Assembly (NCBI RefSeq): GCF_018069865.1 | Contig: NZ_JAGQDG010000005.1 | Coordinates: forward strand, 1-64,000 | Direction: 5' to 3' | Origin: Ideonella paludis | GTDB taxonomy: Bacteria > Pseudomonadota > Gammaproteobacteria > Burkholderiales > Burkholderiaceae_C | DNA length: 64,000 nucleotides | Notes under the pieces: model-generated | What the model was told of the DNA's origin: nothing | Database searches by the model: none | What the model saw: the letters and a program-made list of their open reading frames with translations, nothing else | Position numbers and translations under genes: made by a program | Part shown: in pieces, positions 1 through 64,000 of the stretch | Numbering within the stretch: position 1 is the first letter of the stretch | Layout: every line of letters starts with the position of its first letter

Positions 1-17
1 TAACCAGGTGCGCTGAC

Positions 18-3137
<3,120 letters not shown>

Positions 3138-3203
3138 TCCCTCTGGTGGCGAGTTCGCCCGCCATCTTGTTTTCCCTCAACGCACTCTCTTGAAAGAACT
3201 TTT

Positions 3204-3584
3204 ATGAACAAGCAAGCACTCTTGGCCGCCCTGGCGCTGACCCTGGCCGGCTCGGCATTTGCCGCTGGTGACCACACCCACGAACACAAGCCCATGCACG
3301 GCGGTGTGGTGGTTGAGGTCAAGGATATGGACTATGAGCTGGTGGCCAAGCCCACCACCATCCAGTTGCACCTACGGGATCACGGCAAGGCCGCCGACGT
3401 GAGCAAGGCCAACGCCAAGCTGACCTTGCTGAACGGCACCGACAAGCAAGAGCTTGAGCTGAAGCCCTCCGGGGACAAGCTGGAGGCGATGGGCAATTTC
3501 AAGGTCGGACCAGGCACCAAAGCCGTCGCCGTCGTCACCATCGCTGGCAAGCCCGCTGGCACGGCACGCTTCGTCCTCAAGTAA
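3204..3584 (+). CDS. Small exported protein with His-rich N-terminus
   Basis: A 126-residue protein with a clear Sec signal peptide ending near AFA-AG (about residue 21). The mature protein starts with a His-rich stretch (DHTHEHKPMHGG) that could bind metal, followed by a small beta-rich domain. It follows the RND pump by 66 bp in the same direction, so it is probably an accessory periplasmic metal-binding protein of the efflux operon. Similar short proteins occur beside CzcA/CusA genes, but I cannot name a characterised homologue. The start has an upstream GAAAGAA purine stretch. Confidence 0.75.
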   Translation: MNKQALLAALALTLAGSAFAAGDHTHEHKPMHGGVVVEVKDMDYELVAKPTTIQLHLRDHGKAADVSKANAKLTLLNGTDKQELELKPSGDKLEAMGNFKVGPGTKAVAVVTIAGKPAGTARFVLK

Positions 3585-3595
3585 AGGGAATAGCC

Positions 3596-4150
3596 ATGGG
3601 CCAAACTCTTCTGACCCATCGCAGGGGTGTGCTGACCGGCTTGCTGGTGGCGGGGTTGACGCCCTTGGCCGGCTGCATGAACAAGCCCTTGCGCCCTGCG
3701 AACACTGACGGCACCTATTGCTATTCAGTGGGCAAATCGCTGCGCCGCAATGAGACCTGCACAACCGCGCCCATCCCAACGATGCAGGCTGAAGCAGAAG
3801 CCAAGCGGTTTGAACCTTCGCCCGGTCTGCTCACCGTCTACGTGGTGCGCAAGCGCTGGGGGGACGCCAAGAACGTGGTGCGGCTCACACCGAACCAGGG
3901 CTCGGCAGTCACGATGGTGCCCGAGTCGTTCGTGCGGCTGCGCCTGACGCCTGGCACGAACAAACTCGCAGCCGCTTGGGACGAGGGCAACACTGCCCTT
4001 GAGGTTACCGGTAAAGCAGGCGAGGTGGTGTTTGTTGAACTGATCGGCTCGGTCTGGTCGTGGGGCAGCAGCTACCGGCTGGAGAGCGGCAACCCCACGG
4101 AGTCGCGCGCGCGGGCCCTCGGGTTGCGCTTGGTGGCCGATATCGGGTGA
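3596..4150 (+). CDS. Putative lipoprotein, DUF2846-like
   Basis: A 184-residue protein starting with a lipoprotein-type signal: hydrophobic GLLVAGLTPLAGC with lipobox L-A-G-C at about residues 24-27. The mature part has the pattern PGLLTVYVVRKRW... ending with beta-strands rich in E, V and G, resembling DUF2846-type lipoproteins that place a small beta domain at the membrane. It starts 11 bp after the preceding gene and is probably cotranscribed with the metal-efflux genes. The role is unknown. Confidence 0.65.
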   Translation: MGQTLLTHRRGVLTGLLVAGLTPLAGCMNKPLRPANTDGTYCYSVGKSLRRNETCTTAPIPTMQAEAEAKRFEPSPGLLTVYVVRKRWGDAKNVVRLTPNQGSAVTMVPESFVRLRLTPGTNKLAAAWDEGNTALEVTGKAGEVVFVELIGSVWSWGSSYRLESGNPTESRARALGLRLVADIG

Positions 4151-4164
4151 TTTGACGACCTGCC

Positions 4165-4419
4165 ATGCGAAATCGCATTCCGGATGCGGACATCGCGCAG
4201 CTCATGCTGTGGATCTGGATCGCCGTGGTGCTCGTTGCCGTTGTGCTCTTCGCGCTGTGGCGTCGATGGCGACGAGCGCATCCGCCACCCAAGATGACGC
4301 CCAAGCCTGCCTACAGTCAGTCGTTGGGGATGAGATTGGCAGCAGGCCGACGAGCCGCAGCAGTCAAAACCGAAAGCAAGCGCGGGCCACCATCATCTGG
4401 CGGCCCGCGCGGTAGGTGA
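4165..4419 (+). CDS. Small single-span membrane protein
   Basis: An 84-residue reading frame beginning 14 bp after the lipoprotein gene. Residues about 11-33 form one strong hydrophobic helix (LMLWIWIAVVLVAVVLFALW) followed by RRWRR and a basic, proline-rich tail, giving an N-out/C-in prediction. Nothing in it identifies a function. Position suggests it closes the efflux operon; the basic, low-complexity C-terminus leaves some doubt that it is a real gene. Confidence 0.4.
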   Translation: MRNRIPDADIAQLMLWIWIAVVLVAVVLFALWRRWRRAHPPPKMTPKPAYSQSLGMRLAAGRRAAAVKTESKRGPPSSGGPRGR

Positions 4420-4433
4420 AGGCGGGAGGTGTG

Positions 4434-4769
4434 TCAGCCGCCGCGCTGCAACTCCAGCCGCACGCGGCGCTCTTCGGCGGGCTCATTGCGCATCTCGTCG
4501 ATCACCTGCTGGCGGGTCTTCGCGGGGCCGGTGGCCTTCTGCGGCAGCGGTGCGTTGCGCTGAATCAGCGCCAGGGTGCCGTCCTTGCGCGCAGCCTCGA
4601 GCTCGGCCAGCACCTCAGCGCGCGTTTTCGTGCTCTTCCAGTGGTCGGGATGCTCGGTGTAGCCCCTCTCATTCGAGGCTGGGTGGTACAGCGAATTGGC
4701 CTGCGCAACCATGGGCAGACCCAAGGCCAGAGCAACGACGGAGAGAGCGGAGTGTTTGCGGATGTTCAT
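4434..4769 (-). CDS. DUF4148 family exported protein
   Basis: A 111-residue protein with a signal peptide (MNIRKHSALSVVALALG...AQA) and a mature part with KTRAEVLAELEAARKDGTLA and KTRQQVIDEM, the repeated TR-x-x-V pattern of the DUF4148 family common in Burkholderiales. Start chosen at 4769 because AAGGA lies just upstream on this strand; a longer in-frame version would begin with a non-signal leader. It is divergent from the two-component system, with a perfect dyad between them, so it may be a target of that regulator. Function unknown. Confidence 0.75.
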   Translation of the reverse strand: MNIRKHSALSVVALALGLPMVAQANSLYHPASNERGYTEHPDHWKSTKTRAEVLAELEAARKDGTLALIQRNAPLPQKATGPAKTRQQVIDEMRNEPAEERRVRLELQRGG

Positions 4770-4872
4770 GGTCCTGATTCCTTTGTGAAGTGGCCGTCGA
4801 CCTTGTGTCGCGGCATGCCTGAGGGCATGGACATGACTATAGAAATTCGCCCCCAACAGAGATGCGACCAAC

Positions 4873-4892
4873 ACATGACAAAACGGTCATGT
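4873..4892. promoter_or_regulatory. Candidate metal response-regulator box
   Basis: Perfect inverted repeat ACATGAC-N6-GTCATGT, 32 bp before the response-regulator start and about 100 bp from the divergent DUF4148 gene. The layout ATGACA...GTCAT resembles the cus/pco-type boxes bound by CusR/CopR regulators. Binding is inferred. Confidence 0.5.
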
Positions 4893-4923
4893 TCAGGCCG
4901 CTCTAGTTGAAGGCTGAAAGAAC

Positions 4924-5610
4924 ATGAAACTCTTGGTGATCGAAGACGAGATCAAGCTTGCCGAGTACCTGCGCAAGGGGCTGGGCGAAGAAGGCTACAT
5001 GGTGGAGCTGGCACACAACGGCGTCGATGGCCTGCATCTGGCGATGCAAGGCAGCCACGATCTGATCGTGCTGGACAGCATGCTGCCCGGCATCGACGGT
5101 CTGGGCGTGCTGGCAGCCTTACGGCAGAGCAAGCAGACCCCCGTGCTGATGCTCACCGCGCGACAGCGTGTGGAAGACCGCGTCAAGGGCCTGCAAGCCG
5201 GGGCCGACGACTACCTGCTCAAGCCGTTTGCGTTCTCCGAACTCGTGGCGCGGATACAGGTGCTGCTGCGCCGAGCGCGCCCAACGCGCGAACCTGAGGG
5301 GGCAACGGTCCTTGGCCTGGCCGACCTGGAGCTGGACCTTGTTCGGCGCAAGGCCACCCGGGCTGGCAGAAGGCTCGATCTCACGGCCAAGGAGTTTGTG
5401 CTGTTGACGCTGCTGCTGCGCCGCCAGGGGGAGGTGCTGTCCCGCACCGAGATTGCCGAGCAGGTGTGGGACATCAACTTCGACAGCGCCACCAACGTCA
5501 TCGACGTGGCGGTGCGCAGATTGCGAGGCAAGCTCGATGCGCCCTTCGAGCGCCCCTTGCTGCACACGGCGCGGGGCATGGGCTATGTTCTGGAGGTGCG
5601 CGACGAATGA
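4924..5610 (+). CDS. OmpR-family response regulator, heavy-metal type (CusR/CopR-like)
   Basis: A 228-residue regulator: receiver domain (1-118) with acidic pocket E7-D8, phosphoacceptor D51 and conserved K100 in LLKPF, then a winged-helix DNA-binding domain (about 128-226) with the typical [14 protein letters not shown] recognition helix and GMGYVLE wing. It overlaps the downstream kinase by 4 bp (ATGA), so the two are translationally coupled. Closest family type is CusR/CopR/IrlR. It probably controls the neighbouring efflux genes through the dyad at 4873-4892 and may autoregulate. Confidence 0.92.
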
Positions 5611-6971
5611 GCAGGAGCCGTGTTGGCTCGCTCGGTCGGCGGTTGTCGATCTGGCTGGCGTTGCAGAGCCTGGCGGGGCTCTCCGTGGTCTGCGTTGCGG
5701 TCTACGCCGTCACGCACATGAACTTTGATGCCAGGCAGGCTGAATCTTTGACGCAGAAACAAGCTCAGGTGCGGCACCTGCTGACCGAGCCAGCTTCGCG
5801 TGATGACCCGGCCGTGTTGACCCACAAGCTGGATGATTTCTTCATCGGCCATCAGGAATTGAGCCTGTTGCTTCAGCGGCCGGACGGCAGCGTCTTCTAC
5901 CAGCGCACCGGCGGCGGCGCGTCGAGCAACTTGCGCCAAGCTCGTTTTGAAGTGGCTGCGCAAGCCACCGCACCGCTGCCGCTGACGGCCATCTTGTCGC
6001 TGGATACCAACGACGACCATCAATTGCTGCGCCGGTTGGCGTTCACTTTGTTGGCGGCCGCGTTGGCCGGGGCCGCATTGGGTTCGACCGGTGGCTTTGT
6101 TTTGGTACGCCTGGGCTTGCGCCCGGTGCGTGAGCTGGTGGAGCAGACACGCCGGCTGGCGGCAGACACCTTGCATCGGCGCCTGGATGGTTCCGGCCAG
6201 GCCGAGGAGCTCGAACCGCTGATCGCGCAGTTCAACGATTTACTGGGGCGCCTGTCGCTGGCCTATGAGCAGCTGGAGGGCTTCAATGCCGATGTCGCCC
6301 ATGAACTGTGCACCCCGCTGGCGACCCTGATCGGCAGCACGGAGCTGGCCTTGCGCAGGGCCCGTGGTGCGGATGAGCTGCGAGAAGTGCTCGGCTCAAA
6401 CCTGGAGGAACTGCAGCGCCTCGCGGGCATCGTGCAGGACATGCTGTTCCTGTCCCAGGCTGATAGGGGCAGCTCGGCCCGCCGTGTGGCCACGGCCAGC
6501 CTGGCTGCGTTGGCGCAGCGGGTGGCTGAATACCACGATGCAGCGTTGGACGAGGCCGGTCTCCGGGTCGAGGTGGTCGGTGACGCTGCCGGAGAGTTCG
6601 ACCTGCCGCTACTGCAACGTGCCCTGTCCAACCTGGTGGCTAACGCCACGCGCTACGCCGACCGTGGGACGAGCATCCGCATCGACATTTCCGAGGCAGC
6701 CCCTGGGGCGCTGCGGGTGGTGGTGGTCAACCAAGGTGCCACCATCGAGCCCGGGCACCTGCCCCGGCTTTTCGACCGCTTCTTCCGTGGTGACCGGGCC
6801 CGCAGCGGTGCCCATCAGAACCATGGGCTGGGCCTGGCCATCGTCGCTGCGATCGCACGGATGCACGGCGGGCAGCCGTTTGCGAGTTCAGCAGATGGCG
6901 TCACCGCGATCGGCTTGACCTTGCTGCGCGCACTAGGCGCGGGCAGTCCGTCATCGAATTCGGGGGCCTGA
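5607..6971 (+). CDS. Heavy-metal sensor histidine kinase (CusS/IrlS-like)
   Basis: A 454-residue membrane sensor kinase. Span 1 is about residues 15-35, a periplasmic sensor runs to about 140, span 2 is about 145-168, then HAMP, the dimerisation domain with phosphoacceptor H232 (box reads HELCTPL rather than HELRTPL), the N-box [12 protein letters not shown], and a G-box in [17 protein letters not shown]. Start at 5607 is fixed by ATGA overlap with the regulator; a longer frame upstream is antiparallel noise inside it. Partner of the preceding regulator. The HAMP and catalytic core match heavy-metal sensors that respond to Cu/Ag or Cd/Zn. Confidence 0.9.
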
Positions 6972-7001
6972 CTGTCCTGAGGTGCCGACCGCAGGGCCAG
7001 C

Positions 7002-7021
7002 CAAGCTCTTGTCAGAGCTTG
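7002..7021. terminator. Stem-loop between convergent genes
   Basis: Inverted repeat CAAGCTCT-TGTC-AGAGCTTG sits at the convergent ends of the kinase gene and the DUF3703 gene and includes the latter's stop codon. There is no T-tract on either side, so it is a weak candidate for a bidirectional terminator. Confidence 0.3.
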
Positions 7022-7368
7022 TCGTCGTTCAGCAGATGCGCCATGTCAGGTGGCAGGGCCATCGGTTCGAACGGGCTGACGTCGGATGTGCCGATGTTGC
7101 CCAACGGCAGACGGCCGCTCAGGTGCCCGATGGGTGTGAGCACCAGGCGCAGAAGTTGCCCACGGAGTTCGCGGCCGTCTCGCAGTGCCCAGGCGGCACG
7201 CAGCATCAGCAGGTGCACGCGCAGGTGGGGGCCGATGTCCCGCTGACCAAGCACATGGGCGCGCTGCAGCGAACGCATCGCGGGCATCGGCTGCGCTGCA
7301 GCGAGGTGATGCCTGGCTTCGGCCATGGCGGCAACGAAGGCCATCGCGCCTTGAGAGCCGGGTGTCAT
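7012..7368 (-). CDS. DUF3703 domain protein
   Basis: A 118-residue soluble protein; family type is DUF3703, seen beside cation efflux pumps and MerR regulators. It is helical, with the pattern FVAAMAEARHHLA...ALQRAHVLGQRD and a conserved HVRVH/HLRVH-type segment. The start at 7368 overlaps the stop of the P-type ATPase gene as ATGA, so the two are translationally coupled, which supports a role in the same metal-detoxification operon. Molecular function is not known. Confidence 0.8.
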   Translation of the reverse strand: MTPGSQGAMAFVAAMAEARHHLAAAQPMPAMRSLQRAHVLGQRDIGPHLRVHLLMLRAAWALRDGRELRGQLLRLVLTPIGHLSGRLPLGNIGTSDVSPFEPMALPPDMAHLLNDDKL

Positions 7369-9641
7369 CGGCCTTGTACCCTGGCTTTCAGCAAACGCAG
7401 CCCGTTGACCACCACCAGCAGGCTGGCGCCCATGTCGGCGAACACCGCCATCCACATCGAGGCATTGCCGAACACCGCCAGCACCAGGAACACCGCCTTG
7501 ATGCCCAGTGCCAGCGCGATGTTCTGCCACAGGATGGCGTGTGTCGACCTCGACAGGCGCACCGTCTCGGCAATGCGCCGCAGGTCGTCGTTCATCACCA
7601 CCACGTCGGCGGCTTCCATCGCGGTGTCTGTGCCGGCCGCACCCATGGCCACCCCGATGTCCGACTGGGCCAGCGCTGGCGCATCGTTGATGCCGTCGCC
7701 GGTCATGGCCGTCATGCCGTGCTGCGCCTGCAGGGTCTTGATGGCGTCCAGCTTGTCCTGAGGCAGCAGGTTGCCCCGGGCTTCGGTGATGCCGGCCTCT
7801 TGCGCGATGGCCGTGGCCGTGGCCTGGTTGTCGCCGGTCAGCATCACCGATGTGATGCCCAGGGCCTGCAACTCGGCCACCGCTTCACGCGACGATGCCT
7901 TGATGGTGTCGGCCACCGCAAACAGGGCCACCGGGCCGGTATCGCAGGCCAGCAGACTGACGGTGCGGCCAGCCTCTTCGTGCGTGAGCAGCGCCGCCTC
8001 CAGCGCGGGCGAACACTGGCCGCGTTCCTCGATCAGGCGGTGGTTGCCCAGCACCCAGGTTTTTTCGGCGATCTCGGCCTGCACGCCGCGCCCGGTGATG
8101 GCCTTGAAGCCTTGGGCTTGAACGCTGTTGGGCTGTAGCCCGGCCGCGATTGCGCGCGACACCGGGTGGTCGGAGTGGCCGGCCAACACGGCGGCCATGT
8201 GTTCTGCGGTGGCGGAGTCAACGCCCGCGGCTCCGGCGGTGTCGAGCACCTGCCATGCCACCAGCTTGGGCTTGCCCTCGGTGACCGTGCCGGTCTTGTC
8301 CAGCGCGATGGCCTTGAGCTTGCGCGCCCCCTCCAGGTACACGCCGCCCTTGATCAGGATGCCGCGCCGGGCCGCGGCCGCCAGGCCGCTGACGATGGTC
8401 ACCGGCGTGGAAATCACCAGCGCGCAGGGGCAGGCGATAACCAGCAGCACTAGGGCCTTGTAGACACCCTGCATCCAGGTCCAGCCCAGCAACCATGGGC
8501 CAAGCAGTGCTACGGCCAGTGCGACGACAAAGACTGCCGGCGTGTAGACCGCCGCGAAGCGGTCCACAAAGCCCTGCGTGGGCGCGCGTGTTCCCTGGGC
8601 CTCTTCAACCGCGTGGATGATGCGTGCCAGGGTCGAATTCGAGGCCAGCGCCGTGACGCGGAACTCGAAGCTGCCGGTGTCGTTGATGGTGCCGGCAAAC
8701 ACCGGGTCGCCCACGGCCTTGTCCACCGGGATGCTCTCGCCGGTGACCGGGGCCTGGTTGATGCTGGTGCTGCCTGCCGTCAGGACGCCGTCCATGGGCA
8801 CCCGTTCACCCGGCCGCACGCGCAGCACCGCGTCCAGCGCCACGCTGGCGACTGGCACAGTCGCCCAGCTGCCATCGGCCTGGCGCACGGTGGCTTCTTC
8901 CGGCGCCATGGCCAGCAAGCCCTTGATGGCATTGCGAGCGCGGTCGACCGCGCGCGCTTCGATGGCCTCGGCGATGGCATACAAGGCCATCACCATCGCC
9001 GCCTCCGGCCATTGGCCGATGGCGAAGGCGCCGGTGACGGCCACGGTCATCAGGGCGTTGATGTTCAGGCGTCCGTGCTGCAGCGCAATCAAGCCCTTCT
9101 TGTAGACGTCAAAGCCCGCCAGCCAGATGGCGGCAGCGGCCACCGCCAGGCCGGCGCCTTTCCAGAGCAGCGTGTCTGGCGCGAAGTAGCCCACCAGCTC
9201 GGCAACGATGGCCAGAGCCAAGGCCATACCCAGCGTCCCGTAGCTGGCCTGCTGGACGCCATGGTCGAGCCCGTCCTCGGCGTCGGCATGTCCGGACGTT
9301 GTACCCGGCTGGGGCACTGCCAGCGGCTGAGGATCGAAGCCGGCCTTGCGCATGGCAGCCACGGCCAGGTCCACGGCCGGCCCAGGGGCATCCAGCGCCA
9401 AGGTGCGTTGCCCGAGCTGGAAGGTCAGCGCCCGGATCCCGGCAATGCCTTCAACCGCGCGGCGGATCTCGGACTCTTCAGACGCGCAGTCCATCGTCGG
9501 CACCCGAAAGCGCGCCAAGCCAGCGCCCTGCGATATCGCGGACGCTGCTGGCGCCGCAGGTGTGCTACAGCCGCAGCAAGGCGCGTGGCTCTCTGATGAG
9601 GGCAGTGTTTGTGCAGCAGTTTCTGGTCGATCCACGATCAT
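7365..9641 (-). CDS. cadA: Heavy-metal P1B-type ATPase (Cd/Zn/Pb exporter)
   Basis: A 758-residue ATP-driven exporter of soft divalent cations. An N-terminal cysteine cluster (CCGC, residues 22-25) precedes a degenerate HMA-like domain with MDCASEE (50-56) in which the second cysteine of the usual CxxC is absent; the MDC-x-x-EE form is known in ZntA/CadA/PbrA-like pumps. Further landmarks: actuator TGES (about 300-303), metal-site CPC (404-406), phosphorylation motif DKTGT (D448) and hinge TGDGINDAPAL. Divergent from a CadR-like MerR gene and preceded by a MerR-type promoter, so transcription should be metal-induced. Cd, Zn and Pb cannot be separated here. Confidence 0.93.
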   Translation of the reverse strand: MIVDRPETAAQTLPSSESHAPCCGCSTPAAPAASAISQGAGLARFRVPTMDCASEESEIRRAVEGIAGIRALTFQLGQRTLALDAPGPAVDLAVAAMRKAGFDPQPLAVPQPGTTSGHADAEDGLDHGVQQASYGTLGMALALAIVAELVGYFAPDTLLWKGAGLAVAAAAIWLAGFDVYKKGLIALQHGRLNINALMTVAVTGAFAIGQWPEAAMVMALYAIAEAIEARAVDRARNAIKGLLAMAPEEATVRQADGSWATVPVASVALDAVLRVRPGERVPMDGVLTAGSTSINQAPVTGESIPVDKAVGDPVFAGTINDTGSFEFRVTALASNSTLARIIHAVEEAQGTRAPTQGFVDRFAAVYTPAVFVVALAVALLGPWLLGWTWMQGVYKALVLLVIACPCALVISTPVTIVSGLAAAARRGILIKGGVYLEGARKLKAIALDKTGTVTEGKPKLVAWQVLDTAGAAGVDSATAEHMAAVLAGHSDHPVSRAIAAGLQPNSVQAQGFKAITGRGVQAEIAEKTWVLGNHRLIEERGQCSPALEAALLTHEEAGRTVSLLACDTGPVALFAVADTIKASSREAVAELQALGITSVMLTGDNQATATAIAQEAGITEARGNLLPQDKLDAIKTLQAQHGMTAMTGDGINDAPALAQSDIGVAMGAAGTDTAMEAADVVVMNDDLRRIAETVRLSRSTHAILWQNIALALGIKAVFLVLAVFGNASMWMAVFADMGASLLVVVNGLRLLKARVQGR

Positions 9642-9662
9642 GTCCCGTTGTTGGATGTCGCC

Positions 9663-9693
9663 ATTAAAAACCCTGAAGCCAGTGTAAGGTCAA
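9663..9693 (-). promoter_or_regulatory. MerR-type metal-inducible promoter of the ATPase operon
   Basis: Read on the minus strand: -35 TTGACC (9688-9693), a 19-bp spacer, and -10 TTTAAT (9663-9668). The over-long spacer contains an imperfect dyad ACC...GGT with the GGCTTCAGGGT-type core, which is the signature of MerR-family operators (twisting activation). It lies 22 bp upstream of the ATPase start and within the MerR gene's 5' region, so it probably serves for autoregulation as well. Confidence 0.8.
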
Positions 9694-9718
9694 GCCTTTG
9701 TTGGCAAGAGGGGACTGC

Positions 9719-10162
9719 ATGCGCATCGGAAACTTGGCTGAGGCGACGGGCACCCCGGTCGAAACCATCCGCTTCTACGAGCGCGAAGGCCTGATCCCCG
9801 CCGCGCAACGCAGCGAAAACAACTACCGGGTGTACACGGTCGCACATGCTGAGCGGCTGGCCTTCATCCGCCAGTGCCGCAATCTGGACATGGCGCTCGA
9901 TGAGATCCGTGCGCTGTTGCGTCTTCGGGACGCCGCGCCCGAAGACTGCGGCGAGGTCAACAAAATCTTGGATGCGCACATTGAGCATGTGGCCAAGCGC
10001 ATTCGCGAACTGCGATCGCTCGAATCGACCCTGAAGGCCCTGCGTGCGCGCTGCCAGTCACCACATGCGATGGAAGCGTGCGGCATCCTGAATCACCTGG
10101 ACAATGCCGCCTCGCAAGGCACCAGGACGGCCGGTCACCTCCACATCCGCGGTGCCCACTAG
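9719..10162 (+). CDS. cadR: MerR-family Cd/Pb/Zn-responsive regulator (CadR/PbrR-like)
   Basis: A 147-residue regulator: N-terminal MerR winged helix (MRIGNLAEATG...TIRFYEREGLI), a dimerisation helix (about 80-112), and cysteines C77, C112 and C121. The first two match the cysteines used for metal binding in CadR/PbrR; the third is close to the C119 of CadR. The start at 9719 follows GAGGGG; an in-frame upstream start at 9698 is possible but would add only MLARGDC. Divergent from the ATPase gene it should control. The C-terminus lacks the His-rich tail of Pseudomonas CadR. Confidence 0.9.
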   Translation: MRIGNLAEATGTPVETIRFYEREGLIPAAQRSENNYRVYTVAHAERLAFIRQCRNLDMALDEIRALLRLRDAAPEDCGEVNKILDAHIEHVAKRIRELRSLESTLKALRARCQSPHAMEACGILNHLDNAASQGTRTAGHLHIRGAH

Positions 10163-10717
10163 GGCCGCAGGGCCGGTGATAACGCGGTCACCTGATGTCC
10201 GTACCAACCCAGCTGGGCGCACGATGTTGGTTTTCTGAGCTGATCCCAAGGAGGAATGATGCTTCCAAATTGGCAATGACAGTTATCCACAGATCACTCC
10301 ACCCAACAAGTGTTCGTGGGTGAACTCTTCACTTCGAATTCGATGCTTCTGACAAAGGTATCGTCTAGCGAGCACATCGCTGGACTTGGTGTTCATGTCA
10401 AATGGAATACGCAGCTGCTGCAGTTGCGGATCAGATCATGCGCTCAAACGTCCTGCCGGAAGCGGTCGTTCGAGGCGCACTCGATGAACTCTGTGGAGAC
10501 GAAGCTGGCCTCAAGGCAACGTCAGACCAGCTGCGCAATGAGATCGAGGTCGGTCTGGGCATTCGAATCGAACACAGCACCAATGCTGTGTTCGATGCGG
10601 TGTTGCAAGCTTCTGCGCACAAAGAATGGCAGCTTCGGCAAGCCGCTTTGGCGCAGAGCACAGTTGGATTTCGACTGATGAGGCGTCCGAGCTCGGTTCA
10701 CTTAACAAATCAACAAG
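10163..10717. other. Poorly coding region left of the island
   Basis: No gene is convincing here. One frame (10402-10770, plus, 122 residues, MEYAAAAVADQIM...) has a plausible helical composition, but it runs through the inverted repeat at 10718-10742 and ends just beyond it, so if it was once a gene its 3' end has been replaced. Another overlapping frame (10310-10678) looks non-coding. AAGGAGG at about 10250 precedes only a six-codon frame. Confidence 0.35.
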
Positions 10718-10742
10718 TGTCGAGGTGCATTGAGTTTGGAAC
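10718..10742 (+). repeat. Left 25-bp terminal inverted repeat of the island
   Basis: Begins TGTCGA and ends CATTGAGTTTGGAAC. 21 of 25 positions match, in inverted orientation, the sequence at 24512-24536. A second, partial copy of the inner core (TCATTGAGTTTG) follows at 10805-10816 in the same orientation. Multiple internal repeats at an end that begins with TG resemble IS21-family or Tn7-like termini. Confidence 0.7.
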
Positions 10743-10804
10743 TGCTCAACAAAGCGCATTAAGCACTTAGAGAAATTCGTGGCATTGGATCTAGAACGAC
10801 TGAC

Positions 10805-10816
10805 TCATTGAGTTTG
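10805..10816 (+). repeat. Second copy of the terminal repeat core (left end)
   Basis: TCATTGAGTTTG, identical to the core of the outer repeat of the right end, placed about 75 bp inside the left end. It is followed by a degenerate TGTTCATTG resembling the TTTGTTCACTG spacer of the right end. Confidence 0.5.
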
Positions 10817-10917
10817 AATGTTCATTGTTGACCCCTTGAGCAGACCTGCCAGGTCGATTCAGGCATCGCTGGCCTGCGACTTGCCCCTGACCTGCCGCCG
10901 TTGCTGGGGTGAGGGTA

Positions 10918-10946
10918 GGGAGCCGGAGGCGAGCACTCCGGCTCCC
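10918..10946. terminator. GC-rich stem-loop downstream of the kbpA remnant
   Basis: Perfect 10-bp inverted repeat GGGAGCCGGA...TCCGGCTCCC with a 9-nt loop, 16 bp beyond the stop codon of the minus-strand kbpA remnant. It probably was that gene's terminator; the T-tract is weak on both strands. Confidence 0.5.
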
Positions 10947-10961
10947 TTTGCATCCTCAAAA

Positions 10962-11231
10962 TCATGGGATGCGCAGCAACGGACCAGGGTAGATCTTGTA
11001 CGGATGGCTCAGCATAGGGCTGTTAGCCTCAAGAACATTGGGGTAGTCGCTGGCATTGCCGAAGTGCTCTTTGGCGATCTTGGATAGGTTGTCACCCTTG
11101 ACCACCGTGTACCAGCGCGACTCGTTGGCCGGTTGGGCAGCCGTAATCAAGTCCTTGACTCCAGTTACTCCTGTAACGTTGCCGCAGCACAGCACATTCT
11201 TCTCTCCGGTTGCTTGGTCTGGGCTGCTTGC
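10962..11231 (-). pseudogene. kbpA: 5'-truncated kbpA/ygaU (BON-LysM potassium-binding protein)
   Basis: The C-terminal about 90 codons encode the end of a BON domain (DQATGEKNVLCCGNV) followed by a full LysM domain (YTVVKGDNLSKIAKEHFG...KIYPGPLLRIP), the KbpA/YgaU arrangement. KbpA is normally about 150 residues, but upstream of about 11231 the frame continues with unrelated sequence lacking the BON N-terminus and a start with a ribosome site. Known role of the intact protein: cytoplasmic K+ binding. The truncation lies 0.5 kb inside the left repeat, consistent with insertion or deletion when the island formed. Confidence 0.75.
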
Positions 11232-11380
11232 CCGTTGACCGTGGTCTGGCTGAATCAAGCACTTAGAGGAAACCATGGCACAGAATCCGATATGGTTCGC
11301 TCTTTGGATTTGGAAAGTTCCTTCATGACACTCTTTGCACAGACGTAACGACCACACTTGTGCAGCTCGAGAAGCATCAC

Positions 11381-14356
11381 CTATACACCATTCAGACCGA
11401 ACGCCGCCCATACCCGTGGGTTGGCTAGCCTGGGGTTAGGACTACGCTGGAACTCGCGCTTAGTCGTGGCCAGAGCGGATACAGGAGGTCGCCCTTGACG
11501 AAGATGCGTCAAGAAGCGGGTCACGAACTGAGCTGTACTCGCATCCTGTATCTGCCAAAGTGTTTGCACCGTACTGCTCGCGCCTGCAACCATGGCGGCA
11601 TATGGCAAGCCCACTAAGCCCTCACTGCGACTGATTGCCCCACGACCGCTATGACATGAAGATAGGATCAGTACCCGGGCGTTCAAATGCAGTCCTAACA
11701 GGTCAGGGGCGTACAGTACACCGTCTTCAGTGTGGTCTGGACCATCGCGGCCCAACACGATCGCTGATAACTCCGGCCAACGAATATCGAACCAGCCATG
11801 TGTAGCCATCAAGACCACATCAAAGTCCTTCAGCTTACCTTGCCGAGACCATTCGCGCAGGCGGCGCTCAGAAGCCATACTTCCCAGCCATATCTCACTC
11901 TGTGAGCTACCGAAAACCTGGCTGGCGCGTTCAACTTCTATTCGGGAGTAAGGTAACCGCTGCAATTGTGAAGGACTTATGTCGACGCCTTGATCGCCGC
12001 GATCTCTGACCGACTTCACGAGGTAGCGTCTTTCACGTGTCGCGTCTGTGCCTGATGGCTCAGTGCGGTGACCGTAGTGCACATCCCCAAGTGCCAGCAG
12101 ACGGCTATTTCGATTAGCAAGATAGTCCTTCTGTCGGCGTTCCTGCAGACGTGTGGCGACACCAAGACTTGGAATCAATTGCACATCAGCTTGCTGAACA
12201 AGATGGCGCCCCCGCCACAACAATGCATCCCAAGGGATTGTCCACAGTTGACCGTCTGGGATGATGGCTAAAGACTGACCAGCCTTGAGACGCTGTCCAT
12301 GTAACGGACTCAGTAGGTAATGGCCCAGTTGACGAGCTAGTTCCTGATACGCAGCTTGACCTTGAACTTCTTTGCTTCCGGGTGGCAAACAGCTAAGCGA
12401 TGACTGGTTTGCCGCACGCGGATGACTGATCCAGTTACGAGTAGCTTGCCGTTGCAGATACTGTAGGTGCTGGGCCCACTCGGCAGTACTGCATCTCTCG
12501 CTTGCGCCACTCAGTAGCCAAAGCGACTCCCCATTGATCTTGGCCGAATAAACTTTCCTGGGTTGGCCATGCTCGTCGACCCACTGGCTCGACTCGGGAC
12601 CGCTTGCGGTCCATGCACGAAAGGCCTCTATGGTCCAAGACAAGTGGGGCGCAGAAGATAGACCTTTGCTAGATATCTGTCCGTCTGGAGTTCGCAGATA
12701 GGCTTGATACCGACCATCTGGCTGCTGTGCATAGATCAGACTTGTACTGCCTACTAGCTGTTTCCATTTCCCAGCTTCATCCACTAGCCCTTCCGCTTGA
12801 CGTAAGGTGCGGCCTAGGTCTGCCAACGCGCTTTCTAACTTCCGTCTCTCACCACGCCAGCCTTCCGACTGCGGAGAGTTGGCTTGCTTAGCGATGCGAG
12901 AATCGAGGATCGCTACTCGCTCTAATGTCTGGTTCCATGACTCGAGCATTTCTTTCGGCATCGCACGTGCCGTTAAGCCCTCTCGTAAGGCTAACCAGTC
13001 CAATAGGCCGTGAGCACGCCCCTGCTCTAGGGTGTCAAGGCTATCCTCAAACTGACCCAACTCGCGTTGCAGAAAACTGCGCAAGCCGTAAGCATCAGAA
13101 ACCAGCTCGGAGAACTTAACTTGCGAGGCTGGACCAGCCGCTGCTCCCATGACAAAGCGCTGGACTTCCAATTGTGGAATTAGGTCGCCCAAAGCTACAA
13201 GGGCATCTATTCTGCTTCCTCGAGCAGCAAGTGCACGTGCAAAGCCTAGTTGCGCCCACATGGTATCCATAGCGCTCTTTCCGCCTAAGCGCATCCATTC
13301 ACGAGTCAACTGCTCAAACAGATGGAGAGCTTCATCTGCCTGCCCATGGTGAAGATGTATGGTGGCGAGAAAAGACTTTGCCTTAAGCGAATAATGGCTA
13401 GAAGGTCCAAACTTTGACTCAATTGTCCACTGCAATCTCTTTACGTTAGCGATTGAATTTAACTCAAGGGATCCATTCCACCTCGAGAACTCCTGATTTA
13501 GTCGTGCACTCAGGGTGAGCTCGAACAAAGAACCGTGGCGGGCTTCCAAGATGTTGCCGGCCCGTCGAAAGGCTGATTCGGCAAGAGTGAATTGATCATC
13601 TTGAAACAACGCTTGCCCCAGTACATTCCAAGCCATACCGGTGTCGGGATGCTCCGCAGAAAGCGCCATCTCATGACGATTAACAACCTCTCTCGCTAGG
13701 GTCAAGCCTTCCGTAGTCTTGCCGCTTCGTATGAGCACCTGAGCAAGGTTTCTCTCTGCGGTCAAGCGTTGAAGGTGATTTTCCGCCAGTCTTGCCTTCG
13801 ATATGTCAGCTGCCAATTGAGCTAGCACGACTGAGTCCCCCAAATTACCTGCAAGACCCAAGCCTAGCGCCAAGTTTGTCGCGACTAGGACGCTCAATTC
13901 TGGTTCTAGCGACTGGTGATTCCGGAAAATCAGGTCACGAAGCTGCTTCAGCTCGACAAGTGCTTCGTCATAACGTTGCAAATACAGATACGAGACGGCC
14001 AAATTTTGTTTGGCCATGAGTGTATTTGAGTGATGTGGGCCATCCTGAATGATCCTCAAGGCAACTAAATGAGCCTTCTGGTGAAGAGCTTCTTCGTGCC
14101 GCCCCAGTTCACTCAGAGCCATCGCTTTCAGATTTAGCAACTCTAGTTGCAGCTCGTTAGCGGGGTCAGCTGCGTTGTCACCTAGTAGTGCCTCGGCGCG
14201 GGATAGAGCTTGGGCAAATAGTCCATCATCGTGTAGGCGGTTGACTTCAGCGACCATTGCCTCTGTGACCGTTGCTCTAGCTATCGCTCCGTTGCTACCA
14301 AACAATGTGATACAAGCTATGCACAGAAGGGATAGGGTCCTCTTTCCCACCGTCAT
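11381..14356 (-). CDS. Exported TPR-CHAT caspase-like protease
   Basis: A 991-residue protein: probable signal peptide (MTVGKRTLSLLCIACITLFG...AIARA), then a long array of tetratricopeptide-like helices (about 35-480, e.g. NLAVSYLYLQRYDEALVELKQL-type units), and a C-terminal CHAT domain (about 650-991). The CHAT dyad is present: H853 in ATHGW and C901 in SSCHSG. CHAT is a separase/caspase-clan peptidase fold usually activated through the TPR part. Its start overlaps the preceding gene by 4 bp (ATGA), making it the last gene of an operon with an ECF sigma and a C14 caspase. Base composition is clearly less GC-rich than the flanks. Substrate unknown; the upstream membrane protein is a candidate. 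Confidence 0.88.
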   Translation of the reverse strand: MTVGKRTLSLLCIACITLFGSNGAIARATVTEAMVAEVNRLHDDGLFAQALSRAEALLGDNAADPANELQLELLNLKAMALSELGRHEEALHQKAHLVALRIIQDGPHHSNTLMAKQNLAVSYLYLQRYDEALVELKQLRDLIFRNHQSLEPELSVLVATNLALGLGLAGNLGDSVVLAQLAADISKARLAENHLQRLTAERNLAQVLIRSGKTTEGLTLAREVVNRHEMALSAEHPDTGMAWNVLGQALFQDDQFTLAESAFRRAGNILEARHGSLFELTLSARLNQEFSRWNGSLELNSIANVKRLQWTIESKFGPSSHYSLKAKSFLATIHLHHGQADEALHLFEQLTREWMRLGGKSAMDTMWAQLGFARALAARGSRIDALVALGDLIPQLEVQRFVMGAAAGPASQVKFSELVSDAYGLRSFLQRELGQFEDSLDTLEQGRAHGLLDWLALREGLTARAMPKEMLESWNQTLERVAILDSRIAKQANSPQSEGWRGERRKLESALADLGRTLRQAEGLVDEAGKWKQLVGSTSLIYAQQPDGRYQAYLRTPDGQISSKGLSSAPHLSWTIEAFRAWTASGPESSQWVDEHGQPRKVYSAKINGESLWLLSGASERCSTAEWAQHLQYLQRQATRNWISHPRAANQSSLSCLPPGSKEVQGQAAYQELARQLGHYLLSPLHGQRLKAGQSLAIIPDGQLWTIPWDALLWRGRHLVQQADVQLIPSLGVATRLQERRQKDYLANRNSRLLALGDVHYGHRTEPSGTDATRERRYLVKSVRDRGDQGVDISPSQLQRLPYSRIEVERASQVFGSSQSEIWLGSMASERRLREWSRQGKLKDFDVVLMATHGWFDIRWPELSAIVLGRDGPDHTEDGVLYAPDLLGLHLNARVLILSSCHSGRGAISRSEGLVGLPYAAMVAGASSTVQTLWQIQDASTAQFVTRFLTHLRQGRPPVSALATTKREFQRSPNPRLANPRVWAAFGLNGV

Positions 14357-14973
14357 GGCGGTCCCGCATCTATCTGTATATCGGCTTCACCTTGACCGTC
14401 TAAAGACAGTTCCATGGCAGCCAGGGTTGCAGATACCGCATCTAGGTGCTCGGCAGACACCTTCACTCTCAGATGCACCTTTCCTCCAACTTCCGACAGA
14501 CTAACCTCCGCGCCGCTGCTGCGTAGCTTCGCCGTTAACTCCTTGGCAGCCATTGCTGGTTCGACATGACGTAATCGTTGAGTCATAGCCTTGCCCGGCA
14601 TGCTACCGCCACCACGTGGAGTCAATTCTTGCCCGTGCTGCCAAGCTGGCAAGGCGAAAGCAATGGCCACCACGGCAGCAGGCGCCAAATAGCGCCCCCA
14701 TCGCCACCAAGCATCATTGGCTGCAGGCCTAGCCCCGCTTACATTGGTGCTAGTTCCGACACTGGCCCGTTGACGTGTATCGTGCTCCGCTTTCAACTCA
14801 GCCCAAGAACGTGGCGTTGCCTTTGCGGCCGAGTTTGCATGGGCATCTGCACGCAACTGCTCTCGCCAGAGCCTACCCAGTTCGCCCGCCGGTCCGCGAG
14901 CAGGTCCGCCACGCAAACCCTCGTACCAGGCGGATTCATCTTCGGCAGAAGTGGGGGACGGGTCAGCAGTCAT
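14353..14973 (-). CDS. Single-span membrane protein, candidate anti-sigma factor
   Basis: A 206-residue protein: a cytoplasmic-type N-terminus (1-92; acidic start, then LGRLWREQLRADAHA and SWAELKAEHD), one hydrophobic span (about 95-112, YLAPAAVVAIAFALPAW), and a periplasmic-type C-terminal alpha/beta domain (about 135-206). It overlaps the ECF sigma gene by 11 bp and the TPR-CHAT gene by 4 bp. Topology and position immediately after the sigma gene fit an anti-sigma factor, but the HxxxCxxC zinc motif is absent and I see no recognised anti-sigma domain, so this role is inferred from context. Confidence 0.7.
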   Translation of the reverse strand: MTADPSPTSAEDESAWYEGLRGGPARGPAGELGRLWREQLRADAHANSAAKATPRSWAELKAEHDTRQRASVGTSTNVSGARPAANDAWWRWGRYLAPAAVVAIAFALPAWQHGQELTPRGGGSMPGKAMTQRLRHVEPAMAAKELTAKLRSSGAEVSLSEVGGKVHLRVKVSAEHLDAVSATLAAMELSLDGQGEADIQIDAGPP

Positions 14974-15526
14974 TGCATTCCTTCAACATCATGTCTTTCA
15001 GTAGCTTGTAGGCCTTTACTATCCGTGACTTGACGGTGCTTAGTGGCAGCCCGAGCTTCATCGCTACTTCAGCCTGGGTCATGTCCTCATAGACTGCCCA
15101 GTGCAGGGGTTCTGCCAAATCTGGGTGGCAGCGTGAGAACTCAGCGTAAATCCGCAGAAAGCACTCCCTGTGCTGCTGGTCGGTTAGACGGTCTTCCTGT
15201 GGATTGGTCAATGTCCTGTCAAACTGCTCAGGTAAGTCGTGCGATGCGCCGATGGTGACCAGCGTCACCCGATGTTTGCGAAAATACTCTAAACGCAGGC
15301 TCAATATGACGGACCAAACCCACGTGAATAACTGGGCCTGATTCCTACCCTCGAACTGCCATAGCTTGTCCCAAGCGTGGCAAAGACCGTCATCAAGTAG
15401 CTGCTGTTTAACGTCATCGGGCAACGGGTCGCGCTTGAATATGGCCCGGAAGCGCTCATAACTCTCGGCATACATCTGCTCGAAATCTTTAGCCCAGGGT
15501 GAAACTAAGCTAGGGTGTTCAGACAC
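14963..15526 (-). CDS. ECF-type RNA polymerase sigma factor
   Basis: A 187-residue sigma-70 family protein. The sigma2 region is about residues 15-90 (DGLCHAWDKLWQFEGRN...FTWVWSVILSLRLEYFRKHR, equivalent to region 2.1-2.4). The sigma4 region is about 120-180 with a helix-turn-helix in MTQAEVAMKLGLPLSTVKSRI. There is no sigma1.1 or sigma3, as in ECF factors. The start is GTG at 15526 with AAGGAG 8 nt upstream on this strand; it overlaps the end of the caspase gene by 8 bp. A matching ECF promoter candidate (16752-16776) precedes the divergent subtilase gene. Confidence 0.9.
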   Translation of the reverse strand: MSEHPSLVSPWAKDFEQMYAESYERFRAIFKRDPLPDDVKQQLLDDGLCHAWDKLWQFEGRNQAQLFTWVWSVILSLRLEYFRKHRVTLVTIGASHDLPEQFDRTLTNPQEDRLTDQQHRECFLRIYAEFSRCHPDLAEPLHWAVYEDMTQAEVAMKLGLPLSTVKSRIVKAYKLLKDMMLKECNDC

Positions 15527-16547
15527 TGGGGGCTCCTTGTCTTGCGGACAGCCAGCGCATTCGATCGTCGCCTACGACTACAGGCCAGGGGCCATGCCGT
15601 TGAACAATACTAGGATGTTGCCGCAAGGCAGTGGATAACGTAGATGCCGAGTCAAATGCTTCGGCCCGAATCAAGGAAGACAAAGTATGGGTGAGTAGGC
15701 CAAAAGTGCGAAGACGGCCGTCTTGCGGATCGGGTAGCTGGCATTCAACCGCGCTCGACTGGGCCATTGCTGCACAAGCGAAAACCCGCCTCTGTAGAGG
15801 CAGCGGGGGCGGCCAGATGCCTTTGCTAGCACGGCCGGATGAGGCCTCGAGTTCCACCCCTTTGCTGCGTTGCGCTTCTCGCCAAGTTGGTAGAGGCACA
15901 CCTAAATCGGCGGCGGTGACGGCACGATGTATGTCGCCAGCTTTGAGTAATGCTGAGCTCTCCCGCATCAGGCCAGCGGCGTGGCAGCAGTCGAGAAAGA
16001 CCCAGCAGTACACCCCTTTCGCCGCCAACAGGTCTAGCCATGCTGAAAGTGATGTGTCTGTAAGGGCATTGGGCAAATAGCCCGTCGTCGCATTTCCTCG
16101 CCAAGGCAGCACATCTGAAAGCAGCATGACCTCATCCAGTCCATCCGACTCCGTGAGAGCTCTGTGCTGCGAGGCGGGTGTCTGGGCTCCGTGCCCAGAA
16201 AAATGAAAGAGCACTCGGTCTCCCCGACGCGCGCTAGTCAATACCCGTGACATTGCTTTCTGAACAGCGGCATAGCTCGGTGCACTCTCGCCAGGGGCCG
16301 TGCTCAATGCTTGGATCTCCGTTTCGAGAAGTCCGGCTGCTAGCAGGCTTTGGCGCAAGAGGCTTACATCGCGGGCGGGCCCGTCAAGCCATAGGGAAGG
16401 AGTGAGTGCGGCAACTGTGCCGACACCAATCAACAGCGCGTGCGTGCGTGTGGGTGACAGCGTAGCCCGAGAGGGGCTCAACGTCGCACTTAGCCCCAGC
16501 CCCAACCCAAATCCCAACACGCTCCTACGACGGCGGTCCAATCTCAT
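15519..16547 (-). CDS. Exported caspase-like protease (peptidase C14)
   Basis: A 342-residue protein. The N-terminus RRRRSVLGFGLGLGL looks like a Tat-type or Sec signal. The C14 domain follows (about 33-330) with the catalytic dyad visible: H119 in HFSGHG and C188 in LDCCHAAG. Start chosen at 16547 because GAGGAG lies 8 nt upstream; a much longer frame continues upstream without coding character. First gene of the operon with ECF sigma, membrane protein and TPR-CHAT. Bacterial caspase homologues (orthocaspase/metacaspase type) are proteases with Arg/Lys or acidic specificity and are used in signalling or cell death; here the operon partner suggests control of a sigma factor. Confidence 0.88.
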   Translation of the reverse strand: MRLDRRRRSVLGFGLGLGLSATLSPSRATLSPTRTHALLIGVGTVAALTPSLWLDGPARDVSLLRQSLLAAGLLETEIQALSTAPGESAPSYAAVQKAMSRVLTSARRGDRVLFHFSGHGAQTPASQHRALTESDGLDEVMLLSDVLPWRGNATTGYLPNALTDTSLSAWLDLLAAKGVYCWVFLDCCHAAGLMRESSALLKAGDIHRAVTAADLGVPLPTWREAQRSKGVELEASSGRASKGIWPPPLPLQRRVFACAAMAQSSAVECQLPDPQDGRLRTFGLLTHTLSSLIRAEAFDSASTLSTALRQHPSIVQRHGPWPVVVGDDRMRWLSARQGAPSV

Positions 16548-16751
16548 AGGTGATCTCCTCGATGACATGCAGCGGTGAGAGCACTGATGCATAGCCACCT
16601 TACACATCTTTTTTGCCTTCATGATAGGCCATTGCGGTGAACCTAAGTTGCAAAGTCGATGTGCGTAGCAGGTTGATTGCGGCAAGCACATGCCAGCCTT
16701 CACTACGCACCAAAGGATATAGGCCCTGAATGCAACCTGAATGTGATCTTT
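16548..16751. other. Divergent intergenic region, caspase side
   Basis: This part of the divergent control region upstream of the caspase operon is AT-richer than the genes. I looked on the minus strand for a copy of the GGAAC-N16-CGTC motif and did not find one; a weak GCAACTT element is present without a good -10 partner. No gene is supported. Confidence 0.4.
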
Positions 16752-16776
16752 GGAACGGGTTGCCGCGCCCCTCGTC
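16752..16776 (+). promoter_or_regulatory. Candidate ECF sigma promoter of the subtilase gene
   Basis: GGAAC (16752-16756), exactly 16 bp spacer, CGTC (16773-16776): the general -35/-10 pattern of ECF sigma promoters. It points toward the subtilase gene, 128 bp before its GTG start, and lies in the region shared with the divergent operon that encodes an ECF sigma. Confidence 0.5.
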
Positions 16777-16903
16777 GTGAGAGGCTCCAAGGACATGTCC
16801 CTGGAAAATAGTCGGAAATTAAGTGACCAAAGACAGTCGATCCCGTCTAACAACACACAAGGATCTGTGCGTTCGTGCCTTCCCTGGAATAGGAGGACTT
16901 TCC

Positions 16904-19900
16904 GTGACTTCAAAGATTGCCGCAATTTCAATCATTTGCTCAGCATGCTGTTTAGCTCTTGCAGCTTGCGGCGGAGGTGAAGACCAGAGGTCCGAAGGGA
17001 CGAACATGGCAGAGCGTCCTCGCGCAATGTCTGTTCGTCCAGAGGGTAAAGCTGCCGAGCCAACCCACAAGGAGGTCATTGTTCTACTTCGCGACGGAAT
17101 TCCGTCAAGCTCGCCACAGTTGTTGAACCAAGTGTTGGCAGAGGGGCGGACTGCCGGCTATTCACTTCGGTACGTCGCAGACGTAGCCGTGGGTGGGTGG
17201 GTTATTGACTTAGGGAAGGCTGCCAAGCTTGCGGATGTTGAAGCGCTCTCAAGACACTTAGCCTCAAAGATTTTTTCAGTGGTCGTTGTTGAGCCAAATC
17301 ATTTGGTGTTCCCAACAGCGATTCCGAACGATCCAATGCTGGTTGATCAATGGTCATTCGGTGCCGCTTCGTCAGGTGGCACAAATGTCCTCGCCGGCTG
17401 GGATTCCGCAACAGGCGCAGACGCCGTGGTGGCCGTTCTGGATACGGGGTCGATAGTGCACGAGGAGTTTGCCGGACGTGAGGAACCGGGATACGACTTT
17501 GTCAGCAGCCTTGTCAGCGCAAATGACAAATCCGGGCGAGACGCAGACCCAGCGGACCCTGGAGATTGGACGGATGCAACTACATGTGCCACAAAGGGAG
17601 AGAGCTCCAGTACTTGGCATGGCGCACGCGTTGCGAGCACGATTGGGGCTGCTGCGAACAACGCAGCAGGTGTTGCTGGTATCGCGTACAACAGTCGCGT
17701 AATGCATGCGCGCGTTCTAGGACGGTGCGGGGGCTCGGCGTCCGATGTGGCTGATGCCATCGTGTGGGCCGCCGGGGTCACGGGCGGAACTGTGCCCGCT
17801 CCTGCACGGCCGGCCCGTGTTCTAAACCTATCTTTCGGCCTTGCGTTGGCAAATGGGTGTTCTGCTGTGTATCAGCGAGCAGTCGACTCGGCTCTTAAGG
17901 CAGGTGTTTTGGTGGTAGCTGGTGCTGGGAATGATAATTCCAACGTTGCCTTCTTTTCGCCCGGCAGCTGCAATGGGGTGATGTCTGTCGCAGCGCTCGG
18001 GCGGGCTGGCAATCGCGCTAGTTACTCTAACTTTGGAGCGCGAGTTGATGTCTCAGCACCTGTAGGCGATCACAGAGATAGCCTAAGAATCACTGCAGCA
18101 ACGAACCTGGGGGCATCATCCCCTCAGGCACCAGGTTACATGCAAGAGTTCTTTGGAACCTCTGCAGCTACTCCACACGTTTCTGGAGTCGCTGCACTCA
18201 TGCTTGAAGCAAACCCCGCCTTGCTTCCGCATGAACTTGGAAGGCTTCTACGGAATTCTGCGAGTCCTTTCATTAGTGCATGCGACAACTGCGGATCAGG
18301 GGTCGTTGACGGGCTGGCGGCGGTACAGGCTGCCCGCGCTATTGAATCAGAGACTCAAGAAGGAGAGTCCAATGGAGGCAAGAAGAACGACAGCAAGTCT
18401 TCTGCCCAGGTTTTGACCGCTATCCCTTCTCGTGTGAAGGGAAGTTTGCAATCAGCGACCGACATTGACTTCTACAGAGTAGATGTGCCCGCGGGACAGA
18501 AGGTCCGTGTCGTTGTGGCGAGTCTTCTTCCCGTCGATATGGATGTTGCTGTTTCAGGAGGTAAGTTTACTCAGCTTGCAGTTAGGGGTGCTTCCGGAAT
18601 GGTCGACTATGTCGATCTGACTAACAGTACTACATCAACTCAAGTTGCCAATCTGCGTGTCTCGCAAGTTGGAGCAACCACTGCAGGTTACCCGCTGAGT
18701 TATGCGCTCCGTGCCATTGACGTGCCAGCGCCTGCTCGTAGCCCTGTAGTTACAAATTTCATCGTGAGTCAAGCTTCGGCAGGGCAACCTGTACAAGGCA
18801 GCTTCAACGTTAATGATGCGGACGGCGTTTCGCTGAAAACATTGCGAGTGCATGTCGGTACTAATGGTGCAGCCGGTTCCGATGACTGCTACTTGAATAT
18901 TGATCCTCAACTCGGAACTAAGCAGTTCCAGTTCAACGGCAGTGGGATCTCTGAAGGTGCGGGTTGTGCTCAATTGCTGCCTTCTCCCGGTCAAACTAAG
19001 AGGCTGTACTTTTGGATTGAAGCAGTTGATCACGACCAGTTCATTGCCAAACCGTCATACAGCAGTGTTGATTACCTTGGCGGTGCACAAACGCAGGTCC
19101 CTTTGATAACGGCGTTCAGTGTCAATCAAGCAACTGCAGGTTCGCCTATGAACGGAAGCTTCAATGTTGCCGACGCAGATAGCAACAGCTTGAGGACACT
19201 ACGCGTTCATGTTGGTGATCAAGGCTCCGCTGGAACATACGGATGCTTCCTCGACCTCGATACAGCCTTGGGTCTCAAGAGCTTTAGCTTCAGCGGCAGT
19301 GGAACCTCGCAGAACGGTCAGACCTGTGCAGGATTGATTCCACTGTCTGGGCAAAGCAAGACGCTTTGGTTCAAGGTGGAGGCTGTAGATCCAGACAACA
19401 ACAAAGCTCTGATAGGCGTATCTGGAAACCCGGTTTCCGGTGTGTACAGGGCCGGTGGAGATTTGAAGCCGACGATCACGGGGCTGACAGCAGCGACACC
19501 CATCACGACTGGTGGTGCGTTGAGTGGCAGTTTCACGATCACCGACCCCAATGGTGATCAAGTGACCAAGCTGCGGGTTCACGCAAGCTACAGCTATGAC
19601 GGCTCTAGCTGCACGATGGACATTGGCACCTACAGCAGTAGTCAGCCAGGAGGTCTGAAGTCTTTCAGCGGTTGTTCGTCGTACACCACGACACCAGGAA
19701 CCGTGTACCTCAAGGTCGAAGGGTGGGATGTCAATGGCCTGCAAGCCGATGTCGTGAGAACGACAGTGCAGGTCAATAGTGCTACCTACAGCAGTAGTCA
19801 GCCAGGAGGTCTGAAGTCATTCAGCGGTTGCTCGTCGTACACCACGACACCAGGAACCGTGTACCTCAAGGTCGAAGGGTGGGACGTGAATGGCCTGCAA

Positions 19901-20215
19901 GCGGACATCGTAAGAACGACGGTACAGGTCAATGCGACCATGGGTACGGTTTCCGGACGTACACCAGACACACTGACCAGGAATGTTTCTACAAGGGTAA
20001 CCGTGACTGGAAGCGGCTTCCCCGCAACGGCTGTATTCGCAATTGATAACGTCGTGTGCAACTCTGACTATCAGCGCACTGGCACCACGTCCATATCACA
20101 GACCTGTATAGCACAGCCCGGTACACCGTCCACGACGTACCTGAGAGTCAAGGACGGACCTGGAGGAAGCTATCTCTCAAATGGCAACGGCAGCTTTGCA
20201 TTCTCTGTGCGCTGA
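16904..20215 (+). CDS. Subtilisin-like (S8) lipoprotein protease with PPC and repeat domains
   Basis: A 1103-residue protein. GTG start chosen: AGGAGG lies 7 nt upstream and it puts a lipoprotein signal at the N-terminus (lipobox L19-A-A-C22 followed by GGG). A propeptide-like region (55-135) precedes the S8 catalytic domain (about 140-480) with D180 (AVLDTG), H239 (WHGARVAS), oxyanion N343 (GAGNDN) and S420 (GTSAATPHVSG). A pre-peptidase C-terminal (PPC) beta domain is about 495-605. Then come Ig/cadherin-like repeats sharing the pattern GSFNV-x-DAD...LRVHVG (about 615 and 730, with a diverged one from about 845), and a tandem 52-residue duplication (909-1012). Expected on the outer membrane or periplasmic face. 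The catalytic set is complete. Base composition is lower GC than the host core. Probable target of the neighbouring ECF sigma. Confidence 0.9.
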   Translation: MTSKIAAISIICSACCLALAACGGGEDQRSEGTNMAERPRAMSVRPEGKAAEPTHKEVIVLLRDGIPSSSPQLLNQVLAEGRTAGYSLRYVADVAVGGWVIDLGKAAKLADVEALSRHLASKIFSVVVVEPNHLVFPTAIPNDPMLVDQWSFGAASSGGTNVLAGWDSATGADAVVAVLDTGSIVHEEFAGREEPGYDFVSSLVSANDKSGRDADPADPGDWTDATTCATKGESSSTWHGARVASTIGAAANNAAGVAGIAYNSRVMHARVLGRCGGSASDVADAIVWAAGVTGGTVPAPARPARVLNLSFGLALANGCSAVYQRAVDSALKAGVLVVAGAGNDNSNVAFFSPGSCNGVMSVAALGRAGNRASYSNFGARVDVSAPVGDHRDSLRITAATNLGASSPQAPGYMQEFFGTSAATPHVSGVAALMLEANPALLPHELGRLLRNSASPFISACDNCGSGVVDGLAAVQAARAIESETQEGESNGGKKNDSKSSAQVLTAIPSRVKGSLQSATDIDFYRVDVPAGQKVRVVVASLLPVDMDVAVSGGKFTQLAVRGASGMVDYVDLTNSTTSTQVANLRVSQVGATTAGYPLSYALRAIDVPAPARSPVVTNFIVSQASAGQPVQGSFNVNDADGVSLKTLRVHVGTNGAAGSDDCYLNIDPQLGTKQFQFNGSGISEGAGCAQLLPSPGQTKRLYFWIEAVDHDQFIAKPSYSSVDYLGGAQTQVPLITAFSVNQATAGSPMNGSFNVADADSNSLRTLRVHVGDQGSAGTYGCFLDLDTALGLKSFSFSGSGTSQNGQTCAGLIPLSGQSKTLWFKVEAVDPDNNKALIGVSGNPVSGVYRAGGDLKPTITGLTAATPITTGGALSGSFTITDPNGDQVTKLRVHASYSYDGSSCTMDIGTYSSSQPGGLKSFSGCSSYTTTPGTVYLKVEGWDVNGLQADVVRTTVQVNSATYSSSQPGGLKSFSGCSSYTTTPGTVYLKVEGWDVNGLQADIVRTTVQVNATMGTVSGRTPDTLTRNVSTRVTVTGSGFPATAVFAIDNVVCNSDYQRTGTTSISQTCIAQPGTPSTTYLRVKDGPGGSYLSNGNGSFAFSVR
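19628..19939 (+). repeat. In-frame 156-bp tandem duplication in the subtilase gene
   Basis: Two adjacent 156-bp copies (19628-19783 and 19784-19939) encode nearly the same 52 residues (TYSSSQPGGLKSFSGCSS...). They differ at roughly a dozen positions, mostly third codon positions, so the duplication is not very recent or has been kept by selection on the protein. Confidence 0.9.
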
Positions 20216-20369
20216 CCTGGATTCTTAACGTTGCTCATGCAAATATTCAGGTCGAGTACACGAATGGCTTGTGGTATGAGCGGGTTATGCAAGTGAATTA
20301 TTGGCCAAATGCTTAATCTACCAAAATGGAACTAAGGTAGCGAACATTCATAACTAAGGATGTAACGAA

Positions 20370-20948
20370 ATGGGTCTCTATGCTTCGACTTCTTTGCTGC
20401 TATTTAATACTCGTGAAAAATTGCTCTTGCCTTTTATCAGAGATAGCCGCAAAGCTCGGTCCGCGATGGTGGAAAAATGGCACCTAGGCATGCTGACAGT
20501 CCTTCTCCTGCTTGGATCTAGTGCTTCCGCCGCACCACTATCCGAGTCCATTTCTATCGTTCCATTTAATATGTATGGTCCGGCGGGAACAATTCAGCTA
20601 ATCCCTTTTTATAATTCAGCAAGTACATTGCAAATTAAAGCCCCGGCGAGTGGTCGATATATTCTTTCCTTTTCAGCCGAGTGTACTGTTTCCGGCTCCC
20701 TTGGAAGTATTGATAATTGGATGGATGTGGACATTATTGTAAACACATTCGTGGTTCCCCCTACTTCTGGAAATTTCGACAAATTCTGCTCTACGGATGG
20801 ATCCGGAGGTGCTACTGGTACAAATAGAGTATCTATCATTATTCCGATTAGTCTTGAAAAGGGGAGGAATTCATTGCAAATTCAAGCGAGAATCAATTAT
20901 GGGGAATCGAGCGTCAGGCTGTCGAATATGGTGGTGTTGGTGTTTTAG
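20370..20948 (+). CDS. AT-rich secreted protein of unknown function
   Basis: A 192-residue protein not recognised. A signal-like segment HLGMLTVLLLLGSSASAAP ends near residue 55, which leaves an unusually long charged N-terminus if translation starts at 20370 (AAGGA 9 nt upstream). Met33 at 20466 would give a standard signal peptide but has no clear ribosome site. The mature part is beta-rich with two cysteines and GRYILSFSAECTVSG, like small beta-sandwich adhesin or matrix proteins. Codon use is strikingly AT-rich compared with the chromosome, a sign of transfer. It lies 155 bp after the subtilase gene. Confidence 0.6.
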   Translation: MGLYASTSLLLFNTREKLLLPFIRDSRKARSAMVEKWHLGMLTVLLLLGSSASAAPLSESISIVPFNMYGPAGTIQLIPFYNSASTLQIKAPASGRYILSFSAECTVSGSLGSIDNWMDVDIIVNTFVVPPTSGNFDKFCSTDGSGGATGTNRVSIIIPISLEKGRNSLQIQARINYGESSVRLSNMVVLVF

Positions 20949-21620
20949 ATGGTTGGAAAAACTGATCATTCGACACTTACTGACGCAGCGTAGGGAGTGA
21001 TTTGGGTTAGATCCTAGCCCAATAAATCAATGGCGGAGGGCCTGCATTAAAGGCGTGCAATTCAATAAGAGTCGACCAAGCGATTAACTTTGGGGCTACA
21101 TATCTACAATGTCATTGATCACACTGCTATGCCTTCAACTCGAACTCAAGCAACTCCAGGGTCAGATTAGTAGGCAAGAGCAAAAGCCGATGTGAATATA
21201 AGTGGCGAACCTCGGTTGGCTGGGGGTGTGCGCTAAGTAAAATGAATACAAGTCAATAACTCAAGAAATGGAAAAATGACAAATTTTTAAAGCAAGCCAC
21301 TGATATCATCTAATGTTCATCCGGGCTAATATTTTGGTTGGTTGTCGTTTGAAATATAGTATTGTATGGGCGTTGCCTGAACTAGCTAGCCATTCCCGTG
21401 ATCTAACTCGGCGTAAAGTTGGAAAAATCGACCTTTGGATGAGATAAATTTCAATTTCTGCAAGGTGTTGTAGATCTCTTGCCACAAATAATCGCATAAA
21501 TAAAACAGTAATTGAAGAATCGACCGGTTAGGCAAAGTGTGTTTGCCGACATATTTGCGCTCAATAGGGTGCAAATATATTTATGCTGAAAAGAAAAACC
21601 AACTTTTTAAAGGAGAGCGT
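20949..21620. other. AT-rich intergenic stretch
   Basis: About 670 bp without a credible gene. Short minus-strand frames (21306-21497, 21386-21574) have no ribosome sites and no recognisable features. The composition is the most AT-rich of the window and matches the two flanking secreted-protein genes, so the block was probably acquired together. Confidence 0.5.
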
Positions 21621-22127
21621 ATGTTCTTTCGCACGCAGGTAAAAATCATCGCCGCTGTATCTTTGTTGGCTAGCGCATCCACCCAGGCCGCACCGCCCGC
21701 CCCATCTAAGTCGGTCTCATTTGGATACGTTTCGCCGTTTACTGGGCCACTAAAATTGCTAAAAACACATCTTGAACACTATAACGAACAAGGCTTAGCT
21801 GTCGGGCCTGATGCTTGGTACGGAAGTCCTCTGACTGTGTCCTGCCCCAACGCTGCAGGCTGCTATGTTGTTGTCAGTGCAAATGCTCAGGTTTACAGCT
21901 TTTCATCACCCCGGCCTGTCGCTTTAGGCATTCAGATCGGCAGCTATTATTCGGCCCCTTATAATATCAAAGCGAATCAAGATGATTTCACATTGCTAAG
22001 CTATAAAGTGGGAACTATGGTTCCAAAAGGAGATCATAAGATAATGACTAGGTATATTGGCGCAGCAGGGACGCCAGCATCGCTGTTTGAATATACCACA
22101 GAGGTAAGTGTGTATAAGCCAATTTAG
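21621..22127 (+). CDS. AT-rich secreted protein of unknown function
   Basis: A 168-residue protein with a standard signal peptide (FFRTQVKIIAAVSLLASASTQA-AP). Start fixed by AAAGGAGAG upstream of 21621; the longer frame to 21537 is unlikely. The mature part is beta-rich with one cysteine pair (VSCPNAAGC) and ends EYTTEVSVYKPI. It resembles the product of 20370-20948 in size class, signal and composition, but I cannot show homology by eye. No family recognised. Two stem-loops follow the stop codon. Confidence 0.65.
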   Translation: MFFRTQVKIIAAVSLLASASTQAAPPAPSKSVSFGYVSPFTGPLKLLKTHLEHYNEQGLAVGPDAWYGSPLTVSCPNAAGCYVVVSANAQVYSFSSPRPVALGIQIGSYYSAPYNIKANQDDFTLLSYKVGTMVPKGDHKIMTRYIGAAGTPASLFEYTTEVSVYKPI

Positions 22128-22136
22128 TTGGCTCTT

Positions 22137-22177
22137 GTTTCGGCAAGGCAGGCATTTTTGCTTGGTTTTGCCGAAAC
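22137..22177. terminator. Stem-loop after the secreted-protein gene
   Basis: Perfect 10-bp arms GTTTCGGCAA and TTGCCGAAAC separated by 21 nt, starting 10 bp after the stop codon of the preceding gene. There is no T-run after the second arm, so its role as a terminator is tentative. Confidence 0.45.
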
Positions 22178-22210
22178 TGACGCAGCATTTCATTGCACAT
22201 CTTCCTGGGT

Positions 22211-22240
22211 CGAGTTATTTGGTGTATCATAAATAACTCG
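22211..22240. terminator. AT-rich stem-loop
   Basis: Perfect 10-bp arms CGAGTTATTT and AAATAACTCG around a 10-nt loop, 33 bp after the previous stem-loop. It could be a second terminator or a remnant of a mobile-element end. Confidence 0.4.
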
Positions 22241-22448
22241 ATTTGAACTGGGCCGAAGGGCGAGAAATTGGGCCCGCCGGCACGGTTGCGTTTCTGGCCA
22301 CGCTGCGGCAGGATATTTATTGCCTGATGCACTTGGCGTTGCGCTGAGCTTGGTGATCGTTGGCGGCTATTTGGGGTCGTTTCAGTGGTAATCCCTCCAC
22401 AAAACCAGCGCCCTGAAAAGTAGAGACTCTCACAGGAGAATCTCTACC

Positions 22449-22823
22449 ATGAAGAAATCGCGATTCACAGACAGCCAGATCATCGAAGCCCTCAAACGCG
22501 TGGAGGCGGGTTTGGCCGTCCCGGAGCTGTGCCGAGAACTGGGCATCAGCACGGCCACCTTCTACAAGTGGCGGAGCAAGTTCGGCGGCATGGACACGTC
22601 GCTGATGACGCGCATGAAGGAGCTGGAGGAGGAGAACCGTCGGCTGCGCAAGATGTACGTTGAAGAGAAGCTCAAGGCCGAAGTGGTCACGGAGGCGCTC
22701 GCAAAAAGTGGTGAAGCCATCTCGCCGCCGCGAGATGGCTCATTGGGCAGTTCAAGACAAAGGGTTGGCCATTCGTGCTGCCTGCCAAGCCTTCGATATC
22801 AGCCAGGCCTGCTATCGGTATGA
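22449..22823 (+). pseudogene. IS3 transposase orfA, reading frame altered
   Basis: The first about 86 codons are a normal orfA: helix-turn-helix KKSRFTDSQIIEALK...CRELGISTATFYKWRSKFGG and a leucine-zipper-like [25 protein letters not shown]. At 22703-22707 only five A residues precede G, where related elements have the slippery A-AAA-AAG and orfA stops shortly after at TGG-TGA. The missing base sends orfA into 37 extra codons and leaves orfB in the +1 rather than the -1 frame, so normal -1 frameshifting cannot make the fusion transposase. Confidence 0.75.
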
Positions 22824-23535
22824 GGCCAAGCGCAAGTCCGAGGATGACGAGATTGCGGACTGGCTGCTGCGCCTGACGGACAACCATCGCAACTGGGGCT
22901 TTGGTCTGTGCTTTCTGTACCTGCGAAATGTCAAAGGCTTTGCCTGGAACCACAAGCGTGTGTACCGCATCTACAGGGAGCTGGAGTTGAACCTGCGCAT
23001 CAAACCCCGCAAGCGCCTGGTGCGTGAGAAGCCTCAGCCACTGTCAGTGCCCGAGGCCATCAACCAAGTCTGGTCCATGGACTTCATGCACGACCAGCTT
23101 GAGGACGGGCGAAGCTTTCGGCTGTTCAACGTGATCGATGACTTCAACCGCGAAGCCTTGGGCATTGAGATTGCCTTCTCACTACCCTCGCTGAGAGTGA
23201 TCCGCGCCCTGACGCAGATCATTAGCTGCCGAGGAAAGCCCCAGACCATTCGTTGCGACAATGGCCCGGAGTACCTGAGCGCAGCCATTGAAAGCTGGGC
23301 CAAAGCGTGGGGCATCCAGGTCGAGCGGATCGAGCCTGGCAAGCCGCAGCACAATGCCTACGTCGAGCGGTTCAACCGAACCGTGCGCTACGAATGGCTG
23401 TCGGAGTACCATTGGAGCGACCTTGAAGAGGTCAGGCTCCACGCCACAAAGTGGATGTGGCAGTGCAACCATGAACGCCCAAGCATGGCCTTGGGTGGCA
23501 TCACCCCCAAGCAGCGGTTGGCCATGGCCGCATAG
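22660..23535 (+). CDS. IS3 transposase orfB (DDE integrase domain)
   Basis: About 280 codons carry HTH_21-like and rve domains: [28 protein letters not shown] and the E of [14 protein letters not shown] make up the DDE triad. From the motif [11 protein letters not shown] onward it matches orfB of IS3 elements. The first about 15 codons from 22660 overlap orfA in another frame and are probably not translated. The catalytic part is intact, but expression depends on the damaged frameshift site upstream. Confidence 0.85.
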
Positions 23536-23754
23536 CTCTACTTCTCGGAGCGGTGGGTTTTGGGGGGACTACCGAAAGACCGCAACCGCTGCAACGCGGT
23601 CTACCGCAAATCGAAGTTGGCTTTAGACTGAACTGCGTTACTCGAGGTTGAAGCCTTGAGCGGTCACATCCGCCACTCGATATTCGATGCTGAGGGAGGC
23701 GTGCAACCCCACTGCCACTGAAAGCATGTAGGCGCAACGCGCGATACTAGGCAT

Positions 23755-24291
23755 TTGTCCTCGGTCTTAAGCATTGTGTTTGTCCTTCGTTGCACCCAGA
23801 AGCTCCTCGACAGGCTCAACGCCACGCCAGATTCGGAGTCGGTGCCGCCAGACACAGTCCTTGGCGACTGGTACGCCAATCTGATTCGGGTTGGCCGGAC
23901 TCAGGTTGTGCTCGCGGTCCGTGAGCGAAGTTTGCTGCCCGTTGTGGTGCCGGCCCGGGATGGTCATGCCCTCGTCCAGCGGCTCTCCGACGCCCTGGGA
24001 CCGATGCTCACTGCCATCGGCGTCCCAACGGCCGATGCAGATGCCGAATGCAGAGCAATGCAACATTGGGCCGTGGGAAAGACGGCAAACCGCCGCGTCC
24101 TGAGATCGCTCAACGATTTGGCAATTCAACTGCAAGTCGGGCTGCTCGACTATCCAGATCGCACGCTGCTCGCGCATTCGCTCTGGTTGGCACAGACGCC
24201 CTTGAAGGTCATCGACTATGGTGCACCTGACCAAGCAACACTGGCCGCGTTCGTTGCCCATCGAGCGCTCCGGGTGGCCAAGAACCGATGA
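23755..24291 (+). CDS. DUF6933 family protein
   Basis: A soluble protein of about 170 residues: VLRCTQKLLDRL near the start, VLGDWYANLIRVGRTQVVLAVRERSLLPVVVPAR in the first half, and HSLWLAQTPL near the end, the pattern of DUF6933 proteins often found near integrons and toxin-antitoxin genes. The frame opens with TTG at 23755; GTG at 23776, giving VFVLRCTQKLL, is an equally likely start. Neither has a strong ribosome site. It lies between the IS and the right inverted repeat, so it is island cargo. Function unknown. Confidence 0.7.
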   Translation: MSSVLSIVFVLRCTQKLLDRLNATPDSESVPPDTVLGDWYANLIRVGRTQVVLAVRERSLLPVVVPARDGHALVQRLSDALGPMLTAIGVPTADADAECRAMQHWAVGKTANRRVLRSLNDLAIQLQVGLLDYPDRTLLAHSLWLAQTPLKVIDYGAPDQATLAAFVAHRALRVAKNR

Positions 24292-24490
24292 GCTTCACTC
24301 GGCACCTCCCGCTGCTCTAGGGCCTGCCAGCTGGCTCTGAATTTGCCAGTCACCCTGGGCTCCCCTGCCAGGTCGTTTGGGCTCGTGACGCTTCACTGGC
24401 CCTAGCCCGACGCCGGCAGATCAGCCCGACAAGCGCCACCCAAGAAATTCCAAAAAGTCTTTCAAAAACAATCAGTTAAGCCACTCTTGC

Positions 24491-24506
24491 GTTCCAAACT
24501 CAGTGA
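24491..24506 (-). repeat. Inner copy of the terminal repeat (right end)
   Basis: On the minus strand this reads TTCACTGAGTTTGGAAC, one mismatch from the CATTGAGTTTGGAAC core of the outer repeat. It is spaced 21 bp from the outer copy (start to start). Confidence 0.55.
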
Positions 24507-24511
24507 ACAAA

Positions 24512-24536
24512 GTTCCAAACTCAATGACTTTCGACA
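24512..24536 (-). repeat. Right 25-bp terminal inverted repeat of the island
   Basis: On the minus strand it begins TGTCGA and ends CATTGAGTTTGGAAC; 21 of 25 bases equal the left repeat at 10718-10742. The bases immediately outside the two repeats (ACAAG left, GCGGG right) do not form a target-site duplication. Confidence 0.7.
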
Positions 24537-24817
24537 GCGGGCATGCTTGGCATATTTCGCGCCCGCTGTGGCGGCATGACCTCGCCACCCAGGGTTTGCG
24601 CGCGCCCAGCAGGAGACATCTTGCGCATGTTTCCATGCCGCATATGCATAGTGGGGATGGGCGACTGAGTTACGGCACCGTTACACTGCCGTGACAAGCC
24701 CTTCGCAGGAAACGGGGCCTGGGGGTCTATCCGCCACCGAAACCCGTCGTAACCTGCATGACAGCTTCATCCCTCAGGCTGTCGAACCTTGCTGGTCCTG
24801 GTCTCTTCAGGGTGGGC

Positions 24818-24865
24818 ATTGGGCGAGCCTCTGGCAGTGGCCGGGCGCTCGCCCAATCCCATTTT
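24818..24865 (+). terminator. Terminator-like hairpin in the pckG leader
   Basis: Arms ATTGGGCGAGC and GCTCGCCCAAT (perfect 11 bp, extended by GGGC/CCC with a bulge) around an 18-nt loop, followed by ATTTTTG. It ends about 25 bp before the pckG start codon. It may terminate upstream transcripts or act as an attenuator for pckG. Confidence 0.5.
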
Positions 24866-24889
24866 TGAACCTTAGATTGGAGTCTTGTC

Positions 24890-26752
<1,863 letters not shown>

Positions 26753-26797
26753 TGGGCTGAGCATAGCGGCGGGCCCAATGGCGCACCGCCCCAGCAA

Positions 26798-26825
26798 GAA
26801 GCCACCGCATGCGGTGGCTTTTTTA
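26798..26825 (+). terminator. Rho-independent terminator of pckG
   Basis: Perfect palindromic stem AGCCACCGCATGCGGTGGCT followed by six T residues, 46 bp after the pckG stop codon. Confidence 0.93.
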
Positions 26826-27232
26826 TGCTCAAAAGCTAGCCTTGGACGCAGGGTAGAAGAGCGATCAACAAGCGCTGTATGACAAGAGCGCTGTTTGCAC
26901 GGTTGGCCCAGGCGCACGGCCACACCAGGCACGCTGACCTAGCGCAAACTCATATCCAGCACTGGAAGGTCGCCCTTGATGGATCTGATATGTCGCAACT
27001 CACCCTCCCGGTCTTGGAGGGCCAGCGCGACATCAATGCTCTGCTGGTGAACGCCCAAACCGATAGGCAGCGTGCTAGATTCGCTCACGGCCAACTCCAA
27101 AACCTAGTGGCGGCACGCTGACAGAGCACCAACCCGGTGCATAGGTGGTGGTTGGCAGGCACATGGCCTGCAACCTCTGTTTGCGCTGGAAATGGGCCGC
27201 CTGTTCCTACGAAGCCCTCTTGCCTAGTCCAC
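26826..27232. other. Gap with one doubtful small frame
   Basis: A plus-strand frame at 26879-27121 (80 codons, MTRALFARLAQAHGHTRH...) has no ribosome site, signal or recognised domain; its composition would also fit a decayed gene on either strand. Nothing else is seen. Confidence 0.3.
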
Positions 27233-27760
27233 ATGAAGTCACTTTTTGCACTGCCTCCAGGCTGGAGCCCTGGCAAGCTGTGGGTCTACGCAGCTATCGG
27301 CGCCGCCCTGACCGTCGCGGTTGTGCCGTGGAGTGCCACTACAGGGCGAATTCCGGACCAACAGAGCTTGGCCTCTGCATCTGGGACGTTGACGTCGATA
27401 GCAAAACACAAGTACGGCATCAAGTTCGAACTTTCCGGCCATGAGAGGGTCTTTGACTATCCGTCCAAGCATCGCGGGTACGACATTGTTCTGTCCGCAC
27501 TTGAGACAGCAGGAAAGGACGAAGTCGTAGTGTTGTACGAGAGGTCCCCGCGTTCACCCTGGTTCTCCGATGAGAAGTACTACGACGTCTGGCAAGTGCA
27601 AGTAGGCAATAGATTGACGCGCTCGCTTCAAGACGCTCAAGCTGGATGGAAGTCCGACGAAGCAATCCGTCCATGGCTTGCAGGCGTCTTCGCGATCTGC
27701 AGCCTCTATCTGGCTGTAATGGGCTATCGAGCACATGCGGCCCGAGCGGAGTCGCGGTGA
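27233..27760 (+). CDS. Hypothetical two-span membrane protein
   Basis: A 175-residue protein with a hydrophobic segment near residues 15-32 (LWVYAAIGAALTVAVVPW), an extracytoplasmic beta-rich domain (about 35-135, ending DVWQVQVGNRL), and a second span near 145-165 (LAGVFAICSLYLAVMGY). Arrangement resembles DUF3592-like proteins, but I do not see enough to assign it. The start at 27233 (Met before KSLFALPPGW) is preferred to the longer frame because upstream codons look non-coding. Monocistronic; GC somewhat below neighbours. Confidence 0.5.
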   Translation: MKSLFALPPGWSPGKLWVYAAIGAALTVAVVPWSATTGRIPDQQSLASASGTLTSIAKHKYGIKFELSGHERVFDYPSKHRGYDIVLSALETAGKDEVVVLYERSPRSPWFSDEKYYDVWQVQVGNRLTRSLQDAQAGWKSDEAIRPWLAGVFAICSLYLAVMGYRAHAARAESR

Positions 27761-27976
27761 GGAATAGGCCCTCTAACATGCCTCCCGGATTGTCAGCAGT
27801 TGGATTTCTTCAATAGCAGCATTCAAGACGTTGAAGATGAGCCAATGCATGGGCTCCATTCACAGGTCGTGCAACTAGCGCAATACCAGCACAAAACTCC
27901 TCGCGCAGCTTGTGTATGGACAAGATGCCTTATGGCGTCGTCGGCCGGTCGTCGGTTCCAGCAATTCGCCGCTGAT

Positions 27977-30739
27977 TCACCTCACCACCCACACCATCGC
28001 CGTGCGCCCCGGCACCATCAGCTCGCCAGTTTGGGCGTCTAGGCTCGCCTCGCGCACGCGCTTGTCGGCCGCGCTGGGGCTCAGGTGCACGGGGTGCAAG
28101 GCCCAGCGTTTGCCGCTGATCGCGGGCAGGCTCAGGCGTTGAGCCTGTTTGTCGGTGTTCAGCACCACCAAGACGGAGGCGAAGTTGGCTTCTTTCAGGC
28201 CTTGGCCGTTGAGCAGGGCCACGATGACGGCTGGGTTTTGCTGGGGGCCGGTGTTCAAAAAGCTCAGGCGTTGTTGCACTTCGGCGCTGCTGCGCAGGCG
28301 GAAGAGCACGGAGCTGTCGCGGATGCGCAGCAGGTCCAGCGTGGCGTCTCGGGTGAATCGGATGTCCTCAGGGCGCGGGTTGATCTGTGCATTGGCAAGC
28401 AGCGGCTGCATCAGCGGCCAATCTTTGCCGTTATCACTCTCGGGCGGCAGGCCGCTGCCAAAGTGGTTGGTGCTGGCTGAAAAGTCCAGTCGGTTGAAGG
28501 CGTCGCCCGAGTTGTAGCTGTTGCGGTCCAGGCTTTTGCTGCGCAGCAGCTCTTGCCCCGCATGAAAGTAAGCCACGCCTTGGCTGAAGGCCACCAGGGC
28601 GTTGCCCAGCACTTGCACGCGCGCGCGCTCTTGCGGCGAGGTGCCGGTGGGCAGCTTCATGGCGTTGGTGTCGAAGAGGGTCTGGTTGTCGTGGTTCTCG
28701 ACATAGTTCACCACTTCGGCGGGCTGGCTGGCAAAGCCGGCGGGCTGGCCGCCGTAGTCGATCTCGGCGCCGCGCTTGACGCTGCCGTCGGCCGTGGTGA
28801 AGCGCACATCGCGCAAGGTGCCGGCCAGGCCCAGGCGGATCATGTCGGCGGCGCGCATCAGGTCGCCCGCAGAGGCGGGCGCGGCTTGGGCGTTGGGGTC
28901 GGTCACTTGGCCATTGAGCCAGCCTTGGCGGGCGATCAGCGCCACGCCGCTGTCGCCGGCGCTGCCGCCGCGCGCGGCATCCCTCATCCGGTCGTTAAAG
29001 CTGCCAATGCCGCTGCCGTTCAGGCTCAACTGGCTGGCTTGCACAAAGCGGGCGCTGTTGGCCACCTCGCCGAAGTTCCAGCCTTCGCCGATGAAGTGGA
29101 TGTCGCGGCCCAGTTCGCGCTTCAGGCGCGCTCGCATGGCTTCCATCACCGAGCGGGGCTGGTGGCCCATCAGGTCGAAGCGGAAGGAGTCGATGTGGTG
29201 GTCACGCACCCATAGCAGTACCGAATCGCTCATCAAGCGCGCCATCATGCGGTGCTCGGTGGCGGTGTTCTCGCAGCAGGTGGAGCGCTCGATCTCGCCG
29301 GTGGCGCTCAGGCGGTGGTAGTAGCCGGGCACGATTCGGTCCAGCACCGACATCTCGCTTTGGCCTGAGGCAAAGGTGTGGTTGTAGACCACGTCCATGC
29401 CCACCCGCAGGCCAGCGCGGTGCAGGGCTTGCACCATGGCGCGCAGCTCGCGCACGCGGGCGGCGCCGTCGTCGGGCTGGGTGGCGTAGCTGCCTTCCGG
29501 CGCGTTGAAGTGGTAAGGGTCGTAACCCCAGTTGTAGCAGTCGGCGTCGCGGCTGGCGTTCACGGCGGCTTGCTGGGCCTTGCCATCGCGCGGGCCGCTG
29601 GTGGCGGGCGTGACGCAGCCCGTTTCAGGCACGCTGCTGAGGTCGTAAATGGGCAGCAAGTGCACATCGGTCAGGCCGGCTTGGGCCAGGCGCCGCAAGT
29701 GCTGCATGCCTTGAGATTGGGCATGCGTGAAGCCCAGGTACTTGCCGCGATGGGCCGCGGGCACGCTGGTGTCGTCGCGCGAGAAGTCGCGCACATGCAG
29801 CTCGTAGACCACCAAGTCAGTGGCATGGGCCACGGTTTGCGGGCGCGGCGTGCTGTCCCAGCCCGGTGGCTCGGTGTCGGGGTGGTCCAGGCGCAGGGCC
29901 ACGCTGTGGCGGGAGTTGTTGGTCACGCTGACCGAGTAAGGGTCGGTCACGCGGTTGCGCACCAGGCCGGCGTCTGGGGTGACCACGTCCACCAAGTAGC
30001 TGTAGCGCTGGCCGTGCAGGTCTTGCGGCAGTTGCGTGGTCCACAGGCCGGTGGCGTCTTCGCGCTGCAGCGGGCGCAGCACGGAGGCCTTACCCTCGCC
30101 GGGCTTTGGGGGGTGCAAGCAGAGCATCACCCGCTGTGCGGTCGGCGCCCACAGCCGGAAGGTGCTGCGTTGCGGGGTGACGGTGGCGCCCAGCTCGGCG
30201 GAAGACTCGGCCAGCGCGTAGGCGTCGTCCAGCGCGCCGGGCAATTGGGTGGCGGTGGCGGCCAGGATGCGGCCTTGTGCGTCTTCTTTCAGCAGCCACA
30301 TCTGGGCCGTCCAGGTCTGAGCCAGGTTCATGGCGTCGCGGCCTGAGACACGCAGCCGCACGCCCGGCTTCACATAGGCAAAGCGTTGGGCGGTGACGGG
30401 CGGCAGGTCCGAGTCGTCGATGCTCAGCTCCAACACCCCATCGGCGCCGCTGAGCGCCTCGCCCACCTTGGCCACCAGGCCTGCGCTGTGGGAATAGGCC
30501 AAGCGCCAGCGCACCCCGGGGGCGGCTGTGTGGCCGGGCCATTGCAGGCGAATGCCATCCAGCCAAATGCCTTCGGCCGTGCGCAGCTTGGCGGCGGCCG
30601 CCTTCAGCACGGTGCTGTGAGGGCCATCACAGTCTTGCGCCGAGGGGGCTGGGGGCAGGGCTTGGGCCCACAGCGGCGTGCAGGTGGCGCCCATGGCCAG
30701 TAACAGACTCAATTGGCGCAAGCGGGGAGCGAAAGGCAT
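27977..30739 (-). CDS. pulA: Secreted pullulanase-type glucan debranching enzyme (GH13)
   Basis: A 920-residue alpha-1,6-glucosidase that hydrolyses branch points in pullulan and starch. Signal peptide ends near LWAQA (about residue 27). N-terminal beta domains (PUD- and CBM48-like) cover about 30-330, then the GH13 barrel with VVYNHT (region I), FRFDLMGH (nucleophile Asp), IGEGWNFG (acid/base Glu) and VENHDN, and a C-terminal beta domain. The two-cysteine TCCEN segment near the active site is typical of bacterial PulA. Divergent from an alpha-amylase with palindromic sites between; together they degrade extracellular or periplasmic alpha-glucans. Confidence 0.93.
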
Positions 30740-30751
30740 AGGGGTGCGATG

Positions 30752-30766
30752 TGTAATGAAACTACA
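30752..30766. promoter_or_regulatory. Candidate operator, pullulanase side
   Basis: Imperfect palindrome TGTAATGAAACTACA, 13 bp upstream of the pullulanase start codon. It shares the outer TGTA...CTACA with the site at 30840-30854, so one repressor may act on both divergent genes. Confidence 0.5.
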
Positions 30767-30822
30767 TTGTCAGGGCGCCATTGCGCTGGAGCATAGCGGG
30801 GTTATATCTAGCAACCGGTATC

Positions 30823-30837
30823 TTGCAAACCGTGCAA
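30823..30837. promoter_or_regulatory. TTGCA-N5-TGCAA dyad
   Basis: Perfect 5-bp arms (TTGCA AACCG TGCAA), immediately before the TGTAG site. Its form is compatible with a LacI-family half-site pair; it may also overlap the amylase -35. Confidence 0.35.
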
Positions 30838-30839
30838 AA

Positions 30840-30854
30840 TGTAGTTTGGCTACA
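30840..30854. promoter_or_regulatory. Candidate operator, amylase side
   Basis: TGTAG-TTTGG-CTACA, perfect arms of five (six with the flanking A and T), 27 bp upstream of the alpha-amylase start. It pairs with the similar site at 30752-30766. Confidence 0.5.
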
Positions 30855-30880
30855 TATCGCCCCACTGCCCAGGACACATC

Positions 30881-32614
30881 ATGCCTTCTCTCTCGCGGGC
30901 CGCACAGGCCTTGGCCCCTCTGCTGGCACGGCCGCTTTGGCCCACTTTGATGGCGGGTTTGCTGTGCACCAGCATGGTCTGGCCGGCAGGCTCTGCGGCG
31001 GTGGCTGCGCCCACGGCCAACGCCCTGGCCGCCCAGGCCACCACCGTGGACATCTCGCCCGTCGCGCCCGTGTATCGCCCCAGTACCCTGCCCACAGGCT
31101 GGCACCACGGCGTGTTCATGGAGATATTCGTGCGCGCCTTTGCCGACAGCAATGGCGATGGCATCGGCGACCTCAAAGGCCTGACGGCCAAGCTGGATGA
31201 TCTGAAAGACTTAGGCGTCAGCGGCATTTGGCTGATGCCCATCACCGCCAATGCGGATGGCGACCACGGCTATGCCACCACTGACTTTCGCGCCATCGCG
31301 CCCGAGTACGGCACGCTCGCGGACTTTGACGAGCTGCTGCGCCAGGCCCACGCCCGTGGCATCGGCGTGGTGATGGATTACGTCATCAACCATGCGGCCG
31401 CCCAGCACCCGCTGTTTCAAGCCGCCGTGGCCGACCCGAAAAGCCCGTGGCGGGATTGGTTTGTGTTTGCCGACACCGAGCCCCAGGGCTGGGACATCTG
31501 GGGCAAGAACCCTTGGTACCTGAGCAGCGCCCAGCACTGGAACAGCAAGCTGGAGCCCAAAGACCTGCCCAAGGCCCCGCCCGGTGCGCGGGACTTCTAC
31601 TTCGGCACCTTTGGCCCGCACATGCCCGACTTCAATATGCGCAACCCCCGCGTGGTGAAGTACCACGAGGACAGCCTGCGCTTCTGGCTCAACCGTGGCC
31701 TGGACGGCTTTCGCCTGGACGCCGTGCCGCACCTGATCGAGCGCGACGCGGTGAACTGGAATGACCAGCCCGAAAGCCGCCAGCTGACCAAGCGGCTGCA
31801 AGACCTGATCACCGCCTATGACAAGCGCTGGGTGGTCTGCGAGGCCACGGCCGAGCCCAATGATTGGGGCCACCCCCAGGTCTGCGGCAGCGCCTTTGCC
31901 TTTGGCTACGTGCACCACTTCGTCAAAGCGGCCCAGGGCGAGCCCGCCTCCATTCAGGAGCTGGCCCGCTACTGGCGCGAGGCGCCACCCGAGCGCTGGG
32001 GCATGTCCACCATGATCTCCAACCACGACATCTTCGCGGGCGAGCGCCTGTGGGACCAGCTCAAGGGCGACGAAGCCCGCTACAAGCTGGCCGCGGCCAG
32101 CTATTTGCTGCAGCCCGGCACGCCCTTCATCTACTTTGGCGAAGAGATCGGCCAAGCGGGTGTGCCCGGCTTGGGCGGCGACTTGCCCTTGCGCTCACCT
32201 CGCTCTTGGACGCCGGAGCCGCAGACCGCCGGCTTCACCACCGGCCAGCCCTTCCGCCCGCTGGCCCCCAATCTTGCGCGTTACAACGTGCAGAGCCAAT
32301 CGGCCGACCCGCAATCCCTCCGCAGCTTTTACAAGGCTTTGATTGCGCTGCGCCGCCAGCACGCGTCCATCGCCCAAGGCAGCTTTGAGCACAGCGCCGT
32401 GCAAGGCCAGACTTTAGTGTTCCAGCGCGCCCATGGCGCGGACCGCACCTTGGTGCTGATCAACTACGGCACCGAGCCGCAGGCCGTGGAGGTGCCGGGC
32501 CTGCCAGCCGGGGCGCGCCTGCAGCCGCTGTTCCAAGCCCAGGCCACACACGCCCAGGCGGGCCGCGTCACTGTGCCGGGTTTGGGCGTGCAGGTCTGGC
32601 AGGTGCAGCGGTGA
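30881..32614 (+). CDS. Exported alpha-amylase family glycosidase (GH13)
   Basis: A 577-residue protein with a long signal region (spans about 15-40, ending near AVAAP). The GH13 barrel contains VVMDYVINH (region I), GFRLDAVP with nucleophile Asp, VVCEATAE with the acid/base Glu, and ISNHDI with the third acidic residue, followed by a beta-sandwich C-domain. The GDLKGLTAKLDDLKDLGVSGIWLMPI start of the barrel is close to alpha-amylases and oligo-glucosidases of Xanthomonas and Burkholderiales type. Acts on linear alpha-1,4-glucans produced by the divergent pullulanase. Precise product specificity not assignable. Confidence 0.9.
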   Translation: MPSLSRAAQALAPLLARPLWPTLMAGLLCTSMVWPAGSAAVAAPTANALAAQATTVDISPVAPVYRPSTLPTGWHHGVFMEIFVRAFADSNGDGIGDLKGLTAKLDDLKDLGVSGIWLMPITANADGDHGYATTDFRAIAPEYGTLADFDELLRQAHARGIGVVMDYVINHAAAQHPLFQAAVADPKSPWRDWFVFADTEPQGWDIWGKNPWYLSSAQHWNSKLEPKDLPKAPPGARDFYFGTFGPHMPDFNMRNPRVVKYHEDSLRFWLNRGLDGFRLDAVPHLIERDAVNWNDQPESRQLTKRLQDLITAYDKRWVVCEATAEPNDWGHPQVCGSAFAFGYVHHFVKAAQGEPASIQELARYWREAPPERWGMSTMISNHDIFAGERLWDQLKGDEARYKLAAASYLLQPGTPFIYFGEEIGQAGVPGLGGDLPLRSPRSWTPEPQTAGFTTGQPFRPLAPNLARYNVQSQSADPQSLRSFYKALIALRRQHASIAQGSFEHSAVQGQTLVFQRAHGADRTLVLINYGTEPQAVEVPGLPAGARLQPLFQAQATHAQAGRVTVPGLGVQVWQVQR

Positions 32615-32715
32615 TCGTTGCCACACGCAGCCACTGCGATTCCCTTCAAAACCTTTGACGCACGGCCCTCGCGCTCAGCCGCCACAATGGTCTCCATCGT
32701 CTCTTGGAGCCCCTC

Positions 32716-33312
32716 ATGACCGTTGATCGCCCCACCGAACATCCCGTCGATGCCTTGTTCACCAACCGTTGGTCGCCCCGCGCCTACAGCGGCGAAGCCA
32801 TCGATGATGCAACCCTGATGCGCTTGTTCGAGGCTGCCCGCTGGGCGCCCTCGGCCTCCAACCTGCAGCCCTGGCGCTTCCTTTATGGCAAGGCCGGCAC
32901 GCCCGCCTGGCAGCCCATCTTCAACACCCTGGTGCCCTTCAACCAGAGCTGGGCGGCCAAGGCCTCGGTGCTGATTGCCGTCGTCTCCCGCGTGCGCTCC
33001 ACGCCACCGGGCAAGACCGAGAAAGTCGACAACGTATGGCACGCCTTTGATGCGGGTGCGGCCTGGCAAAACCTGGCCCTGCAAGCTTCGCTGCTGGGCT
33101 GGTATGCCCACGGCATGGGCGGCTTTGACAACGCCGCCTTGCGCCAAGCCTTGAACGTGCCCGAGGACTACGCCATCCATGCCGTGGTGGCCGTGGGCAA
33201 GCTGGGCGACAAGGCCCAACTGCCCGAAGCCCTGCAACAACGCGAAGGCCCGAGCCCCCGCCAGCCCCTGGCCGCCATGGTGGCCGAAGGCGCCTTTCGC
33301 TTTGAGGCCTGA
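32716..33312 (+). CDS. Nitroreductase family protein
   Basis: A 198-residue FMN-binding oxidoreductase: RWSPRAYSGEAIDDATLMRLFEAARWAPSASNLQPWRF is the FMN-contact signature of the family (residues about 17-55) and AAWQNLALQASLLGWYAHGMGGF the second conserved region. Start at 32716 (TGGAG upstream) rather than an in-frame TTG at 32704. Likely an NAD(P)H-dependent reductase of nitro or quinone compounds; substrate unknown. The kinase gene begins right after its stop. Confidence 0.88.
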   Translation: MTVDRPTEHPVDALFTNRWSPRAYSGEAIDDATLMRLFEAARWAPSASNLQPWRFLYGKAGTPAWQPIFNTLVPFNQSWAAKASVLIAVVSRVRSTPPGKTEKVDNVWHAFDAGAAWQNLALQASLLGWYAHGMGGFDNAALRQALNVPEDYAIHAVVAVGKLGDKAQLPEALQQREGPSPRQPLAAMVAEGAFRFEA

Positions 33313-33948
33313 GTGAGCCTCGCCGCGCTGCCCGCCGAGGCATTGAGCCGACTGGACGCACTGATCCAGCAGGCCCAAGCCAGCGGCCAGCGCCGCCTGC
33401 TGGGCTTGGTGGGCGCGCCAGGGGCCGGCAAGTCCACCTTGGCGGCGGCCCTGCAGGCCGCACGCCCCGGCGCGACGCAAGTCGTTCCCATGGATGGCTA
33501 CCACCTGGCCAACAGCACCCTGGCGGCCCTGGGCCGGCGCCAGCGCAAAGGCGCGCCGGACACTTTTGATGCGGCGGGCTTTGTGGCCCTGCTGCAGCGC
33601 TTGCGCGCACCGGGCGGCACGGTGGTCTACGCCCCCGAGTACCGCCGCGAGATCGAAGAAGCCGTGGCCGGTGCCATTGCCATCCCACCCGAGGTGCCCC
33701 TGCTCATCGTCGAAGGCAACTACCTGCTGCTGGAAGATGCGCCGTGGGCCGAGTGCCGCAGCCTGCTCGACGAGGCCTGGTATGTCGACGTCGACGACGC
33801 CCTGCGCACCGAACGCCTCGTCGCCCGCCACCGCCACTTCGGCCGCAGCGAGGCCGACGCCCGCGCCTGGGCCGCGCAGACCGATGAGCCCAATGCACGG
33901 CGCATTGAGGCGAGCAGGGGCAGTGCGGATTGGGTGCTGTGCTGTTGA
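33313..33948 (+). CDS. FrcK/YggC-like nucleoside or sugar kinase
   Basis: A 211-residue P-loop kinase: Walker A GAPGAGKS (about 34-41), DGYHLANSTL for phosphate acceptor binding, YAPEYRREIE, and LLIVEGNYLLL, the combination of the uridine kinase/pantothenate kinase-like family that includes YggC and the fructose-system kinase FrcK. GTG start directly follows the nitroreductase stop. The last residues read SADWVLCC-stop, whereas homologues usually end in a more conserved short tail; AT-rich DNA starts immediately after, so the final codons may have been replaced at a junction. Confidence 0.8.
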   Translation: MSLAALPAEALSRLDALIQQAQASGQRRLLGLVGAPGAGKSTLAAALQAARPGATQVVPMDGYHLANSTLAALGRRQRKGAPDTFDAAGFVALLQRLRAPGGTVVYAPEYRREIEEAVAGAIAIPPEVPLLIVEGNYLLLEDAPWAECRSLLDEAWYVDVDDALRTERLVARHRHFGRSEADARAWAAQTDEPNARRIEASRGSADWVLCC

Positions 33949-34043
33949 GAGGGATGGAACATTCGTCTGTTTCAGCGTAAATTGGGTACATTGGCAAACT
34001 CTTTGAGTTCACTCAGTCTCACTATTAAATTCAGGAGGAATAT

Positions 34044-35099
34044 ATGAAGAAAGCAGTTCTAACTCTTTGCGCATTGATGCCAATTGTCGCGGCAAGTCAA
34101 TGCAATGTCACCTATTTGGGTGGGGAGGTGACCGACCATCAAGCAAGTAGTTATCCAGTTGCTGTGGATAAGGACGGGAACTCATACGGGAATTTCTCAT
34201 ACCTCGGTATGAATGTTTGGGGGCCGGATGGCTCGACTGTAGCGGTATCTTCACCGGAGCCTACAACCGCACCATTTCAGCTTTCAATAAATAACAAAAA
34301 ACAGGCCATCGTTAATAGTGATTCATGGTGCTGGCCCGAGTTCAGAGACTACAGTACTGACATGATGATTTGGAATTGGGAGCAAGGTACGAAAGTTTGC
34401 CTAAAGCCGCTACCTTTTCAACTTCCGGAGGGGTTTTTTTCATCTTGGCCTCAACCGCCTGTTACAGTGATTGATGATAAAGGCTGGGTATATACCTCAG
34501 TCCCAGATAGGGGTACGCTTAGAAATCGAGCCATTGTTTGGCGAAATAATGGTGTTGCGGTTGAGTTACCTGTATTGCAAGGCGGTTTACGGCACTACAT
34601 CAACGGCGGAAATACCAGTGGGCTAGTGGTTGGACAAGCGTCTACAGATGGGCGGGATTTTCGTTCCGCGCCGATTGCTTGGAGATCAGGAAAAATTGAA
34701 CGATTGCCCCTGCCTGAAGGATTTACGGCCGGTCGCGCCGTATCGGCTTCCAGCAATGGGGATATTGTGGGTCAAGGATTTGTTGGTCGACGCCCATCTG
34801 GCCTATGGTGGTCTGAAGGTAAAGTAAAGGAGTTACCTCTCGGGTTTACCCCCTCGCACATTAATCGCCATGGGCAAATTATTGGGCGCGCAGGGAAAAA
34901 TTGGCTGCCCGCTATCTACAAAAATGACGAAATCGTCCTCATCAACACTATTATGCCGGCCTCCTGGCGTGAAAAGGGCTATGAAGTGACATTGCTCACT
35001 GACATTAACGACAAGTCTGAAGTGCTGGCTAAATATCTTGGCGGGCCGGACTTTCGCTATGGTTCAGTATTGCTGAGAGGCTGTTTTAGTAATCAATAA
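34044..35099 (+). CDS. Secreted repeat protein, HAF-like, copy 1
   Basis: A 351-residue protein with a signal peptide (KKAVLTLCALMPIVAASQC) and a beta-propeller-like mature part of recurring short motifs: AVDKDGNSYG, SINNKKQAIVN, VIDDKGWVYT, SASSNGDIVGQ, HINRHGQIIGR. This pattern recalls HAF-repeat extracellular proteins. About 40% of aligned positions look shared with the product of 36017-37081, including VCLKPLPF and VIDDKGWVY. AGGAGG precedes the start. Unlike the flanking genes it is AT-rich, a sign of separate acquisition. Function unknown. Confidence 0.75.
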   Translation: MKKAVLTLCALMPIVAASQCNVTYLGGEVTDHQASSYPVAVDKDGNSYGNFSYLGMNVWGPDGSTVAVSSPEPTTAPFQLSINNKKQAIVNSDSWCWPEFRDYSTDMMIWNWEQGTKVCLKPLPFQLPEGFFSSWPQPPVTVIDDKGWVYTSVPDRGTLRNRAIVWRNNGVAVELPVLQGGLRHYINGGNTSGLVVGQASTDGRDFRSAPIAWRSGKIERLPLPEGFTAGRAVSASSNGDIVGQGFVGRRPSGLWWSEGKVKELPLGFTPSHINRHGQIIGRAGKNWLPAIYKNDEIVLINTIMPASWREKGYEVTLLTDINDKSEVLAKYLGGPDFRYGSVLLRGCFSNQ

Positions 35100-35113
35100 T
35101 CATCAGGAGATAA

Positions 35114-35170
35114 ATGGAGATCTTTGTTGTTGATGAGCCCCCGCATGAACGAATCTTATTGCCTCGATAA
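35114..35170 (+). CDS. Possible 18-codon leader peptide
   Basis: ATG with AGGAG at the right distance opens a frame of 18 codons (MEIFVVDEPPHERILLPR) whose TAA stop abuts the GTG start of the DUF456 gene. The spacing suggests translational coupling, but such a short frame can arise by chance. Confidence 0.3.
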   Translation: MEIFVVDEPPHERILLPR

Positions 35171-35665
35171 GTGATGACCCTGCTGCTTTGGGCGCTCAGC
35201 GCTGGCCTTGTCCTCCTCGGCTTTGCGGGCATTGTCTTGCCTGCCTTGCCCGGCACTTTGTTGGTCTGGGCCGGCTTGCTGCTTGCGGCTTGGATTGACG
35301 ACTTCCAGCGCATCGGCGGCTGGCCATTGGCCGCCATCAGCGTGCTGGCCGTCATCGCCTGGGCTTTGGACTATGTCGCCGGCCTGATGGGCGCGCGCCA
35401 CTTGGGTGCCAGCAAGCAAGCCTTGATCGGCGCGGCCCTGGGCACCGTGCTGGGCTTGTTCATGGGCTTGGTGGGCGTGTTCTTCATGCCCTTGGTCGGT
35501 GCGGCCGTTGGCGAGTACTTGGCCCGCCGCGACCAGCACGACGCCGCCCCCCAGGCCCTTAAAGTCGGCGTGGCCACCTGGGTGGGCATGCTGGTGGGCA
35601 TGCTGGCCAAGTTCGTGCTGGCCTTTGTGATGATTGGGGTGGCGGTGGCGGCTTATCTGTGGTGA
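35171..35665 (+). CDS. DUF456 family membrane protein
   Basis: A 164-residue integral membrane protein with about five hydrophobic segments and the family landmarks GLVLLGFAGIVLPALPGTLLVWAG at the N-terminus, LDYVAGLMGARHLGASK in the centre and a Gly-rich GVFFMPLVGAAVGE. Start at GTG 35171 or the adjacent ATG 35174. Host-like GC, although it sits between two horizontally acquired-looking paralogues. Function unknown. Confidence 0.88.
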   Translation: MMTLLLWALSAGLVLLGFAGIVLPALPGTLLVWAGLLLAAWIDDFQRIGGWPLAAISVLAVIAWALDYVAGLMGARHLGASKQALIGAALGTVLGLFMGLVGVFFMPLVGAAVGEYLARRDQHDAAPQALKVGVATWVGMLVGMLAKFVLAFVMIGVAVAAYLW

Positions 35666-36016
35666 GGCACGCTTCTGGTGACGCAGTTCCTTACGAAATC
35701 CCAGCCCAGAGTCATTAACCGGCCTCCCCCGGACTCGATCCATTGCAGATGCGGCTGAAGGGGCTGCTCATTTCGATACGCTGATCGCTGCCATGCAGGT
35801 ACTACGCTGAGCACGAATCACACCCTAGAGGTTGCGAAGGCACCTGGACCTTTACTTGACAAGCGGGTCGAAGCGAGCTGAGGCCTGATCGGCGGATGCT
35901 GGCAACCATCGTCCACGAGGTCTCCCCGATGGTGGCACCCTAGGCACTCGCGTAAAGTCCAGTTCAGAAAGGGAAGGGCCCTTTCAAAAAGATTTGATGG
36001 AGCGAGGAGAGTTGTG
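35666..36016. other. Intergenic region before secreted repeat protein 2
   Basis: About 350 bp without a gene. It contains TTGACA at 35856 with no clear -10 partner, and GAGGAGA just before the next start codon. Confidence 0.4.
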
Positions 36017-37081
36017 ATGAAGAAGCAGTTTTTCTGGACAGCGGCATTGATGGTACCGCTGGTGGTGAACAGCCAATGCCGAGTGACGGAGCTAGGTGGA
36101 GTCTCCGATATAACCCCAAACTGGCCTGTGGCGCTGGACAAGAATGGCAATTCGATGACCGTTTTCCAAGGCGGGCCAACGATTTGGGGTTCAAATGGCG
36201 CCGTAAAGGCGTCGGCTGACATTCAACTGCCCGAGGGGCCATACGCGTTGTCTATGAACAATGTGGGTCAAGCTGTTGTGCGTGTAGGCAACTGCTCTTC
36301 GGCGCGTCCCACCTACAGTTCAGATCTGGGTATTTGGAAGTGGACGGATGGCAGCGTTCAGTGCTTGAAGCCATTGCCGTTTGAAGTGCATCCAGATTTC
36401 CTGCAGCAAGGCAGCGATGCGGCGACTGTCATTGATGACAAAGGATGGGTTTACGCCAACGTTACTGACACCTTGAACGTGAACCGTGCGATGGCCTGGC
36501 CACCCAATGGTGCCCCAATCGAGCTTCCGGCTCCGAGTTTTTCCGTTTATCGCAAAGCACTAGGAGGTAGCGCTTCAGGCCTTGTTGTCGGCGTGGTCTC
36601 GAATCACCCGGACCTGAGTTTGGGCGGTGCGCCTGTGATGTGGAAAAACCGAACGCCGTCATATCTTTCGATTCCCCTTGATATGCGACAGGGTGAAGTC
36701 CAATCCGCTGCGAGCAACGGTGACATGGTGGGGCGGGTCGCTGGTCCTACGGCATCATTCTCCGGAATTTGGTGGAAGAGCGGCGGCCAACAGTATGAGC
36801 TCATGCCGAATTTTCGACCCTCGTTCGTCAATCGATACGGTAGGTCCGCTGGCTGGGCTACAACAGTGCCGTTTCTGACGCCTGCCATCTACGCGAACGG
36901 GGCGATGACAGAGATACAGAAGATCGTGCCATCTCGGTGGGCGAAGGCTGGAAACACTGTGGTGGACGTCAAAGGCTTGAACGACAAGTCTCAGATTTTG
37001 GTGACTTACCAAAGGAATTCGCCAGAAGGGTCAGCTTGGGGGGCAGCGTTGCTATCGGGTTGCTTCGGGGCCAAGTCCTAA
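36017..37081 (+). CDS. Secreted repeat protein, HAF-like, copy 2
   Basis: A 354-residue paralogue of the protein at 34044-35099: signal peptide ending near VVNSQC, then the same order of motifs (ALDKNGNSMT, SMNNVGQAVV, VQCLKPLPF, VIDDKGWVYA, SASSNGDMVGR-like AASNGDMVGR, VNRYGRSAG) and the same C-terminal SGCF. Start at ATG 36017 with GAGGAGA upstream. Its GC content is higher than that of copy 1, so the copies have diverged in composition or have different origins. Function unknown; likely extracytoplasmic. Confidence 0.75.
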   Translation: MKKQFFWTAALMVPLVVNSQCRVTELGGVSDITPNWPVALDKNGNSMTVFQGGPTIWGSNGAVKASADIQLPEGPYALSMNNVGQAVVRVGNCSSARPTYSSDLGIWKWTDGSVQCLKPLPFEVHPDFLQQGSDAATVIDDKGWVYANVTDTLNVNRAMAWPPNGAPIELPAPSFSVYRKALGGSASGLVVGVVSNHPDLSLGGAPVMWKNRTPSYLSIPLDMRQGEVQSAASNGDMVGRVAGPTASFSGIWWKSGGQQYELMPNFRPSFVNRYGRSAGWATTVPFLTPAIYANGAMTEIQKIVPSRWAKAGNTVVDVKGLNDKSQILVTYQRNSPEGSAWGAALLSGCFGAKS

Positions 37082-37130
37082 GGTTGTGATGTGGGCGGCC
37101 CCGGGGCTACTGGATGGCGCACCGTGAGGA

Positions 37131-37814
37131 CTACACATTGCGGGGAGGGTTGATAGTCATCCCTCCCACCCCCGGCAAATGCTGCCCCGAGGTCACCCCC
37201 ATCGACACATAGATGCTGGTCAGCCCATCGACGCCCACATCGGCGGGCTGCACCCAGGCTTGGGGCACGTAGATGAGGGCGCCGCCTACCGGCACCGGCG
37301 CGGTGGGCACCAGCACGGCCAGGTAGGGTGCGCCGCCCACCAGCACCGGCTCGGGTGAGGACAGCAAGCCCAGCACGGCAGCGGCTTGGCCGGGGCCGCC
37401 AAAGTGCAGCCAGACGGGGCTCATGGAGCGGGTGCCTTGCTCGTCGCGTTGCGCCATCAGGCCCACCAGCTTTTGCGCCATGTCGTAGATGTGACGCACC
37501 ACCGGGATGCGCTGCATCACCGCGTTCAGGCCTTCCAGTAGCACCGGCTGCAAGCGCGTTTGCACCAGCAGGCCTAAGGCCAAGATGCTGAGCAGCACCA
37601 GCCCTAAGCCCAGCAAATAGCCCACCACTTCGGAGCCACTCACGTCCAGGCCCAGGCTGATCAAGGCCTTGCCAAACAAGCTGGTCGGGCCTAGCCAGGC
37701 GTAGAGCAGACGCACTGCCCAGACCAAGATCACCACGGTGGCGGCCAAGGGCAGGGCGGCCAGCAGGCCGGTCAAAAACACATTCGCCAAACGGCGCAAA
37801 CCCGGTTTGATCAT
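37131..37814 (-). CDS. DUF502 family membrane protein
   Basis: A 227-residue protein with an N-terminal span (FLTGLLAALPLAATVVILVWAVRLLY), a second span near 60-80, and the conserved RIPVVRHIYDMAQKLVGLM segment of the DUF502 family. It overlaps the recJ stop by 4 bp (ATGA), so it is translated together with recJ. The last residues, GMTINPPRNV, follow the family pattern. Role unknown, thought to be in the membrane. Confidence 0.88.
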   Translation of the reverse strand: MIKPGLRRLANVFLTGLLAALPLAATVVILVWAVRLLYAWLGPTSLFGKALISLGLDVSGSEVVGYLLGLGLVLLSILALGLLVQTRLQPVLLEGLNAVMQRIPVVRHIYDMAQKLVGLMAQRDEQGTRSMSPVWLHFGGPGQAAAVLGLLSSPEPVLVGGAPYLAVLVPTAPVPVGGALIYVPQAWVQPADVGVDGLTSIYVSMGVTSGQHLPGVGGMTINPPRNV

Positions 37815-39538
37815 TGCGCGGCCTCCACCACCATTTGCACGCGTTGCTGGCCCTGAAACTCATCGACGCTGAGCCGGTAGGCCAAGCGCACGCGGTCGGG
37901 CAGCGGGTCGGTGTGGCCGAACCAAATGGCGTCGCGCAGCGTGCCTTGGGGACCGCCATGGCGCACGCGCAGCTTCAGGTGCGTCTCGCCCACCAGACGC
38001 TGCTGCACCACGTCCACCTCGTCGCAAAACACCGGCGCCGGAAAGCCCTGGCCCCAGACCACCTCATCCAGGGTCTGCACGGTTTCGGCATTGAAGTACT
38101 GCAGCGGCAGCGGGCCGTCGGTGGCCAGGGTGCGGGTCAGCGCGGCGGCGTCCAGCCATTCGCGGGCGACCTGCTGCAAAGCGGCGTCAAAGGTGTCCAC
38201 ATCTTCTTCGGCCAGGGTGCAGCCCGCCGCCATGGCATGGCCGCCAAAGCGCTTGAGCAGGTCGGGGTGGCGCTTGGTCACCAGGTCCAGCGCGTCGCGC
38301 AAATGAAAGCCGGGAATGGAGCGGCCCGAGCCTTTGAGCAAGCCATCGCTGCCCAGGGCTAACACAAAGGTGGGCCGGTGCAGGCGGTCTTTGAGCCGCC
38401 CGGCCACAATGCCCACCACGCCTTCGTGAAACTCGGGGTCAAACAGCACCAGGGCCGGGGGCGGGTCGCCTTCAGGCATCAGGTGCTCCAGCGCGGCCTC
38501 GGCCTGTTCGCGCATGCCGGCTTCTACAGTGCGGCGCTCGCGGTTGATGGCGTCCAACTGTTGGGCCAATTCTTGGGCGCGGCCCGGGCTGTCGGTCAGT
38601 AGGCATTCAATGCCCAAGGTCATGTCGGCCAGGCGCCCGGCGGCATTGATGCGCGGCCCTAAGGCAAAGCCAAAGTCGAAGGCCGAGGCCCGCTCGATGC
38701 GGCGTGCGGCGGCATGGAAGAGCGCGGCCACGCCGGGCTGCATACGGCCGCTGCGGATGCGCTTCAGGCCTTGGGCCACCAAGCGGCGGTTGTTGGCATC
38801 GAGCTTGACCACATCGGCCACCGTGCCCAGGGCCACCAGGTCCAACAGCGCATCCAGCCGGGGCTGGCTGGCGGCGTCAAACACGCCGCGCGCACGCAGC
38901 TCAGCGCGGGTGGCCAGCAGCACATAGAACATCACGCCCACACCGGCCAGCGCCTTGCTCTCAAAGCCGCACTCCGGCTGGTTGGGGTTGACGATGACAT
39001 CGGCATCGGGCAGCAGCACCGCGCCATCGACCAAGGCCGGCAAGTGGTGGTCCGTCACCAGCACCTGCATGCCGAGGGCCTTGGCGCGCGCCACGCCCGC
39101 GTGGCTGGCAATGCCGTTATCGACCGTGATCAAGACCTGCGGCTGGCACTGGGCTTGGGCCAGGTCCACGATGGTAGGCGTCAGGCCGTAGCCGTGCACG
39201 GCGCGGTCGGGCACCACGTAGTGCAGCTGCTCCGTGCGCGCCCCCAACATGGCCAGCCCGCGCAGGGCCACGGCGCAGGCGGTGGCGCCGTCGCAGTCGT
39301 AGTCGGCCACCACGCACAGGCGCAAGCCTTGCTGCAGGGCGTCGGCCAAAAGCTGCGCGGCAGCCTCACTGCCCTTGAGTTGCGAGGGGGGAAGCAAGCG
39401 GGCCAAGTTGTCGTCCAGGTCGTCTGCGTTCCTGATGCCCCGTGCGGCAAACAAGCGGGCCAGCAGCGGGTGCAGGCCGCTTTGCTCCAGGGCAAAGGCG
39501 GTGCGGGGGGCGGTGTCTCGGGCGGTCAGCTGAACCAT
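37811..39538 (-). CDS. recJ: Single-stranded-DNA-specific exonuclease RecJ
   Basis: A 575-residue 5'-3' exonuclease of recombination and mismatch repair. DHH phosphoesterase motifs are present: VVADYDCDGATA (motif I), VDNGI, TDHH (the DHH motif), VNPNQP; the DHHA1 region near GRSIPGFHLRDAL and KRFGGHAMAAG supplies the ssDNA-binding fold, and a C-terminal OB fold follows. Length fits RecJ (about 570). First gene of a two-gene operon with the DUF502 gene. Confidence 0.95.
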   Translation of the reverse strand: MVQLTARDTAPRTAFALEQSGLHPLLARLFAARGIRNADDLDDNLARLLPPSQLKGSEAAAQLLADALQQGLRLCVVADYDCDGATACAVALRGLAMLGARTEQLHYVVPDRAVHGYGLTPTIVDLAQAQCQPQVLITVDNGIASHAGVARAKALGMQVLVTDHHLPALVDGAVLLPDADVIVNPNQPECGFESKALAGVGVMFYVLLATRAELRARGVFDAASQPRLDALLDLVALGTVADVVKLDANNRRLVAQGLKRIRSGRMQPGVAALFHAAARRIERASAFDFGFALGPRINAAGRLADMTLGIECLLTDSPGRAQELAQQLDAINRERRTVEAGMREQAEAALEHLMPEGDPPPALVLFDPEFHEGVVGIVAGRLKDRLHRPTFVLALGSDGLLKGSGRSIPGFHLRDALDLVTKRHPDLLKRFGGHAMAAGCTLAEEDVDTFDAALQQVAREWLDAAALTRTLATDGPLPLQYFNAETVQTLDEVVWGQGFPAPVFCDEVDVVQQRLVGETHLKLRVRHGGPQGTLRDAIWFGHTDPLPDRVRLAYRLSVDEFQGQQRVQMVVEAAQ

Positions 39539-39736
39539 GTTTGGACGCTTGCGTTAGGGCTAAAGAAGAGAGTTGTCAAGACGCAATGGGAGGAGGACAG
39601 TGGTCGGGGCTGCCTCTAGCATGAGTTCAGACAGCGCTTCAGAGGCATTCTGCAGGCCCTGCAGTGACGAGGAGGGGCGTTGTCGGCTGTGCTTGTGCTA
39701 CGGCTCCACATCAACATCAACAGGAAGACATTCACC

Positions 39737-40303
39737 ATGAAGACTCACCTCATTGTTTCCGCTGCCTTGGTTGCCCTCAGTGTCGTCAGCGTGTCGGCGT
39801 CCGCCGCCATCAAGTCGGCCACCTTCCGCACTGAATCCAATTTGCCTATCTACGGAACGGGTGCGCCCTTGGTGCTGAGCAAAGGCTCGCCGCTGGTCGC
39901 CGGTGCAGACGAATTGACCGGCGCCCATGTGATCTCCAATCCGGACGGTTGGGGTGGCGGCATTGTCCACATGGACCTGGACAAGACCACGAACATTTTG
40001 ACCTTGAAGGCTCAAGACAACTGGGACTTCCAGACCTTCCACGCCTCGGTCGGCTTTGTCCGATTCACCAACGCCACTGAGTCTATTTGCGGCATCAAGT
40101 ACCTCGGCGGCAACATCACCACGCCGGCCATCACGCCATCGGCCACCTTTGTAGATAACGGCGTGTCCATCTCCTATGTTGTGCAAGATGTTTCGGGCGG
40201 GGGCTATTTCAATTTCGTGATGGGCGCCACCGCGCAGTTTCAGATTGAGACTTGCGTGCCCAGAGCGACCGAAAAGGCCTCGGTGCCTGGCCGCAATCAC
40301 TGA
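39737..40303 (+). CDS. Secreted protein of unknown function
   Basis: A 188-residue protein with a signal peptide (KTHLIVSAALVALSVVSVSASAA) and a beta-rich mature part without recognised domain; one cysteine pair (ESICGIKYLG and IETCVPRA) could form a disulfide. Start at 39737 with CAGGAAG upstream; an in-frame start at 39680 would precede it with non-signal residues. Divergent from recJ and convergent with the next gene. It resembles the small Burkholderiales exported proteins found as single genes. Confidence 0.65.
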   Translation: MKTHLIVSAALVALSVVSVSASAAIKSATFRTESNLPIYGTGAPLVLSKGSPLVAGADELTGAHVISNPDGWGGGIVHMDLDKTTNILTLKAQDNWDFQTFHASVGFVRFTNATESICGIKYLGGNITTPAITPSATFVDNGVSISYVVQDVSGGGYFNFVMGATAQFQIETCVPRATEKASVPGRNH

Positions 40304-40305
40304 GC

Positions 40306-41259
40306 TCACAGCGCCATCAGCAGCGCGCTGGCCTGCGGCTTTTTGGCCCACCAGCGCGCCCACAAGCTGGGCTTGGCACCTGGTGCCCAAGCCTGGCTGT
40401 GCCGCTCGCCACACAGGGTCACCACCACGGGCTGGCCTGTCTTGGCGGCCGCGCACAGCGGCGGCATCAGCTCCGCATCCAGCGCCTGCCAAGCGTCCGC
40501 CCAAGCGGCCCAATCCTCGGCCAACAGCGGCCCGCGCAGGCGCTCATCCACCACCACATCTACCGGCTCTTGCCAAGCCTGCGGGCAGGCGCCTGTGCCG
40601 CTCAGCCAAAACGAGTTGATGACCGGCAGGCCTTGGGCCTCGCGCACTTCGTTCAAGGGGTGAGCATGCAGCAGCATCTGCGCTTCGGCTTGCAAGCGGC
40701 GCAACCGCCGTGCGGCCTCGGGCGGGCCCAGCCACAGGTCGACATTGCGGCCAATCACCCGGTCTAAAGAGGCGGTGGGCAAGTGGGCCAAGCTCTCATG
40801 CTCGGCCAGCCATTGCAGCGGGCTGCACCAGTGCAGCCGAATGCCGTCGTCTTCAAACAGCGGCCGAATGGCCTCAAAGGCTTGGCGCGATGCAGCTTCA
40901 TCGAGCTGAAGCTCCGCCGGGTTGACCAGCGAGAACTGCTCCGTCCCGACATGCCAGTGCGTGGGGCTGACCCAGGCCCAGCCGCTGCCCGGCGCCGGCG
41001 CCAAGCCCGCGCGCTGCGCCGCTTGGGCGGCCCAAGGCAGGAGGCCGTCTTGCAGTGGCCAACCCAGGGCTTGGGCCAAGGCGCGCTCATGCGGCGGGCT
41101 CAGGGTGTATTCATCCCCTTCGTCCACGGGCTGGGCCTGCAGCTGTGCCAACAGGGCTTCCAGGTGCGGCAGTTGCAGCGCGCCCAAGGTGTGCTGGGCG
41201 GCCTCGGAGGTGGCCGAGGCAAAGGGCAGGATCAAGTGCCGTGGGGTCGAAGCGGTCAT
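40306..41259 (-). CDS. COG4255-like conserved protein (phosphoglycerate mutase-like in older annotations)
   Basis: A 317-residue soluble protein: HLILPFASATSEAAQHTLGAL at the start, SLDRVIGRNVDLWL and LLHAHPLNEVREAQGLPVINSFWLSGTG in the second half, the pattern of the uncharacterised betaproteobacterial family COG4255. Often found beside recJ in this order. Start at 41259 (MTASTPRHLI); the longer frame upstream is unlikely. Enzymatic activity unproven; family members have been labelled as phosphoglycerate mutase-like without strong support. Confidence 0.7.
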   Translation of the reverse strand: MTASTPRHLILPFASATSEAAQHTLGALQLPHLEALLAQLQAQPVDEGDEYTLSPPHERALAQALGWPLQDGLLPWAAQAAQRAGLAPAPGSGWAWVSPTHWHVGTEQFSLVNPAELQLDEAASRQAFEAIRPLFEDDGIRLHWCSPLQWLAEHESLAHLPTASLDRVIGRNVDLWLGPPEAARRLRRLQAEAQMLLHAHPLNEVREAQGLPVINSFWLSGTGACPQAWQEPVDVVVDERLRGPLLAEDWAAWADAWQALDAELMPPLCAAAKTGQPVVVTLCGERHSQAWAPGAKPSLWARWWAKKPQASALLMAL

Positions 41260-41423
41260 GGGCTGGATTATCCGGCGCATCAATCCCTGACGCTTTGGTG
41301 ATGGTTTCGTGAGGACTATCCCGGCCCCGCCGGGAATCATGAGCGCACTGACATCCACCGCAACCTGCACAGCGCTCGGGGGTGTTTGTTCACCTCCCCC
41401 ACTGCTGACCAAAGAGACACACC

Positions 41424-42305
41424 ATGAACCGCAAACTCATCACCTCCTTGACCGTGCTGGCCGCCGCAGCCACCCTTGCCGCCTGTGGCGGTGGCGACGA
41501 CGGCGACGCCACCTTGCGCGTCCAATTCAATGGCCTGGAAGACCTGGGCGCCACCTCGGTCTATGAGGGCTGGATGGTGGTGGACGGCACGCCCGTCACC
41601 ACCGGCCGCTTCACCATCAACAGCGCCGGCAAGCCCAGCCAGACCGACTTCATCGTGCCCCGCGCCCAAGCCGACCGCGCCACCGCCTTTGTGCTGACCA
41701 TCGAGCCCGCCACTGGCGACGTGCCGGCTGCCAGCAACCAGCACATCCTGGCGGGTGATTTCAATAGCGCCCGCACCTCGGCCACGCTCAGCATCGGCCA
41801 CGCCGCCGCTTTTGGCAATGACTTCAGCAGCGCACGCGGCAGCTTCTTCTTGGCCACGCCCACCAGCGCCGCCACCGACGACAACGATCAAGGCATCTGG
41901 TTCATCGACCCCAGCTCCGGCACCATGCAGCCCAGCCTGACCTTGCCCGCGCTGCCCACAGGTTGGGTCTACGAGGGCTGGGTGGTGGTCAATGGCAAGC
42001 CCGTCAGCACCGGCCGCTTCAGCAGCGCCTCCGGGGCCGACAGCGACATGGGCGGCCCGGCCGCTGGCCCCTTGGGTGCGCCACCCTTCCCCGGCCAAGA
42101 CTTCATCAACCCCGCCACCAAGCTGCCCGGCGGCATGGCCGTGATCTCCATCGAGCCGCAGCCTGACAACAGCGCGGCGCCCTTCACGCTCAAGCCTCTG
42201 ATCAACACCAACATTGCCAACCTGGTGGGCGGCAGCAACCCGCAAACCCTGACCAACCAAGCGCGCACCAATGCGCCCACAGGCTCGGTCAGCATCATTC
42301 GCTAA
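41424..42305 (+). CDS. Lipoprotein with two anti-sigma-K-like repeats
   Basis: A 293-residue lipoprotein (signal RKLITSLTVLAAAATLAAC, lipobox L-A-A-C, then GGGDD). The mature part holds two copies of one domain: YEGWMVVDGTPVTTGRF (near residue 48) and YEGWVVVNGKPVSTGRF (near residue 181), each followed by FVLTIEP- or VISIEP-type strands. The domain resembles the C-terminal part of RskA-type anti-sigma factors, but there is no sigma partner here. Transcribed toward lolC. Function unknown. Confidence 0.75.
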   Translation: MNRKLITSLTVLAAAATLAACGGGDDGDATLRVQFNGLEDLGATSVYEGWMVVDGTPVTTGRFTINSAGKPSQTDFIVPRAQADRATAFVLTIEPATGDVPAASNQHILAGDFNSARTSATLSIGHAAAFGNDFSSARGSFFLATPTSAATDDNDQGIWFIDPSSGTMQPSLTLPALPTGWVYEGWVVVNGKPVSTGRFSSASGADSDMGGPAAGPLGAPPFPGQDFINPATKLPGGMAVISIEPQPDNSAAPFTLKPLINTNIANLVGGSNPQTLTNQARTNAPTGSVSIIR

Positions 42306-42352
42306 AGCCTGCTGTCCAAGGGGCGGGGGCTGCATCCGGTAGCATCCCGCCC

Positions 42353-43624
42353 ATGAGCTTTTTCTCCTCCTTGCCCTTTGAGTGGCAAATCGGCTGGCGC
42401 TACACGCGGGCCGGGCGTGCGGGCCGTCGCAACGGCTTCATCTCTTTTATCTCGCTGATCTCGGTGGTTGGCATTGCGCTGGGCGTGGCGGCGCTCATCA
42501 TCGTGCTGTCGGTGATGAATGGCTTTCAGACGGTGGTGCGCGACCGCATGTTGGCGGCCATTCCGCACATTGAGGTCTATGAGTCCAGCGGTACCGGCCT
42601 GGCCGATTGGCAGGCTTTGGCGCGCGAAGCCCAGCAAGAGCCCCTGGTCAAGGCAGCGGCGCCCTTTGTCTCCAGCCCTTCGCTGCTGGCGCGCGGCGAG
42701 GCGATGCCCGGCGTGCTGGTGCGCGGCGTGCTGCCCGAGGCCGAACAGCACATCACCGACCTGGCCGCCAAGATGAAGGCCGATGGCGTGCTGGACCAAC
42801 TCCAGCCCGGCGCCTGGCGCATCGTCATCGGCGTGGACCTGGCCCGCGCCTTGGACGTGAAAGTGGGCGAAACCGTCAACGTCATCACCCCCGGCATTCA
42901 AATGACCCCAGCCGGTGGCATGCCCACCATGCGCAAGTTCACGGTGGCCGGGATCTTCAATGTCGGCCACTTCGATTACGACAACACCTTGGTGATGATG
43001 CACCTTGACGATGCCGCCCGGCTCTATCGCACGGGCGGGCCGCAAGGCATTCAGCTGCGCCTGAGCGATGTGCATGAAGCCCGCGCCACGGGCTTCCGCT
43101 TGGCCGACATGCTGGGTCCTAAAGTCATTGTGAGAGACTGGACGCGCACCAAGGCGCAGTGGTATGACGCCGTGCAGATCGAGAAGCGCATGATGGGCAT
43201 CATCCTCACACTCATCGTTGCGGTGGCGGCTTTCAATCTCGTCTCCACCTTGGTGATGACGGTGACGGACAAGCGCGCCGATATCGCCATCTTGCGCACC
43301 TTGGGTGCCAGCCCGCGCTCGGTGATGGCTATTTTTGTGGTGCAGGGCGCGACCGCCGGCATCATCGGCACGCTCTCGGGCGTGGGCTTAGGCCTCTTGG
43401 TCGCCTTCAATGTGGATGTGATTGTGCCCTTCATCGAGCGCCTGCTGGGCGTGGCCTTTTTGCCGGGCAACCTCTATATGGTGACTCAGATGCCGAGCGA
43501 CCCGCAGTGGGCGGACATCGGCCCCATCACCGCCATCTCCTTGATCCTGGCCTTCTTGGCCACGCTCTACCCCAGTTGGCGGGCCAGCCGCGTGAACCCG
43601 GCGGAGGCCCTGCGCTATGAGTAA
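42353..43624 (+). CDS. lolC: Lipoprotein-releasing ABC transporter permease (LolC/E)
   Basis: A 423-residue inner-membrane permease of the LolCDE system that detaches outer-membrane lipoproteins. N-terminal [46 protein letters not shown] signature and first span, a periplasmic domain (about 50-270), and three C-terminal spans with [15 protein letters not shown] and the [13 protein letters not shown] segment. Only one permease is encoded with the ATPase, which is common in Burkholderiales and suggests either a homodimer or a second permease elsewhere. Overlaps lolD by 8 bp. Confidence 0.93.
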
Positions 43625-44303
43625 GCAGCACGACATCGTTCTCTCAGCGACGCAGTTGCACAAGCGCTTCACCGAAGGCCCGCTGGATGTGGAGGTGCTG
43701 CGCGGCGTGGACCTGCACGTCAGGCGCGGCGAAACCCTGGCCATCGTCGGTGCCTCGGGCTCGGGCAAAAGCACCTTGCTGCATCTGCTGGGCGGCCTGG
43801 ATGTGCCCACCCAAGGCCATGTCGAGCTGATGGGCCAGCGCCTTGGCCAGCTCAACGCCGCCCAACAAGGCGCGTGGCGCAACCAGCATCTGGGTTTCGT
43901 CTACCAATTCCACCACCTCCTGCCCGAGTTCACCGCGCTGGACAACGTGGCCATGCCGCTGCGCATCCGACGCCAGTCCGTGGCCCAGGCCCGCCAAGCG
44001 GCCCAAGCTGCCCTGGCCAGCGTGGGCCTGGCCGAGCGCGTGCTGCACCGCCCCTCAGAGCTTTCCGGCGGCGAGCGCCAACGCGTGGCCATTGCCCGCG
44101 CCCTGGTGAACCAACCCGCCTGCGTGCTGGCCGACGAGCCCACCGGCAACCTCGACCGCGACACCGCCGACAAGGTGTTTGCATTGATGCTGGAGCGCGC
44201 CCGCGAGGCCGGCATGGCCTTTGTGCTGGTCACCCACGACAACCAATTGGCCGCACGCTGCGACCGCCAAGTGCGCTTGGAGCGCGGGCAGCTCGCCGCC
44301 TGA
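43617..44303 (+). CDS. lolD: Lipoprotein-releasing ABC transporter ATP-binding protein LolD
   Basis: A 228-residue ABC ATPase: Walker [11 protein letters not shown]-loop [17 protein letters not shown], signature [15 protein letters not shown], Walker [12 protein letters not shown] and H-loop VTHD. The [18 protein letters not shown] segment is typical of LolD. It overlaps lolC by 8 bp and the next gene by 1 bp, so the three are coupled. Confidence 0.95.
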
Positions 44304-45121
44304 TGTGGATAGACACCCACTGCCACCTCGACGCGCCGGAGTTCAGCGCCGACCGCGCTGAGGTGGTGGTGCGTGCGGTGGCCGCCGGTGTGGGCATGCA
44401 GGTCATCCCCGCCGTGCAGGCCGCGCACTTCGAGGCGGTTCGCGCCTTGGCGCACGAGCAAGGTGTGAGCTATGCCCTGGGGGTGCACCCGCTCTATGTC
44501 CACCGTGCAGCGCCCGATGAGCTGGAGCAACTCGACCACGCCCTGAGCCGCTGGAAGGACGACCCCCGCTTGGTGGCCGTGGGCGAGATCGGCCTGGACT
44601 ACTTTGTGCCGGGCCTGGATGCAGCCCTTCAAGAGCGGTTCTATTTGGCGCAGCTCAAGCTGGCCCGCCAGCATGGCCTGCCGGTGATCTTGCATGTGCG
44701 CCGCTCGGCCGATGGCTTGCTCAAGGGCCTACGGCGGCATGAGGTTTGCGGTGGCATTGCCCATGCCTTCAATGCCAGCGATGCGCAAACAACGCAGTTT
44801 GTGAGCCGGGGATTTGCGCTGGGCTTTGGCGGTGCCATGACCTTTGAGCGTGCCTTGCAGATCCGCCATCTGGCCCGCACCGTGCCAGAGACGGCCTTGG
44901 TGTTGGAGACGGATGCGCCGGACATCCCGCCGCATTGGCTCTACCGCACGGCCGCCGAGCGCGAAGCGGGCCTGAGCAGCCGTAATGAGCCGGCCGAGCT
45001 GCCGCGCATCGCCCAGACCCTGGCCGACCTGCGCGGCTGGAGCCCGGCCCAGACGGCTGCGGTCACCACGGCCAACGCTTGCCGCGTGCTGCCGCGCCTG
45101 GGCGCCCTGGCGCATGGCTGA
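44303..45121 (+). CDS. TatD-family metal-dependent hydrolase
   Basis: A 272-residue TIM-barrel hydrolase: metal ligands in IDTHCHLD, ALGVHP, VGEIGLDYF, a central LPVILHVR, and VLETDAPDIPP. The family contains magnesium-dependent DNases (TatD, YcfH, YjjV); this sequence is of the general TatD/YcfH type. Start at ATG 44303, sharing a base with the lolD stop. Possible role in DNA quality control; not proven here. Confidence 0.92.
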   Translation: MWIDTHCHLDAPEFSADRAEVVVRAVAAGVGMQVIPAVQAAHFEAVRALAHEQGVSYALGVHPLYVHRAAPDELEQLDHALSRWKDDPRLVAVGEIGLDYFVPGLDAALQERFYLAQLKLARQHGLPVILHVRRSADGLLKGLRRHEVCGGIAHAFNASDAQTTQFVSRGFALGFGGAMTFERALQIRHLARTVPETALVLETDAPDIPPHWLYRTAAEREAGLSSRNEPAELPRIAQTLADLRGWSPAQTAAVTTANACRVLPRLGALAHG

Positions 45122-45620
45122 TGCGCCAAACGCACCACGCCTGACCGGCTTGGCACCGGCCGTGGCACCCCACACCCGCTTGCTGGTTTTGGGCAGCTTT
45201 CCGGGTGTGGCCTCGCTGCAGGCGCAGCAGTACTACGGCCACCCGCGCAATCACTTCTGGCCGCTGATGAGCGCACTGCTGGCGCAAGACTTGGTGAGCC
45301 TGCCTTATGCGCAGCGCTTGGCCGCTCTGTTGGCGGCTGGCGTGGGCCTGTGGGATGTGTACGCCGCTTGCGAGCGCCAAGGCAGCCTCGATGCCGACAT
45401 CAAGGCCGCAGAGTTCAACGACCTGCCGGGCCTCTTGGCCCAGTTGCCGCAGCTCAAGGGCATTGCCCACAACGGGGCCGAGTCCGCACGTGGGCGGCGC
45501 TTCACCGAAGGCTTGGGCCTGCCGGTCTTCAAGCTGCCTTCCACCAGCCCGGCCAATGCCAGTTGGACTTTCGAGCGCAAGCGCGCCGCCTGGGCAGTGG
45601 CCTTTAGCGCCTGTCTCTGA
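45114..45620 (+). CDS. DNA-deoxyinosine/uracil glycosylase (Mug-like)
   Basis: A 168-residue member of the uracil-DNA glycosylase superfamily: LLVLGSFPGVASLQAQQYYGHPRNHFWPLM is the active-site and substrate-binding region of the DNA-deoxyinosine glycosylase branch; IAHNGAESARGRRF and FKLPSTSPANASWTF follow. Start at 45114 overlaps the TatD gene by 8 bp. Removes deaminated bases; partner of the TatD-type nuclease in a DNA-maintenance operon. Confidence 0.88.
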   Translation: MADAPNAPRLTGLAPAVAPHTRLLVLGSFPGVASLQAQQYYGHPRNHFWPLMSALLAQDLVSLPYAQRLAALLAAGVGLWDVYAACERQGSLDADIKAAEFNDLPGLLAQLPQLKGIAHNGAESARGRRFTEGLGLPVFKLPSTSPANASWTFERKRAAWAVAFSACL

Positions 45621-45677
45621 GATGGCCGGGGTCCTTCCCGTTTCTTCATGCATCGTCCTTGCAGAAAGGTCTTCCTC

Positions 45678-46145
45678 ATGCCCGTCTTTACCCCTGCGCA
45701 GATGCTCTGCGAAACCTCGCCCAGCACCAACCCCGCCGAGCCCAACCGCTGCCTGTGGATCTCCGAGCCCGGCGGCCTGACGCAGTTCGGTGCCTATGTG
45801 GAAGTGCTGCAGCCCGGCGCCGTGTCAGCCCGCCCGCATTGGCACAGCGCAGAGGACGAAATGGTCTATGTGCTGGAGGGTGAGATCACCCTGATCGAGG
45901 GCGACACTGCAAGCCTCCTGCGCCCCGGTGATGCCGCCACCTTCAAAGCCGGTGTGCCTGTGGGCCACTGCCTGCACAACCGCAGCACGGCACCCACCCG
46001 CTGCCTGGTGGTGGGCACCCGCGCACCGCAAGACCGCATCACCTACCCAGGGCTGGACCGCGTCTGCGTGCGTGACCGTTCTTTGCCGGATGATCTGTGG
46101 GAAGACGGTGAGGGAAAGGCTGTGGAGAGCCCGTTCAGTTCTTAG
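45678..46145 (+). CDS. Cupin-domain protein
   Basis: A 155-residue single-cupin protein: RPHWHSAEDEMVYVLEGEITL is cupin motif 1 with two His and a Glu that could bind metal, and PGDAATFKAGVPVGHCLHN is motif 2 with the third His. The start at 45678 (MPVFTPAQML) follows AAAGG. Similar to cupins annotated as putative dioxygenases or sugar-binding proteins; no substrate can be assigned. Confidence 0.85.
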   Translation: MPVFTPAQMLCETSPSTNPAEPNRCLWISEPGGLTQFGAYVEVLQPGAVSARPHWHSAEDEMVYVLEGEITLIEGDTASLLRPGDAATFKAGVPVGHCLHNRSTAPTRCLVVGTRAPQDRITYPGLDRVCVRDRSLPDDLWEDGEGKAVESPFSS

Positions 46146-46301
46146 GCTTGTTGGTGTGCCCGTGTTCGCCGTCGAAATCCCGCAGTTCGCCTGCCCTTAT
46201 CCCAACCAGCTCCACACCTGAAGGGAAGGGTATGAGCGGCGAGGAATTCGTGTGGCGCTGCGTTGGTGAACCTGTGACAAGAGGATGCCCACAAGGCTGC
46301 C

Positions 46302-46324
46302 CAACGCTCGATCGAGTGGCGTTG
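46302..46324. promoter_or_regulatory. Dyad upstream of the toxin-antitoxin pair
   Basis: CAACGC and GCGTTG arms around a CTCGATCGAG palindrome, about 93 bp upstream of the antitoxin start. Antitoxins of this class bind dyads in their promoters; assignment is by position only. Confidence 0.35.
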
Positions 46325-46416
46325 ATGTCGGCATCTCGCGAAGCGCATTTGTCGCAGAGTGGGTCTGTGTGGCATGCTTGTGCGTCCGGACGTTCAGTCC
46401 CAGCAGGAGTCTGCTT

Positions 46417-46641
46417 ATGTCAACCCCAGTACATGAACTCGAAGCAGAGGTTCTCAGCCTCCCAGCGGCTGACCGAGCGCGGCTACTGGAGCGCCTGTTG
46501 GAGAGCTTCGATCACGACTCAAAAGTGGAAGAGGCATGGTTGGATGAAGCGCTGCGTCGTGAGCAAGAGGTTCTGGCCGGCCAAGTGGCTATGGTTCCCG
46601 GGCGGGATGCGTTAGCCCGAGTTCGTGCGCAGCTCAAGTGA
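46417..46641 (+). CDS. Addiction-module antitoxin
   Basis: A 74-residue protein: MSTPVHELEAEVLSLPAADRARLLERLLESFD followed by VEEAWLDEALRREQEVLAG, the pattern of the putative addiction-module component family that pairs with RelE/ParE toxins. Start at 46417 with CAGGAG 8 nt upstream; a longer frame to 46285 is unlikely. Overlaps the toxin gene (GTGA). Confidence 0.88.
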   Translation: MSTPVHELEAEVLSLPAADRARLLERLLESFDHDSKVEEAWLDEALRREQEVLAGQVAMVPGRDALARVRAQLK

Positions 46642-46931
46642 GCTATGAGCTTCACCCCGCTGCTGAAGCAGAACTTGCGGTCGCGGCGAAGTATTACGCC
46701 GAAGAAGCCACTGTCCGCGTGGCAGAGGCTTTTCTGGCGGAGTTTGAAAGGGTGGCCGAGCTGCTTGGAGGCCACCAGCGTCTAGGCACACCAGCCAGAA
46801 GCGGCCTGCGGGTCTTCCCCTTTCATCGGTTCCCGTACTCGCTTGTATATCGAGAATCGACCAATGGTCCCTGCATCTATGCGGTGGCGCATCACAAGCG
46901 GGAACCAGGGTACTGGGCCAGTCGGCTGTAG
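46638..46931 (+). CDS. RelE/ParE-family toxin
   Basis: A 97-residue basic protein: YELHPAAEAELAVAAKYYAEE, RLGTPARSGLRVFPFHRFPYSLVYRES and VYAVAHHKREPGYW-type ending AVAHHKREPGYWASRL are RelE/ParE signatures. GTG start within the antitoxin stop. It would inhibit translation (RelE) or gyrase (ParE); which one is not decidable by eye. Confidence 0.88.
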   Translation: MSYELHPAAEAELAVAAKYYAEEATVRVAEAFLAEFERVAELLGGHQRLGTPARSGLRVFPFHRFPYSLVYRESTNGPCIYAVAHHKREPGYWASRL

Positions 46932-47032
46932 CGCGCTGCCGCCTTCTCCGACGGGCCAGCAAGCTCTAAGACTTCCTTCAGCCCCACCCCCGACCATGAC
47001 AGCCTGTTCACTGCATTTACAGGTTGTCTGTC

Positions 47033-47416
47033 ATGCGTCATCTCCTTCTTCTTGCTGCCTTGGCCACGGCTGCCGTGGCGGCGCAGGCCGCCACACCGGC
47101 TGAGCTGCAAGCGGCCTACACGGCCCAGGCGGGCAGCCCTGCGCAAGCGGCGCGCGGCCAGGCCTTCTTCACCAGCACCCATGGCAAAGAGTGGTCGTGT
47201 GCCTCTTGCCATGGCGTCAAGCCCACGGGCCCGGGCAAGCATGCCGCCACGGGCAAGACGATTGGGCCGCTGGCGCCGGCCTTCAACCCCGAGCGCTTCA
47301 CCGACAACGCCAAGGTGGAGAAATGGTTTCGCCGCAACTGCAACGACGTGGTCTCGCGTGAATGCACAGCCGCAGAAAAGGCGGATGTGCTGGCCTGGTT
47401 GCAAAGCTTGAAGTGA
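47033..47416 (+). CDS. shp: SHP-type cytochrome c (DUF1924)
   Basis: A 127-residue exported monoheme cytochrome: signal peptide RHLLLLAALATAAVAAQAA, heme site CASCH (56-60), and near the C-terminus NAKVEKWFRRNCNDVVSRECTAAEKADVLAWL. The latter matches the sphaeroides heme protein family, in which an Asn of the RNCN segment is the distal heme ligand and leaves when O2 or NO binds. Start at 47033; an upstream in-frame TTG is not preferred. First gene of an operon with a diheme cytochrome and a cytochrome b, the known SHP-DHC-b arrangement. Confidence 0.85.
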   Translation: MRHLLLLAALATAAVAAQAATPAELQAAYTAQAGSPAQAARGQAFFTSTHGKEWSCASCHGVKPTGPGKHAATGKTIGPLAPAFNPERFTDNAKVEKWFRRNCNDVVSRECTAAEKADVLAWLQSLK

Positions 47417-47430
47417 GCCGGACGCCTCTC

Positions 47431-47925
47431 ATGACCTTCTTCTCTTCCTCCTCCTCCTCCTCTTTCCTGGTGCGCACCACCGCCTTGGCTGCCTTCTGGC
47501 TGACTACGCTGGCCGCACCGGCCTGGGCCGACGACCATGGGCCGCGTGTGCCGCTGCTGGCGGCCTACAAAAGCGAATGCTCGTCTTGCCATGTGGCGTA
47601 TCCGGTGGGCTTGCTGCCGGCGGCGTCTTGGCAGCGGCTGATGAGCCATCTGCCCAAGCACTTTGGCACCGATGCCTCCCTGGACGCGGCCACCACCAAA
47701 CAGATCAGCGACTGGCTGATGGCCAATGGCGGCGGCCGCCGTGCGGCGGAGGCGCCGCCAGAAGACCGCATCACCAAAGGCCGCTGGTTCATCCGCGAGC
47801 ACGACGAAGTGGCTGCCGATGTGTGGAAGCGCCCTGCCATCAAGAGCGCCGCCAACTGCGCGGCCTGTCACACGCAGGCGGCTGAAGGCAGCTTCCGTGA
47901 GCGCGACATTCGCATTCCCAAGTGA
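47431..47925 (+). CDS. Diheme cytochrome c (DHC)
   Basis: A 164-residue exported protein: a serine-rich N-terminus then LVRTTALAAFWLTTLAAPAWA signal, heme sites CSSCH (50-54) and CAACH (143-147), and a conserved WLMANGGG and KGRWFIREHDEVAADVW between. It follows the SHP-like gene; DHC is the known electron-transfer partner of SHP. GTG at 47413, overlapping the previous stop, is an alternative start that would lengthen the N-terminus by six residues. Confidence 0.85.
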   Translation: MTFFSSSSSSSFLVRTTALAAFWLTTLAAPAWADDHGPRVPLLAAYKSECSSCHVAYPVGLLPAASWQRLMSHLPKHFGTDASLDAATTKQISDWLMANGGGRRAAEAPPEDRITKGRWFIREHDEVAADVWKRPAIKSAANCAACHTQAAEGSFRERDIRIPK

Positions 47926-47963
47926 TTCCATTTCTTGAATTTAGAAACGGAATGGAGATGAAT

Positions 47964-48701
47964 ATGACTGAAAAAGCTGCCCCACGCATCTTGGTCTGGG
48001 ACTGGCCGACCCGCGTCTTTCATTGGCTGATGGTGCTGTGCTTTACGGGTGCTTGGCTCACCTCTGAGAGTGAGCGTCTGCAACTGGTGCACATCACGCT
48101 CGGATACACCATGGCTGGCTTGGTGGCCTTTCGCGTGGTGTGGGGGCTGATGGGCACGCGCTATGCGCGCTTTACCAGCTTTGTGCGCGGGCCTGCGGCG
48201 GCTGTGAGCTATGTCAAGGGCGTGGTCGCCCGTGAGCCGCAACATCATGTAGGGCACAACCCGGCCGGGGCCTACGCGGTGCTGGGCTTGTTGGCGCTCG
48301 GCGCGGGGGTCACCCTGACGGGCTGGCTCAACGACAGTGGCGATGCCCCGCATTGGTTGGAAGAGGCACATGAACTGTTGGCGACCGGCATGTTGGCTTT
48401 GGTGGCGGTGCATGTGCTGGGAGTGGTGGTGGGCAGCTTGGCTCACCGCGAGAACTTGGTGCGTGCCATGTTCACTGGCCGCAAGCAGGGCAGCCCGGAG
48501 CAGGCCATCCGCAGCGCTTGGGCCACGGTCGCCGCGCTGATGCTGTGCGCGGTGCTGGGCTGGTGGGCCTGGCAATGGCAACATGCCCCGAGCGCCTCAG
48601 GTGCGCCAGGCGTAGTCCCCAGCGCAGCGGCGCCCGGCACGGTGGGCGCGTGGCTGACGGCCTTGAAGAAACACGACGATGATGATGGCGACGACGATTG
48701 A
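47964..48701 (+). CDS. Cytochrome b561-like membrane protein (SHP/DHC partner)
   Basis: A 245-residue integral membrane diheme cytochrome b: WDWPTRVFHWLMV (heme His), LVHITLGYTMAGLVAFRVVWGLMGTRYARF, HWLEEAHELLATGMLALVAVHVLGVV, and SLAHRENLV give the His pairs of the b561/Ni-Fe hydrogenase b family. An extra hydrophobic segment (about 185-205) is followed by an Asp-rich tail (KKHDDDDGDDD). Start at 47964 with GGAG six bases upstream. Probably feeds quinol electrons to DHC and SHP. Confidence 0.88.
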   Translation: MTEKAAPRILVWDWPTRVFHWLMVLCFTGAWLTSESERLQLVHITLGYTMAGLVAFRVVWGLMGTRYARFTSFVRGPAAAVSYVKGVVAREPQHHVGHNPAGAYAVLGLLALGAGVTLTGWLNDSGDAPHWLEEAHELLATGMLALVAVHVLGVVVGSLAHRENLVRAMFTGRKQGSPEQAIRSAWATVAALMLCAVLGWWAWQWQHAPSASGAPGVVPSAAAPGTVGAWLTALKKHDDDDGDDD

Positions 48702-48718
48702 CGAGGGCAGGGGGCTGT

Positions 48719-49396
48719 ATGCGAATTTTGTTGGCTGAAGACGATGCCCTGTTGGGCGACGGCTTGCGCAATGGCCTGCGTCAACATGGCTTTCAGGTGG
48801 ATTGGGTGCGCGACGGCGAGGCCGCCCAGCGCGAGCTGCGCGCCCAGCCCTATGCTGCGGCCGTGCTGGACCTCGGCTTGCCCCGCTTGGATGGGCTGGA
48901 TGTGCTGGCGCAGATCCGCCAAGCCGGCGTGACCCTGCCCGTGCTGGTGCTCACGGCACGAGATGCCGTGCCGGACCGCATCAAAGGCCTGGACTTGGGC
49001 GCCGACGACTATGTGGTCAAGCCCATCGACCTGGACGAACTGGCCGCCCGCTTGCGAGCCTTGGTGCGCCGTGCGCATGGCCAAGCCACTGAAGTCTTGC
49101 GTGCTTGGGGTGGTGTGAGTCTGGATGTCTCGGCCCGCAGTGTCAGCAAAGACGGGCAGCCTGTGACCCTCTCGACCCGCGAGTTCGATTTGCTCCAAGC
49201 CATGGTGCTCAACGCGGGCCGCGTGCTCTCGCGCGAGCAATTGGAGCAACACCTCTATGCCTGGGGCCAAGAGGTGGAAAGCAATGCCATCGAGGTGCAC
49301 ATCCACCACCTGCGCCGCAAGCTGGGCAGCGACCTGATCCAAACCGTGCGCGGTGTGGGCTACTTGCTGCGCAAAGAGGACAATCCCGCCGCATGA
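48719..49396 (+). CDS. OmpR-family response regulator (QseB/PmrA-like)
   Basis: A 225-residue regulator: D51 in LDLGLPRLDGL, LTARD, K in YVVKPIDL, and a winged helix with IEVHIHHLRRKLGSDLIQTVRGVGYLL. Closest type QseB/PmrA. Start at 48719; the kinase starts inside its stop (ATGA). Cotranscribed after the cytochrome genes, so it probably controls them. Confidence 0.92.
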   Translation: MRILLAEDDALLGDGLRNGLRQHGFQVDWVRDGEAAQRELRAQPYAAAVLDLGLPRLDGLDVLAQIRQAGVTLPVLVLTARDAVPDRIKGLDLGADDYVVKPIDLDELAARLRALVRRAHGQATEVLRAWGGVSLDVSARSVSKDGQPVTLSTREFDLLQAMVLNAGRVLSREQLEQHLYAWGQEVESNAIEVHIHHLRRKLGSDLIQTVRGVGYLLRKEDNPAA

Positions 49397-50826
49397 CGGG
49401 CGCTCCTTCCACTTCCACCCCGCGCAAGCCCTGGGCCTGGCCGGCCTCGCTGCAGGGCCGGCTGATGGCCGCGGCCTTGGGCCTGCTGGTGGTGGTCTGG
49501 AGCGCGACGGCCGTGGTGACGTGGGCCGATGCCCGCCACGAGCTGGACGAGCTGCTGGACGGCCACTTGGCCCAAGCCGCCGCCTTGCTGGTGGTGCAGC
49601 AGGCTCACGAGATTGAAGAGCTGCAAGAGGACGAAGACCACCACGAGCGTCGGGGCGTGGATGCCCCCTCGCTGCACCGCTATGCGCCCAAAGCGGCCTT
49701 TCAGGTGTGGCATGAGGGGCAGTTGGTGCTGCGCTCAGCCGGCGCCCCGGCGCAGCCCATGGGGCCGGATGGCCAACACTTCAGCCAGGGCTTTGACACC
49801 ATCACCATCGCGGGTGAGCGCTGGCGCGTCTTCACCACGCGCGGGGCTGAGCAAGACGTGCAGGTCTACGTGGCCGAGATGGTGGACTCCCGCGCCGCCA
49901 TTGGCCGCGCCGTGTTGCGCAGCGCCTTCTGGCCCGCAGCACTGGCCCTGCCGGTGTGGGGCTTGGGCTTGTGGTGGGTGATCCGCCGCGCCGTGGCCCC
50001 GCTGCGGGACCTCAGCAGCACCTTGGCTGCCCGGGCGCCTGATGCGCTGCAGGCGGTGGAGTTGGCCGAGGATGCGCCGCAAGAAATGCGGCCTATGGTG
50101 GACAGCCTCAATGGCTTGCTCGGCCGCATTGCCAGCCTGATGGAGGCCGAGCGCCGCTTTACTGCAGACGCCGCCCATGAGCTGCGCACGCCCATTGCCG
50201 CCATCCGCGCCCAAGCGCAAGTGGCGCTGGGGGCCAGCGACGACGCGCCGCGCCGTCACGCCCTGCTGGCCACCTTAGAGGGCTGTGACCGCGCCACGCA
50301 CCTGGTGACGCAGTTGCTCACCTTGTCGCGCCTGGAGGCTGCGGGCAAGGCGGGCTTGGTCCCGTTGGATTTGTCCCAAGTGGCCCAGCGCGTCTTGGCC
50401 CAGGCCGCCCCCCAAGCCTTGGCCAAATCCCAGCAGTTGTCGCTGCAGGTGGGGGAGGCCAGTGACGACGACGCGCCCTTGCCGCCCGTGCCCGTCAATG
50501 GCCTGGAGACCCTGCTGGAAGTCCTTCTGCGCAATGTGGTGGACAACGCCATCCGCTACGCCCCCGCAGGCGCCCAGGTGCAGGTGCAGCTTCAGCCCGA
50601 GCCGGGCGGCGCCGTGCTGTGCGTGGAAGACAGCGGTCCCGGCATGAGCGACGCCGACATGGCCCGCCTGGGTGAGCGCTTCTTCCGGGTGCTGGGCACC
50701 GAGCAAAGCGGCAGCGGCCTGGGCTGGTCCATCGTGCGGCGCATTGCGGCGCTGCACCACGCCGATCTGTCGGTGCAGCGCTCCCCTGGCTTGGGCGGCT
50801 TGAGGGTGACTGTGCGGCTGGCTTGA
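49393..50826 (+). CDS. Sensor histidine kinase (QseC-like) with His/Glu-rich sensor loop
   Basis: A 477-residue membrane kinase: span 1 (about 24-44), periplasmic sensor (45-178), span 2 (about 179-198), HAMP, H262 in AAHELRTPIAA, N-box LLRNVVDNAIRYA, G-boxes VEDSGPGM and GSGLGWSIVRRIAALH. The sensor contains HEIEELQEDEDHHERRG (72-88), a cluster of acidic and His residues that could bind metal such as Fe, Zn or Ni. Coupled to the response regulator by ATGA overlap. Confidence 0.9.
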   Translation: MTGAPSTSTPRKPWAWPASLQGRLMAAALGLLVVVWSATAVVTWADARHELDELLDGHLAQAAALLVVQQAHEIEELQEDEDHHERRGVDAPSLHRYAPKAAFQVWHEGQLVLRSAGAPAQPMGPDGQHFSQGFDTITIAGERWRVFTTRGAEQDVQVYVAEMVDSRAAIGRAVLRSAFWPAALALPVWGLGLWWVIRRAVAPLRDLSSTLAARAPDALQAVELAEDAPQEMRPMVDSLNGLLGRIASLMEAERRFTADAAHELRTPIAAIRAQAQVALGASDDAPRRHALLATLEGCDRATHLVTQLLTLSRLEAAGKAGLVPLDLSQVAQRVLAQAAPQALAKSQQLSLQVGEASDDDAPLPPVPVNGLETLLEVLLRNVVDNAIRYAPAGAQVQVQLQPEPGGAVLCVEDSGPGMSDADMARLGERFFRVLGTEQSGSGLGWSIVRRIAALHHADLSVQRSPGLGGLRVTVRLA

Positions 50827-50969
50827 GCGGGGCTGGCGTTGGCTGGGCGTCCCGCCCTTTATCGCATGCAGCCGCCGTTCATGCTGCCGCCAGCGCGTCC
50901 TGTCGCAGCGCTCTGGCGTGCCGTGTGGAGAGCTTCTACAGTTCAGCCATCAACACACCGGAGCCTCTC

Positions 50970-51329
50970 ATGTCACTCGCCGAAGACCTCGCCTGCTTGG
51001 ACGAACTGCACCGCCAAGGTGGCCTGTCCGATGAAGAATTTGCCCAGGCCAAAGCTAAGGTGCTGAGCCGTGGCGAAGCCCCTGTGCGCCACGATGCAAC
51101 CATCGTTCATGCGCTGAATGGCCTGCGCCGCAGCCGTAGCGACCGTTGGTTGGGTGGCGTCTGCGGTGGCGTGGCCCAAATGACCGGCGTGGCCGCCTGG
51201 ATCTGGCGCGTCAGCTTTGCTTTGCTGACGCTGTGCGCCGGCAGCGGCTTGCTGGTCTATCTGCTGCTGTGGATCTTCGTGCCTGAAGAGCCTGTGGTCA
51301 CCATGACCCCGCGCCAACTGGGTAGCTGA
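50970..51329 (+). CDS. SHOCT-PspC domain protein
   Basis: A 119-residue protein: N-terminal SHOCT-like helix-turn (LAEDLACLDELHRQGGLSDEEFAQAKAKVL) and C-terminal PspC domain (about 52-112) with RSRSDRWLGGVCGGVAQMTGVAAWIWRVSFALLTL and a membrane span ending LLVYLLLWIFVPEE. Start at 50970 with GGAG upstream. Related to phage-shock and membrane-stress proteins. Ends one base before the convergent mgsA gene. Confidence 0.88.
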   Translation: MSLAEDLACLDELHRQGGLSDEEFAQAKAKVLSRGEAPVRHDATIVHALNGLRRSRSDRWLGGVCGGVAQMTGVAAWIWRVSFALLTLCAGSGLLVYLLLWIFVPEEPVVTMTPRQLGS

Positions 51330-51689
51330 TCACAAACGCTGCAACACCAATCTGGCCGTGGCCGGGTTGGTGGCGCACACCACGTTGTGCACATCACAAG
51401 CCCGCACCAGGGCGTTGATGTCGGGCTCATGCGGCTGCGGCGTCATTGGGTCGCGCAAGAAAATCACCGCGCTCACCTCGCCCACCGCCAGGCGAGCCCC
51501 AATCTGCAGGTCGCCGCCCAAAGGCCCGGAGAGCAGGCATTCCACCGTCAACCCCACCTCTTGGGCCAAGCGACCCCCTGTGGTGCCGGTGGCCATCAGG
51601 GCGTGTTGCCCCAGCTGCGGCGCAAACTCGCGCGCCAGCGCCACCAGGGTGTCTTTCATGCGGTCGTGAGCGATCAGGGCAATGTGCAT
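51330..51689 (-). CDS. mgsA: Methylglyoxal synthase
   Basis: A 119-residue enzyme converting dihydroxyacetone phosphate to methylglyoxal and phosphate, a bypass of lower glycolysis. Key residues match: IAHD (D9), TGTTGG (35-39 region), [11 protein letters not shown] with catalytic D60, and [14 protein letters not shown] with H87. Shorter than E. coli MgsA (152) because it lacks extensions; the core is complete. Its stop abuts the PspC gene's stop. Confidence 0.93.
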
Positions 51690-51734
51690 GCGCCGATTGT
51701 GGGGCGCTGCGGCTGGGCCTGGGTTTCCAATCGG

Positions 51735-52631
51735 TTACCCCGCCCTCGCCATCGCCTCCAGCAACTGTGCCGTGCGCCGCGTCAGCGGTGTGCTGCGGCG
51801 CTGAGCGGGTTCGGCTAGGCAGAGAGTGCTGATGATCTGCGGCGCTTCGATGGGGCGCACGCGCAGGTGTTGCAGCGCGCCGTGGGCGCGCACGGCGCCT
51901 GCCGTCAGCGCGGCATGGCCCAGGCCCGCGCTGACGAGGTCGGGGATGACGCCCACGCTGGAGACTTCCCACACCACGTTGAGTTGCACGCCATGCAGGG
52001 CGGCTTGCGTCTCCATCAGCTTGCGAAAGGTGTGGCCGCGCTGCGGCATCACCAAAGGCAGGCCGGAGAGTTGGGCAAAGCGCATCGGCCCGGTCACGTC
52101 TTGGCTGACCTCGGTGGCCACGGGGCTTACCAAGCACAGCGCCTCTTCGATCAAAGGCCGGGTGCTGACCTGGGCCGAGGGCTCAGGGTTGTAGAGCAGG
52201 CCCAGGTCCAGCCGCCCGTCGCTGAGCCACTCGCTGATGTGCATGGAGAAGCCCTCGATGATGGCGCAGCGGGCTTTGGGCATCTGGATCTGAAAGGCCT
52301 GGATCAGCGGCAGCGTCCACTGCCGCGCCAGGCTGGGCGGCAGGCCAATCGCAATCTGCCCGGCCGGCTCGTCCCGCCCGGCTGCGACCTCGCTGCGTGC
52401 CACTTCCACTTGCTGCAAGATGGCCCGGCCATGGGCCAGCAAGCGCTGGCCCGCCTCAGTCAGGGCCACGCCCCGGCCATGCCGCAGCAGCAGGGTCTCG
52501 CGCAGCTCGGTCTCCAACTGCCGCACCTGGCGTGAGAGGGCCGGCTGGGCCACATCCAAGATCAGCGCGGCCTTGCTGAAGCTGCCGGCTTCGGCCACTT
52601 GCACAAAGGTGCGGAGTTGACGGAGATCCAT
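51735..52631 (-). CDS. LysR-family regulator of the protocatechuate operon
   Basis: A 298-residue LysR protein: N-terminal winged helix (LRQLRTFVQVAEAGSFSKAALILDVAQPALSRQVRQLE) and an effector-binding domain (about 90-295). Start taken at 52631 (MDLRQL). Divergent from the lig operon with a T-N11-A dyad between the two starts, which supports direct control. Inducer unknown, probably a pathway intermediate. Confidence 0.9.
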   Translation of the reverse strand: MDLRQLRTFVQVAEAGSFSKAALILDVAQPALSRQVRQLETELRETLLLRHGRGVALTEAGQRLLAHGRAILQQVEVARSEVAAGRDEPAGQIAIGLPPSLARQWTLPLIQAFQIQMPKARCAIIEGFSMHISEWLSDGRLDLGLLYNPEPSAQVSTRPLIEEALCLVSPVATEVSQDVTGPMRFAQLSGLPLVMPQRGHTFRKLMETQAALHGVQLNVVWEVSSVGVIPDLVSAGLGHAALTAGAVRAHGALQHLRVRPIEAPQIISTLCLAEPAQRRSTPLTRRTAQLLEAMARAG

Positions 52632-52658
52632 GGTGTGGGGCGGGGAAACCCGCATGAG

Positions 52659-52677
52659 CTATGCCCAAATGGTATAG
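52659..52677. promoter_or_regulatory. Candidate LysR operator (T-N11-A)
   Basis: CTATGCCCAAATGGTATAG is a dyad (CTAT-x-CC...GG-x-ATAG) containing T-N11-A (T52662, A52674), the LysR recognition form. It is 28 bp from the LysR start and 56 bp from the first operon gene. Confidence 0.6.
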
Positions 52678-52732
52678 CAGCTAGTCGGCTGTTGGGCTTG
52701 GAGCGCCCGGCGCCGCCGCCAACAATGCTGCC

Positions 52733-53437
52733 ATGGCAAGCTCCTCCACGTCATCCCCACTGCGCTGCATCTCTTCCATGGCCACGCGGCTTTTGTTGGA
52801 AGAGCTGCTGGGCGAGCATGGCCGGCGCACAGGCCAGTCCGTGGCGCTGGAATCCGTGGGCGGGGTGGATGCCGCCAAGCGGGTGCAAGCCGGCGAGGCC
52901 TTTGACGTGGTGGTCTTGGCCGACGATGCGCTGGCCAAGCTGGCGGCTGCAGGCCATGTGCGGCCTGAGAGCGTGCGGGCGCTGGTGCACTCCCCCGTCG
53001 CGGTGGCGGTGCCTGCGGGGCGGCCAGAGCCTGACATCTCCACTGAGGCGGCGCTGCGTCGGGCGGTGGCCCAAGCGCCGCGCATTGGTTACTCGACAGG
53101 CCCCAGCGGCACGGCCTTGCTGAAGTTGTTGGAGGGCTGGGGGCTGCTGGCGCTGTTGAAAGACCATCTCATCCAAGCTCCGCCGGGTGTGCCCGTGGGC
53201 CAGATGCTGGCCACCGGCCAGGTGGACCTGGGTTTTCAGCAGCTCAGCGAGCTGCTGCCGGTGCAAGGCATCACCCGCCTAGGCCTGATGCCCCAGGGCG
53301 CCCAGATCATGTCCACCTTCAGCGGCGCAGTTGCCCACACCAGCCAGCAGCCCGACGCGGCTCAGGCGCTGCTGCGCTTCCTGGCCTCAGACGGGGCTGC
53401 TGGCGCCAAAGCGCGCCAGGGCATGACGCCCGCCTGA
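52733..53437 (+). CDS. ModA-like substrate-binding domain protein without signal peptide
   Basis: A 234-residue protein with the periplasmic-binding fold of molybdate-type receptors: GQSVALESVGGVDAAKRVQAGEAFDVVVLADDALAKLAAAGHV, SPVAVAVPAG, GYSTGPSGTALLKLLEGWG, and GQVDLGFQQLSELL. The N-terminus (ASSSTSSPLRCISSMATRLLLEELL) is not a signal peptide, so it is probably cytoplasmic. First gene of the lig operon; comparable proteins accompany other protocatechuate/gallate clusters, with unknown function. Confidence 0.75.
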   Translation: MASSSTSSPLRCISSMATRLLLEELLGEHGRRTGQSVALESVGGVDAAKRVQAGEAFDVVVLADDALAKLAAAGHVRPESVRALVHSPVAVAVPAGRPEPDISTEAALRRAVAQAPRIGYSTGPSGTALLKLLEGWGLLALLKDHLIQAPPGVPVGQMLATGQVDLGFQQLSELLPVQGITRLGLMPQGAQIMSTFSGAVAHTSQQPDAAQALLRFLASDGAAGAKARQGMTPA

Positions 53438-53472
53438 GCCCACCGCCTTCAAAACACAAGGACCTTGTCATC

Positions 53473-54501
53473 ATGATCATCGACGTTCACGGCCACTACA
53501 CCACCGCGCCTGCGGCGCTGGGGGCTTGGCGCGACCTGCAGATTGCCGGCCTCAAAGACCCCAGCCGTGCGCCCAAGGCCAGTGACTTGAAGATCAGCGA
53601 CGACGAGATTCGCGAGTCGATTGAGACCAACCAGCTCAAGCTGATGAAGCAGCGCGGCAGTGACCTGACCATCTTCAGCCCACGCGCCAGCTTCATGGCC
53701 CATCACATCGGGGACTTCAACACCTCGGCCACCTGGGCGGCCATTTGCAACGAGCTCTGCTACCGCGTCAGCCAGCTCTTCCCCGACCACTTTGTGCCGG
53801 CGGCCATGCTGCCGCAGTCGCCGGGGGTGGACCCCGCGACTTGCATCCCCGAGCTGGTGAAGTGCGTAGAGCAGTACGGCAATGTGGGCCTGAACCTGAA
53901 CCCTGACCCTTCGGGCGGCCACTGGACCAGCCCGCCGCTGTCGGACCGCCACTGGTACCCGCTGTACGAGAAGATGGTGGAGTACGACCTGCCGGCCATG
54001 ATCCATGTCTCGACCAGCTGCAACGCCTGCTTCCACACCACCGGCGCTCACTACCTGAATGCCGACACCACGGCCTTCATGCAGTGCCTCACCTCTGACC
54101 TGTTCAAGGACTTCCCGACGCTGAAGTTCTTGATCCCGCATGGCGGCGGTGCGGTGCCTTATCACTGGGGCCGCTTCCGAGGCTTGGCCCAAGAGCTGAA
54201 GAAGCCGCTGCTGCAAGAGCACTTGCTCAACAACATCTTCTTCGACACCTGTGTCTACCACCAGCCGGGCATCGACCTGCTCACCAAGGTGATCCCGGTG
54301 AAGAACATTTTGTTTGCCTCCGAGATGATTGGGGCGGTGCGCGGCGTCGACCCTGAAACCGGCCACTACTACGACGACACCAAGCGCTATGTGAACGCCA
54401 CGCCGAACTTGACTGATGATGAGCGTTACCAGGTCTTTGAAGGCAATGCCCGCCGGGTGTTTGGCCGCCTGGACGCGACACTCAAGGCCCGTGGCCTGTG
54501 A
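53473..54501 (+). CDS. ligJ: 4-Oxalomesaconate hydratase
   Basis: A 342-residue amidohydrolase-fold enzyme that hydrates 4-oxalomesaconate to 4-carboxy-4-hydroxy-2-oxoadipate. Metal ligands of the family appear in IIDVHGHY and [51 protein letters not shown] and YDDTKRYV follow the LigJ/PmdE pattern. Length fits. Between the ModA-like gene and ligK. Confidence 0.92.
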
Positions 54502-54515
54502 CTCTGGAGAGCAGC

Positions 54516-55199
54516 ATGTACGAACTCGGCGTTGTCTACCGCAACATCACCCGCGCGGACCGCGCAGCCACCGATGCCATGGCCGCTTTGGGCAGTGCCA
54601 CCGTGCACGAAGCCATGGGCCGCGTGGGCTTGCTCAAGCCCTATATGCGCCCCATCTACCCCGGCGCACAGGTGTCGGGCACGGCGGTGACGGTGCTGCT
54701 GCAACCCGGCGACAACTGGATGCTGCATGTGGCGGCCGAGCAGATCCAGCCCGGCGACGTGGTGGTGGCTGCCGTCACCTCGGAGTGCACGGATGGCTAC
54801 TTCGGTGACCTGCTGGCCACCAGTTTCCAGGCGCGCGGTGCGCGGGCCTTGATCATCGACGCCGGCGTGCGCGATGTGAAGACCCTGCAGGCCATGAACT
54901 TCCCGGTCTGGAGCCGCGCCATCTCGTCCAAAGGCTGCATCAAGGCCACGCTGGGCTCGGTCAACATCCCTGTGGTGTGTGCCGGCATGGGGGTGCAGCC
55001 AGGCGACGCCATCGTGGCGGACGAGGACGGCGTGGTCTGTGTGCCCGCGGCGCGTGCTGTGCAAGTGGCCGAGGCCGCCGCCAAGCGCGAAAGCTTCGAG
55101 GCCGAGAAGCGTGCCAAGCTGGCTTCAGGCATCTTGGGCCTGGACATGTACAAGATGCGTGAGCCACTGGCCGCAGCGGGCTTGCGCTACATCGATTGA
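54516..55199 (+). CDS. ligK: 4-Carboxy-4-hydroxy-2-oxoadipate aldolase
   Basis: A 227-residue class II aldolase of the RraA-like fold that splits 4-carboxy-4-hydroxy-2-oxoadipate to pyruvate and oxaloacetate and can decarboxylate oxaloacetate. Contains [13 protein letters not shown], the metal and substrate site [29 protein letters not shown] (R and D of GVRD), and [11 protein letters not shown]. Start at 54516 with TGGAGAG upstream; GTG at 54498 is a weaker option. Length is exactly that of LigK/PmdF. Confidence 0.92.
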
Positions 55200-55257
55200 T
55201 CAGAAGAAAAGCCTTTCCTTCCTTCCCCACCGTGTTCCCTTGCAGGAGACAAACCCC

Positions 55258-56235
55258 ATGACCTTCGTCCTCAAAGCCCTGGCTGTGGCTGCCACGTCGT
55301 TGGCGCTGCTGGCCCCCAGCGTGCAGGCGCAAGACTTCCCCACCAAGCCGGTGCGCATCATCACCCCCTTCCCGGCCGGGGCTGGCCCCGAGGCCGCACT
55401 GCGCGTGTTGGCCGAAAAGCTGCAAAAGAAATGGGGCCAAACCGTGGTGGTCGAGAACAAGCCCGGCGGCAATGGCTTCATCGCCATCGACACCTGGAAG
55501 CGCGCCAACCCCGATGGGCATGAGCTGATCCAGCTCGACAACGTCCACCTCACCACCTACCCCTCGCTGTTCAAAAAGCTGCCCTACGACCCGGCCAAAG
55601 ACTTCGAGCCCATCGCACCGCTGTTCCGCACCTACTTCTTTGTGGGCGTGGGCGCGGGCAGCAAGTACAAAACCGTGGGTGACATCGTGGCCGATGCCAA
55701 GGCTCACCCCGGCAAGCTGAACTACGGCTCTTGGTCGGTGGGCAACCCGGTGCACCTGGGCTCGGCCCTGCTCGAAGCCATGACCGGCACCCAGATGCAG
55801 CATGTGATCTACAAAGAGACCGCCATGCTCTACACGGCAGTCGCCACCAATGAAATGGACTGGGCTCTGGGCTCGCTGGCCACCGCAGGCCCGATGCAGC
55901 GCGCCGGCAAGCTGAAGTTCATTGCCGTCACCGGGCCCAAGCGCCACCCCGCCTTCCCCGACGTGCCCACCGTGGCCGAATCGGGTGGGCCGGCGGGCTA
56001 TGAAGTGACGGGGTGGACCATGGTCGCCGCCCCCAAAGGCCTGCCCAAGGCTGTGGCCGACAAGATCCAGCGCGACATTGAGGCGGCCCTGGCTGAGCCT
56101 GACATGAAAGACCGCTACGCCACCTTTGGCTACGAGCAGTTCCCGGTCACTCGCGATCAGTTCATGGCCTTCATCAAGTCCGAGACCACCAAGGCGGCCG
56201 ACATCGTGGCCCGCACCAAGGCTTCGCTGGACTGA
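55258..56235 (+). CDS. Bug-family (tripartite tricarboxylate transporter) solute receptor
   Basis: A 325-residue exported receptor: signal TFVLKALAVAATSLALLAPSVQAQ, then FPTKPVRIITPFPAGAGPEAALRVLAEKL and GQTVVVENKPGGNGFIAIDTWKRANPDG, the Bug/TctC signature. Start at 55258 with GCAGGAG upstream. It lies inside the lig operon, so protocatechuate or a related carboxylate is the likely ligand. The TctA/TctB membrane genes are not in this window. Confidence 0.92.
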   Translation: MTFVLKALAVAATSLALLAPSVQAQDFPTKPVRIITPFPAGAGPEAALRVLAEKLQKKWGQTVVVENKPGGNGFIAIDTWKRANPDGHELIQLDNVHLTTYPSLFKKLPYDPAKDFEPIAPLFRTYFFVGVGAGSKYKTVGDIVADAKAHPGKLNYGSWSVGNPVHLGSALLEAMTGTQMQHVIYKETAMLYTAVATNEMDWALGSLATAGPMQRAGKLKFIAVTGPKRHPAFPDVPTVAESGGPAGYEVTGWTMVAAPKGLPKAVADKIQRDIEAALAEPDMKDRYATFGYEQFPVTRDQFMAFIKSETTKAADIVARTKASLD

Positions 56236-56301
56236 TCTCTGGCCATCCCTGCCGGGGCGGCTTTTGCCGCCCCGACTCCTCGCACACACCGCACACCTCC
56301 C

Positions 56302-57234
56302 ATGAGCCGAACCACCTCGGGCGACTTCCAAAAAACCAGCGGCTGGCTGGATTGGTTTGACGGCCCTGCCAAGCCCCGCTTCCAACTGCCCGCAGGCGCC
56401 GTGGACGCCCACTGCCATGTGTTCGGTCCAGGGGCCGAGTTCCCTTATGCCCCCGAGCGCAAGTACACGCCGTGCGACGCCAGCAAGGCGCAACTCTTTG
56501 CGCTGCGCGACCATCTGGGCTTTGCTCGTAACGTCATTGTTCAGGCTACTTGCCATGGTGCCGACAACCGCGCCATGCTGGATGCCTGTGTGGCCTCGGG
56601 TGGCAAAGCACGCGGCGTGGCCACGGTGCGGCGCAGCGTCACTGATGCCGAGCTGCTGGCCATGCACGCCGCCGGTGTGCGCGGGGTGCGCTTCAACTTC
56701 GTCAAACGCTTGGTGGACTTCACGCCCAAAGACGAGCTGATGGAGATCGCGGGCCGCATTGCCCAATTGGGCTGGCATGTGGTCATCTACTTCGAGGCGG
56801 TGGATCTGCCCGAGCTGTGGGACTTCTTCACCGCCTTGCCCACCACTGTGGTGGTGGACCACATGGGCCGCCCCGATGTCAGCAAGCCGGTGGACGGCCC
56901 CGAGTTTGAGCTGTTCTTGCGCTTCATGCGTGAACATTCCAACGTCTGGAGCAAGGTGAGCTGCCCCGAGCGCCTTTCCGTCACCGGCCCCAAAGCCTTG
57001 GAGGGCGAGCAAGCCGCCTACCGCGACGTGGTGCCCTTTGCGCAGCGCGTGGTGCAAGCCTTCCCCGACCGTGTGCTCTGGGGCACCGATTGGCCGCACC
57101 CCAATCTGAAAGACCACATGCCCGACGACGGCCTGCTGGTGGACTTCATCCCTCACATTGCGCCCACCGCTGAGCTGCAACACAAGCTCTTGGTGGCCAA
57201 TCCCATGCGGCTCTATTGGCCGGAGGAACAGTAA
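56302..57234 (+). CDS. ligI: 2-Pyrone-4,6-dicarboxylate hydrolase
   Basis: A 310-residue amidohydrolase opening the PDC lactone to 4-oxalomesaconate. VDAHCHVFGPGAEFPYAPERKYTP at the N-terminus, FVKRLVDFTPKDELM in the middle, and VLWGTDWPHPNLKDHMPDDG with the catalytic Asp near the C-terminus are LigI hallmarks. Its TAA stop is followed directly by the ATG of ligA. Confidence 0.94.
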   Translation: MSRTTSGDFQKTSGWLDWFDGPAKPRFQLPAGAVDAHCHVFGPGAEFPYAPERKYTPCDASKAQLFALRDHLGFARNVIVQATCHGADNRAMLDACVASGGKARGVATVRRSVTDAELLAMHAAGVRGVRFNFVKRLVDFTPKDELMEIAGRIAQLGWHVVIYFEAVDLPELWDFFTALPTTVVVDHMGRPDVSKPVDGPEFELFLRFMREHSNVWSKVSCPERLSVTGPKALEGEQAAYRDVVPFAQRVVQAFPDRVLWGTDWPHPNLKDHMPDDGLLVDFIPHIAPTAELQHKLLVANPMRLYWPEEQ

Positions 57235-58550
<1,316 letters not shown>

Positions 58551-58551
58551 C

Positions 58552-59508
58552 ATGACCCGAACCCTCAAAGTCGCCCTGGCGGGCGCCGGTGCTTTTGGCA
58601 TCAAGCACCTGGATGGCATCCAAAACATCGACGGTGTTGAAGTCGTTTCGCTGATCAGTCGTGAGCTGGACAAGACCCGCGAAGTGGCCAAGAAGTACGG
58701 CATCGCCCATGTCAGCACCGAGCTCGGTGACGCCCTGGCCCTGCCCGAGGTGGACGCCGTCATCCTCTGCACCCCCACGCAGATGCATGCGGCCCAGGCC
58801 ATGGCCTGCATGAAGGCCGGCAAGCATGTGCAGGTGGAGATCCCCCTGTGCGACGTGCTGGCCGAGGGCGAAGACGTGCTGCGCGTGCAGCAGCACACCG
58901 GCTTGGTCGCCATGTGCGGCCACACCCGCCGCTTCAACCCCAGCCACCAGTGGGTAAACGGCCAAATCAAGGCGGGCGCGTTCAACATTCAGCAGATGGA
59001 TGTGCAGACCTATTTCTTCCGCCGCACGAACATGAACGCCTTGGGCCAGCCCCGCAGCTGGACCGACCACCTGCTGTGGCACCACGCCGCCCACACGGTG
59101 GACCTGTTCGCCTACCAATGCGGCAGCCCCATCGTGCAGGCCAACGCCTTGCAAGGGCCGATCCACCCGACCCTCGGCATTGCGATGGACATGAGCATTC
59201 AGCTCAAGGCCGCCAACGGCGCCATCTGCACCCTGAGCCTCTCCTTCAACAACGACGGCCCCTTGGGCACCTTCTTCCGCTACATCGGCGACAGCGGCAC
59301 TTACATCGCCCGTTACGACGACCTCTTCAACGGCAAAGAAGAGAAGATTGACGTCAGCCAAGTGGATGTGTCCATGAACGGCATCGAGCTGCAAGACCGC
59401 GAGTTCTTCGCCGCCATCCGCGAAGGCCGCGAGCCCAACGCCAGCATCGCCCAAGTGTTGCCTTGCTATCGGGTGCTGCATCAGTTGGAGCGGCAGTTGC
59501 AGGGGTGA
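58552..59508 (+). CDS. ligC: 4-Carboxy-2-hydroxymuconate-6-semialdehyde dehydrogenase
   Basis: A 318-residue Gfo/Idh/MocA-type enzyme that oxidises the ring-cleavage product (as its hemiacetal) to PDC with NADP+. Rossmann motif GAGAFGIKHLDG (about 11-22), EIPLCDVLAEGEDVL, HTRRFNPSHQWVNG and TDHLLWHHAAHTVDLFAYQCG match LigC/PmdC. Begins 1 bp after the ligB stop. Confidence 0.94.
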   Translation: MTRTLKVALAGAGAFGIKHLDGIQNIDGVEVVSLISRELDKTREVAKKYGIAHVSTELGDALALPEVDAVILCTPTQMHAAQAMACMKAGKHVQVEIPLCDVLAEGEDVLRVQQHTGLVAMCGHTRRFNPSHQWVNGQIKAGAFNIQQMDVQTYFFRRTNMNALGQPRSWTDHLLWHHAAHTVDLFAYQCGSPIVQANALQGPIHPTLGIAMDMSIQLKAANGAICTLSLSFNNDGPLGTFFRYIGDSGTYIARYDDLFNGKEEKIDVSQVDVSMNGIELQDREFFAAIREGREPNASIAQVLPCYRVLHQLERQLQG

Positions 59509-59516
59509 GCGCCGCA

Positions 59517-60530
59517 ATGTCAACGACCCGCCCCCTCGGCCCCTTCCACGTCAGTCCCATCGGCCTGGGCTGCATGAACCTCAGCCATGCCTATGGCGCA
59601 CCGCCCAGCACCGAGCAGGGGCGAGCCTTGCTGCACCAAGCGCTGGACGAGGGCTGCACGCTGTTCGACACCGCTGCACTCTACGGCTTTGGGGCCAATG
59701 AGTCTCTGGTCGGCCCGGTGCTCAAGCCCTTCAGGCAGCGCATTACGTTGTGCAGCAAGGGCGGCATGGCGGGGGTCACTGGGGCGGATGGCAACATCAC
59801 CCGCGTCATCGACGGCCGCCCCGAGGCACTGCGCAGAAACTGCGAAGACAGCCTACGCCGCTTGGGCACGGATGTGATCGACCTCTACTACCTGCACCGC
59901 TGGGACAAGCGCGTGCCCATTGAAGAGTCGGTGGGCGCGATGGCGCGGCTGCTGGCCGAGGGCAAGGTGCGCGCTTTGGGCCTGTCGGAAGTCTCTGCCG
60001 CCACCCTGCGCCGCGCCCATGCCGAGCACCCCATTGCGGCGTTGCAGTCAGAGTACTCGCTGTGGACCCGCAACCCTGAGATTGCGGTGCTGCAAGCCTG
60101 CCGCGAGCTGGGCGTGGCCTTGGTGGCCTTCAGCCCGGTGGCGCGCGGCTATCTGGGCAGCCTGACGGACGTGAGCACGCTGGACGCCAAAGACATTCGC
60201 CGCAGCATGCCCCGCTTTGCGCCCGCCACCTATGCGGCCAATCTCGCGCTGCTGGCCCCTGTGCAGGCCCTGGCCGCCGAGCTGTGCTGCACGGTGGCGC
60301 AGCTGGCTCTGGCTTGGCTGCTGCACCAGGGTGAGCACATCATCCCCATCCCTGGCACCACGCAAGCCCAACATCTGAGCGACAACTTGGCAGCCAGCCG
60401 CATCACGCTCAGCGCAGCGCACGTGGCCCGCTTGGGCGAGGCCATCAACCGCCACACCGTGCAGGGCGCGCGTTACAACACGGCGACCCAGGCGGAGATT
60501 GATACCGAGGAGTTTGGCCAGGGCGCCTGA
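59517..60530 (+). CDS. Aldo/keto reductase
   Basis: A 337-residue TIM-barrel NADPH oxidoreductase: GLGCMNLSHAYG, catalytic D-Y of LFDTAALYGFGANE, IDLYYLHRWD, QSEYSLWTRNPE, and the cofactor-binding IPIPGTTQAQHLSDNLAAS. Start at 59517; GTG 59505, inside the ligC stop, is an alternative giving four more residues. Last gene of the lig operon; may reduce a ketone or aldehyde intermediate, but no known lig step needs it. Confidence 0.88.
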   Translation: MSTTRPLGPFHVSPIGLGCMNLSHAYGAPPSTEQGRALLHQALDEGCTLFDTAALYGFGANESLVGPVLKPFRQRITLCSKGGMAGVTGADGNITRVIDGRPEALRRNCEDSLRRLGTDVIDLYYLHRWDKRVPIEESVGAMARLLAEGKVRALGLSEVSAATLRRAHAEHPIAALQSEYSLWTRNPEIAVLQACRELGVALVAFSPVARGYLGSLTDVSTLDAKDIRRSMPRFAPATYAANLALLAPVQALAAELCCTVAQLALAWLLHQGEHIIPIPGTTQAQHLSDNLAASRITLSAAHVARLGEAINRHTVQGARYNTATQAEIDTEEFGQGA

Positions 60531-60536
60531 GCGGGA

Positions 60537-61709
60537 TCAGCCCGACCTGAACAAGCCCGCCAAGCGCTCCACCGCTGCCACTGAGGCGGCACGGTCGGGC
60601 GTGGCGTCTGCATTGCCCCAGTCGCCCACCGATTGGGCTTGCACCAAGATGCCGTCTTTGCGGCTCACCATGAAGAGGTTGTGGCCACGCCATTGCAGGC
60701 CGTAGTTCACCCCGGCTTGCGGCACCAGCCGCGCTGTCTGGCCCCGCACCGGCACCAGGCTGTCGTCGCCCCACAGGGCGCGTGCGCCCCAGCCTGTGGC
60801 GTTGACCAGCGTGGTCTCGGGCAGGCTGCTGAGCTGGCGCGGGTGCTCGAAGTGGCGGGTGATGATCTCGCCGCCGTCGCGCATAAAGCCGTTCAACAGC
60901 CACTCGGTGTAGGCCGGCAGGTTGAAGACCATCTGGGTGTAGCGGCGCACATGCGGCACGGCAAAGGGGTGTTGCTCCGGCTGCAACAGCACCGAGCGCG
61001 GGCGAATATCGCCAATCAGGTCTTCCAGGTCGGGGTAGTCGGGCTCCTCGTCATGCGGCGGTACCGACGCCAGCTCGGCGTCAAAGGGCACGTCTGAGAG
61101 GAAATAGCCGTCTTGCCACATCACCGGCTCCCCCGGTAGGCCCAGCAGGCTTTGAAAGCGCTGGAAGGAGAAGCGTGCCATGGCCTCCCATTGGCTTTGA
61201 AAAGCGGGCGTGGCTTGCGCCTCGGTGCAGATGCGAGACTCAGGCGACCAGACGCCCGTCGCGGCCGAGGAGCGCACCTCGGGCGGCCGCTCGGCGCAAT
61301 AAATACGCACCTTCAGCCCGGCCATTTGGGCCAAGCGCGCCGTGGTCAGGCCAATCGCCCCGCAGCCGATCACGCCCAGGCGCGTGGCCCCCGTGGCCTG
61401 CACCAGGCGCAAGGCCTGCTGGGCCGAGCCCCAAGAGAGTGACCAGCCCGCGCCGCCGTGTCCGTAGTTGTGCACCACCGTTTGGCGCCCCAGGCGCTGG
61501 GCCTCGATGCGCGGGCCTTGGGCCCGAAACGGCCGGGTGCAGCAGGCCACGGCAATGATGCGGTCGGGCCGCGCCCAAACAGGCGTCAGTGGCGCGGGCG
61601 TGGCCCATGGCGCAGGGGTGGTTTGCGCCTGAGCGGACGAGGCCAAGGGCAGGAGCGCACTGGCGGCCAAGGCCTGTGTACTGGAGAGAAGGAGTTGGCG
61701 TCTTTGCAT
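60537..61709 (-). CDS. D-amino-acid-oxidase-like flavoprotein with permuted domain order
   Basis: A 390-residue FAD enzyme with a Tat-like signal (QRRQLLLSSTQALAASALLPLASSAQA). The motif that ends ordinary D-amino-acid oxidases (CTRPFR, then VVHNYGHGGAGWSLSWG at 78-94) comes first here, before the FAD Rossmann motif GVIGCGAIGLTTARL (112-126). The rest, ending with ALWGDDSLVPVRGQTARLVP and WRGHNLFMVSRKDGILVQA, follows the DAO order. Start at 61709. Convergent with the aldo/keto reductase gene. Substrate unknown. Confidence 0.85.
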   Translation of the reverse strand: MQRRQLLLSSTQALAASALLPLASSAQAQTTPAPWATPAPLTPVWARPDRIIAVACCTRPFRAQGPRIEAQRLGRQTVVHNYGHGGAGWSLSWGSAQQALRLVQATGATRLGVIGCGAIGLTTARLAQMAGLKVRIYCAERPPEVRSSAATGVWSPESRICTEAQATPAFQSQWEAMARFSFQRFQSLLGLPGEPVMWQDGYFLSDVPFDAELASVPPHDEEPDYPDLEDLIGDIRPRSVLLQPEQHPFAVPHVRRYTQMVFNLPAYTEWLLNGFMRDGGEIITRHFEHPRQLSSLPETTLVNATGWGARALWGDDSLVPVRGQTARLVPQAGVNYGLQWRGHNLFMVSRKDGILVQAQSVGDWGNADATPDRAASVAAVERLAGLFRSG

Positions 61710-61886
61710 GGCGAGGCCATTGTGACTGGACGAGCGAGGATGTGGGCCGGCGGCTGGCCGCCGCCACCCGATGGCGGGCCTGGCCACTTGAGCGGCCCGG
61801 CTTTGCACATCGGCAACATGCCTGTGTCACCATTCCACCCCATGCTGCCGTTATGCGCAGCAGCGATCATCCGGGAGCCCCTCACC

Positions 61887-63554
61887 ATGTCTGAAGCCCA
61901 CCTCACTCGCCGCAGCGCCTTGCGCTGGGCCTTGGCCAGCGCAGCCGGCGGCTGGCTGCCCTGGGGCGCGGTGTCGGCCCAAGCCCAGGCCAGCGTTCCG
62001 ACCCCTGCGGCCACGGCCATGGCCTTGCACCTCAGCCAGCGTCTGGGCTACGGCCCGGTGCCGGGCCAGCTCAGGCATGTGAGCCAGCAAGGCTGGCAGG
62101 CTTATGTGAATGAGCAGCTGGAGCCGCAGCGCTTGCCGCTGCCGGCAGAGCTCAGCAGCGCGCTGGCCGGCCTCAAGACCTTGTCTTGGAGCCAGACGGA
62201 GCTGATCGAGCAGTACCGGCGCTTCACCAAAGAGGCTCGCGTGGCCAAGCAGCAAGACGAGGCCAAGGGCAACCCGCAGCGGGCGCAACTGGCGCGTCAA
62301 GTGGGCTTGGAAGCGGGCGAAGCCCGCGTGCTGCGCGCGCTCTACAGCCCCCGGCAGTTGGAAGAAGTCTTGGTGGAGTTCTGGTTCAACCACTTCAATG
62401 TCTTCATCGGCAAAGGCCTGTGCCGCGTGCTGATGGGCAGCTATGAGCAGCAGGCCATTCGCCCCTTTGTGCTGGGCCGCTTCAGAGACATGCTGGGCGC
62501 AACGGCCAAGCACCCGGCCATGTTGTTCTACCTGGACAACTGGATGTCGGTGGGCACCGGCACACCGGGCGCGCGCGCGGCGGGCGACCAGCCCAAAAAG
62601 CCCAGTGGCCTGAACGAAAACTATGCCCGCGAGCTGATGGAGCTGCACACCCTGGGCGTGGACGGCGGTTACACCCAGCGCGATGTGACCGAGCTGGCCC
62701 GCATCTTCACCGGCTGGGGTTTGAACATGCGGCCCGATGGCGACGACAGCGCCTTCCAGTTTGCGCCCCGTCGCCACGACCCCGGCGAGAAGGAGTGGTT
62801 GGGCCGCCGCATCAAGCCGCAAGGCCAGGCCGAGGGCGAGCTGGCGCTGGATGTGCTGGCCAAGCACCCCTCCACCGCACGCCACATCAGCCGCAAGCTG
62901 GCGCAGTACTTTGTGGCCGACGAGCCGCCCGCCAGCTTGGTCGACAAGCTCGCGGCGCGCTTCACCCAGACCGACGGTGACTTGAAAGTCGTGACCCGGA
63001 CCTTGCTGGAAAGCCCCGAGTTCGCAGCGCCCAGCGCCCAGGGCAACAAGTTCAAGCCACCTTATCGCTACTTGCTCTCTGCATTGCGTGCCGCGGACAC
63101 CCAAAACATCCAGGTGCGCCCTCTGGTGGCGGTGCTGCAGCGGCTGGGCATGCCTTTGTTTGGCAGCCCCACACCCGATGGCTACAAGTACACCGAGCGG
63201 GCGTGGCTCAGCCCCGATGCGTTGCAGTCCCGCGTGAGCTTTGCCACGGCGTTTGCGGCGGGTCGCCTGCCCGGCGCCCAGCGCGACGACGACGAGCCCG
63301 GTATGAACGAGATGCGGGACATGAGTGACAAGCCCCGCAAAAATGCAAAGCCAGAGCAGGGCGAGAAGCGGCCCAAAGACAACCAGGCGGAGGCGCGCAT
63401 GGCGCAACGCCGCTGGGAAGAGGTCGACGCGGACGCCCTGCTCAAGACCCTGGGCCCGGCCATTGGCCCCAAGACTCGCGCCGTGGTGGAGCAATCCGAG
63501 CCCGCGCTGCGTGCGGCCCTGATCCTGGGCAGCCCTGATTTCATGCGTTACTGA
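61887..63554 (+). CDS. DUF1800 family exported protein
   Basis: A 555-residue protein with a Tat signal (HLTRRSALRWALASAAGGWLPWG) and the DUF1800 core: LHLSQRLGYGPVPGQL, EEVLVEFWFNHFNVF, MLFYLDNWMSVG, LNENYARELMELHTLGVDGGYTQRDVTELARIFTGW, and a C-terminal KPPYRYLLSALRA...GYKYTERAWLSP. Start at 61887 (CGGGAG upstream). Usually encoded with a DUF1501 protein, as here. Biological role is unclear. Confidence 0.92.
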   Translation: MSEAHLTRRSALRWALASAAGGWLPWGAVSAQAQASVPTPAATAMALHLSQRLGYGPVPGQLRHVSQQGWQAYVNEQLEPQRLPLPAELSSALAGLKTLSWSQTELIEQYRRFTKEARVAKQQDEAKGNPQRAQLARQVGLEAGEARVLRALYSPRQLEEVLVEFWFNHFNVFIGKGLCRVLMGSYEQQAIRPFVLGRFRDMLGATAKHPAMLFYLDNWMSVGTGTPGARAAGDQPKKPSGLNENYARELMELHTLGVDGGYTQRDVTELARIFTGWGLNMRPDGDDSAFQFAPRRHDPGEKEWLGRRIKPQGQAEGELALDVLAKHPSTARHISRKLAQYFVADEPPASLVDKLAARFTQTDGDLKVVTRTLLESPEFAAPSAQGNKFKPPYRYLLSALRAADTQNIQVRPLVAVLQRLGMPLFGSPTPDGYKYTERAWLSPDALQSRVSFATAFAAGRLPGAQRDDDEPGMNEMRDMSDKPRKNAKPEQGEKRPKDNQAEARMAQRRWEEVDADALLKTLGPAIGPKTRAVVEQSEPALRAALILGSPDFMRY

Positions 63555-63584
63555 ATCGACACCGACTCAGCGAGGACACACTCC

Positions 63585-64000
63585 ATGCAACGACGTGACC
63601 TTCTCAAAGCCGCAGCCCTGGGCTCGGCCCTGTGGTTCCCGGTGGGCCGCCATGCGATGGCCCTGGCCCGCCCCGCTGCGCAGGCGGCCCAGCCGCGCTT
63701 GGTGGTGATCCTGCTGCGCGGTGCCATGGACGGCTTGAGCGTGGTCGCGCCCTATGCCGACCCCGACTATGCCCGCGCCCGCCCCGACCTGGCCATGGCC
63801 AAGCCGGGCAGCGCCGACGGCCTGCTGGACCTGGACGGCCGCTTTGGCCTTCACCCGGCCTTGGCACCGCTGATGCCCCTGTGGCAGAAGGGCCAACTGG
63901 GCTTTGTGCAGGCCAGTGGCTCGCACGACCCGACGCGCTCGCACTTTGATGCGCAGGACTATATGGAGACCGGCACCCCCGGCCGTAAAAGCACCCAAGA
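63585..64000 (+). CDS. DUF1501 family exported protein (3' end beyond window)
   Basis: The first 138 residues of a DUF1501 (arylsulfatase-like) protein: Tat-type start QRRDLLKAAALGSALWFPVGRHAMA, then RLVVILLRGAMDGLSVVAPYADPDYARARPDL and GFVQASGSHDPTRSHFDAQDYMETG, the metal-site region of the family. Starts 30 bp after the DUF1800 stop and is cut by the window end. Confidence 0.9.
   Translation, partial: MQRRDLLKAAALGSALWFPVGRHAMALARPAAQAAQPRLVVILLRGAMDGLSVVAPYADPDYARARPDLAMAKPGSADGLLDLDGRFGLHPALAPLMPLWQKGQLGFVQASGSHDPTRSHFDAQDYMETGTPGRKSTQ

Follow-up and report, generated by a model that had tools for sequence, protein, structure and literature searches.

Four minus-strand genes of Ideonella paludis, lying in the 64,000-nucleotide stretch of DNA analysed here (the window), combine an ECF-like sigma factor and a probable membrane-spanning anti-sigma factor with a caspase-family protease and a TPR-CHAT protease. 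Because the sigma factor, the membrane protein and the caspase, joined in a subset by a TPR-CHAT protease, recur together across loci, their association is above chance. Adding to this observed linkage the roles and the export that we infer for the products, we tentatively propose that the four genes represent a recurring type of envelope-signalling module, in which the caspase would make the first cut in the anti-sigma factor, a reading that we place a little short of even likelihood.

All five reading frames of the locus proved open at the coordinates given beforehand, and the same check returned the overlaps of 8, 11 and 4 bp along the caspase, sigma, membrane-protein and TPR-CHAT genes that the original prediction had listed; a subtilase lipoprotein gene is the divergent neighbour of the four. 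The caspase (C14, metacaspase-like; 15519-16547, minus strand, 342 aa) matches Peptidase_C14 (PF00656) with 39.8 bits against a Pfam cut-off of 21.4, and a six-sequence caspase profile found metacaspases as its best matches among solved structures in the PDB. Its residues His119 and Cys188, which we take from family knowledge to be the catalytic pair, are invariant in all six aligned sequences. The closest relative found is the caspase of locus L108, which is 47% identical across 177 columns and groups with it in the tree with a support of 98/91. The TPR-CHAT protease (11381-14356, minus strand, 991 aa) matches CHAT (PF12770) with 187.6 bits (cut-off 24) and TPR_12 with 74.7 bits (cut-off 30.1), and its His853 and Cys901 are invariant in four of four aligned sequences, so that the His/Cys dyads predicted for both caspase-clan proteases are upheld. 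It is the only CHAT match found in its genome, and across 369 genomes of the class, with no more than two candidates scored in each genome, no other match reached E≤1e-30; a PDB profile search with the CHAT proteins hit TPR proteins only and matched no CHAT protease.

Both proteases appear to be exported, as judged from their N-termini. That of the window caspase, MRLDRRRRSVLGFGLGLGLSATL, shows an RR followed by a hydrophobic stretch and looks Tat-like by eye, and the same combination was seen by eye in all 17 caspases lying within 1.5 kb of a sigma gene, the window included. The caspases of L108, L107, L069, L032 and L033, two of them from the same family, have by eye a hydrophobic N-terminus without RR. 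The N-terminus of the window TPR-CHAT protein, MTVGKRTLSLLCIACITLFGSNGAIARA, is signal-like by eye, and a hydrophobic N-terminus was seen by eye in all six complete TPR-CHAT proteins. Start codons and export signals were picked by eye, and second caspase copies (as in L094 and L033) were left out of these readings; within this set the signal-like N-termini expected of the inspected caspases and CHAT proteins were found.

The ECF-like sigma factor (14963-15526, minus strand, 187 aa) is divergent in sequence. Its region 4 DNA-binding domain is present, as both Pfam models score above cut-off (Sigma70_r4, PF04545, 34.1 against 24.1 bits; PF08281, 27.7 against 25.7). Pfam gives no match for region 2; the protein can be aligned along its length with relatives. 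The general ECF model of NCBIfam, TIGR02937, spans residues 15-179 with 42.8 bits, just below its cut-off of 42.9. In the sigma tree the protein has a very long branch whose placement is uncertain, drawn beside rows that lack a caspase. As a single query against 149 relatives it matched, apart from itself, six sequences from five genomes, and phmmer recovered none of the remaining module parts in their neighbourhoods. A scan of genome contigs gave four Bacteroidales loci, where phmmer picked up a sigma factor and no further part of the window type.

The product of 14353-14973 (minus strand) is probably an anti-sigma factor, an assignment drawn from its position, the 11-bp overlap of its gene with the sigma gene and its alignment with the sigma-adjacent proteins of relatives. 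About 90 residues precede and about 95 follow its one hydrophobic stretch (approximately residues 92-112), which is weak, with a best 19-residue Kyte-Doolittle mean of 1.35. Identity to 22 sigma-adjacent counterparts in the alignment is 14-30%, and as a single query in relatives the protein yielded short, weak matches only. Pfam and NCBIfam returned nothing at E≤0.1 for it and no anti-sigma family, and a PDB profile search with the presumed anti-sigma factors reached E 0.13 at best. Six of the 23 aligned members, the window protein not among them, match zf-HC2, a family usual in anti-sigma factors, at E≤0.01; the L070 counterpart alone exceeds the cut-off. A single-sequence structure model predicts three helices in the N-terminal part and an alpha-beta-beta-alpha-beta domain in the C-terminal part; since its mean pLDDT is 61 and a PDB fold search gave no match at E≤0.001, the fold was kept out of the evidence.

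A sigma profile (A5), of which the window sigma is a member, was run on 250 genomes of the host's family and scored at least 105 bits at 22 loci, the window included. A caspase lies within 1.5 kb of the sigma gene at 17 of these 22, compared with none of the eight next-lower family loci fetched and none of 26 lower loci from a search of the phylum. Some loci in the training set of the profile had been found by way of their caspase, and this choice enriches the subfamily for linkage. With the three family loci used in building the profile left aside, an excess persists, a caspase being present at 14 of 19 loci (Fisher p ~7e-9 against 33 distinct lower loci, related loci not being independent). 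The caspase profile was partly built from the same loci, and divergent caspases near lower-scoring sigma genes may be missed. Flanks were taken from at most 30 matches per search, one per genome, with several better-ranked matches coming without a locus, and the profile scan left out L037 (G182).

At all 17 linked loci the caspase gene is on the strand of the sigma gene. The window is the exception in gene order: at the other 16 a membrane protein of anti-sigma layout is encoded between the two, and the caspase is downstream of both. A membrane-protein gene comes after the sigma gene at 20 of the 22 family loci; at 17 of these the two genes overlap, by 4, 8 or 11 bp. Longer stretches were read at 17 loci; seven of them contain a TPR-CHAT gene in the cluster by its own profile, six above the Pfam cut-off, and none was found at the remaining ten. 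The five loci with no caspase within 1.5 kb are L082, where the contig ends; L088 and L091, whose caspases lie at least 2.6 kb away and divergent, and at least 3.7 kb away on the opposite strand, respectively; and L090 and L092, with no caspase within 18-19 kb, the sigma neighbour at L090 not being a membrane protein. Among these 22 best-scoring profile loci, sigma homologues mostly lacking the membrane protein or proteases, as the original prediction had envisaged for the contrary case, were not what we found; most ECF sigma factors at large have no such membrane protein or proteases. The gene set also occurs in separate families and in different gene orders, and no close copy of the whole window locus was found among the relatives searched. 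By eye, OmpA-like and other envelope genes stand beside several such units, and cluster L036 of G338 holds caspases, an OmpA-like protein, a membrane protein and a sigma-like protein without a match to the sigma profile.

The divergent gene encodes an S8 subtilase (Peptidase_S8, PF00082, 152.9 against 21.8 bits) and lies on the plus strand in an ORF at 16823-20215. The predicted S8 lipoprotein stands with a revised start: GTG 16904 most likely begins the coding sequence (16904-20215), given the AGGAGG at 16891-16896 and the lipobox LALAAC read from the sequence. The candidate ECF promoter that had been assigned to it (GGAAC-N16-CGTC, 16752-16776, plus strand, approximately 125 bp upstream of GTG 16904) is weak, the pattern having two sites in the window against 1.28 expected in shuffles. 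Comparison of the upstream regions of the window, L034, L070, L104, L108, L069 and L032 gave no consistent shared motif; of these regions only that of the window matches the ECF pattern, besides a loose match in L032, and a GGTTCA/CTATNAT likeness noticed by eye was dropped for inconsistent spacing. It is plausible that the subtilase is a local target of the sigma factor.

In the mechanism that we favour, the membrane anti-sigma factor would hold the ECF-type sigma factor, and an exported caspase would be made together with this pair, an exported TPR-CHAT protein being added in the window's subtype. The caspase, alone or triggered by the TPR-CHAT protein as scaffold or sensor, would clip the outer domain of the anti-sigma factor; the usual intramembrane and cytoplasmic proteolysis would then release the sigma factor to transcribe its own operon and local targets. 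Cutting of the anti-sigma factor by the caspase or the CHAT protease is plausible. Linkage alone cannot tell an activator from an output, and it fits nearly as well a model in which the proteases are the output: the outer domain of the anti-sigma factor would itself sense envelope stress, standard DegS/RseP-type proteases would cut the protein, and the freed sigma factor would raise the caspase and TPR-CHAT protein as envelope proteases or as effectors of self-killing or antagonism. We regard this as a real possibility, clearly below even. The position of the caspase, on the sigma strand at the 17 linked loci and downstream at 16, is that of many targets, and the neighbouring envelope genes, with OmpA in 14 metacaspase operons described earlier (PMC3501461), fit an envelope-effector operon. 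Yet an exported protease kept with one sigma/anti-sigma subfamily across many genera is also the pattern of a dedicated regulator.

Another model casts the subtilase as the main output or as the site-1 protease that triggers activation, along the lines proposed for ECF54, whose context has a carboxypeptidase, a subtilase and a CHAT protein (PMC8999054); it appears improbable. Its divergent position in the window agrees with such a role, as does an S8 lipoprotein gene that adjoins a lower-scoring sigma gene in L071. However, none of the 29 other homologues fetched has a sigma factor or caspase in its 1.5-kb flanks, so we do not count the subtilase as a standing module member; a phmmer scan with the window protein, insensitive enough to miss the S8 gene of L071, found none in 21 other loci, and such subtilases are widespread, being present in 119 of 250 family genomes. 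There is no sign of above-chance association for the subtilase. Of the five genes in the proposed circuit, recurrent linkage is seen for the sigma factor, membrane protein and caspase, with TPR-CHAT in a subset, and membership of the subtilase in the sigma circuit is not borne out by the homologues or the promoter. We give equally little credence to the view that the membrane protein is no anti-sigma factor, or that the five genes are mere neighbours in an acquired island. The missing family assignment of the membrane protein, the GC content of the five-gene region (0.53-0.57, surroundings mostly 0.60-0.69) and insertion-sequence-like genes seen by eye at 22449-23535 are consistent with it, whereas the overlapping genes, zf-HC2 in relatives' proteins and recurrence in separate families and other orders argue against it. 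PADLOC defence labels (caspase, subtilase, BovA) were taken as generic domain matches.

In the DegS/RseP-RseA-RpoE pathway a membrane anti-sigma factor receives its first cut outside; in the window the first protease would be of caspase fold rather than a PDZ serine protease. Both DegS/RseA and Csx29/Csx30/CASP-sigma are precedents for the favoured mechanism (PMC10028731). In type III-E CRISPR, the published model for Csx29-Csx30-CASP-sigma is that cleavage relieves sigma inhibition, and the window shares with it a TPR-CHAT protease, a sigma factor and a presumed sigma inhibitor in one locus; the type III-E protease is bound to RNA-guided Cas7-11 (PMC10028731), whereas the window's proteases look exported. 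The window's presumed inhibitor would also span the membrane, and type III-E membership was rejected, as its sigma factor scores 42.1 bits against a cut-off of 100 for NF041236. In agreement with the prediction that CRISPR parts are absent here, none of eight proteins scanned matched Cas7-11 or another Cas effector, and 9.6-24 kb contains two direct repeat families, neither CRISPR-like. It is possible, though less likely than not, that an exported, Tat-type folded metacaspase serves as the site-1 protease that cuts the membrane anti-sigma factor, an exported TPR-CHAT protein being its sensor or trigger; this would be a non-CRISPR extracytoplasmic counterpart of Csx29-Csx30-CASP-sigma and a source from which such circuits could derive. 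ECF54, compared by description only, likewise has CHAT and subtilase genes near the sigma gene and a proposed proteolytic control, whereas the account of it, with a Geodermatophilus example, proposes action without an anti-sigma factor and in the part considered names no C14 caspase (PMC8999054). Predicted operons of metacaspase and sigma-70 genes, reported in 2012 from Myxococcus, other Deltaproteobacteria, Ralstonia and Fibrobacter, have the metacaspase-sigma linkage in common with the window (Asplund-Samuelsson 2012, PMC3501461). For these operons the sections of that article considered here name neither an anti-sigma membrane protein nor a TPR-CHAT partner and give no mechanism; they raise signal peptides for metacaspases in general only, and the term 'anti-sigma' is absent from the main text of the article. 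Among the literature matches listed, none combined an exported caspase, a membrane anti-sigma factor and a TPR-CHAT protease.

To our knowledge, the role of most bacterial metacaspases is unclear. Sigma-70/metacaspase operons as such were already known (PMC3501461); the recurrence of a sigma factor with a membrane anti-sigma factor and an apparently exported caspase, and with TPR-CHAT in one subtype, leads to the hypothesis that a caspase-fold protease may control gene expression across the membrane. If this is true, the CRISPR-linked Csx29/Csx30 circuit would stand alongside a larger group of protease-sigma circuits outside CRISPR.

The genes for a caspase (15519-16547), an ECF sigma factor (14963-15526), a membrane protein of anti-sigma layout (14353-14973) and a TPR-CHAT protein (11381-14356) lie on the minus strand of the window where the original prediction placed them, as does the divergent subtilase frame from 16823; all five reading frames are open, and the overlaps of 8, 11 and 4 bp among the four minus-strand genes were confirmed. 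Pfam identifies Peptidase_C14, Sigma70 region 4, TPR plus CHAT, and Peptidase_S8 domains, and gives no match at E<=0.1 for the 206-aa membrane protein. Because the GC content at 10-24 kb (0.45-0.57) is low against the rest of the window (mostly 0.60-0.69, with a further dip at 34-36 kb), this stretch is probably acquired DNA. Adjoining it are heavy-metal-type genes, by eye an efflux pump, a P-type ATPase and a MerR-like regulator (18-3137, 7365-9641, 9698-10162), and at its edge are two frames resembling, again by eye, an IS3-type transposase (22449-23535). A LysM frame at 10962-11411 (NF008399, 113 bits, cut-off 134) covers only positions 60-146 of 149 and is probably a truncated remnant. Two small secreted-looking proteins in and beside the lowest-GC stretch (20370-20948, 21537-22127) lack Pfam or NCBIfam matches at E<=0.1. 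The same contig (C18 of G000, the window's genome) carries two more, adjacent caspase genes at 339358-341939 (L115, L116), a place where the genome has no listed sigma match.

Single-sequence searches found no close copy of the window's genes. Among 369 class genomes, the window caspase has matches in six besides its own, and in three of these (G372, G224, G285) the caspase cluster also encodes an ECF sigma factor and a membrane protein laid out like an anti-sigma factor; in G285 this pair lies ~4.4 kb from the matched caspase, with a second caspase-containing gene in between. Of the remaining three caspase matches (L035-L037), L035 and L036 were scanned with the sigma profile and gave no match. 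The first sigma profile, built from the window and these three genomes and searched against 398 phylum genomes, returned as top matches the window, G372 and new loci in G528 and G717, after which the score falls from 130.6 to 98.7 bits. Both new loci encode sigma, membrane protein, caspase and TPR-CHAT, on one strand in G528.

The unit of sigma, putative anti-sigma and caspase genes is real and recurrent. Searching 250 genomes from the family of the window with a six-sequence sigma profile gave 22 loci of at least 105 bits (L074-L095, window included), and in 17 of them a caspase gene lies within 1.5 kb of sigma, compared with 0 of the 8 next-lower family loci fetched (L096-L103) and 0 of 26 lower loci from the phylum search (L043-L068); these counts cover only sigma hits that came with a locus. 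With the profile-training loci (window, G717, G372) removed, 14 of 19 are linked; compared with the lower loci, 33 once a place present in both sets is counted a single time, this gives a Fisher p of ~7e-9, a value that treats related, non-independent loci as separate. The caspase shares the strand of sigma in all 17 loci; it lies upstream of sigma and anti-sigma in the window and downstream of them in the other 16. As to the other five, the contig ends in L082; in L088 (L108 in its longer form, genome G913) TPR-CHAT and caspase are on the divergent side, the caspase at least 2.6 kb away; in L091 (L107) it is at least 3.7 kb away on the opposite strand; and in L090 and L092 none was found within 18-19 kb. 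In the sigma tree, with L088 scored as linked and L082 and L091 omitted, caspase-linked rows need 4 label changes versus 17.3 in shuffles; these sigmas are clustered, yet not a single clade. The window sigma forms a very long branch of unsure placement, drawn next to caspase-less rows. Upstream of the unit, OmpA-like genes (L078, L080, L082, L084) and adhesin-head-like genes (L080, L082) were noted by eye.

In 20 of the 22 family loci (exceptions, L090 and the cut L082) the gene after sigma encodes a protein with a hydrophobic stretch, and 17 of these 20 genes overlap sigma by 4, 8 or 11 bp. Across the family loci the highest mean hydropathy over 19 residues, a best-window value and not a span count, ranges from 1.23 to 2.46, the window's protein (1.35) being among the weakest. 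The family zf-HC2 is usual in anti-sigma factors; it is matched at E<=0.01 in 6 of 23 membrane proteins, with L070 exceeding the cut-off, and is not matched in the window's own. A single-sequence model of the latter (mean pLDDT 61) shows three helices in the N-terminal part and an alpha-beta-beta-alpha-beta domain at the C-terminus, a predicted fold that is only suggestive.

Longer stretches were examined for 17 sigma loci (14 of the 22 family loci plus L069, L032 and L033). TPR-CHAT occurs in the cluster in seven (window, L034, L070, L104, L108, L069, L032) and was not found in ten (L033, L105-L107, L109-L114); six pass the Pfam CHAT cut-off, all but L032, whose gene is interrupted by the contig end and was identified by a custom profile alone. 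In an equal scan, three lower-scoring sigma loci (L071-L073) had neither caspase nor CHAT. L108 has the caspase closest to the window's (47% identical across 177 columns, grouped with a tree support of 98/91) and also the closest of the 22 aligned membrane proteins (30% identity). There, sigma and anti-sigma are oriented opposite to TPR-CHAT and caspase; that the gene set persists while its order changes argues for a functional link among the four. A CHASE2 protein and, by eye, a cyclase-like frame precede the four-gene module in L069 (10946-13864), and a CHASE2-like frame, also by eye, adjoins the sigma/anti-sigma pair in L033.

Of the five genes whose co-occurrence the original prediction proposed to check, sigma, membrane protein and caspase recur together, with TPR-CHAT in a subset, but the subtilase does not join them. 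Its lipoprotein and catalytic parts have matches in 119 of the 250 family genomes; 30 subtilase loci, each from a different genome, were fetched, and sigma or caspase lies in the 1.5-kb flanks of the window's alone. With the 29 others lacking both, the subtilase is not supported as a standing part of the module. The S8 lipoprotein gene itself is present, with a better start at GTG 16904 (AGGAGG upstream, clean lipoprotein signal), but the ECF promoter proposed for it is not above chance frequency for the window. Within the gene, a near-perfect 156-nt tandem duplication (19628-19933; 141/156 bases alike) is in frame. Since L034, L070 and L104 likewise have a lipoprotein gene divergent from the sigma operon, a divergent lipoprotein may be a local target of sigma; no resemblance of these three to the subtilase was found, and between L034 and L070 the lipoproteins show a weak similarity (E 7e-8 in one direction, 6e-5 in the reverse). 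L071 (4354-6811), from a different class than the window, pairs sigma and a convergent anti-sigma-like frame with an S8 lipoprotein (PF00082, 66 bits); no caspase was found at this pair.

Among the literature matches listed, we did not recognise a unit of sigma, anti-sigma and exported caspase, which the main ECF classification may note. Three papers record sigma-70 genes in metacaspase operons, as well as OmpA in 14 metacaspase operons (PMC3501461, 2012); CHAT and subtilase genes in the context of ECF54, proposed to act without an anti-sigma factor (PMC8999054); and cleavage of Csx30, the inhibitor of CASP-sigma, by Csx29 (PMC10028731). In PMC7406223, on ECF sigma factors and class I anti-sigma factors, a term search returned no caspase, CHAT or subtilase. 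The unit is a novel variation on sigma/metacaspase and protease/anti-sigma arrangements that are already known.

Cleavage of the anti-sigma protein by caspase or CHAT is our leading mechanism, tentatively held and somewhat short of an even chance; ranked close behind, and rather more doubtful, is that the proteases are the output of sigma rather than its switch. Csx29 works with an RNA-guided complex, unlike the putatively exported proteases here. The signal-like N-termini predicted for both proteases recur in relatives, as judged by eye with second caspase copies outside the counts. All 17 caspases within 1.5 kb of sigma have an RR and a hydrophobic stretch and look Tat-like; those of L108 and L107 (same family), L069, L032 and L033 have a hydrophobic N-terminus and no RR; and the six complete TPR-CHATs have hydrophobic N-termini, the start codons in L070, L104 and L108 being picked by hand. 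If this reading of export is right, caspase and TPR-CHAT would both lie on the side of the membrane where the anti-sigma protein has its outer part, which either might cleave.
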